A DNA stretch of 33,163 nucleotides from Nitrospiria bacterium (GTDB lineage Bacteria; Nitrospirota; Nitrospiria; JACQBZ01). The position numbers and the translations under genes were made by a program. This document shows, one piece after another, positions 1 to 33,163 of this stretch (position 1 is its first letter; each line of letters starts with the position of its first letter). The stretch covers positions 1-33,163 of the forward strand of contig DATIYJ010000048.1 of the NCBI GenBank assembly GCA_035517655.1, written 5' to 3'. The notes beneath the pieces were generated by a model. The model was not told the DNA's origin. It worked only from the letters and a program-made list of their open reading frames with translations, and searched no databases.

Positions 1-3000
1 GTAGATCTTGCCCGTCGGGTTCGCCACCTGCAGCTTGCGGTCGAAGTCCACGTCGATCATGTCCGGCGCGTTCGGATTGTATTTTAACGCCCGATCCGCC
101 GCGATCACGTTGAAGCTCTTCACCGGCGCGTCCGCCGGGCAGACCGTTTTCGCGGAAGCCGGAACCACCTCATGGCCCGGCAGCTTCTTCAGATCCGGGA
201 CCTCTTTATCCAGCACCCGGAGAATTCCCCAGCTTCCCTCTGAGAAATGCGATGCGCGGCCGTCAAAGTGGAGGTAGTCCCCGGCCATCTGCTGGGGTCC
301 ACCGGCCTTGGTGACCAGATCGTAGCGTTCGGCAATGCCGACATGATAGGCATTCCGGAAATCCGAATGCTCGGCATACCGCTCCGTCCGGAAGGCATGG
401 CCGGCAATGTGCCACGTGTGGCTCTCATTCATCATGACATGCAGCAATCGAAACACAATGGGATCTCCCACGTAGGCCCTAAGGAGCGGCGTACCGGGAT
501 CCTTTCCGTAAACCCGGGTCGAAAAGACCATCGACGGCTCCGGCTTGAACTTCAACCGTTTTGCAATCGACTCGGCCCGGAAGAAGAAACCGCCCCCGGT
601 GGTGTGCGTTCCGCCGTTGAGCATCGGGACGGCCACCAAGTCCAGGTCATACGGCATCTGGAAGAAAAGCGCCTGCCCCGCGTCGATGGCCGCCTTGACC
701 GTCTGGCCGGGAGGATTCCCCGCCGTTACGACCTGCGCGGTGTACGGCACCGTGTCATGAAGATACTGAACCAACTCCCGGAAGCTGCCGTTCACCCCAT
801 AGCCGACCGGCTCGGTGGTATGGATATCGGCGATCGGTCCGCTCCGGATCTCCTTCCCGGTTTTCGGATCATGATAGGTGGAGCCGAACGGCTCGACAAT
901 CAGACCGCCCACCGCGCCGTGCGGCCAGGTGGTGCCGCCGAGGGCGTGGTCATGCCAGAAGACCGTTCCCAAGTCGGCGTCCACCCAATACCGATAACGG
1001 ACATACTCCACCGAAGCGATCTCTCCCTTCTTGTGGCTATTTTTCAAAGGTTCACTGAAAAAGACCGTGTCCCCTTTGATGTCCTTGATCCACCGAACCT
1101 CCGAGGTTTTGACCTCGTTCATTCCGATCATGATATCCGTTCCGACATGATACGGCGTCGCCCCTTCCGGCATCTTGATTTTGATGCTGACGGCTCCGGC
1201 CTTGACGTCCTCGGTTAGAGTGGAATTCATCGGCACCGGAAGTCCCGCCTGTTTGTCTTTCTTCATCTCCGTAAACGGCCGGACCGACTGCTCATAAGAA
1301 AAGCCGGTGATCACGCCGTCCGAAGACTGGTTGTCGAATTGGATGAAATGCGGGTGGATGTTGATCTTCGACATCTGGAAATTGGTGGTGTCATTGTCCA
1401 TCCACTCGCTTTTTAGGATGACGTCCACGCAGTCATAGACGTTGGCACGGTAGACCAACGGGCGCGCCAGATCGCTGTTCGCCCTCACGGCGGCTTCCTC
1501 TTCTTGGAGGACATAGATCGTCCCGTGCTGATCCACCACGGCTTTCTCTTTGCCGATGGCGTCATTCATCGTGATCGGTGTTTCGATAAAGTGGATTGTG
1601 TATTGCTTTCTTCCCGCATTCTCAGGACAGAGACTCCAACGCCCCTGTTCTCCCGGTCGGGCCGGAAGGGTCGTTTCACTTCCCGGTGCACCGACACTGC
1701 CCGGATCGGTCGACAAGGCTCCCGTATTCTTATCCATATGAATCGGCTCCAGCCACGGCGCAGGTCCGTGATGGCGGGCAAACGGAACCCGCTTTCCGAG
1801 GTGCGGCTTGAAATGCGGCCAAGCCAGCTTCCCCGTCTTCTCCTCGAACAGGATCGGCGGCCGCTTCCCCGGCATCGGAGAGGTGTACTTGGGCCACGGG
1901 AAGGTCCCCGTCACTTCCGGTTCGCCCATCGCCTTGCTCCCGTCCCAGGTCCAGTCCCATACCGTCGCATCGTAGGCCTCGATCTGGCCCTTCTCGTCCG
2001 CGACGTGGCCCGGCTGTCCGGCCGGCGGCAGCATCATCTTCACCCAGTCCTTGATCGAAACATCCGGAACGGCCTTGGAGAAGTCCGTCTTGTCCGCCGT
2101 GATGTTCCATTTCTTGTCGTACCAGTCCATCGTCCTTCCGACCAGCTTGTCGGAGGTCACGGCCGGCTTCATCCGGCCTTTCCGGTCGGGAAGCTCCTGC
2201 AAGGGCGGCATGATGTCGGTGCTGCCGAACGGATAGTTCCCGATCTGCAGCGTGTTGTACACACGCCAGTACGACCACATCCCGGCGACATAATGGTGCG
2301 CCACGTGGCAGTGGAACAGAAAATCTCCCGCGAGTTGCTGACAAAGACCGGACCCGCACTCGGTTTGAAGATCCAAGGCCTCGGTCGGCCCGATCACTTC
2401 CACGTCCACGCGATCAGACGTCGTCCGAACCTCCGGGAACTTCACCGGACCGTTTGAGGCCGCATTCATGAGGAAGTCGGCCTTTCCATCGGCTTGCGGC
2501 TGACGAAGCCAGCGGATGGATCCGCCGTGCGGATGGTGCGAATGAAAGACCTCGCCGCCGCCGTGGACCAAGCGAAACTTGGCCGGGTCCCCCATATACG
2601 ATCGTGGAAGCGGCGTGGGCACATCGCCAAAGGTGTAAGCGCTGTAGGCCATCGACTCGTCTTCAAAATGGAAATACTTTTCCTGAAGCGCGAGGTTGTT
2701 GATCCCGAAGGGCTCGCTGCGATAATTGAGCGCCCGAGCGGAGGGACGGTAGGCATCCGTGTTGGGGTCCCGCTGCGGAATCATTTCGCCGTTCCGGTTC
2801 AGCGGCCGGAAGGATTCATCCCCGATTTCATGGTAGAAGACCACGAACTCCCGGAAATCCGGAACATTGGGATTGGCGATCATCACCTCCCATCCGCTCT
2901 TGGTTTCTTTTCCCGTGATTGCATCCAGATAGGTAGAACCCATCGGCTCCACGGTAAAGGACCCGATCATTCCCAGACTCGCCTGCTCGCGGCCGACATG

Positions 3001-3861
3001 GCTGTGCATCGCATGCACGCCCTCCTGCTCGTCCGGCCGGATGTACCATTCAAAAACCTGGCTTTTGCCCGGTTTGACGGTCGAATCCGGGTTGGCCGAT
3101 GTCGCCGGCTGGCCGGTGGCCTTGACGATCGTGCTGGAACCATGGATATGCAAACCGACATCTTCGCCGTCCAACTGATTCCGGAGGGTGATGATCACAC
3201 AGTCCCCCTGGTTTCCGCGGATATTGAGCGGCTGGATCATGTCGGTCTGAAGACCGGTCGAGACGGCGCCGATTTCATACCCCGGCTTCTTTCGGGCCTC
3301 ACGATTGATTTTTTCCTCATCACGGACCTTCTGAATATTCTCGGTCAAAACATACATATATCCGGGATGGTAGTCCAGCCACTGATTCAGGGTAATCTCA
3401 ACATTGATCGCCGAGACATCGTACTCTTTCACCGGAGCACCGGCCGGACAATGCCCGCCGTTGGTAACGGTTTCATTGGGACCGGCCGGTCCCAGGAAAT
3501 AGCTCCGGTCCATTTGCTGCATCGTGGCCATGTCGGTGAAAGGCCCCGAACCGCCGGCGTGTGCCGCGCGTTGTCCGGAACCCTTCGCGATCTCGTCCAT
3601 CAGCTTCTGCATCGCGGCGTCCACCTGGTCCTCATGTCCCGTGTGGCCTTCGGCTGAATCTTCCCGGGTGACCTGTTCTTTTAGCTTCGTCTTCCAGTCG
3701 GCGCCGGTCGGCCCGTTGGAATCCGCGACCTGAGCATGCGATTGTCCTTCCTCCGCGACCGCGGTCGGAAGCGAAAAGACGCCCCCGAAGAACGACGTCA
3801 GATAGAGTCCGGCGATGAGCGATGCCGTCTTCCCAAACCATCCGAAGTACCCTGTTTTCAT
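1..3861 (-). CDS. Large tandem (two-half) multicopper oxidase, partial at the C-terminus
   Basis: The frame is open for 1287 codons from an ATG at 3861 to the window edge, so the C-terminus is missing. A strong AAGGAGG lies 6 nt before the ATG. Residues 1-36 look like a Sec signal peptide ending A-V-A, so the protein is probably periplasmic or outer-surface. The first half has all four copper motifs: H238-I-H240, H286-S-H288, H440-x2-H443-P-H445 and H517-C-H519 followed by H523 and M528, i.e. type 1 and trinuclear ligands. The second half keeps H836-P-H838 and H970-D-H972. Its later motifs are degraded: H1148-x2-H1151-x-A1153, and the HCH equivalent is F1199-D-G1201 with Met replaced by S1210. 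Residues about 880-950 are an insertion. Known families oxidise phenols, metals or Mn(II); the very large ones include MnxG-type Mn oxidases, but the substrate cannot be read here. Small plus-strand open frames across this region are shadows. Confidence 0.93.
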   Translation of the reverse strand, partial: MKTGYFGWFGKTASLIAGLYLTSFFGGVFSLPTAVAEEGQSHAQVADSNGPTGADWKTKLKEQVTREDSAEGHTGHEDQVDAAMQKLMDEIAKGSGQRAAHAGGSGPFTDMATMQQMDRSYFLGPAGPNETVTNGGHCPAGAPVKEYDVSAINVEITLNQWLDYHPGYMYVLTENIQKVRDEEKINREARKKPGYEIGAVSTGLQTDMIQPLNIRGNQGDCVIITLRNQLDGEDVGLHIHGSSTIVKATGQPATSANPDSTVKPGKSQVFEWYIRPDEQEGVHAMHSHVGREQASLGMIGSFTVEPMGSTYLDAITGKETKSGWEVMIANPNVPDFREFVVFYHEIGDESFRPLNRNGEMIPQRDPNTDAYRPSARALNYRSEPFGINNLALQEKYFHFEDESMAYSAYTFGDVPTPLPRSYMGDPAKFRLVHGGGEVFHSHHPHGGSIRWLRQPQADGKADFLMNAASNGPVKFPEVRTTSDRVDVEVIGPTEALDLQTECGSGLCQQLAGDFLFHCHVAHHYVAGMWSYWRVYNTLQIGNYPFGSTDIMPPLQELPDRKGRMKPAVTSDKLVGRTMDWYDKKWNITADKTDFSKAVPDVSIKDWVKMMLPPAGQPGHVADEKGQIEAYDATVWDWTWDGSKAMGEPEVTGTFPWPKYTSPMPGKRPPILFEEKTGKLAWPHFKPHLGKRVPFARHHGPAPWLEPIHMDKNTGALSTDPGSVGAPGSETTLPARPGEQGRWSLCPENAGRKQYTIHFIETPITMNDAIGKEKAVVDQHGTIYVLQEEEAAVRANSDLARPLVYRANVYDCVDVILKSEWMDNDTTNFQMSKINIHPHFIQFDNQSSDGVITGFSYEQSVRPFTEMKKDKQAGLPVPMNSTLTEDVKAGAVSIKIKMPEGATPYHVGTDIMIGMNEVKTSEVRWIKDIKGDTVFFSEPLKNSHKKGEIASVEYVRYRYWVDADLGTVFWHDHALGGTTWPHGAVGGLIVEPFGSTYHDPKTGKEIRSGPIADIHTTEPVGYGVNGSFRELVQYLHDTVPYTAQVVTAGNPPGQTVKAAIDAGQALFFQMPYDLDLVAVPMLNGGTHTTGGGFFFRAESIAKRLKFKPEPSMVFSTRVYGKDPGTPLLRAYVGDPIVFRLLHVMMNESHTWHIAGHAFRTERYAEHSDFRNAYHVGIAERYDLVTKAGGPQQMAGDYLHFDGRASHFSEGSWGILRVLDKEVPDLKKLPGHEVVPASAKTVCPADAPVKSFNVIAADRALKYNPNAPDMIDVDFDRKLQVANPTGKIY

Positions 3862-3932
3862 GACTGACCTCCTTGATTTTCCCCCATAGGGCCGGTTCGA
3901 TTCCTTCGCCTATTCGCCCGAGAATTTTTAAT

Positions 3933-4268
3933 TTATTTCAGCACGGCGGACATGAGGTCTTCCACCGTGGCGTTCTTGATTCTTGTCTTGTCGTAGATCG
4001 TGAGCTGATTGGCCTCCAGTGTGCAATGAACAACCCTCGTATGATAGCGGGAAACCAATTCCTGCAAGAGGGCCTGATCTTCCGGGCTGCTCATTTCGCT
4101 AAAATCCACCACGACCTCCGGCTTGAAACTGCCGCATATTTTGTGAGCCGTCCTCACATCCGGCACCTTCTCGATCATCAAACGCTCCTGCTGCCCCTCC
4201 AGAAGGCTGACGATCCCGGTTCCGAACAACGATTGCGTCGTGATTAAAAGAAGCCGTCGCTTTTGCAT
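3933..4268 (-). CDS. Small receiver-like (pseudo-receiver) protein
   Basis: This 111-residue protein has no output domain. Its N-terminus lines up with the receiver domain of the response regulator encoded just upstream: LLLITTQSLFGTGIVSLL against VLIVDDHTLFRKGLASLL. The acidic pair D10-D11 of the regulator is T10-T11 here. An Asp follows the third strand (D55 in EVVVDF), one residue out of register with the phosphoacceptor. Near the C-terminus, IKNATVEDLMSAV resembles the regulator's LKNVEPDQLIKAI, so the conserved Lys is kept. It lies 147 nt after the regulator gene and 71 nt before the multicopper oxidase, all on one strand. I infer a receiver that cannot be phosphorylated normally, perhaps a protein-protein adaptor. 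A weak AGAGGG precedes the ATG. The function is not known. Confidence 0.75.
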   Translation of the reverse strand: MQKRRLLLITTQSLFGTGIVSLLEGQQERLMIEKVPDVRTAHKICGSFKPEVVVDFSEMSSPEDQALLQELVSRYHTRVVHCTLEANQLTIYDKTRIKNATVEDLMSAVLK

Positions 4269-4415
4269 AGAGCCCTCTACGGAGGTTAACGAACTGCAGA
4301 TTACTCCCTTGTTAAAGGCGCTGTCTATTCCGCGAATGGTCTATTTTTGAGGGGGAAAGGGGTTATTCGAATATAGCTCTTCTGGACTATGAAGAAACCG
4401 GAGAAACGGAGTTCT

Positions 4416-5093
4416 TCAATCTTTACGGAGAGATTTTTGATTCACGAGGCCTTGTTCGTGGGCATAGATCGCGGCCTGGATGCGATTATTCATATGGAGT
4501 TTTTTGAGAATATTCTTGAGGTGGATCTTGACCGTGTGCTCGGAGAGGCAAAGGGCGTTTGCAATCTCCTTATTGCTGCTGCCCTTGGCTAAGAATTGGA
4601 GAATTTCGTGTTCACGCGTTGTCAGGAGGTTCACCTTGGATTCCGATGGGGTATCGATTTTATGGGCAATGCTGCTGAACTCGTTGAGCAGCTTCAAGGC
4701 CATCGAGTGAGGAATAACGGCCTCTCCCGCAGCCAGGAGATGGATGGCTTTGATGAGTTGGTCGGGTTCCACATTTTTAAGCAAATAGCCTCGGGCTCCG
4801 GCCTTGATCGCCGAGAAAAGATCCTCGTCCTCCTCCGAGACGGTGAGCATGATGATCTGCGCCTCGGGCATCGTTTCGCGAACGGCCCGGGTGGCCTGAA
4901 TGCCGTTGGAGATCGGCATATTGACGTCCATGAGGATCACGTCCGGCTTGAGCGCCCGGGCCATTCGGACGCCTTCTTCGCCGTCCTTGGCCTCTCCGAC
5001 CACCTCGATCCCTCGCTGCTGCCGAAGCAGGCTGGCGAGTCCTTTTCGAAAAAGAGTGTGATCGTCTACAATGAGAACTTTGACGGGAGGCAT
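4416..5093 (-). CDS. NarL/FixJ-family response regulator (REC-LuxR HTH)
   Basis: This 225-residue DNA-binding response regulator has a receiver domain at about 4-120 with the acidic pair D10-D11, phosphoacceptor D56 (DVILMDVNMP), T84 and K106. A LuxR-type helix-turn-helix follows at about 155-215 (LTTREHEILQFLAKG, then NKEIANALCLSEHTVKIH). All catalytic residues are present, so it should be phosphorylated by a cognate kinase. Its ATG lies 6 nt after the stop of the histidine kinase gene, which makes them an obvious pair. Targets are not visible. The next genes downstream on the same strand are the receiver-like protein and the multicopper oxidase, which are reasonable candidates by position only. 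Confidence 0.95.
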   Translation of the reverse strand: MPPVKVLIVDDHTLFRKGLASLLRQQRGIEVVGEAKDGEEGVRMARALKPDVILMDVNMPISNGIQATRAVRETMPEAQIIMLTVSEEDEDLFSAIKAGARGYLLKNVEPDQLIKAIHLLAAGEAVIPHSMALKLLNEFSSIAHKIDTPSESKVNLLTTREHEILQFLAKGSSNKEIANALCLSEHTVKIHLKNILKKLHMNNRIQAAIYAHEQGLVNQKSLRKD

Positions 5094-5099
5094 CGCATT

Positions 5100-6374
5100 T
5101 TATCTCTTCGCCATCTCCAGAGAAAGGGTCGCGCGGAGAGTCGTCCCGGCGCCCGGTTGCGACTCCAAGCGCAACTCACCCTGCAGATGCGCCATGCGTT
5201 CTTTCATGATCTCCAGCCCCATGCGGGGATGTTTCTGGTTCGGAAGCGACCGGGAGTCAAAGCCGCGGCCGTCGTCTTGGATCTTGACCTCAAGATGGGT
5301 CGGGGTCGATGAGAGCGATATCGTGATCTCCTCGGCGGATGCATGTTTGCGAACATTCGACAGGGCTTCTTGAATCACACGGAACAGCTGCACCTGGACG
5401 GTGGGGGACAGCGCGGGTACGTCGGATCGGGGAAGCTGAACCCGAATTCCGGTCCTGCGGCTAAAATCCTGCGCGTAGTCGGACAAGACCGTCAGGAAGT
5501 CCTGATCCTCCTTAAATTTCGTTCGGAAATTCACGAGCAGCTCCCGGACGTCCTCGTAGGTGTCTTGGATCACCCGACGGATCTGGTTCAACTCCGACAG
5601 AGCCTGCGTCGGGGCGCTCTTATTCAACAAGTCTTCCAGTTTTTTAGCCTCCAGATTCAAATAGGCCAGATTTTGCGCAATGCCGTCATGGATCTCCCGG
5701 GCGATCATGTTCCGCTCCTCCGCGACCGCCAATTCGCGAGTCCTCGCATAGAGCTGGGCGTTTTCAATCGCCACGCCGATCTGACGGCCCACAAGAACAA
5801 GGAACTCCTGGTCCGTTTTCATGAACGCATGGGGGCGTTTCGCATAAACCGTCATGATCCCCAGCACACGGTCTCTCGATTTCAACGGGATGCTGACGAC
5901 CGAACCGAACGGTTCATCCCGACAGGCGGCCCGGGTTAAGCGAACCTCGGTCGATAGGTCGGGTGAAGAGACCAACTCGCCGGTCTGGGCCACCCGACCG
6001 CAGAGGCAGTCGCCGACGGGAATACAGTCCTCCGCATAGATAAACTCCCGGGAAATCCCGCGGCTCGCGATCAACTTTAGATGGTCGGTCTTCGGCTCAA
6101 GGATATGAACCGATCCGATGTCGGCTCCGGTCAACTCCAAAAGCTGGTCCAGCGTGCCGCCCACCGCCTTGTCCAGACTGCCCGTCTGGCTGATGATGGC
6201 CGACAGCCGGTTGAGCGTCGAAAATTGGGAGTTTCTTTGATGAAGAATCTCCGCCGCATCGAACCGCCGCGGAATTTTCCGAGCCTTCACGATTCGTCCC
6301 CTCCCCATTTCTTTGTCCACCCCATTATACCGGGATGCCAGGGAAAAATAAAGGCCGATTGCGGGATGGCTCAC
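5100..6374 (-). CDS. GAF-domain sensor histidine kinase (HisKA_3/HATPase_c)
   Basis: This 424-residue cytoplasmic kinase has no membrane segment. A GAF domain spans about 65-210, then a HisKA_3 dimerisation domain with the phospho-His H229 in REIHDGIAQNLAYL, then a HATPase_c domain with N-box N340 and the DDGRGF G-box at 367-372. This is the NarX/DesK-type kinase fold that pairs with NarL-type regulators, matching the gene 6 nt downstream. The GAF domain has four cysteines, C117, C123, C125 and C151, that could hold a cofactor. The GTG start at 6374 overlaps the hemE stop (GTGA), giving translational coupling. A later start at GTG19 or ATG23 is possible, since a TATAAT is seen on this strand at about 6323-6328. 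Confidence 0.93.
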   Translation of the reverse strand: MSHPAIGLYFSLASRYNGVDKEMGRGRIVKARKIPRRFDAAEILHQRNSQFSTLNRLSAIISQTGSLDKAVGGTLDQLLELTGADIGSVHILEPKTDHLKLIASRGISREFIYAEDCIPVGDCLCGRVAQTGELVSSPDLSTEVRLTRAACRDEPFGSVVSIPLKSRDRVLGIMTVYAKRPHAFMKTDQEFLVLVGRQIGVAIENAQLYARTRELAVAEERNMIAREIHDGIAQNLAYLNLEAKKLEDLLNKSAPTQALSELNQIRRVIQDTYEDVRELLVNFRTKFKEDQDFLTVLSDYAQDFSRRTGIRVQLPRSDVPALSPTVQVQLFRVIQEALSNVRKHASAEEITISLSSTPTHLEVKIQDDGRGFDSRSLPNQKHPRMGLEIMKERMAHLQGELRLESQPGAGTTLRATLSLEMAKR

Positions 6375-7405
6375 GTACGACTTAATTTATGGACAAATTC
6401 GACCGCGGCCTCGACATTCTCGACCGGCGTTTCGGGAAGGATTCCATGACCTAAGTTGAAGATGTGACCGGGCCGGCCCCCCGCACGCCGAAGGATGTCG
6501 TGAACGCGTCGTTCAATCTCCTTCGTCGGACCGAACAGGACGACGGGGTCAAGATTTCCCTGGATCGCGACTTCCGGTCCCACGCGTTTCCAGGCCTCAT
6601 CCAAATGGATTCGCCAATCCACGCCGATGACCTCTCCACCGGCCTCGCGCATGGATTCCAGAAATCCGGACGTCCCTGTCCCGAAATGGATCACGGGAAC
6701 ACCCTCCGTTTTCAAACCGTCGATCATCCGCCGCGTGTAGGGCAGGACATACTCTCGGAAATCCTCCGGACTTAAACAACCGACCCAGGAATCAAAGATC
6801 TGAACCGCCTGCGCCCCGGCCCGGATCTGGGCCCGAAGGTAGCCGGCCATGGCGTCGGCGAGTTTCACCATCAACTCCTTCCAGAGCGAAGGCGCATGAA
6901 GCATCATCCGCTTCGTTTGAATGTAATGACTCGAATGGCCGCCCTCAATGATGTAGCTGGCCAGGGTAAACGGCGCTCCGCAGAATCCAATCAACGGAAC
7001 CTTCCCGTCGAGTTCTCGACGGACCATCCGGATCGCCTCCATCACAAAAGGCGTCTTTTCGTCCGGTTCGAAGGGCTGAAGCGCCCGAACAGCCGCTTCA
7101 TCACGTACCGGGTTATGGATCACCGGTCCCTCGCCCTTCGCAAATTCCAACTGGATGCCCATCGGCTCGAGTGGAAGCAGGATATCGGCGAAGATGATCG
7201 CGGCATCCACGTCGAAACGTTCGATGGGCTGAAGCGTGACCTGGGCGGCCAGTTCGGGGGTCTTGCAAATCGCGAGGATGGAGTGCGTCTTCCGGACTTC
7301 GCGATATTCCTTCATGTACCGCCCGGCCTGGCGCATGAACCAGACCGGGGTGCAATCGACGGGCTTTCTCTGGCAGGCGAACAGAAAACGGTCCCTACGG
7401 CTCAT
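6371..7405 (-). CDS. hemE: Uroporphyrinogen decarboxylase
   Basis: UroD decarboxylates the four acetate side chains of uroporphyrinogen III to give coproporphyrinogen III in haem synthesis, in the cytosol. The protein is 344 residues, normal for the family. The N-terminal signature TPVWFMRQAGRYMKEYR, the GFCGAPFTLASYIIEGG segment, FDSWVGCLSPEDF and the C-terminal NLGHGILPETPVENV are all present. It is the first gene of a minus-strand operon. A near-consensus promoter lies about 75 nt upstream and the gene overlaps the kinase start by 4 nt. No other haem genes are in the window. There is only a poor Shine-Dalgarno site before the ATG. Confidence 0.97.
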   Translation of the reverse strand: MSRRDRFLFACQRKPVDCTPVWFMRQAGRYMKEYREVRKTHSILAICKTPELAAQVTLQPIERFDVDAAIIFADILLPLEPMGIQLEFAKGEGPVIHNPVRDEAAVRALQPFEPDEKTPFVMEAIRMVRRELDGKVPLIGFCGAPFTLASYIIEGGHSSHYIQTKRMMLHAPSLWKELMVKLADAMAGYLRAQIRAGAQAVQIFDSWVGCLSPEDFREYVLPYTRRMIDGLKTEGVPVIHFGTGTSGFLESMREAGGEVIGVDWRIHLDEAWKRVGPEVAIQGNLDPVVLFGPTKEIERRVHDILRRAGGRPGHIFNLGHGILPETPVENVEAAVEFVHKLSRT

Positions 7406-7486
7406 TATCCATTCCGATTAAAATAATGCTCTGATCCGAATACTCGAAAGTGGCGTTTTCGGAAACACGAGAAAAAAATTCAGAAT

Positions 7487-7515
7487 ATTGTATCAGCCGA
7501 GATTGAACGTGTCAA
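7487..7515 (-). promoter_or_regulatory. Sigma-70-type promoter for hemE and the kinase/regulator genes
   Basis: Reading the minus strand, TTGACA (7510-7515) is followed by 17 nt and then TACAAT (7487-7492). Transcription would start near 7480, leaving a leader of about 75 nt before hemE. Confidence 0.75.
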
Positions 7516-7707
7516 TTCGAATTCAGGACCGAAAGAACAAAATTTATTTAGAAATCATGAGGATGCAAGAGAAACAACCGATACATTTTATTCCTTCAAC
7601 GGACAAATCAACCGTTGAGATCGGGACTTTTCCAGTAGATCGACGGCCCCGGATTATAAATGCTCAACCATGCCGGTGATGGCCCGCTGTCTTATGAATG
7701 ATTCATC

Positions 7708-7735
7708 TTGACAGTCCATCCTTCGATGGTAAAAT
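7708..7735 (+). promoter_or_regulatory. Sigma-70-type promoter for the patatin gene
   Basis: TTGACA (7708-7713), a 16-nt spacer, then TAAAAT (7730-7735). Transcription from about 7742 begins downstream of the most upstream possible ATG (7698), so it supports the ATG at 7773 as the true start. Confidence 0.75.
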
Positions 7736-7772
7736 TAAATCAACGACAAACGGATCGGAGACTTTGTTCAAA

Positions 7773-8723
7773 ATGAATCCCACACACCCATCCAGCTCAG
7801 ACAATGGAAAACGAAAAGTTGCCCTGGTTCTCTCCGGCGGAGGTTCGAAGGGGGCCTATTCGGTAGGGGTTGTGAACGCGCTGTGCGATCTGGGAATCCA
7901 TCCGGACATCGTTTGCGGAACGAGTTCAGGGGCCCTGAGCGCGGCGATGGTGGTCGCAGGCGAGGAGAGAAAACTCCTCGAAATCTGGGAACACCTTACC
8001 ACCGAACAAGTTTACTCGCGCATGTGGAAGATGTCCTTTATCGCCTCCTTTTTTGGAAATTTCACCTACCCCTATTTCTCCTCAAAACCGCTCCTGGACT
8101 TGATCCGCAACAGCGTGAATTTCGACAAGGTCAGGACCAGTTCCAAAAAACTCATCGTCAGCGCCTTCGACTTGGTGACGGGAAGAGTCTTCCGATTCTA
8201 CAACGACAGCCCTCATCTCGACCTCTGCCTTCTGGCTTCCGCCAGCATCCCGGTGATCTTTCCACCGGTCCGAGTGGACGACCACGTCTTGGTGGACGGC
8301 GGCGTGACGGACAATGTTCCCTTCAAGACGGCCATCGAAAGCGGGGCCACCCAGATCTACGCGGCAATCAACAGCCGGAGGGAGGATTTCGCCAACAAGA
8401 AGATCCGAAACAACCTGGCGCTGACTATTACGCTTCTGGAAGCCAGCCAGTACGCCATTCTTCTGGACGACGCGCACCACCTGAATCGCATCAACAGCCT
8501 CTACCCTCGGGGCGAACTCCATCCGGTCGAAATGATCCTCTTGCAACCCTCGAAAAGCCTGGAACTCGGAACGCTGGAATTTTCAAACAGCTACAAGCTG
8601 AAACGCGCGATCGAGCTGGGATACGAGGACACCCTGAAACTGCTTTCCCGAAACGCGAATGAATCCGAACAGCGGGCGCAATCCCCTTCTCTAAAGGCGG
8701 GACTGGCCAGCCAATCAACCTAA
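7773..8723 (+). CDS. Patatin-like phospholipase
   Basis: This predicted lipid acyl hydrolase is 316 residues from the ATG at 7773. That start is chosen because a promoter sits at 7708-7735 and GGAG precedes it by 12 nt; an in-frame ATG at 7698 lies upstream of the promoter's own -35 box. The glycine-rich oxyanion loop GGGSKGAY is at 22-29, the nucleophile elbow G-T-S51-S-G at 49-53, and the catalytic Asp is D175 in VDGGVTDN, which together form the patatin Ser-Asp dyad. No signal peptide or transmembrane anchor is evident. It precedes the squalene operon but has its own promoter, and hpnC appears to have one too. Substrate unknown; RssA-like cytosolic patatins are the nearest type. Confidence 0.92.
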   Translation: MNPTHPSSSDNGKRKVALVLSGGGSKGAYSVGVVNALCDLGIHPDIVCGTSSGALSAAMVVAGEERKLLEIWEHLTTEQVYSRMWKMSFIASFFGNFTYPYFSSKPLLDLIRNSVNFDKVRTSSKKLIVSAFDLVTGRVFRFYNDSPHLDLCLLASASIPVIFPPVRVDDHVLVDGGVTDNVPFKTAIESGATQIYAAINSRREDFANKKIRNNLALTITLLEASQYAILLDDAHHLNRINSLYPRGELHPVEMILLQPSKSLELGTLEFSNSYKLKRAIELGYEDTLKLLSRNANESEQRAQSPSLKAGLASQST

Positions 8724-8772
8724 CGACTTTCTCCGTGTTGTTCCTTCCCCCGGCCCTCCGAAACCGCACCGA

Positions 8773-8800
8773 TTGACTCCAGGCGCGGTGTGTGTTAAAT
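8773..8800 (+). promoter_or_regulatory. Candidate promoter of the hpnCDE operon
   Basis: TTGACT (8773-8778), a 16-nt spacer, then TTAAAT (8795-8800). The predicted start of transcription is at about 8807, essentially at the hpnC ATG (8808). No Shine-Dalgarno is visible, so the message may be leaderless. The -10 match is only moderate (4 of 6). Confidence 0.45.
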
Positions 8801-8807
8801 CATAATC

Positions 8808-9728
8808 ATGACACGGTATTCCCCGCCGCCCCCCTCCGAACTTGAGGAGGGTTCATGGACCCTCGAAGAGGCTTTTGGGTATTGCGAGCGCCTGACCTTG
8901 AGCCATTACGAGAATTTTCCGGTCGGCTCCCGCTTCATTCCCAAAAGGCTCCGGCCGTATGTCCACAGTGTCTACGCCTTCGCCCGCATGGCGGACGATT
9001 TTGCGGATGAACCCGACTATGTCGACACCTTGCGCTTGGCCTTCCTCGAAAACTGGGAGAATCAACTGCTCCAATGCGTCTGGCGAAAACCGCAGCATCC
9101 CGTCTTCATCGCGCTCAAAGAGACGATCGAGCGATTCGACCTGCCCGTCGCTCTCTTTCAGGATCTCCTCATGGCCTTCAAGATGGACGTGACCGCAAAG
9201 CATCACGCCCGGTTTGAGGATCTCCTGACCTACTGCCGGTATTCGGCCAATCCGGTCGGTCGTCTGGTCCTGCTCCTGTTCGACGATCACGACCCGGAAC
9301 GGCATCGACTTTCCGACTCGATCTGCACCGCGCTTCAACTGACCAACTTCTGGCAAGACGTGGCAGTCGATTTCCGAAAAAATCGGATCTATCTCCCTCA
9401 AGAAGACATGGCGGAATTCGGTTACAGCGAAGAAGACCTCCGGAGCCGGCGGTGCAACGAGGCTTTTCGCCGATTGATGCGGCATGAAATCGCGCGGACG
9501 AGGGAATTGTTTCACCGGGGCCGCGGCCTTTGCGACCGGGTCGGACGGGACCTGCGCTTCGAGCTCCATCTCGTCTGGAACGGGGGAATGGCCATCCTGG
9601 ACCGCATCGAGAACGCGGATTACGATGTTTTTTCTCACCGTCCCACCATCGGGTTGAAAGACAAGATCGCCGTCGTGACAAAATCCGCGATCGCCCGATA
9701 CCGCCGGCAGGAGAAATCATCTAGATGA
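8808..9728 (+). CDS. hpnC: Hydroxysqualene synthase HpnC
   Basis: This 306-residue trans-isoprenyl diphosphate synthase-like protein belongs to the squalene/phytoene synthase family. In the characterised pathway HpnC converts presqualene diphosphate, made by HpnD, to hydroxysqualene. Both Asp-rich Mg-diphosphate motifs are present: D63-D64-x2-D67 and D184-x3-D188 in NFWQDVAVDFRKNRIYLP. It is the first gene of an hpnC-hpnD-hpnE operon and its TGA overlaps the hpnD ATG by 4 nt. The order in the operon and the sequence differences between the two paralogues allow the HpnC/HpnD assignment. No ribosome site is visible before the ATG. Confidence 0.93.
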   Translation: MTRYSPPPPSELEEGSWTLEEAFGYCERLTLSHYENFPVGSRFIPKRLRPYVHSVYAFARMADDFADEPDYVDTLRLAFLENWENQLLQCVWRKPQHPVFIALKETIERFDLPVALFQDLLMAFKMDVTAKHHARFEDLLTYCRYSANPVGRLVLLLFDDHDPERHRLSDSICTALQLTNFWQDVAVDFRKNRIYLPQEDMAEFGYSEEDLRSRRCNEAFRRLMRHEIARTRELFHRGRGLCDRVGRDLRFELHLVWNGGMAILDRIENADYDVFSHRPTIGLKDKIAVVTKSAIARYRRQEKSSR

Positions 9729-10582
9729 TGCCGTCACAACCATCCCAGGCGGCGCACCGAAGCAGCAACTTTGCCCCGTCGTTTCTGTTCCTTCCCGGAC
9801 CCCAGCGGGAAGCGATCGAGCGCGTCTACGCCTTTTGCCGGGTATTGGATGACGTTTCCGACGGCGCGCTGAGTCCGCAAGAAAAAAAGCGCCGGTTGGA
9901 ATTCTGGCGGGAAGAGTTGAACCGATGTTATGCCGGACGGGGAACCCATGCGGTCGTCATCCCTCTGCAGAAAACGGTCGAAGAGTTTAAGCTGACCCGA
10001 ACCTACTTCGAGGAGCTGTTGCAAGGGGTCGAAATGGACCTGACCGTCTCGCGCTATGCCAACTTCGTTCATCTCTCTCAATATTGTTACCGGGTCGCGG
10101 GCACCGTGGGTCTGATCTGCATCGAGATCTTCGGCTGTCCGAGGGAGTCGTACAAGGATTACGCCGTCGCGCTGGGCATCGCGTTTCAGATTACAAACAT
10201 CCTCCGGGACCTCAAGGACGACGCGCAACGGGGACGGATCTATCTCCCGCAGGACGACCTCCGCCGCTTCGGGTACACCGAGGCGGAGCTGTTGAACTCA
10301 ACCTACAACGAATCGTTCGCGGAGCTCATGCGGTTTGAGACCGAACGCGCCGGCGACTATTTCCGGCGGGCGGCCGAACTGGTCCAACCCGAACACCGAC
10401 GGCAGCTCATCGCCTCCGAGATCATGGCCGCCATTTATTCCGCGCTGCTCCATCAGATCAGGGACGCCCGGTACAACGTTTTCGAGCGCCGCGTCCGCCT
10501 CTCCAAACCGCGGAAACTGGCCCTGGCTCTCAAGACCGCGCTGATGAACCGGATCGGCGGCGCGCGGGCCGTCACGGCATGA
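9725..10582 (+). CDS. hpnD: Presqualene diphosphate synthase HpnD
   Basis: HpnD condenses two farnesyl diphosphates to presqualene diphosphate, the first step of the three-enzyme bacterial squalene route. The protein is 285 residues with Asp-rich motifs D42-D43-x2-D46 (LDDVSD) and D162-x3-D166 in NILRDLKDDAQRGRIYLP, the typical HpnD second motif. It overlaps hpnC upstream and hpnE downstream by ATGA junctions, so the three enzymes should be made in similar amounts. The alternative call, phytoene synthase, is less likely because of the adjacent hpnC and hpnE. Confidence 0.94.
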   Translation: MMPSQPSQAAHRSSNFAPSFLFLPGPQREAIERVYAFCRVLDDVSDGALSPQEKKRRLEFWREELNRCYAGRGTHAVVIPLQKTVEEFKLTRTYFEELLQGVEMDLTVSRYANFVHLSQYCYRVAGTVGLICIEIFGCPRESYKDYAVALGIAFQITNILRDLKDDAQRGRIYLPQDDLRRFGYTEAELLNSTYNESFAELMRFETERAGDYFRRAAELVQPEHRRQLIASEIMAAIYSALLHQIRDARYNVFERRVRLSKPRKLALALKTALMNRIGGARAVTA

Positions 10583-11907
10583 AGAAGGCTCTGATCATCG
10601 GCGGCGGCTTCGCGGGCCTGTCGACCGGCGTCGCCTTGGCGAGCCGGGGCGTGAAGGTCACCGTGATCGAACAACGTCGGATACTGGGTGGCCGGGCCTA
10701 TTCGGTTGAAGACGGGACGACGGGCGAGCTGATCGACAACGGCCAGCATGCGCTGCTGGGCGCGTTTCATGAGACTCAGAAATTTTTAAAGGCGATCGGG
10801 TCGGACGGGCTGGTCCGTTATCAAAACCGCTTTCGAATGGTGCTGGTCGAGCCCGGAGGCCGCCGGATGATTCTGAGCGGCCGGCCGCTTCCCCCGCCCC
10901 TTCATCTGGCGTTCGGCGTCGCCCTTTGTCGGGGACTATCGGTCGCGGACCGCCTGCATCTGCTCCGGGCCGGGGCTTCGATCGCCATGAAGCGGTCGCT
11001 TCCGGACACGATGACGCTCAAGGAATGGATGGATTCCCTCCGTCAACCGGAGTCGCTCCGCCAACGCTGGTGGTATCCCCTCGCGATTTCGGCCTTGAAT
11101 GAACTTCCCCACCGGGCCTCGGCGGATCTGTTCCTCCGCGTACTGAAACAGACCTTCCTCGGATCGCTCCGGGATTCCTCCTTCGGCATCATCACCGTCG
11201 GGCTGGGTGATCTCTACACCGAACAGGCCCGCAAATTCATCGAGGCGCGCGGCGGGGAGGTGTACCTGAACGCGCCCGCGGACCGGCTCGCCTTTTCCGG
11301 GCGCCGATTCGAGGCCGTCGTGCTGCGCAACGGCGGGGCGATGACGGCCGATTATGCCGTCAGCGCCGTGCCGCATTCGGCCCTGCGAAAATTGGTGCCG
11401 CCGGAGCTCGAGCAAGAAGGCGGCCCGTTCGAGGCGCTCGGCCATTTGGGCGATTCGCCGATGGTCTCGATCCATCTCTGGTTCGACCGGCCGATCATGG
11501 ACGAGGAGTTCGTCGGGCTGATCGACTCCCCGATCCAGTGGGTCTTCGACAAGTCGCGCCTTTGGAAGAAAGACGAAACCCAGGCCGGGGCGTTGGCCTG
11601 CATCACGAGCGGGGCTTATGATCTGATCGATCGTTCGCGGGACGAGCTGATCGCGCTGGCCCGCAAAGACCTGGGACGATTTTTCCCGGAGGTCGGGAAG
11701 GCCAAACTCATCCATTCCCGGTTGATCAAGGAGCGCCAGGCGACGTACTCCTGTAGTCCCGAGGCCGAGCGCTGGCGCCCGACGCAAGAAACCCCGTACG
11801 AGAATTTCTTCCTGGCCGGCGATTGGACCCGCACCGGCCTCCCCGCGACCATCGAAGGCGCGGTCACGAGCGGACACCGTTGCGCGGAATTGATACTCCG
11901 GCGTTAG
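10579..11907 (+). CDS. hpnE: Hydroxysqualene dehydroxylase HpnE (FAD-dependent)
   Basis: This 442-residue amine-oxidase/phytoene-desaturase-like flavoprotein reduces hydroxysqualene to squalene in the HpnCDE route. The dinucleotide-binding motif IIGGGFAGLS is at 6-15, with the following acidic residue in VIEQ and the RILGGRA segment typical of the family. The C-terminal FAD-contacting segment NFFLAGDWTRTGLPATIEGAVTSG is split here as FLAGDWTRTGLP and TIEGAVTSG. The start overlaps hpnD by 4 nt. The gene ends tail-to-tail with the NmrA-like gene, sharing 4 nt of stop codons. A squalene-hopene cyclase is not in this window. Confidence 0.93.
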   Translation: MKKALIIGGGFAGLSTGVALASRGVKVTVIEQRRILGGRAYSVEDGTTGELIDNGQHALLGAFHETQKFLKAIGSDGLVRYQNRFRMVLVEPGGRRMILSGRPLPPPLHLAFGVALCRGLSVADRLHLLRAGASIAMKRSLPDTMTLKEWMDSLRQPESLRQRWWYPLAISALNELPHRASADLFLRVLKQTFLGSLRDSSFGIITVGLGDLYTEQARKFIEARGGEVYLNAPADRLAFSGRRFEAVVLRNGGAMTADYAVSAVPHSALRKLVPPELEQEGGPFEALGHLGDSPMVSIHLWFDRPIMDEEFVGLIDSPIQWVFDKSRLWKKDETQAGALACITSGAYDLIDRSRDELIALARKDLGRFFPEVGKAKLIHSRLIKERQATYSCSPEAERWRPTQETPYENFFLAGDWTRTGLPATIEGAVTSGHRCAELILRR

Positions 11908-12773
11908 GCCCGGGTCCGGAGGGCTTTCGCGGCCCATTCGGGAAGGGTCGTCAACCGGATCCCGTACGCCTTGGCGAGTGCGGGAATGTCCGCGCTGTAT
12001 CCGACCCGGTCGAACCACTCGAGCATGAGGGCATAATCCTCGCTGGACTTGCGAATCTCCGCGATCGGAACCTGCGCGAACTCGACCGTTTTGCCCGTCG
12101 CCTTGCCCAGGATTACGGCCGTCTCCGGCATCGTCTTCTCATCGCCGGCCAGGTCGATCTCCTTCCGGTTCATCTTTTCATGCTCTTCAAAAACCCGCGC
12201 GCCGAACTTCCCGATGTCCTCCACGGCGATCATTTGGAGGCGCGTGGCCGGTTTGAGCCCGATCATCAGCTTTCCCTGATCGAGGGCCGGCTTGAACCAG
12301 GGCGAGAGAAAATTATCCATGAAGAAGACGGGCCGCAGGATCGTGTAGGAAGGAAAACCGAGCCGGCGAACCGTCTCCTCGATCCGTCCCTTATTGTCGA
12401 AATGAGGGATGCCGGTTTTGCGTTGGGCCGACTCGACCGAAGTGTAGACGAAATGCGAGACGCCTTTCTTCCGGGCGACCTCGGCCAGGCGTTTGCCCTG
12501 CTCCTCTTCCTTCGCCACGCCGGCCTCCCAGGTGTTCTGGACCGAGAAGACGCCCCACGCGCCGGTGAGGGCGGCCTCCAGCGATTTCGGGGCGTCGAGA
12601 TCCCCCGCGATCATCTCCGCACCGAGTTTTTTCAGCGCCCGGGCCGCATCTCCATCGGGTTTGCGTGTCATCGCGCGCACCTTGTGACCGCGTGATAGCA
12701 ACTCGCGCGCCACCGCGCCGCCCTGCTGTCCCGTCGCACCCGTAATGAGGATCAGATCTTTTCCCTGATTCAT
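11904..12773 (-). CDS. NmrA-like NAD(P)-binding oxidoreductase/sensor
   Basis: This 289-residue atypical short-chain dehydrogenase belongs to the NmrA/HSCARG group. The Rossmann motif ITGATGQQGGAVA is at 10-22 and RAMTRKP is the likely NADP phosphate-binding segment. The characteristic HFDNKGRIEETVRR and TILRPVFFMDNF segments follow. The ATG at 12773 is chosen because GGAGGTGG precedes it by 3-4 nt; an upstream TTG at 12788 would put that site inside the gene. Family members act as redox sensors or as quinone/nitro-sugar oxidoreductases, so the exact role is open. It converges on hpnE with overlapping stops. Its leader contains a GC-rich palindrome at 12806-12820. Confidence 0.88.
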   Translation of the reverse strand: MNQGKDLILITGATGQQGGAVARELLSRGHKVRAMTRKPDGDAARALKKLGAEMIAGDLDAPKSLEAALTGAWGVFSVQNTWEAGVAKEEEQGKRLAEVARKKGVSHFVYTSVESAQRKTGIPHFDNKGRIEETVRRLGFPSYTILRPVFFMDNFLSPWFKPALDQGKLMIGLKPATRLQMIAVEDIGKFGARVFEEHEKMNRKEIDLAGDEKTMPETAVILGKATGKTVEFAQVPIAEIRKSSEDYALMLEWFDRVGYSADIPALAKAYGIRLTTLPEWAAKALRTRA

Positions 12774-12961
12774 GACCACCTCCGTCAATCGTTTATGGTA
12801 GTTCAGGCGGGCGGCCCGCCCATGAGATCCTTAAATCGGGAATGAATAATCTTAGGCTATCCCTCCTGTGATCGTTGGGTCAAGAAAAAAATGGCCGTCG
12901 GCATTCCATTTAAGCTCGGCTTCGTGTAAAATGAATATCTGTTGCGCTTGCGGTTGCGAAA

Positions 12962-13993
12962 ATGGCGATTCAACCATCGATCGATCAAAGGGTTCATACC
13001 AAGGCGGTCTCCGAATTCCGTCCCGCGTGGTGGCTTCGCGGGCCGCATCGGCAGACGGTCTGGCGGCGCCTGTTCGACCGCCGGCCGGAGCCGCCCCTCC
13101 TTCGAGAGCGTGTGGACACACCGGACGGCGATTTCATCGACCTGGACTGGTTTGCGTCCGTCCGACGGCACGGCTACCGGCCGCTTTTGGTTGTTCTTCA
13201 CGGCCTGGAAGGCTCCTCGCGTTCTCCCTACGTGCTCGGACTGCTTTGCGAAGCCGAGCGGCGGGGTTGGGACGGCGTGGCCATAAATTTTCGATCCTGC
13301 AGCGGCGAGATCAACCGGCGCCCCCGGTTTTACCACTCGGGAGAAACGGGTGACCTGGATCATATCGTCTCGTCGGTCGTCTCGGACAATCCGGGTCGGC
13401 CGATCGGACTGGTCGGCTACTCGCTGGGCGGAAACGTTCTCTTGAAATGGCTGGGCGAACACGGAGAAAAAATTCCCGAATCCATTCGAGCCGCCGTAGC
13501 GGTCTCCGTCCCGTTCGATCTGGCGGCCGCGGCCCACCGGATCGACCACGGCATCCACCGGATCTACGGCCAGGTCTTTCTGCGAACGCTCAAGCAGAAA
13601 GTGCTGCTGAAGGTTAAAATGTTTCCCGACCTCTTGGACCCGAAGGAGGTGGCTCGAATCCGGAGCTTCGCTCAATTCGACGACCGCGTGACCGCGCCGA
13701 TTCATGGTTTCAAGGACGCGCGGGATTACTGGACCCGCTCAAGCGCCGGGCCGTGGCTTGAAGAAATCCGGAAACCCACATTCCTGCTCAACGCCTACGA
13801 CGATCCGTTTCTCCCCGCTTCCTGTCTGCCGCATGACGCCGTGGCCCGGTCGCCCTGGCTGACGGCCGAGTTCACTCCCCGCGGCGGACACGTGGGGTTC
13901 GTCGAGGGAAGGAGTCCGGGAGCGGTCACTTATTGGGTCGACCGCAGAGTACTGGCCTATCTGGATTCCCTTGTCCGCACCGGAAGCGGTTGA
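12962..13993 (+). CDS. YheT-family alpha/beta hydrolase
   Basis: This 343-residue predicted carboxylesterase belongs to the YheT/ABHD1-3 group. The N-terminus FRPAWWLRGPHRQTVW is the family hallmark. The HGLEG oxyanion segment is at 80-84, the nucleophile elbow G-Y-S154-L-G-G at 152-157, the acid in NAYDDPFLP at 280/281, and the catalytic His is H310 in RGGHVGF, so the triad is complete. No signal peptide is seen. A -10-like TAAAAT (12927-12932) lies 29 nt upstream with only a weak -35 box, and no good ribosome site is visible. It stands alone; the physiological ester is unknown. Confidence 0.92.
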   Translation: MAIQPSIDQRVHTKAVSEFRPAWWLRGPHRQTVWRRLFDRRPEPPLLRERVDTPDGDFIDLDWFASVRRHGYRPLLVVLHGLEGSSRSPYVLGLLCEAERRGWDGVAINFRSCSGEINRRPRFYHSGETGDLDHIVSSVVSDNPGRPIGLVGYSLGGNVLLKWLGEHGEKIPESIRAAVAVSVPFDLAAAAHRIDHGIHRIYGQVFLRTLKQKVLLKVKMFPDLLDPKEVARIRSFAQFDDRVTAPIHGFKDARDYWTRSSAGPWLEEIRKPTFLLNAYDDPFLPASCLPHDAVARSPWLTAEFTPRGGHVGFVEGRSPGAVTYWVDRRVLAYLDSLVRTGSG

Positions 13994-14140
13994 CATGATC
14001 AACACCCCGCGCGCTCAATGAGATCTCCTGGATTGGCCCATAAAGATTGCCGATCAAACTGAAAACCCGTCTCTGGCCCACCACCAAAGTAAAGTAAAAA
14101 AGCGTGTTTGTCTATACCGATGTCCCAGGAATGCCTGAAT

Positions 14141-14163
14141 CGTCCGAAGGTCAACTTCGGACG
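14141..14163. repeat. Perfect hairpin (9-bp stem, 5-nt loop)
   Basis: CGTCCGAAG, loop GTCAA, CTTCGGACG. There is no T-run on either side, so it is not a standard intrinsic terminator. It lies 147 nt after the YheT-like gene and about 85 nt before the marR promoter. Confidence 0.7.
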
Positions 14164-14248
14164 CGACCCGGCGCTAACGCGGTTTGGCGGATTGGAGCAG
14201 AGTTAATCATCCCGGTGTCCCTAAACTCCACCAGCACCGGAAGCCGGC

Positions 14249-14305
14249 TTGACAGACATTCAAATGTGTGAGATAATATCGTTTGTTATTATAAATATTA
14301 TTATC
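14249..14305 (+). promoter_or_regulatory. marR-emrAB-nodT promoter with overlapping inverted repeat (candidate MarR operator)
   Basis: TTGACA (14249-14254), a 17-nt spacer, then GATAAT (14272-14277) make a near-consensus promoter. A perfect 7-bp inverted repeat, GATAATA (14272-14278) and TATTATC (14299-14305), starts in the -10 box and covers the start of transcription. It sits in a very AT-rich patch within otherwise GC-rich DNA. The position suits a repressor such as the MarR protein encoded next. Confidence 0.65.
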
Positions 14306-14351
14306 AGTTGACTGCAGGTGAGGACGCTTCCCTGTCTCGCGCGGGGGTGAA

Positions 14352-14492
14352 ATGGCGATCCTGTCTGGCGCCTTGCCCATCGACGTTTTCGTGACGCACA
14401 CGGAATTGTTGTCGGGGGCTTATCGGCCATCCGTGATAATGGACAATCGATGGATCGACTGCGCAACTTCGGTTTTCTGCTCAAGGACGTAA
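14352..14492 (+). CDS. Possible 46-residue leader ORF overlapping the marR start
   Basis: The ATG at 14352 is preceded by GGGGG with 5-nt spacing, a better ribosome site than that of marR itself. The frame runs 46 codons to a TAA at 14490-14492, 42 nt inside marR. The peptide begins MAILSGALPIDVF and matches nothing I recognise. It could be a leader that couples translation to marR, or a chance frame. Confidence 0.25.
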   Translation: MAILSGALPIDVFVTHTELLSGAYRPSVIMDNRWIDCATSVFCSRT

Positions 14493-14977
14493 GCCATCGG
14501 TATGTGCTTCGCTTCGAGCAGCGGGCGCGGGGGATTTCCCTGACACTTCCGCAGTGCAAGGCGCTGGTCCGTCTCGAGAAGAACGAGGGTGTCAGTCAGG
14601 CCAGGCTCGCCGAACTCGCCGATGTGGAACCCATGACGATGGTGCGTATCCTCGACCGCATGGAAGCCGACGGTCTGCTCGAACGGCGTCCTGATCCAGG
14701 GGACCGTCGCGCGCGCCGCCTCTACCTAACCGGCAAGGGCCGGACCCTCCTTGACAAAATCTGGCGCCTGGCCGAGCTGACTCGCGCCGAGACATTCGCC
14801 GGCATCCGCCGGCAGGACCGGGACGCGTTTATGGATCTGCTGGAACGTATTCACCGGAATGTATGCGCTCTCGATGACCAGCCCATCGAGTCCCGGGACA
14901 CCGCCGTGGGCATACAAGCGACGCCGGCCGCCGGCAAGGGTGCGAGCCGTTCCCGCAGAACCCGAACGAGAAAGTGA
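14450..14977 (+). CDS. MarR-family transcriptional regulator
   Basis: This 175-residue winged-helix repressor has the recognition region at about 50-70 (SQARLAELADVEPMTMVRIL) and the wing with the family signature DPGDRRARRLYLT. MarR proteins bind as dimers to palindromes and are released by small phenolic or drug-like ligands. The C-terminus after residue 140 is a polar, basic tail (GASRSRRTRTRK) not usual for the family. It is the first gene of a four-gene efflux operon and overlaps or abuts emrA. Autoregulation through the inverted repeat at 14272-14305 is an inference. Confidence 0.92.
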   Translation: MDRLRNFGFLLKDVSHRYVLRFEQRARGISLTLPQCKALVRLEKNEGVSQARLAELADVEPMTMVRILDRMEADGLLERRPDPGDRRARRLYLTGKGRTLLDKIWRLAELTRAETFAGIRRQDRDAFMDLLERIHRNVCALDDQPIESRDTAVGIQATPAAGKGASRSRRTRTRK

Positions 14978-14979
14978 TT

Positions 14980-16104
14980 ATGGACGTAGCGAACGCCGAG
15001 GAAGAGAGTATCAGCGCCACGCCACAACCGCCGGCGATGGACCGGCGACGGCGTCTGCGCCTTCTGCTGATGGCGTTGGGGCCGGCCGGCCTCGCGGCCG
15101 TCGCCGCCTACTTCTATCTGACCGGAGGACGCTTTGAGGCAACCGACGACGCCTACGTGCAGACCGCGCGCGTCGCCATCAGCGCCAACGTCGCCGGACG
15201 CGTGCAGGAGATTGCCGTGCGCGACAACCAGGCTGTGCGCAAGGGCGACATGCTGTTTCGCCTCGACGACGCACCGTTCCGTATCGCGGTCGAGGAAGCC
15301 GGCGCGCAGCTCGCCGCGGCACGACTGCAGGTCGAGTCATTGAAGGCGACCTATCGGCAACGCCAGTCCGAACTCACATCGGCGCAGGAGACACTGGCGT
15401 TTCAACAACATGAATACGAACGGCAGCAGCGCTTGCTCGCTTCGGGCATTGCGTCCCAGTTACAGGTCGATCGTGCGCTGCACGCGCTCGATGAGGCCCG
15501 CACCCACGTCGCGGGCGCGCGGCAACAGGTCGGCGCGGTGGCCGCCAGCCTGGGCGGCGATCCGAACATCGCGCCGGACCGGCATCCCATGGTGCAGCAG
15601 GCACAAGCGCTGCTCGACCGGGCCAAGCTCAACCTATCCTACACCATTGTCACGGCGCCCAGCGAGGGCGTCGTCACGCGCGTCGAGCAACTGCAGGCGG
15701 GCAGCTATATCGGCGCGTCGGAGCCGGTGTTCGCGCTGGTGTCGACAGGCGATGTCTGGATCGAGGCGAATTTCAAGGAAGACCAGCTCACCCACATGCG
15801 AGTCGGCCAGATCGCCAGCGTACAAGTAGACAGCTATCCCGGTAAAACCTTCGAGGGGCGGGTGGCCAGCTTGAGTCCCGGAACCGGTTCGCAATTTTCG
15901 GTATTGCCCCCCGAAAATGCGACGGGAAACTGGGTCAAGGTGGTACAAAGATTGCCGGTGCGCGTGGAACTCGGGCATTCCGATCCGTCGTTTCCGCTGC
16001 AGGACGGACTGAGCGCCAATGTCAGCGTTGATACCGGGTATCAGCGCCATCTTTTCGGGTCGGCTGAAGCGAATCCGGCCGGCGCTTCGACTGGAGTCAA
16101 GTGA
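14980..16104 (+). CDS. emrA: EmrA-like membrane fusion (periplasmic adaptor) protein
   Basis: This HlyD/EmrA-family adaptor is 374 residues from the ATG at 14980. A GTG at 14974, which overlaps the marR stop, is the alternative start; the ATG has better spacing from GAGAAAG. A cytoplasmic basic stretch (RRRRLR) precedes a single membrane anchor at about 30-50. Next come the biotinyl-lipoyl-like segment TDDAYVQTARVAISANVAGRV, split across the hairpin, a long alpha-helical coiled coil at about 100-200, the second lipoyl half (IVTAPSEGVV) and a beta-barrel. It links the inner-membrane transporter to the outer-membrane channel. It sits directly before emrB with a GTGA overlap. Confidence 0.93.
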   Translation: MDVANAEEESISATPQPPAMDRRRRLRLLLMALGPAGLAAVAAYFYLTGGRFEATDDAYVQTARVAISANVAGRVQEIAVRDNQAVRKGDMLFRLDDAPFRIAVEEAGAQLAAARLQVESLKATYRQRQSELTSAQETLAFQQHEYERQQRLLASGIASQLQVDRALHALDEARTHVAGARQQVGAVAASLGGDPNIAPDRHPMVQQAQALLDRAKLNLSYTIVTAPSEGVVTRVEQLQAGSYIGASEPVFALVSTGDVWIEANFKEDQLTHMRVGQIASVQVDSYPGKTFEGRVASLSPGTGSQFSVLPPENATGNWVKVVQRLPVRVELGHSDPSFPLQDGLSANVSVDTGYQRHLFGSAEANPAGASTGVK

Positions 16105-17639
16105 ATACCACCGCGGCCACAGGAGGCGAACCCGTCCTGGCCCAGGAACGGATGCTCATCACGCTGGCTGTGATGTTGGCCTCGATCATGCAGGCCCTCG
16201 ACAATACCATTGCCAACGTGGCGCTGCCGCGCATCCAGGGCTCGCTGTCGGCGACGCAGGACCAGATGGCGTGGGTGTTGACGTCGTACATCATCGCCGC
16301 CGCCATCATGACGCCGTTGAGCGGCTGGCTGGCGGGACAGATCGGGCGCAAGCGGGTGTTCCTGATTTCGGTGGTGGGTTTCACCGTCGCATCCGCCCTG
16401 TGCGGAGTGGCCCAGTCGCTGCCCGAGATCGTCCTCGCCCGGTTGTTCCAGGGGCTCTGCGGGGCCGCGCTGATCCCGATGTCGCAAGCCGTGCTGCTTG
16501 ACATCAATCGGCCGGAGCAGCACGGCAAAGCGATGGCGATCTGGGTGATGGGCGTCACCATCGGACCCATCCTGGGTCCCGCCCTCGGCGGCTGGCTGAC
16601 CGAGAACTACAACTGGCGCTGGGTGTTCTACATCAACGTGCCGTTCGGCATTCTTTCCTTCCTCGGTATTCTGGCGTTCATGCCGGAAACGCAGTTGCGC
16701 AAATCCCGTTTCGATTTCTTCGGTTTTACCGCGCTGAGTCTGGCCATCGGGGCGTTCCAGCTGATGCTCGACCGCGGCCAGCTCAGGGACTGGTTCAGCT
16801 CCACCGAGATATGGATCGAGGCCATCGTGGCCGGCGTCTCAATTTATCTGTTCGTCGTGCATATGGTTACGACGACCAAGCCGCGGTTCGTGAGCCCCGC
16901 TCTCTTCAAGGACCGCAACTTTCTCACGGGCAACGTGTTCATTTTCATTGTCGGCGTCGTGCTGTTCGCGACGCTGGCGCTGCTGCCGCCGTTGCTGCAG
17001 GACCTTCTAAATTATCCCGTCGTCCTGACCGGCCTGGTCACCGCGCCGCGCGGCATCGGAACGCTGGCGGCCATGTTCATAGTGGGCCGGCTGATGGGAA
17101 AAGTCGACACCCGGCTCATTATCGCCACGGGCTTCGGTCTGACCGCGTTTTCGCTGTGGCAGATGACGGACTTCTACCTCCAGATGGACAGTTCGCTGGT
17201 CGTGTGGTCCGGGTTCGCGCAGGGTCTCGGTACCGGATTCGTATTCGTACCGCTCGCGGCCATCACCTTTGCCACGCTGTCGCCGAAATTTCGGAACGAA
17301 GGGACGGCGGTGTTCAGTCTCATCCGTAATCTCGGCAGCAGCATCGGCATTTCCGTGGTGGAAACCCTTCTGACGCGAAATACGCAGATGATGCATTCGC
17401 GGCTCGCCGAACAGATCACGCCCTACGGCGACGTGCTGCACGCGCAGTCGCCGATGGCCCTGTCGACCATTCGCGGCCTGGCCATGCTCAACGAAAGGGT
17501 CAGCGGTCAGGCCGCGATGATCGCCTACAACAACGACTTCAAATTGATGCTGGTGCTCACGCTGTGCGCCATTCCGCTGGTTGTGCTGCTTCGCAGCGGC
17601 CGTTCGAAAAAAGATGCCGAGCCGGCGGTGGTCGAATGA
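16101..17639 (+). CDS. emrB: EmrB/QacA-type DHA2 drug:proton antiporter (14 TMS MFS)
   Basis: This 512-residue inner-membrane transporter matches the 14-helix DHA2 family. The motif LDNTIANVALPRIQGSL follows the first helix, motif A is GWLAGQIGRKRVF between helices 2 and 3, and the GPILGPALGGWL antiporter motif C is in helix 5. The GTG start at 16101 has GGAG 5 nt before it and overlaps the emrA stop. With EmrA and the NodT protein it should form a tripartite proton-driven pump for amphipathic drugs or phenolics. The actual substrate is not visible from the sequence. Confidence 0.95.
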   Translation: MNTTAATGGEPVLAQERMLITLAVMLASIMQALDNTIANVALPRIQGSLSATQDQMAWVLTSYIIAAAIMTPLSGWLAGQIGRKRVFLISVVGFTVASALCGVAQSLPEIVLARLFQGLCGAALIPMSQAVLLDINRPEQHGKAMAIWVMGVTIGPILGPALGGWLTENYNWRWVFYINVPFGILSFLGILAFMPETQLRKSRFDFFGFTALSLAIGAFQLMLDRGQLRDWFSSTEIWIEAIVAGVSIYLFVVHMVTTTKPRFVSPALFKDRNFLTGNVFIFIVGVVLFATLALLPPLLQDLLNYPVVLTGLVTAPRGIGTLAAMFIVGRLMGKVDTRLIIATGFGLTAFSLWQMTDFYLQMDSSLVVWSGFAQGLGTGFVFVPLAAITFATLSPKFRNEGTAVFSLIRNLGSSIGISVVETLLTRNTQMMHSRLAEQITPYGDVLHAQSPMALSTIRGLAMLNERVSGQAAMIAYNNDFKLMLVLTLCAIPLVVLLRSGRSKKDAEPAVVE

Positions 17640-19135
17640 CGCGTGCGGGATTCGGCACGATGCTGGCATCGGCCATCGCCGCGGCGACGCTCGCCGGGTG
17701 CGCGCTGGGGCCTGACTTCGCGCGTCCCGAGCCGCCGCGCGCCGATCGCTATACGCCGCAACCATCGCACGTCGAGGCCGCGCCGCCGGCGGACGATTCC
17801 GCGCAGCACGTGGTGCTGGGTGAACAACTCAGCCGCGATTGGTGGAAGCTGTTTCAATCGGACGCGCTCGATGATGTCGTTCAGCGCGCGCTGGATGGCA
17901 ATCGCACGCTCGTCGCGGCGGCGTCCACGCTCGCGCAGGCACAGGAACTCGCTGCCGCGCAAGCGGGAACCCGGACTCCCCAGGTCGGGCTCTCCGCCGG
18001 CATCGGCAGGCAGAAATACGGCGCCGAGTTTCTCGGCACCTTGCCCAAACCGCCGCCGTTCACCTATTTCGCGGTGGGACCGACCGTCAGCTACGCGCTC
18101 GACTACACAGGAGGCGTCGCACGCTCGGTCGAACAACAACATGCGCTCGCCGACTACCGGCGACAGCAGCTCGACGCGGCCTATCTCGCCGTCACCGGTA
18201 ACGCCGTCATGCAGGCGTTGAAGATGGCCTCGCTCCGCGCGCAGATCGCCACCGTCGAGGCCATCCTCGACCAGGATCGGGAAAACCTGAAGCTCGTGCA
18301 GGTGGCGTTCGCCGCGGGATCCGTATCGCGTCTGGATATCGTGACCGCGGACAGCCAGCTCGCCAGCGACACGACCCTTTTGCCGCCGCTGCGCCAGGAA
18401 CTGGATCTCGCGCGACACGCTCTGGCGATCGTTCTGGGGCGGCCTCCCGCCGGCGTTGCGCTACCCGAATTCGATCTCTCGCAACTGGCGTTGCCGCGAC
18501 GGCTTCCGGTAAGTCTGCCGTCGGAACTCGCGCATCGGCGGCCCGATATCCTGGCAGCCGAGGCGCAGCTGCACGCGGCGACGGCGGCCGTGGGCATCGC
18601 CACCGCCAATCTCTATCCGCACATCAATCTTATCGCATCGACCGGCCAACAGGCCGTCGATTTCGGCCGTTTGTTCGACCGCGCGAGCAACGTTTGGAAT
18701 TTTTCCGGTGCGCTGCTCGCGCCGCTTTTCGACGGCGGCACGCTGCGCGCGGAACAGAGGGCCGCCATGGACGCGATGCATGCGAGCGCGGCGAATTACG
18801 AACAAACGGTGCTGGTCGCGTTCGGTCAGGTGGCCGACTCGCTGCAGGCGCTCGACCACGACGCCGAACAGCTCGACGCCCAGGCGCACGCCCAGAATGC
18901 TGCGGGAGAGAATTTAGATCTGACGCGCAAGAGCTACAGCGAAGGCAACGTGGGCGTACTGCAGGTTCTCGACGCCGAGCGTCTGTACCAGCAGGCGCGC
19001 CTTGGCTATGTGCGCGCGCAGGCACAGCGTTACATGGACACGGTGCAGCTCTTCCTTGCGCTGGGAGGGTCGGGACCGGAAACCGACGCATCCAATGAAG
19101 ACAATACACACCCGTCGGCGCGGCGCTACCACTAA
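17636..19135 (+). CDS. NodT-family outer-membrane efflux lipoprotein
   Basis: The ATG at 17636 overlaps the emrB stop (ATGA), giving 499 residues. A lipoprotein signal peptide ends in L-A-G-C22 followed by ALGPDF, so the protein is lipidated and exported to the outer membrane. Two outer-membrane-factor repeats follow, each with long coiled-coil helices, and the RRPDILAAEAQL segment near residue 300 is typical of TolC/OprM/NodT proteins. It is the channel of the pump with EmrA and EmrB. No terminator with a T-run was found after it. Confidence 0.94.
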   Translation: MTRAGFGTMLASAIAAATLAGCALGPDFARPEPPRADRYTPQPSHVEAAPPADDSAQHVVLGEQLSRDWWKLFQSDALDDVVQRALDGNRTLVAAASTLAQAQELAAAQAGTRTPQVGLSAGIGRQKYGAEFLGTLPKPPPFTYFAVGPTVSYALDYTGGVARSVEQQHALADYRRQQLDAAYLAVTGNAVMQALKMASLRAQIATVEAILDQDRENLKLVQVAFAAGSVSRLDIVTADSQLASDTTLLPPLRQELDLARHALAIVLGRPPAGVALPEFDLSQLALPRRLPVSLPSELAHRRPDILAAEAQLHAATAAVGIATANLYPHINLIASTGQQAVDFGRLFDRASNVWNFSGALLAPLFDGGTLRAEQRAAMDAMHASAANYEQTVLVAFGQVADSLQALDHDAEQLDAQAHAQNAAGENLDLTRKSYSEGNVGVLQVLDAERLYQQARLGYVRAQAQRYMDTVQLFLALGGSGPETDASNEDNTHPSARRYH

Positions 19136-19385
19136 ATAGTGAGTGGAGCTGCATCCGGACTGCACCAGGGACCCAGAAGAGATTGAGGACCCGAGGCAGC
19201 GAAGTGAAAGCGGGGGGAATAGATGGGCCCAAACCCACCACTCTCAGGCCTACTCCACCCAATTAGCGTTTTTTTATAACTCTTTGCTGGAATTGGTTCT
19301 TGTGGGATAGAGCAGGCCGGAATCGGTGTAATCCGAAGTCTTCCACAAAAGACGACGTCGGGACGGGTGGGAATCGTTTCGGCTC
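19136..19385. other. Intergenic region after nodT
   Basis: There are 250 nt with no gene. A short palindrome CACTAAATAGTG (19130-19141) overlaps the nodT stop codon. A run of seven T's at 19270-19276 has no stable stem before it. The minus-strand frame that crosses this region and enters nodT has no ribosome site and no known domain. Confidence 0.4.
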
Positions 19386-19694
19386 TTACCGACGGGAGGT
19401 TTCCGGTTCCAGGTGGATCACGACGCGTTGCTTGAGCGCCTCGGCAATTCGCTCCAGCATCTTCAAGGTGTGCCCTTCATATTCGGCATCCTCCAGTCTT
19501 GAAATGACGGACTGAGTCGTCCCGATCTTCTTCGCAAGCTGGGCCTGCGTAAGACCTGCCGCTTCCCGGGCGCGACGAATCGCCAAGGCCGTCTGGAAGC
19601 TGATCTTCTCTTCTTCGTATAACTCCTGTAACTTGGGATCTTTTACGGCACGACGCCGGAGAATTTCAACGGCGTCCACTGTCTTTCCTTTCAT
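19386..19694 (-). CDS. XRE-family antitoxin of a type II toxin-antitoxin pair
   Basis: This 102-residue protein has a Cro/CI-type helix-turn-helix at about 45-85 (AAGLTQAQLAKKIGTTQS, then VISRLEDAE). Its N-terminal helical segment (DPKLQELYEEEKISF) is typical of antitoxins paired with Gp49-like toxins. GGAGG precedes the ATG by 8 nt. It lies 78 nt downstream of the toxin gene on the same strand, the toxin-first order seen in higBA-type systems. It should neutralise the toxin and repress the operon through the palindrome at 20070-20089. Confidence 0.9.
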   Translation of the reverse strand: MKGKTVDAVEILRRRAVKDPKLQELYEEEKISFQTALAIRRAREAAGLTQAQLAKKIGTTQSVISRLEDAEYEGHTLKMLERIAEALKQRVVIHLEPETSRR

Positions 19695-19772
19695 GATTTA
19701 TTCCTCCGTATACGTATGACCCGACGGATCGTTTTCAAAAATAGCCTTCCGACGTACGGCCAAGGCGATCTC

Positions 19773-20063
19773 TTACGATGGAACTCGATCCTCTTTGGTC
19801 AGGCCGTTTGATAACACGATCACATCTCTTCCATGGAAGAAGTACAAGATGCGATAGTTGACCGACTGAAATCGCCATCTCAACTCGTAGACGCCATCCC
19901 GGAGATAGTCCGCCTCCGGCCGACGAAGCTCGTGTCCTATCTCGGCCAACCGTTCAATACGGACACGAGCCTTGGCCTGAATTCTCTTGGGCAAACCGTC
20001 CAACCACTCCAGAACCGGGCATCCCTCATGATCCGCAAAGAAGACAACTTGAGTTGTCGGCAT
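19773..20063 (-). CDS. Gp49-like/HigB-type toxin (RelE superfamily)
   Basis: This 96-residue basic protein is of the phage-derived Gp49-like group, which are ribosome-dependent mRNA interferases in the RelE/ParE superfamily. Family features are VVFFADHEGCPVLEWLDGLP at the N-terminus, YLRDGVYELRWRF in the core, and YRILYFFHGRDVIVLSNGLTK at the C-terminus (split as YRILYFFHG and VIVLSNGLTK). The ATG at 20063 fits the family N-terminus, yet the -10 box ends only 5 nt before it. That implies a leaderless mRNA. Its partner antitoxin is next on the same strand. Confidence 0.9.
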   Translation of the reverse strand: MPTTQVVFFADHEGCPVLEWLDGLPKRIQAKARVRIERLAEIGHELRRPEADYLRDGVYELRWRFQSVNYRILYFFHGRDVIVLSNGLTKEDRVPS

Positions 20064-20068
20064 GAACT

Positions 20069-20097
20069 AATATAGCATATTTGCTATATGTGGTCAA
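20069..20097 (-). promoter_or_regulatory. Toxin-antitoxin promoter with built-in operator palindrome
   Basis: On the minus strand, TTGACC (20092-20097), a 17-nt spacer, then TATATT (20069-20074). A perfect 8-bp inverted repeat, ATATAGCA (20070-20077) and TGCTATAT (20082-20089), fills the spacer and -10 box, ideal for repression by the XRE antitoxin. The -10 box ends 5 nt before the toxin ATG. Confidence 0.8.
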
Positions 20098-20179
20098 GCA
20101 AACCATATCTGTATAAAATGCGCAGTCTTGCACAAAGCAGGTGGGAATCGGCAAAGGTGTCTAAGGTAAGACGCGAATT

Positions 20180-20287
20180 TCAGTGCAGCGGGGGTGGGCC
20201 CGGCTTGATCCAGGCCAGACCGTGGGCGGTGTCGTCCTTGGAGGGGGACTCAGCCTCCATGGCTTTCTTTCGCGCTTTGATGCTCAC
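20180..20287 (-). pseudogene. Truncated copy of the small basic protein at 21401-21589
   Basis: A 35-codon frame from GTG 20287 reads ARKKAMEAESPSKDD and later IKPGPPPLH before its stop. The 62-residue protein at 21401-21589 ends ARKKAKEAELPTEEG and MKPGPQRPLY. The first half of the gene is missing and is replaced by a different sequence. It overlaps the stop of the preceding 27-codon frame by GTGA. It is probably a decayed or rearranged copy, although the frame is still open. Confidence 0.55.
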
Positions 20288-20322
20288 GACGCCGCCTTGT
20301 GCTTTTCATAAATCGGCACAAC
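20279..20322. repeat. 44-nt imperfect direct repeat, copy 1
   Basis: It begins GATGCTCACGACGCCGCCTT and matches 21237-21280 with about 7 mismatches in 44. The match is better explained by shared protein coding on the minus strand (PIYE-x2-KAAS) than by a structural repeat. Confidence 0.7.
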
Positions 20323-20367
20323 CTTGGGAAGCCATAAAACCAACTCACAGAACTCCTCATGCTGCAT
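20284..20367 (-). other. 27-codon frame overlapping the end of higA, with a diverged copy at 21237-21281
   Basis: ATG 20367 lies inside the end of higA. The frame reads MQHEEFCELVLWLPKVV followed by PIYEKHKAAS and stops at 20284. A related tail, VAPIYEQRKAAS, is encoded on the same strand near 21240-21280. It is either the C-terminal remnant of a lost gene or a micropeptide coupled to the higBA operon. I do not recognise the family. Confidence 0.4.
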
Positions 20368-20734
20368 TCTTGGCCATCCGATAGGGCTGGATCAGCACTT
20401 CCGCAGGAATGCCTAATCCCTTGTGCAGATTACGGATCATTTCCATCGTAAGCGCCCGCCTCCGGTTGAGCACTTCGGAAACGCGCGCACGGCTGCCGAG
20501 GAACTTTTCAAGATCGCGACGCGTCAGCCCCCTGCTTTCCATGTAATGCTGGATGGCATCAATGGGATTTGGAAGAGGCACGGCATGATGCTTCTCTTCA
20601 TAGGCCGTTACGAGCGTCGTTAGCACCTCAAGACGGTCGCCGTCCACCGTGCCGGATCGAGCCTCAAAAAGTCGCTCGATTTCTTTTAGAGCAGCCAAGT
20701 AGTCCTTTTTTGTTCGGATCGGTTTGATCTCCAT
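20357..20734 (-). CDS. higA: HigA antitoxin (XRE family)
   Basis: This 125-residue antitoxin has an N-terminal helical part typical of the COG5499 HigA group (PIRTKKDYLAALKEIERLF) and a helix-turn-helix at about 70-110 (GLTRRDLEKFLGSRARVSEV, then LNRRRALTMEMI). The ATG at 20734 is chosen because GGAGG lies 6 nt before it; an in-frame TTG at 20746 would place that site inside the gene. It starts 12 nt after the higB stop. It should bind and inhibit HigB and repress the operon. Confidence 0.93.
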   Translation of the reverse strand: MEIKPIRTKKDYLAALKEIERLFEARSGTVDGDRLEVLTTLVTAYEEKHHAVPLPNPIDAIQHYMESRGLTRRDLEKFLGSRARVSEVLNRRRALTMEMIRNLHKGLGIPAEVLIQPYRMAKNAA

Positions 20735-20746
20735 GATGGCCTCCAA

Positions 20747-21040
20747 TTATACCTTTTCCGCATTGATCGCGTCATACTCCTTGTGCGTCCCTATAAACCG
20801 GATAAACACAATGCGAAAATCATATTGCACGGCAACAACGAGCCGGTATTTGTTCCCTTTGATGTTGAACACCACCCTGTTTTGCCCCACAAAGCTGGCA
20901 TTTCGGTAAACCGCTTTTATATTCGCCGGACTCCGCCAGTCCGCATGTTTGACATCATGATACCATGCCTGTAACGGCTGCTCAGCATCTGGATGTTTTT
21001 CCCAAAACTCTCGAAGTATTTTGCGCGATAGGATACGCAC
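20747..21040 (-). CDS. higB: HigB toxin (ribosome-dependent mRNA interferase)
   Basis: This 97-residue toxin belongs to the HigB_toxin family, which cleaves mRNA on the ribosome. The family N-terminus RILSRKILREFWEKHPDAEQ is followed by LQAWYHDVKHADWRSPA, the core NKYRLVVAVQYDFRIVFIRF, and the terminal GTHKEYDAI motif. The GTG at 21040 fits the family N-terminus. A perfect TATAAT lies 5 nt before it and no ribosome site is seen, again pointing to a leaderless transcript. The partner higA follows at once. Confidence 0.93.
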   Translation of the reverse strand: MRILSRKILREFWEKHPDAEQPLQAWYHDVKHADWRSPANIKAVYRNASFVGQNRVVFNIKGNKYRLVVAVQYDFRIVFIRFIGTHKEYDAINAEKV

Positions 21041-21045
21041 AGCGC

Positions 21046-21074
21046 ATTATACCGCGTTCCCGATTTGGGAGCAA
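21046..21074 (-). promoter_or_regulatory. higBA promoter
   Basis: On the minus strand, TTGCTC (21069-21074), a 17-nt spacer, then a perfect TATAAT (21046-21051). The -35 box is weak. The -10 box ends 5 nt before the GTG of higB. No clear palindrome overlaps it, unlike the other toxin-antitoxin pair. Confidence 0.6.
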
Positions 21075-21236
21075 GGTCAAAAAGCGGAAAAGTGGCTTTT
21101 GAGTCGGTTTTTTAAGGGTAAGGTTAATAATTTCATTACGAAAGCTACGGTTTTTCTGAAATCTCTCGTTCTGAGGACATCAGGAAGGAATTCTTATCGC
21201 AAGGGAACTTGGACTATTTTGTAACTTTTATACTTC

Positions 21237-21280
21237 GATGCTCAGGACGCCGCCTTGCGCTGCTCATAGATCGGCGCGAC
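21237..21280. repeat. 44-nt imperfect direct repeat, copy 2
   Basis: It begins GATGCTCAGGACGCCGCCTT; partner of 20279-20322. The minus-strand reading gives VAPIYEQRKAAS and a stop. Upstream the open frame changes (a 30-codon TTG frame SEYHQEHKPAGVLFAEMG overlaps it), suggesting a frameshifted remnant. Confidence 0.7.
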
Positions 21281-21400
21281 ATCGGTGAGAAAAGACACAA
21301 CCCATCTCGGCAAAGAGCACACCGGCCGGTTTATGTTCCTGATGGTATTCACTCAAAAATCAAGATACAGGAATGTCGAAAATTTCAGAGGGCGTGGACT

Positions 21401-21589
21401 TCAGTACAACGGACGCTGGGGACCGGGTTTCATCCCGGCCAGATCGGGATCGGTGCCCTCCTCGGTGGGAAGCTCGGCTTCCTTGGCCTTTTTTCGCGCT
21501 TCACGGCGCATGATCTTTTCATTGCGCTTCTCAACCTTCGCGCGCTCACGGATCCGCTTCGTCGCGGTGGCTTTTGGACGACCTGCCAT
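21401..21589 (-). CDS. Small basic protein of unknown function
   Basis: This 62-residue protein is rich in Lys, Arg and Glu: RPKATATKRIRERAKVEKRN, then MRREARKKAKEAELP. The tail is acidic and then proline-rich (EEGTDPDLAGMKPGPQRPLY). It is probably one long helix with a disordered tail. GAGGAA precedes the ATG by 5 nt. A truncated, diverged copy at 20180-20287 keeps the same C-terminal pattern, which supports protein-level conservation. The start resembles AT-hook-like RPK segments, but nucleic-acid binding is only a guess. Confidence 0.65.
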   Translation of the reverse strand: MAGRPKATATKRIRERAKVEKRNEKIMRREARKKAKEAELPTEEGTDPDLAGMKPGPQRPLY

Positions 21590-21704
21590 ATCGGTTCCTC
21601 AAGGGTGTAACAGAACTCTCTGATGATCTTTACCCTATCACACTAACGGACAAAACGCAAACAGATGTTTTCGGTCCATCGAGACGGATGGCCCGAGAAC
21701 TCGA

Positions 21705-21980
21705 TTACAGATAATATTTAAATTCGCTGCCGAACGTGGGGAAATAGGCGGAGATCAGGGTGATGTCGAAATTGGACAGGATGGATTCTTTGGCTTCGCG
21801 TTCCAGCAGGTATTCGAACGCGGCCTGGACACAGCGGGCCGGGCCGACCTTGCCGCCCGTCAGCTTCCGGTAGGTGGCCTGCGCCATTGTGACTTTATAA
21901 CGGCCCGCGCCGCCTTCGTCTTCAACCGTCACGTCGAAGATCATCGGATCGCCTTCGTCCAACGGTTTCACGTCAATCAC
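21705..21980 (-). CDS. Small conserved hypothetical protein
   Basis: These 91 residues start at GTG 21980, preceded by GGAGA with suitable spacing. The N-terminal half is a likely beta-sheet (MIFDVTVEDEGGAGRYKVTM). The C-terminal half is a helix followed by the segment LLEREAKESILSNFDITLIS and YFPTF. The combination of REAKESIL and FDITLISAYFP looks like a conserved small-protein family, but I cannot name a function. It has no membrane segment. It sits at the right border of the accessory region next to the carboxylase genes. Confidence 0.75.
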   Translation of the reverse strand: MIDVKPLDEGDPMIFDVTVEDEGGAGRYKVTMAQATYRKLTGGKVGPARCVQAAFEYLLEREAKESILSNFDITLISAYFPTFGSEFKYYL

Positions 21981-22223
21981 GTCCGTCTCCTCGCGTTGAA
22001 GTCATGGAGAGCCATGATCGAACGCCAACAACTTTAATCCTGTTACGCCGGCGGGTCCTGTCCTTCGGCAGCCCCATCCGTCCTCACTCCGCATGCTCCG
22101 AAGATTTATTCGGGGAACCTCACGAAAGAGCCCTTGGCTTTTCTGTTGCGGGCGGATGGGGCGCCCCGCCTGCGGCCACCCGCCGGATGTCACCCAAAAA
22201 TTGTCGTTCGTGTTAATTTCATC
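21981..22223. other. Intergenic region with a widely spaced inverted repeat
   Basis: In these 243 nt a perfect 10-bp inverted repeat, GCCCCATCCG (22069-22078) and CGGATGGGGC (22153-22162), encloses 74 nt. It lies just after the carboxyltransferase gene and before the small hypothetical on the minus strand. It could be part of a structured RNA or a decayed element. No T-tract follows, and the short open frames here look non-coding. Confidence 0.4.
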
Positions 22224-24302
22224 TTATCGCGCCTTCTTGCTGTTCTTAGGCCGCGCACGACTTCGTTTTTGTTCTTCCGGCGGGATTTCCTCCAGCACCA
22301 TGAGCAGCTGTTTTTCGACGACGGCCTCGTTCAGTTTGACCGCGATCTCCTTGATGACGCCGTGCATCGGCGCCAGGACGGCGGTCTCGACCTTCATCGC
22401 CTCGATGTTTAAAACCTCCTCGCCTTCCCGGACGATGTCCCCGATTTTGAGAATCCGGTCCTTGTCCCCGATCCGCCAGACGTTTCCCATGATGGGAGAG
22501 GCGATCTGCCAGGGAATCGTCGGATCGGCCAGTCGCGTCGCCGCCTTCTGGGCCGTTTTGCGGGAAGGCATCTCGACGGGGAAAACATGCATCGTGTTGT
22601 TGACCGAAAGAACGATATGCTTGACCCCATTGACCTCCTGGCCGATCGAAACCAGTTTAATGGTGTTGGGTTTCCCGTGGGTTTCAAAGGCGACTTCGCT
22701 TCCGGCTTCTTTCAAGCCGTCGAACCAGACCGGGGTCGGAAGAACGGAGGTGTTTCCGAAACGGGTCCGGAACCGAATGAAATCAACCGCCGCTCCGGGA
22801 TGTTGCAGGTAGAGCACCAGCTCGTTTTCGGCGGGATGTCGCTCGATCAATCGTTGTAGTTCCTCCCGAACCCGCTGGATTTCCTCGTCCGGTTTCTTGG
22901 CCAGCGGAGACGATTCGACCCTCTCCTTCGCGACCTTCTCCCGCCAGGAGTCCCCGAAAACGGATTGATAGACCCAGTCGGCGGGCCATCCGAACGGCAG
23001 CGGCCCGTACTTTCCCAGCAGGAGATTCTTCAGATCATCCGTGGCGCGGGCGTACAAGCCCAGCAGGGCCTCCTTTTCCTCCGGTCTGAACGCATCAAAC
23101 GACTGCCCCTGCGCGACGAACCGCTCGCAAAGGTCGAGGAGATCCTCGACCCCCTTCACGCCGCCTTCCTTATAGTGATACTGGATGATCCCGGCCCAGG
23201 TGGTCCAGGTGATTTGAGACCCCGGGGTGACGTCGAAATATTTAATGAACCGATTGCCGCAGCTCATCCCTCTCAAGATATGCGGCATGAGCGGAAGAAA
23301 ACCGCCCTTGGCGGCCTGCTCGAACGAGCTGGGGAAAGCGCCCCCGGGCATGCGGTGTTCGGTAACCTTGTAGGAGAACCCGCGGAACGGGGACTCGAAC
23401 TCCTGGTACCGGCCGATGAAGCCCGTGACCGCCTCGGCCGCCTTGTCCACCATCGGGAGATCCAGGCTGGTTTCGATCCCCATCTCGTGAAGAAGCGCCT
23501 GGACGGCGCGGACCGGCGCATGGCCGTAGTAGCGCGTGAACGGATCGTCGGTCACATCGAGAATCCTCACCCCGGCCTTGGCCGCGGCCGCCAGGGCCGG
23601 AACGGCCAGCCCGTCCGTCGCGTGGCGGTGGTATTGGATCACCAGATCGGGATACTTCTGCAGCAACGCGTCCGTCAGCGCCGCAATCCGCTTGGGGGAG
23701 CCCACCCCGGCCATGTCCTTGACGCACAGGATGATCTCTTCCGTTCCGCCGGTGACGTTGAGAATCTCGTCCGTCACCTTCCGGTAATAAGCAGCGGTGC
23801 AATCCTCCGAGACGCTAAATGAGATCGCGGGTTGAAACAGCTTTCCGCCTTCCATCACCGCCTCCGCGATCGGGATCATGTTGGGAACGTAATTCAGGAA
23901 ATCGAAGCAGCGCCAGACGTCCACGTACGGAAGAAAGGCTTTCACCGAAAGACGGATCACGTTGCGGGGGTACATACGGTAGCCCCAGAGATTGGTCGAG
24001 CGGACCAGCGTCTGGGTCATCACGTCCGGCATCCGTTCCTTCCAGAGGATCGCCTCCTCGAACGGGTCGGTCATGTTCTGAAGAAGGTTCTGGTGGAAGC
24101 GGGCCCCCCCGTGGTTTTCGACTGAAAAATAACCGGACCGGTTGTAGAGCGGCGCGAGCCGGATCAGGTCATACAGCGTATGCCGGTTCTTGAAGTCGCT
24201 CTGGCCGGTATCCCGGGGGCCGGTGTTGGTAAAATAGACCCGTCGGTCGCTCCGGAGGGCGGCGACGTTTTCGCGGGGGCTTTTTTTCGGATGGACCGTC
24301 AT
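22224..24302 (-). CDS. Pyruvate/2-oxoglutarate carboxylase, carboxyltransferase-biotin carrier subunit
   Basis: This 692-residue subunit is built as a TIM-barrel carboxyltransferase, a linker and a biotinyl domain. The metal site looks intact: D31 in PRDTGQSDF, the carbamylation Lys K195 in VKDMAG, and H225-x-H227 in YHRHATDG. The biotin-accepting Lys is K637 in IEAMKVETA, followed by a basic tail. The first motif departs from the usual RD-A/G-HQS, reading RDTGQS. The partner biotin carboxylase gene ends 36 nt upstream on the same strand, so the enzyme is the two-subunit type. It makes oxaloacetate from pyruvate, or oxalosuccinate from 2-oxoglutarate as in the reductive TCA cycle of Hydrogenobacter; sequence alone does not choose. 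pycB, oadA or cfiA are possible names. Confidence 0.88.
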   Translation of the reverse strand: MTVHPKKSPRENVAALRSDRRVYFTNTGPRDTGQSDFKNRHTLYDLIRLAPLYNRSGYFSVENHGGARFHQNLLQNMTDPFEEAILWKERMPDVMTQTLVRSTNLWGYRMYPRNVIRLSVKAFLPYVDVWRCFDFLNYVPNMIPIAEAVMEGGKLFQPAISFSVSEDCTAAYYRKVTDEILNVTGGTEEIILCVKDMAGVGSPKRIAALTDALLQKYPDLVIQYHRHATDGLAVPALAAAAKAGVRILDVTDDPFTRYYGHAPVRAVQALLHEMGIETSLDLPMVDKAAEAVTGFIGRYQEFESPFRGFSYKVTEHRMPGGAFPSSFEQAAKGGFLPLMPHILRGMSCGNRFIKYFDVTPGSQITWTTWAGIIQYHYKEGGVKGVEDLLDLCERFVAQGQSFDAFRPEEKEALLGLYARATDDLKNLLLGKYGPLPFGWPADWVYQSVFGDSWREKVAKERVESSPLAKKPDEEIQRVREELQRLIERHPAENELVLYLQHPGAAVDFIRFRTRFGNTSVLPTPVWFDGLKEAGSEVAFETHGKPNTIKLVSIGQEVNGVKHIVLSVNNTMHVFPVEMPSRKTAQKAATRLADPTIPWQIASPIMGNVWRIGDKDRILKIGDIVREGEEVLNIEAMKVETAVLAPMHGVIKEIAVKLNEAVVEKQLLMVLEEIPPEEQKRSRARPKNSKKAR

Positions 24303-24338
24303 GTTCGCTCTTCTACAGGGGCTCGCCGGGTATCGACG

Positions 24339-25793
24339 CTACCGGCAATAAGGATTCTTCCCGAGCGCCGTGATCTCGGCGATGAACCGGCTGATCTTGA
24401 GAATCTCGTCCTCGTCCTCCGTATAATCCAGAAGCTCGGAAAGATGGTCGTCGATGAAGTCCGTGTCGAACCGGCCGGATACGAAATCGGGATGAACCAT
24501 GATTTTCTCGAGCAACGGGATCGTCGTCTTAATGCCCCAGACCGTGAACTCCGAGAGCGCCCGTCGCATCCGCTCGATCGCGGTGGGCCGATCCTTCCCC
24601 ACGGAGCAGATTTTCGAAACGAGGGAGTCGTAAAACGGCGGCACCTCGCAGCCCTGATAGATGCCGCTGTCGGCCCTCACGAACGGCCCGCTGACCTGGC
24701 GCAGATAGGTCACGGTCCCGTACGAAGGGGCGAAATCCTTCTTAGGATCCTCGGCATTCACCCGGCATTGGATGGCATGGCTCGATATCCGGATATCTTC
24801 CTGCCGGAGACGGAGCGGCGTGCCGACCGCCATCCGGATCATCAGCCGGATGATGTCCAGGCCGACGATCATCTCGGTGACGGTATGCTCCACCTGGATC
24901 CGCGGATTCACTTCAATGGCATAGTAGCGCAGGTCGGGAGCCACCAAGAACTCCAGCGTCCCGGCCGTGACGTACCCGATCTCCTTCGCGGCCTTCACGA
25001 CGACCTGTCCCATTTCGTTCCGGAGACGCTCGTCAAGCAAGGAGGACGGGGCCTCCTCCACCAGCTTCTGGTGCCGGCGCTGGATGGAACATTCCCGGTC
25101 GCCCAGATGAATCACGCGGCCGAAGGCGTCCGCGATGAACTGGAATTCGATATGTCGGGCGCCGCGGATGTATTTTTCGACATACACATCGCCGTTCCCG
25201 AACAGCTTCTCCGCGATCGAAACGGCCCGCTCCAACGCGGACTTGGCCTGATCGGCCGAATCGACCCGTTGCATGCCCCGGCCGCCCCCGCCCGCCACGG
25301 CCTTGATGATGACCGGCCAGCCCGCGTCATTCCCGAACTTCACGATCTGATCGGCCGACGTCATCTTCGGCAGGCCGGGAATGATCGGGACGCCGGCGTC
25401 CGCCAAAGCCTTCTTGGTCGCGATCTTGTCCCCCATCCGGGAGATCACCTCCGATCCCGGCCCGATGAAGATCAGGCCGGCCTCCCGGCAGGCACGGGCA
25501 AAATCGGCATTCTCCGATAGAAACCCGTATCCGGGGAAAACGGCCTCGCAACCGGTTCGCCGGGCGGCCTCCACCACCTTGCCGATATCCATGTAGCTTA
25601 ACTTGGCCGGGGAAGGACCGAGATGGACCGCCTCGTCCGCGATCTTCACGTGATACGACAGCGCGTCGCAATCGGAGTAGCCCACCACCGCCCGGATGCC
25701 CAACTCCCGGCAGGTCCGGATCGTCCGGCAGGCGATCTCGCCGCGGTTGGCAATGAACAGGTTCTGGATCATTTTCGGTTGGGATTCAGGCAT
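24339..25793 (-). CDS. Biotin carboxylase subunit (pyruvate/2-oxoglutarate carboxylase small subunit type)
   Basis: This 484-residue ATP-grasp enzyme carboxylates the biotin of the partner subunit with ATP and bicarbonate. It begins IQNLFIANRGEIACRTIRTC, the AccC-type start. The glycine-rich ATP loop GGGGRGM is at 168-174, RECSIQRRHQKLVEEAPS at about 233-250, and the catalytic EVNPRIQVEHTVTE at 294-307. It is immediately upstream of the carboxyltransferase-biotin subunit rather than of accB, so it belongs to that enzyme and not to acetyl-CoA carboxylase. An ATG at residue 8 is a possible alternative start. Confidence 0.93.
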   Translation of the reverse strand: MPESQPKMIQNLFIANRGEIACRTIRTCRELGIRAVVGYSDCDALSYHVKIADEAVHLGPSPAKLSYMDIGKVVEAARRTGCEAVFPGYGFLSENADFARACREAGLIFIGPGSEVISRMGDKIATKKALADAGVPIIPGLPKMTSADQIVKFGNDAGWPVIIKAVAGGGGRGMQRVDSADQAKSALERAVSIAEKLFGNGDVYVEKYIRGARHIEFQFIADAFGRVIHLGDRECSIQRRHQKLVEEAPSSLLDERLRNEMGQVVVKAAKEIGYVTAGTLEFLVAPDLRYYAIEVNPRIQVEHTVTEMIVGLDIIRLMIRMAVGTPLRLRQEDIRISSHAIQCRVNAEDPKKDFAPSYGTVTYLRQVSGPFVRADSGIYQGCEVPPFYDSLVSKICSVGKDRPTAIERMRRALSEFTVWGIKTTIPLLEKIMVHPDFVSGRFDTDFIDDHLSELLDYTEDEDEILKISRFIAEITALGKNPYCR

Positions 25794-25851
25794 TCTTTCT
25801 CAAACCCTCGGAAAACATCGTATCCTGATCGGGTCATGACGCGCGGCCCGA

Positions 25852-26220
25852 TCAATCGTACCCGTATCGTTCAAGCGTTTCCTCATCGAAACCAAAATAA
25901 TGCGCGATCTCGTGGACGATCGTGATCTCGACCTCCCGCACCAGATCCTCCCGATCCGGGAAATCCTCTTCAAGCGGCTTCTGATAAAGGAAGATGACGT
26001 CGGGCGTGGTTCCGGAATCGTTCGAGGTACGATCGGGAAGCGGGACCCCCTGATACAATCCATACAGGACTTCCTCGTCGTCGTTTTCCCCATCTTCCTC
26101 CGCCTCCGGGCCCGGACGGCTTCGAACGACGACCGCGACATTCTTCATCGCGGCCTGAAATTCGGCCGGGATACGATCCAACGCTTCCTGAACCAATTTT
26201 TCGAAAGATTTTCTATCCAT
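25852..26220 (-). CDS. Zincin-like metallopeptidase (MMP/YugN-size, PF06262-type)
   Basis: This 122-residue single-domain minigluzincin-type protein has H103-E104-x2-H107 in VHEIAHYFGFDEETLERYGY, the signature of the small 'metallopeptidase family' that is usually about 120 residues. An acidic loop at 38-50 (EAEEDGENDDEE) interrupts the N-terminal sheet. No signal peptide is seen, so it acts in the cytosol. Substrate unknown. It lies between homoserine kinase and the carboxylase genes on the same strand. No good ribosome site is visible before the ATG. Confidence 0.88.
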   Translation of the reverse strand: MDRKSFEKLVQEALDRIPAEFQAAMKNVAVVVRSRPGPEAEEDGENDDEEVLYGLYQGVPLPDRTSNDSGTTPDVIFLYQKPLEEDFPDREDLVREVEITIVHEIAHYFGFDEETLERYGYD

Positions 26221-26263
26221 GCGCAGAGCGATCCAGGCCCGGAATACCGGCCGGCCGCGGATG

Positions 26264-27193
26264 TTATCTCGTGCGCAGGACGCGCGCGCCGCGTTTGTCG
26301 ATCCGGGAAACCGTGATCGTGGAAGAGATCCCGTGCTGCTGGAAGATTTTCTGCATGGCCAAGCCGATTTTCCGGGCGAGGCTTTTCCGGTCCGTCACGG
26401 CAAAGACGGACGCGCCCGCGCCGCTGATCGATGATCCCAAGGCGCCCGCCTTCAGGGCCGCGGCCTTCACGTCCTGGAATCCCGGGATGAGATGGGCCCG
26501 GGCCGGCTCGACGATGCCGTCCTGGATCGCCAGGCCGAACCGTCGCGCGTCTTTTTGGGCGACGGCCGCCACCATCGTCGCCGTGAAGGCCATGTTCGAC
26601 ACGACCAGGTTCAACGGAACCTTGTCCGGAAGCACGGCGCGCGAAATCTTGGTCAGCACGCTGTGATACGGCGTCACGACCACCACGACCAAATCGGGAA
26701 TCGTTCCGACCGAGATGGCCTGACGCTGGGCCGCATGACTGACGACGATTCCGCCCAACAGCGAGGCCGAAACGTTGTCGATAAAGTAGCCGCCGCTGAT
26801 GGCATGCTCGGCCACCGCGCACGGGGCGATCAACTCGTCGCGGTCCAGCCGGTTTCCAAACAGGGCGTTGACCGCCACGGCCGCGGCCACGGCGCTGGCC
26901 GCGCTGCTGCCCAAACCCGTTCCGGGAATGTTTTTCTGGATCGTGAGATCCACCCCGTGCTTCGCCTTGACCAGCTTGAGCACTTCGATCGCCGCGATGC
27001 CGGCGGTGTTCCGATCGGCTTCCAGAGGAATCGTGCGGTCCCCTCCCTTGATCTCGCGGATCACCACCTCCCGGCCCCGGCTTTTTTCCGCCGTCACGAT
27101 GTCGCCCAAACCGGTAATGGCCATCCCCAAAACATCGAATCCCGGACCGATGTTCCCGATCGAAGCCGGGGCGAAGGCTTTTGCGATTTTCAT
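26264..27193 (-). CDS. thrB: Homoserine kinase
   Basis: ThrB phosphorylates L-homoserine with ATP in threonine synthesis. The protein is 309 residues and belongs to the GHMP kinase family. The N-terminal APASIGNIGPGFDVLGMA, the phosphate-binding loop IPGTGLGSSAASAVAAA and the C-terminal GSSISGAGASVFAV motif are all present. GGGAG lies 5 nt before the ATG. It begins 25 nt after the tldE stop, so it is probably cotranscribed with tldD-tldE, an association not explained by pathway. Confidence 0.95.
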   Translation of the reverse strand: MKIAKAFAPASIGNIGPGFDVLGMAITGLGDIVTAEKSRGREVVIREIKGGDRTIPLEADRNTAGIAAIEVLKLVKAKHGVDLTIQKNIPGTGLGSSAASAVAAAVAVNALFGNRLDRDELIAPCAVAEHAISGGYFIDNVSASLLGGIVVSHAAQRQAISVGTIPDLVVVVVTPYHSVLTKISRAVLPDKVPLNLVVSNMAFTATMVAAVAQKDARRFGLAIQDGIVEPARAHLIPGFQDVKAAALKAGALGSSISGAGASVFAVTDRKSLARKIGLAMQKIFQQHGISSTITVSRIDKRGARVLRTR

Positions 27194-27218
27194 TTTGTCT
27201 CCCTGCCCTTCCTCACCG

Positions 27219-28559
27219 TTACTGACCCGCCACCGTCATTTTAGAAATTTTTATTGTGGGCGCCGCGATCGTTCCCCGAAACTCCAGGTCGTCCCCGATC
27301 ATTTCGATGTCCATTAAAATGTCTTTCAGGTTTCCCGCGATCGTGATCTCTTCGACCGGATAGGTCAATTCGCCGTTTTCAATCCAAAGTCCCACAGCCC
27401 CGCGCGAGTAATCGCCGGTGACGTGGTTGACTCCGAATCCGATCATCTCCACGACGTACAGGCCCCGCTTCACGGAACGGATGATCTCCTCCGGGGAATG
27501 CGTACCCGGCACGAGGTAGAAATTCGTGTGCGAAACCGATGGAACGTCCCCGACGCTCCGGGCCGCGTTCCCGGTGGACTGCAACCCCAGCTTCCGGGCG
27601 GAGTAACTGTCCAGCAAATAGGTTTCCAGGACCCCCTTCTTGATGACGGTCGTCCTTCGCGTCGGCAAGCCCTCTCCGTCAAACGGCCGCGACCCCAGCG
27701 CAGACGGAATGAGCCCGTTGTCCAGGACCGTCACGGATGACGCGGCGACCGGCTGGCCCAGTTTTCCGGCCAAGAACGAGGCCCCTTTATAGACCGCATA
27801 ACCCGACACGCATGCGCTGAGGCTGCCGATCAGTTCAGCCGCCGCTTCGGGATCGAAAATCACCGGGACTTCGCCGGTTGCGATCTTGCGCGCCCCCAGT
27901 CTCCGAAGCGCCCGCCGGGCGGCCGTGCGGCCGACCGATTCGGGAGAGGCCAGCTCCTTGATCTTCCGCTTGGCCGAGTACCAGTAATCCCGCTGCATCG
28001 AGCCGTCGGACGATGCCACCGGTGAAACCGAGAATGAGACATAGCTGACCGGATAACTTCCGACCACGTCATGGGTGTTGGCATACACCACATGTCGACC
28101 GACGTGGGAAAGACCCGCCCCTTCGGAATTGGTGATCCGGGCGTCGTATCCCAACGCGGCCGATTCGGCCTGAACGGCTAGATCGATCTTGTCTTCCATC
28201 TTCCATTCGTGAAGGGTCTCGTCGTAAAGATCGAGGTTCGGCAACGCGAGCGCCGCGGGTTCGGGGAGACCGGCATGGGGATCTTCGGCCGTGGATCGGG
28301 CCAGATAACACGCATCGTCCACCAGCCGGTCCAAGGACTCGGTCGAGAAATCGGAAGTCGAACAGACCGCGCTCCGGTTTCCGTAAAACAGCCTCAGTCC
28401 CAGCCGCTTTTCATGGGCGTTGCTCAGCTTGTCGACCGACTTGAGCCGCACCTGAACGTCGAAGCTGTCGCCCTCCACGATCAGGACATCGCCCGCCGTA
28501 GCTCCCTTGGACAGAGCCTTCTTTAACAATCCGCCGGCCAACGCTTCATAGGCCATCAT
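27219..28559 (-). CDS. tldE: TldE/PmbA-type metalloprotease subunit
   Basis: This 446-residue protein is the non-catalytic-type partner of TldD. It lacks the HExxxH motif but has the shared fold, including the GNAARSVGDVPSVSHTNFYL region and VNHVTGDYSRGAVGLWIENG near the C-terminus (split as VNHVTGDYSRG and VGLWIENG). In E. coli TldD/TldE form a heterodimeric zinc protease that degrades unfolded peptides and matures microcin B17 and CcdA. It starts 15 nt after the tldD stop. Two ATGs in tandem begin the gene. Confidence 0.93.
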   Translation of the reverse strand: MMAYEALAGGLLKKALSKGATAGDVLIVEGDSFDVQVRLKSVDKLSNAHEKRLGLRLFYGNRSAVCSTSDFSTESLDRLVDDACYLARSTAEDPHAGLPEPAALALPNLDLYDETLHEWKMEDKIDLAVQAESAALGYDARITNSEGAGLSHVGRHVVYANTHDVVGSYPVSYVSFSVSPVASSDGSMQRDYWYSAKRKIKELASPESVGRTAARRALRRLGARKIATGEVPVIFDPEAAAELIGSLSACVSGYAVYKGASFLAGKLGQPVAASSVTVLDNGLIPSALGSRPFDGEGLPTRRTTVIKKGVLETYLLDSYSARKLGLQSTGNAARSVGDVPSVSHTNFYLVPGTHSPEEIIRSVKRGLYVVEMIGFGVNHVTGDYSRGAVGLWIENGELTYPVEEITIAGNLKDILMDIEMIGDDLEFRGTIAAPTIKISKMTVAGQ

Positions 28560-28574
28560 TTTGCCACGTCCCGT

Positions 28575-30020
28575 TCATCCTCGTGTTCCGCCCACGGTCA
28601 TCCCGTTGATCCTCACGGTCGGCAGGCCAACGCCCACCGGCACGGATTGACCGTCCTTGCCGCAGGTGCCGACCCCCGCATCCAGTTGGAGGTCGTTGCC
28701 GACCATGGTGACGCGCTTTAAAACATCCGGCCCGTTTCCGATCAGGGTCGCCCCCTTCACAGGCGTCGTCACTATTCCGTCCTCAATCCGGTAGGCTTCG
28801 CTGGCCGAGAAAACGAACTTGCCGCTGGTGATGTCCACCTGACCCCCGCCGAAGGAGACGGCGTAAAGGCCGTTCTTGACCGAACGAATGATCTCTTCCG
28901 GACGGGATTCCCCGGCCAGCATGAAGGTGTTCGTCATGCGCGGCATTGGAATATGCATGAAACTTTCCCGGCGGCCGTTCCCGGTCGGCGTCATCCCCAT
29001 CAGCTTCGCATTCAAGCGGTCTTGGAGATAGCCCCTCAATATGCCCCTTTCGATGAGTACCGTCCGGTGGGTCGGCGTCCCCTCATCGTCAATGTTCAGG
29101 GACCCCCGGCGGCCTGGAATCGTTCCGTCATCGACAATCGTGCAGAGTTCGGACGCCACCGGTTTTCCGATCAAACCGGTAAACGCCGACGTCCCTTTTC
29201 GGTTAAAATCCCCCTCCAAGCCATGTCCGATCGCTTCATGAAGAAGAATCCCGGGCCAGCCCGGTCCCAAAACCACGTCCATCATCCCGGCCGGAGCATC
29301 CACGGCTGAAAGATTCAGGATGGCCTGACGGGCCGCTTCTTTTGCGTACGCTTCAAAACGGCGGTCCTCCAAGAAAAAAGAATATTCGACGCGACCTCCC
29401 CCTCCGTAACTGCCGGCCTGCCGGTTTCCGTTCTCTTCGGCGATGCAGGTCACGTTAAGCCGGGAAAGCGGCTGAATATCCCCCACAATCCGCCCCTCGG
29501 ACGTGACGACCAAAATCGCTTTGTGTTCGGCCGCAAAAGAGGCCATCACCTTTTTAATTCGCGGATCGTAACGGCGCGCCGAGAGATCGATCTGATGCAA
29601 GAGATCGATCTTCTCCTGAACCGAAATCTCCGAAGCGGGCGTCTTGATCGGATAGAGATCCGGCCGGGCGACATCGTTTCGGACCGGTACCGGTCTGCCT
29701 ATCGACTGATCGGTCGTGATGTACCGCGCCGTTCGCGCCGCCAACTCCATGTTTTTAAAAGTGATCTCGTCCGAGTAGGCATAACCCGTCTTCTCCTCCG
29801 CAACGGCCCGGACTCCAACACCCTGGCCGATCGATTTTGCGGCCTTTTTTACCATGCCTTCTTCAAGGCTGACCGATTCGTTTGTTCGGTATTCAAAATA
29901 AAGATCGGCGTAATCGATCTGTTTCCCAAGCGCTTTTCCGATGGTTTGTTCAAGCTGGACTGTATTCAGATTGAATTTCTTGAGGAAAAACTCTTCGGCC
30001 TTCGTCAGCTCTTTGGCCAC
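28575..30020 (-). CDS. tldD: TldD metalloprotease subunit
   Basis: This 481-residue catalytic subunit has the zinc motif H261-E262-x3-H266 in LLHEAIGHGLEGDF, and the C-terminal glycine-rich region TCGKDGQSVPVGVGLPTVRI that carries the third ligand Cys in this family. The GTG start at 30020 has AAGGA 7 nt upstream. It heads the tldD-tldE-thrB run. No obvious RiPP precursor or toxin partner is beside it, so a housekeeping proteolytic role is likely. Confidence 0.95.
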   Translation of the reverse strand: MAKELTKAEEFFLKKFNLNTVQLEQTIGKALGKQIDYADLYFEYRTNESVSLEEGMVKKAAKSIGQGVGVRAVAEEKTGYAYSDEITFKNMELAARTARYITTDQSIGRPVPVRNDVARPDLYPIKTPASEISVQEKIDLLHQIDLSARRYDPRIKKVMASFAAEHKAILVVTSEGRIVGDIQPLSRLNVTCIAEENGNRQAGSYGGGGRVEYSFFLEDRRFEAYAKEAARQAILNLSAVDAPAGMMDVVLGPGWPGILLHEAIGHGLEGDFNRKGTSAFTGLIGKPVASELCTIVDDGTIPGRRGSLNIDDEGTPTHRTVLIERGILRGYLQDRLNAKLMGMTPTGNGRRESFMHIPMPRMTNTFMLAGESRPEEIIRSVKNGLYAVSFGGGQVDITSGKFVFSASEAYRIEDGIVTTPVKGATLIGNGPDVLKRVTMVGNDLQLDAGVGTCGKDGQSVPVGVGLPTVRINGMTVGGTRG

Positions 30021-30061
30021 GAATAAATCCTTTCTATCAATTGGAGGGATGTTTAATTGGT

Positions 30062-30090
30062 ATTATACGGAGAATCTGAACCGGAATCAA
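30062..30090 (-). promoter_or_regulatory. tldD promoter
   Basis: On the minus strand, TTGATT (30085-30090), a 17-nt spacer, then a perfect TATAAT (30062-30067). The predicted leader is about 35 nt with AAGGA before the GTG. It lies at one edge of a 180-nt AT-rich gap (30021-30201) that otherwise shows nothing. Confidence 0.75.
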
Positions 30091-30201
30091 TAAAAAAACA
30101 AACTAGAATACCGTATAAAAATGAGGACAATTAAACATAACCTGTTGCTTTATATTTATTATTTAAAATTTTACCCGTGTACACATTTTGATCGTTATTG
30201 A

Positions 30202-30621
30202 TTACCGGCGCGGAAATTCCTTGACCAATTTTTCTACTTCTTCAATTAATTCAGGTATTTCAGCCATATTATTTCGTATTGCTCCCAGTATCTTTTCCAA
30301 ACGGGCCTTACGGGTCATCTCTTTGTCTTCCATTACCTTCTCATCGAGCTTCCGATAGGCCTCGGATAGATGGGGTTCCAGTTCGGGACGGAGGGACAGA
30401 ATGCCCTCATATATCTGATGGATGGCGGGATCGATCTTCGAAACCACGGTAAAGGTCTCGTCCTCCATCATCAGAACGGCACCGGCACCTTCTTTGAGCG
30501 GAGAGACTTTTTTGATTTTCTTGCCCAAGGCCTCGGGCCAGCTTAAGAAAAGACCGGGAAACGTTTTAATGAACGCCGTCTTCCGGTCGTTGGCAGCCCA
30601 TTTCTCTTCAATGGAAGTCAT
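30202..30621 (-). CDS. Conserved-looking hypothetical protein (helical)
   Basis: The protein is 139 residues from the ATG at 30621, which has GGAG 6 nt upstream; an in-frame TTG at 30633 overlaps that site. The N-terminal half is mixed (FIKTFPGLFLSWPEALGKKI, then GAGAVLMMEDETFTVVSKID). The C-terminal half is charged helix with Glu/Lys repeats (EDKEMTRKARLEKILGAIRN). It has no signal, no membrane span and no motif I recognise. It is the last gene of an operon after the deacetylase-like and ferredoxin genes, so it may share their role. Confidence 0.75.
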   Translation of the reverse strand: MTSIEEKWAANDRKTAFIKTFPGLFLSWPEALGKKIKKVSPLKEGAGAVLMMEDETFTVVSKIDPAIHQIYEGILSLRPELEPHLSEAYRKLDEKVMEDKEMTRKARLEKILGAIRNNMAEIPELIEEVEKLVKEFPRR

Positions 30622-30654
30622 GGTTTTCTCCAATGCGTAAACCGCAGGGGTGAT

Positions 30655-30993
30655 TCATGGACTGCCCTTACCTCTTTCTTTTTCGTGCATTAAAAGCCGC
30701 TCGACCACCTCGCCCTTGACGATATGGCCATCCATGATCTCGTCGGCGTCCCCGATCGTCCGGACCGTATACCAGACACCTTCCGGATAGATCACAACGG
30801 AAGGACCGTTTGCGCAGTGGTCAAGACAACCGGCCTTGTTGGCGCGAACAATTCCCTTCAACCCTCGTCTCTTGACCTCGGAAGAAAAATGCTCCTGAAT
30901 TTGTTTCGAATTTTTCGCCGAACAACTTCCCCGCGGATCGTCCGGTGTCCGTTCATTGATGCAGACGAAGATATGTTTTTTGAAACCCGGCAT
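30655..30993 (-). CDS. Thioredoxin-like [2Fe-2S] ferredoxin
   Basis: This 112-residue protein has the four-cysteine pattern of the thioredoxin-fold ferredoxins: C11 (IFVCINER), C24 (GSCSAK), C56 and C60 (AGCLDHCANGP), then VVIYPEGVWY. Such proteins carry one [2Fe-2S] cluster and shuttle electrons; the NuoE C-terminal domain has the same fold. AAGGAGAAGG precedes the ATG. It lies 24 nt after the deacetylase-like gene and 33 nt before the hypothetical gene, in one operon. Confidence 0.93.
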   Translation of the reverse strand: MPGFKKHIFVCINERTPDDPRGSCSAKNSKQIQEHFSSEVKRRGLKGIVRANKAGCLDHCANGPSVVIYPEGVWYTVRTIGDADEIMDGHIVKGEVVERLLMHEKERGKGSP

Positions 30994-31017
30994 GCCTTCT
31001 CCTTCGGGCGTAAGGAA

Positions 31018-31980
31018 TCACGCCCCTTCATCTTCCAACAAATCCGTCAGGTGCCGCGCAACCGAACGGGCCAGCGCATCCAGATGGTATCCCCCCTCCA
31101 GACAGGACAGAACCCTTCCTTGACAAAAGGACCGGGCCCAACCCTGAACCATCCGGGTCATTTCCCCGAATCCGTCCTCGGTCACACTCATGTTGGCCAG
31201 CGGATCCGCCCGATGGGCATCAAAACCGGCCGAGATCAGAATGAAGTCCGGCCGAAACGCCTCGACGGCGGGGCGGAGCGATTTTTCAAAGACCGAAATG
31301 TATTCCTCGTCCCCTTGGCCCGGCGATAACGGGCAGTTCAGCGTATAGCCTTCACCCGCGCGGCGGCCGTGTTCGTCCGCCCCCCCCGTTCCGGGATAAA
31401 GGGGAAACTGGTGAACGCTGAAGTAGAAGACGGTCGGGTCCTCTTCAAAGATATGCTGCGTCCCGTTTCCATGGTGGACGTCCCAGTCGATGATCATCAC
31501 GCGGGAAACGCGATGCCGTTCCTGCAGGTAACGCGCCGCGACCGCAACGTTATTATAAAGACAGAACCCCATCGCTCGATTGGACTCGGCGTGATGTCCC
31601 GGGGGACGCACGGCGCAAAACGCGTTTTTAAACCGGCCGGACATGATCCCGTCCGCCGCCGTCAGCGTTCCTTCCACGGCCAGCAGCGCCGCGCGATACG
31701 ACTCGGGAGACATCACCGTATCCGCGTCGATGCGGGCGAGTCCGGCGTCGGGCCGGAGGCGCTCGAGGCGGTTCAGATAATCGGGCCGGTGAACACGGGA
31801 AATCCAGTCCGCCAGGTCCGGCCTCGGCGGACCGGGACGAACGGCCGACAAGCGTTTCGTCAATCCCGTCTCATCCAATCGGTCGATAATGGCCTTCAAA
31901 CGAACCGCCGATTCGGGATGATGGGGGCCGGTATCATGCAGAAGATAGTCGGGATGAAAGATCAGTCCGGTGGAATCCAT
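31018..31980 (-). CDS. Histone-deacetylase-family zinc hydrolase (acetoin utilisation/acetylpolyamine amidohydrolase-like)
   Basis: This 320-residue arginase/deacetylase-fold enzyme resembles class II HDACs. H129-H130 are in RPPGHHAES. The zinc ligands are D167 and H169 in IIDWDVHHGNG and D254 in SAGFDAH, and the catalytic Tyr is Y298 in LEGGYHL. Bacterial members remove acyl groups from small amines or from lysines; the substrate is not readable here. AGGA lies 8 nt before the ATG. It heads a three-gene operon. Confidence 0.93.
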   Translation of the reverse strand: MDSTGLIFHPDYLLHDTGPHHPESAVRLKAIIDRLDETGLTKRLSAVRPGPPRPDLADWISRVHRPDYLNRLERLRPDAGLARIDADTVMSPESYRAALLAVEGTLTAADGIMSGRFKNAFCAVRPPGHHAESNRAMGFCLYNNVAVAARYLQERHRVSRVMIIDWDVHHGNGTQHIFEEDPTVFYFSVHQFPLYPGTGGADEHGRRAGEGYTLNCPLSPGQGDEEYISVFEKSLRPAVEAFRPDFILISAGFDAHRADPLANMSVTEDGFGEMTRMVQGWARSFCQGRVLSCLEGGYHLDALARSVARHLTDLLEDEGA

Positions 31981-32093
31981 AGCCGTATCCTAACACAGGA
32001 TGACGGGCTGGGCAAGTTAAGGAGAAACGGCCGGCCGCGCTTGCTATCCGGCGCGGCCTTCAAACATGGCGGGATTTTTTTGAGCGGACTGGA

Positions 32094-32242
32094 TCAACAG
32101 CCCTTCTCCGGTCCATCGTTTTTCAATTCCCACGGCGACTCGTGCAGCCATCGGGTCAGCTCATCGAGCGGATAAGCACCACGGCGTCGGACTCCTTATA
32201 ACGATACCTCCGGGTCTCCCCTTTAAATCGGCGGGCGGGCAC
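32094..32242 (-). other. Possible gene remnant downstream of the diguanylate cyclase
   Basis: Two overlapping short minus-strand frames have protein-like composition. One (32156-32242, from a GTG) reads ARRFKGETRRYRYKESDAVV and ends LIRSMS. The other (32094-32195, no start codon) contains AYPLDELTRWLHESPWELKN. Together they look like a frameshifted small gene, but they overlap rather than abut, so either could be chance. The remainder of the 242-nt gap (31981-32222) shows nothing. Confidence 0.3.
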
Positions 32243-33163
32243 ACATAACCCGGTCTCGTCCTTCCGCCTTGGCCCGATAGAGGGCCAGATCCGCGGCCCG
32301 CAAGAGATCCTCCGCGTTTGAGCCGTGATCCGGAAAAACGGCGACCCCCAAAGACAACGTGATGCCCTCTAATAACCGGTCGCGGTATTGCGGCTTCAAC
32401 TGTCTGACCTCCTTGCAAACCGATTGGGCTCTCCGCAGCGTATCCTCCATGGAGGCCCCCGGCAAGATCAAGGTGAATTCCTCTCCACCGTAACGGCACG
32501 CGATGTCTCCCCTGCGGATTTTTTCATTGAAGAATCGGCCCAGCGCGCTTAAAACCACATCGCCCGCTTCATGTCCGTGAGTGTCGTTGTACCGCTTGAA
32601 CCGGTCGATGTCGATCATGACCACTCCGATCGCTTGGCCGGCACGTTCGGCACGACAGACTTCCTTGACCATCATCTCTTCCAGAAAGCGCCGATTAAAC
32701 AGTCCGGTCAGGGGATCGCGGATCGCCTGATTGCGCAATACATCTCGCAAAAGGATGTTCGAAAGCGCCAGCGCGATCTGCTCGGCCACGGTCGCCGCCA
32801 GCCGCTGCTGCGCTTTTTCCGGATGTTCCTTGCCGTCATTGCTTCCGCCGGGATCATCGGACTTCGACAGGGTTAAATGTAAAATACCCAGCACATCGTT
32901 TTGGGCCTGTATCGGGATGCAGAGGTAGCCCGTTGATAAGGGCTGTTTGACATGCGGACAAATAAGGCCGGAATCGGAATCGTCCACCCGATGGATCTGC
33001 CCTTTCCGCAAGGCCCAGCAATCTTGAGGAGGAAAAAGGCGCTCCTCTGGGGGAGAGGATCCCCAGGCGACCGTTCTCTCGACCAGATTCCGGGAGGCCA
33101 TCAGCATGTAGAGCGCGCCCGACTCGATTGGAAACAAATGTCGGATAGAGCGGAGGATAACGT
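32223..33163 (-). CDS. GAF-GGDEF diguanylate cyclase, partial at the N-terminus
   Basis: The frame is open to the right edge, so the start lies outside the window. The visible part has a GAF domain with the cyclase-associated signature DCWALRKGQIHRV followed by CPHV and YLCIPIQA. A GGDEF domain follows from RDPLTGLFNRRFLEEM to the end. The active-site motif is RYGGEEF, the metal Asp lie in MIDIDRFK, and the inhibitory I-site R-x2-D sits five residues before GGEEF (RRGD). It should make cyclic di-GMP with product inhibition. A TTG in MFPIESG at 33137 is only an internal codon. Confidence 0.93.
   Translation of the reverse strand, partial: VILRSIRHLFPIESGALYMLMASRNLVERTVAWGSSPPEERLFPPQDCWALRKGQIHRVDDSDSGLICPHVKQPLSTGYLCIPIQAQNDVLGILHLTLSKSDDPGGSNDGKEHPEKAQQRLAATVAEQIALALSNILLRDVLRNQAIRDPLTGLFNRRFLEEMMVKEVCRAERAGQAIGVVMIDIDRFKRYNDTHGHEAGDVVLSALGRFFNEKIRRGDIACRYGGEEFTLILPGASMEDTLRRAQSVCKEVRQLKPQYRDRLLEGITLSLGVAVFPDHGSNAEDLLRAADLALYRAKAEGRDRVMCARPPI

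Follow-up and report, generated by a model that had tools for sequence, protein, structure and literature searches.

At the edge of a contig from a Nitrospiria bacterium lies a gene for a multicopper oxidase whose first half appears to hold a full set of copper motifs and whose second half has lost some of them, and this raises the question of where such an enzyme would bind its copper and what it would oxidize. The window, that is, the whole stretch of DNA analyzed, covers 33,163 nt of contig DATIYJ010000048.1 (here C48). The class Nitrospiria contains nitrite oxidizers, comammox bacteria, and cultivated manganese chemolithoautotrophs. Judging from sequence comparisons, the gene probably encodes a Nitrospiria-specific, exported six-domain multicopper oxidase with one type 1 copper in domain 2 (D2), a copper cluster between D2 and D3, and a cupredoxin partner encoded downstream.

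The copper motifs are not due to chance, as the protein matches Pfam Cu-oxidase_3 in a profile search (E = 2.1e-11) and the MnxG chain 9bxa (E = 5.6e-93) and has relatives that are 73–91% identical over nearly all of its 1,287 residues. Its start, MKTGYFGWFGKTASLIAGLYLTSFFGG, resembles a signal peptide as judged by eye. At residue 1287 the reading frame runs into the contig end; relatives of full length reach ~1,650 aa and have a third module. The oxidase is made of six cupredoxin domains in three modules, of which the window covers D1 to D4 and the beginning of D5 (Table 1); what the original prediction described as the two halves of the protein are its modules 1 and 2. A paralogue on contig C57 stops at the identical residue, its last 141 nt being identical to those of the C48 copy, which identifies the contig break as an assembly artefact. 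A truncated or decaying gene was ruled out, since both paralogues break at one residue and 140 identical nt are shared by the C-terminal pieces, which lie at two contig edges.

Table 1. Features of the oxidase locus, with positions in the window
Feature	Position	Strand	Evidence or remark
N-terminal 1,287 aa of ~1,650-aa exported six-domain multicopper oxidase	1..3861	minus	contig C48; truncated by contig end
Module 1 (D1 + D2), residues ~142–560	2182..3438	minus	alignment with full-length relatives and MnxG; approximate boundaries
D1 HIH 238–240 (H238, H240), half of trinuclear-type ligand set	3142..3150	minus	
D1 HSH 286–288 (H286, H288), other pair of D1 set	2998..3006	minus	
D2 HSHHPH: H440 type 1; H443, H445 trinuclear	2527..2544	minus	invariant 44/44
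D2 HCHVAHHYVAGM: C518, H523, M528 type 1; H517, H519 trinuclear (HCH 517–519)	2278..2313	minus	
Module 2 (D3 + D4), ~C745 to residue 1240	142..1635	minus	alignment; approximate boundaries
D3 HPH 836–838 (H836, H838), trinuclear ligands of D2/D3 cluster	1348..1356	minus	invariant 44/44
D3 HDH 970–972 (H970, H972), trinuclear ligands of D2/D3 cluster	946..954	minus	invariant 44/44
D4 first ligand strand HTWHIA: H1148, H1151 retained, A1153 replaces trinuclear His	403..420	minus	
D4 lost type 1 site: F1199-D1200-G1201 for HCH, H1205 retained, S1210 for axial Met	232..267	minus	
Start of module 3 (D5)	1..141	minus	DNA identical to paralogue on C57; both contigs break here
111-aa receiver-like protein, upstream of oxidase	3933..4268	minus	Pfam: zero matches
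LuxR-type response regulator, upstream, codirectional	4416..5093	minus	Pfam Response_reg 6.1e-31, GerE 3.5e-20
GAF-domain histidine kinase, pairs with LuxR-type regulator	5100..6374	minus	Pfam GAF_2, HisKA_3, HATPase_c

We counted ligand conservation over 44 relatives, 27 close and 8 divergent ones from Nitrospirota and 9 from outside, including an MnxG-like protein. The motifs first read in the two halves were all recovered: HIH, HSH, HSHHPH, and HCH with H523 and M528 in the first, on the minus strand, and in the second FDG for HCH, Ser for the axial Met, Ala for one trinuclear His, and intact HPH and HDH. The ligands of D2 HCHVAHHYVAGM were invariant in 44/44 relatives, with the axial Met kept in 43 and replaced by Phe in one. 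The type 1 Cys was present in D2 of 44/44, absent from D4 of 44/44, and found in no D6; type 1 copper is indeed missing from the second module, a loss shared by 35/35 Nitrospirota and 9/9 outgroup sequences. Modules 2 and 3 are without type 1 and most trinuclear ligands, so a complete set per module, as in a two-domain laccase or a tandem of whole two-domain units, is not found.

All eight trinuclear histidines of the D2/D3 pair were present in 44/44 relatives. A cluster spanning the two halves, one of the roles suggested for the retained HPH and HDH, is therefore the most likely one, as these complete the eight-histidine set with D2 and match the published placement: The bacterial six-domain oxidases analyzed by Vasin et al. 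(2013) all have the mononuclear site in D2 only and the trinuclear cluster at D2/D3 (PMC3600357). The asymmetry, taken at first as a peculiarity, is thus the ordinary design of bacterial six-domain oxidases, and with the type 1 site of D4 lost in 44/44 relatives we ruled out that it is specific to the window protein. Module 1 holds every motif of a two-domain oxidase and could, on that ground, be a catalytic half complete by itself, with module 2 as its degraded copy. This is highly improbable: Ring-shaped oxidases join their ligand sets between neighboring modules, the published cluster lies at D2/D3 (PMC3600357), and the D2 and D3 set is invariant in all relatives, whereas the D1 quartet is incomplete in 9/9 outgroups and in 26 Nitrospirota copies whose remaining ligands are intact. 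The D1 histidines should, moreover, face D6, whose matching set is lost. AlphaFold gave an unusable model of residues 142–1287 with 19 relatives (mean pLDDT 41.4, pTM 0.36), and the geometry of the D2/D3 pair thus rests on homology.

The best solved relative was MnxG of Bacillus (PDB 9bxa), with a profile E value of 1.7e-137 and matched stretches covering nearly the whole chain. The two have the same domain layout, ligand positions, and D2 motifs, but MnxG has lost the D1 ligand pairs. The MnxG-like group of Vasin et al. (2013) likewise shares the six cupredoxin domains, the type 1 site in D2 only, the D2/D3 trinuclear cluster, and the losses in D4 and D6. The Nitrospiria oxidase differs from this group in forming a separate Nitrospirota clade, in having a long inter-module linker and a downstream blue-copper gene, and in retaining the D1 histidine quartet with one D6 histidine; it is also longer, at ~1,650 aa against ~1,220 in MnxG. 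Long branches separate it from the MnxG-like protein in the tree. Scanned in its truncated form, it scored 88.3 bits against a cutoff of 3,100 for the MnxG equivalog NF041487 of NCBIfam, a gap far above what the missing quarter could contribute, so that truncation does not explain the shortfall. Ceruloplasmin, too, has six domains in three modules, but its type 1 sites are in D2, D4, and D6 and its cluster lies between D1 and D6 (PMC3600357), whereas the Nitrospiria oxidase has a single type 1 site, the cluster at D2/D3, and, of eight D1/D6 histidines, only five.

These five histidines behave as a set. The D6 member, H1602 in the numbering of L060 and the second His of the HCH position, was co-conserved with the D1 quartet, being present in 34/34 copies with the full quartet and in 0/26 with an incomplete one. 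As it is the one ligand of four that D6 retains, a trinuclear D1/D6 cluster of the ceruloplasmin type is absent. Outside families f2 and f12, every sampled copy kept the set; within them, it disappeared as a whole on two occasions. The D1/D6 link comprises only these two independent events, for which the sign test (P = 0.5) cannot reach significance. The co-conservation and the coordinated losses suggest a residual metal site, and we tentatively propose that H238, H240, H286, H288, and the D6 His may form a second, reduced site for an auxiliary copper, manganese, or iron at the D1/D6 interface, the place of the cluster in ceruloplasmin. By analogy with CueO, the set would amount to one complete type-3-like copper site of three histidines and two extra histidines. 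It offers a specific, mutable prediction of an additional metal site. Loss of the set marks nitrite oxidizers only loosely, as it was also seen in four f2 genomes that gave no NxrA-like match.

The oxidase family was present in 40/40 Nitrospiria genomes (all those sampled, or all but one) and in 0/108 from other Nitrospirota classes. It is thus near-universal in Nitrospiria, though our literature search found for this clade neither a characterized member nor copper or activity data. Nitrospira-like genomes have one to four members each, and some of the genomes with the family carry NxrA-like genes; in the window's genome, the narG model gave a weak, non-NxrA-like match only. The family is easily overlooked by searches: One survey of copper proteins in nitrifiers required matches to all three Pfam domains before a pcoA/copA oxidase was counted (PMC13374858), and a profile search of the window's genome gave zero matches to PF00394.

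A predicted blue-copper gene lies immediately downstream of the oxidase in 21/21 intact loci with sufficient flank, from the two main paralogue groups, and is absent beside 10 outgroup oxidases. Residues H164, C206, H209, and M212 of the partner were invariant in 22/22 sequences, and its AlphaFold model matched amicyanin, purple cupredoxin, and plastocyanin with a probability of 1.00, the Foldseek match spanning only the ~130-residue center of the protein (TM by query about 0.2). A third paralogue type, found on contig C14 of the window's genome and in GAC4, has no downstream partner gene, which indicates that the partner is dispensable for some members.

Building on the direct results, namely domain layout, ligand conservation, family distribution, partner linkage, and predicted partner fold, we infer copper occupancy, oxidase activity, electron route, and substrate as follows, with the electron path and O2 reduction drawn from ligand conservation and known multicopper oxidase chemistry. 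The substrate or a partner protein would hand electrons singly to the sole type 1 copper in D2, from which the HCH bridge would carry them to the D2/D3 trinuclear cluster for the reduction of O2 to water. D4, D5, and D6, with copper sites presumably lost long ago, would serve mainly as scaffold. For the electron partner, the likeliest candidate is the blue-copper protein of the gene directly downstream; for the substrate, it is either this protein or a metal ion in reduced form (Mn, Fe, or Cu).

Given the kinship with MnxG, Mn(II) or another metal is a plausible substrate, and manganese oxidation by the oxidase is possible. A strict Mn(II) oxidase, in which the D2 type 1 copper would take electrons from Mn(II) and Mn(III) as in MnxG and make manganese oxide or feed respiration, appears unlikely. 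It would fit with MnxG as the nearest solved protein and with the observation by Yu et al. (2022, PMC9040806) that all members of Ca. Manganitrophaceae have two novel multicopper oxidases: The proteins L026 and L028 of Ca. Manganitrophus GAC4 are closely related to the window protein and are very probably those two. The fixed blue-copper neighbor would, in addition, provide a periplasmic carrier of the type that Yu et al. require for manganese lithotrophy (PMC9040806). The position far outside the MnxG equivalog and the long branches to the MnxG-like protein argue against it, however, and no MnxE- or MnxF-like gene was recognized, without an MnxE/F profile, among the neighbors listed. The presence of the oxidase in 40/40 Nitrospiria, nitrite-oxidizer-like genomes with NxrA-like genes among them, indicates that its role is not manganese-specific or tied to a manganese lifestyle.

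This class-wide presence regardless of energy source would agree with a protective oxidase, guarding the periplasm from superoxide or copper toxicity through Mn(III) production or Cu(I) oxidation. Luecker et al. (2013) proposed such a role against reactive oxygen species for a putative MnxG-like oxidase of Nitrospina gracilis, encoded in its NXR cluster, and of Nitrospira defluvii, which resembles the manganese oxidase of Bacillus SG-1 and is conserved in Nitrospira (PMC3578206); we likened that oxidase to ours by its description, and the Nitrospira-like copies in our data are without the D1/D6 histidine set. Contig C57 carries, between the two paralogue ends (L056), genes for AhpC-TSA and for SelR (methionine sulfoxide reductase), a linkage that was seen on that contig and does not imply conservation. 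By itself, protection does not account for the presence of two or three copies in each genome, the majority of them with their own blue-copper gene, and we consider it unlikely.

Upstream, the oxidase of the window is accompanied by regulatory genes. The LuxR-type response regulator is conserved beside the oxidase only in some relatives, and the 111-aa receiver-like protein adjoins it in relatives of the same paralogue group with 36–86% identity.

The minus-strand oxidase frame extends for 1287 codons and runs off the contig end, and every motif listed in the original prediction is present in it. We found the family in 39 of 40 related genomes, the complete copies being mostly 1590-1720 codons long. 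A full-length relative of 1667 codons (locus L021) has a third module after the two corresponding to those of the window, opening with the Cys-Pro...Lys signature common to the other modules. The two-half protein first proposed was therefore not borne out: the supposed second half is the second of three modules, and the oxidase gene, as judged by alignment, extends beyond the window and is predicted to comprise six cupredoxin domains (D1-D6). The source genome (2.65 Mb, 71 contigs), in which the window is contig C48, carries on contig C57 a paralogue, 84% identical to the window protein, that ends at the identical residue 1287; the last 141 nt of the two genes are identical, and the C-terminal ends at two contig edges have 140 identical nt in common. 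The break is thus an assembly effect, not a gene end. The same tract breaks the assemblies of two related genomes; in each species the paralogues match exactly over it, yet the two species of the genus are ~11% apart there, which suggests gene conversion acting on part of module 3. The order of the contig ends suggests two paralogous oxidase genes in tandem.

Features in the window and related loci (G000, the window's genome; G001, a related species)
Feature	Location	Remarks
Oxidase gene	window 3861..1, minus strand	cut by contig end
Identical tract	window 1-141; L056 (G000:C57); L064 (G000:C29); L059/L065 (G001)	breaks assemblies
Receiver-like protein	window 3933-4268	111 aa; no Pfam match; between LuxR-type regulator and oxidase, so placed in several relatives
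Consecutive genes: two squalene/phytoene synthase-like, one FAD oxidoreductase	window 8808-11907	putative hopanoid (HpnC/D/E-like) set, read by eye
MarR-like regulator, then putative EmrA/EmrB/outer-membrane efflux set	window 14450-19135	read by eye
Partner family members (among others)	L028:11926-12858; L024:11991-12947; L056:16697-17632	
Third oxidase type	L057 (G000:C14); L028:186-5078 (Ca. Manganitrophus GAC4)	53-59% identical; no blue-copper partner downstream
Oxidase copy, apparently a pseudogene	G015:C7:11645-14755	two internal stop codons

We aligned the copper ligands of 44 sequences: the window protein, 34 other Nitrospirota copies, mostly from metagenome-assembled genomes, and nine relatives from plasmid records (Streptomyces, Priestia [MnxG-like], Hymenobacter, Rubrobacter, Microvirga, Nonomuraea, Indioceanicola, and two haloarchaea). 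D2 keeps its type 1 ligands (H440, C518, H523, and M528) throughout, bar one Phe replacing the axial Met, and none of the 44 lacks a trinuclear histidine of D2 (H443, H445, H517, and H519) or D3 (H836, H838, H970, and H972). No sequence has the type 1 Cys of D4, confirming both the proposed loss of type 1 copper in the "second half" and its conservation among homologues, and nearly all ligands of D5 and D6 are gone. Vasin et al. (2013, PMC3600357) described the same arrangement for all bacterial six-domain oxidases that they analyzed, with the mononuclear site confined to D2 and the trinuclear site shared by D2 and D3. The asymmetry noted earlier is thus real and old but ordinary rather than special, and the guess that a cluster spans the halves was most likely right.

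The D1 quartet H238, H240, H286, and H288 is complete in all 27 close relatives and incomplete in the outgroups; it stands without a catalytic mate because D6 has lost its ligand set. In a first set of 35 sequences, the quartet seemed to be tracked by a D6 histidine standing where the lost HCH had its second His (H1602 by locus L060 numbering). We tested the link by adding 35 genes, comparing 61 full-length copies: the D6 histidine accompanied a complete D1 set in 34 of 34 copies (one further copy being cut short), and the position was Gln, Ala, or Gly in all 26 with any D1 loss. Among 368 columns invariant in intact copies, only H1602 and A409 are absent from all 26 others, A409 being replaced by His, Glu, or Gln. 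On the tree, each trait needs two changes, and the traits agree row by row, so their changes coincide; they fall in two different paralogue clades, both inside families f2 (probably Nitrospiraceae, judging by its NxrA-like genes) and f12. The specificity of this co-loss is notable, with two events being too few for a formal test. Both C-terminal pieces in the window's genome keep the histidine. By analogy to the CueO cluster, three of the five histidines would make up the complete ligand set of one type 3 copper, and we propose that a residual or reused metal site lies between D1 and D6, the position of the cluster in ceruloplasmin; alternatively, the five may share a structural role involving no metal.

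Downstream sequence of 900 nt or more was available for 25 Nitrospirota loci. In 21 of these, the oxidase is followed immediately and on the same strand by one to three genes for a ~300-aa secreted protein; the other four comprise three loci of the third paralogue type, two of which represent one gene, and a single frame-split gene. None of 10 outgroup oxidases has such a neighbor. In the window's genome, partner-type genes follow the C-terminal oxidase end on C57. Pfam detected only a C-terminal CarboxypepD_reg domain and no cupredoxin, yet all 22 sequences share H164, C206, H209, and M212 (D-P-x-x-H ... C-G-x-H-x-x-M) without exception, a pattern that we take to be type 1 site ligands with amicyanin-like spacing. 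The AlphaFold model (pLDDT 79) matches amicyanin, the Nitrosopumilus purple cupredoxin, plastocyanin, and NirK with probability 1.00, and the protein is accordingly predicted to be a blue-copper protein of cupredoxin fold, and probably serves as the oxidase's electron partner. Domain layout, ligand conservation, and gene linkage are observed directly; copper binding, activity, the course of the electrons, and the substrate we infer: a reduced metal or the adjacent blue-copper protein would donate electrons to the D2 type 1 copper of the exported oxidase, from which they would cross to the D2/D3 cluster for reduction of O2 to water, a general mechanism that we regard as probable.

Readings on the main substrate and on a protective role overlap in part with this mechanism. 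Pfam matched the window protein to multicopper oxidase fragments only (Cu-oxidase_3, E 2.1e-11), and the strongest named relative is MnxG (PDB 9bxa, E 5.6e-93); the NCBIfam model of MnxG (NF041487) scored it at 88 bits, where the cut-off is 3100. The tree grouped the Nitrospirota copies in one clade (support 100/100), to which the Streptomyces protein is nearest; MnxG-like, haloarchaeal, and other proteins are distant, and long branches make the order outside the clade unsure. We consider Mn(II) an unlikely main substrate. Two novel multicopper oxidases occur in every Ca. Manganitrophaceae member (Yu et al. 2022, PMC9040806), and Luecker et al. (2013, PMC3578206) guessed at a role against reactive oxygen for an MnxG-like oxidase that Nitrospira has and that Nitrospina encodes within its NXR gene cluster. 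These are probably the same proteins as the window family; genomes with an NxrA-like gene also carry it (e.g., G018, G022, G024, G028, G032, and G039), and no NxrA-like match was found in the window's genome. A protective role seems equally doubtful. In a phylum sample of 148 genomes, the family occurs in 40, that is, in 40 of 40 of the window's class and 0 of 108 of other classes. The window protein and its counterpart on C57 represent two old groups of paralogues, the copy on C14 being a third and more distant one. Two f12 copies (L112 and L113, from G032 and G039) have ~75 extra residues between the HPH and HDH of D3, which appear as a gap between two matches.
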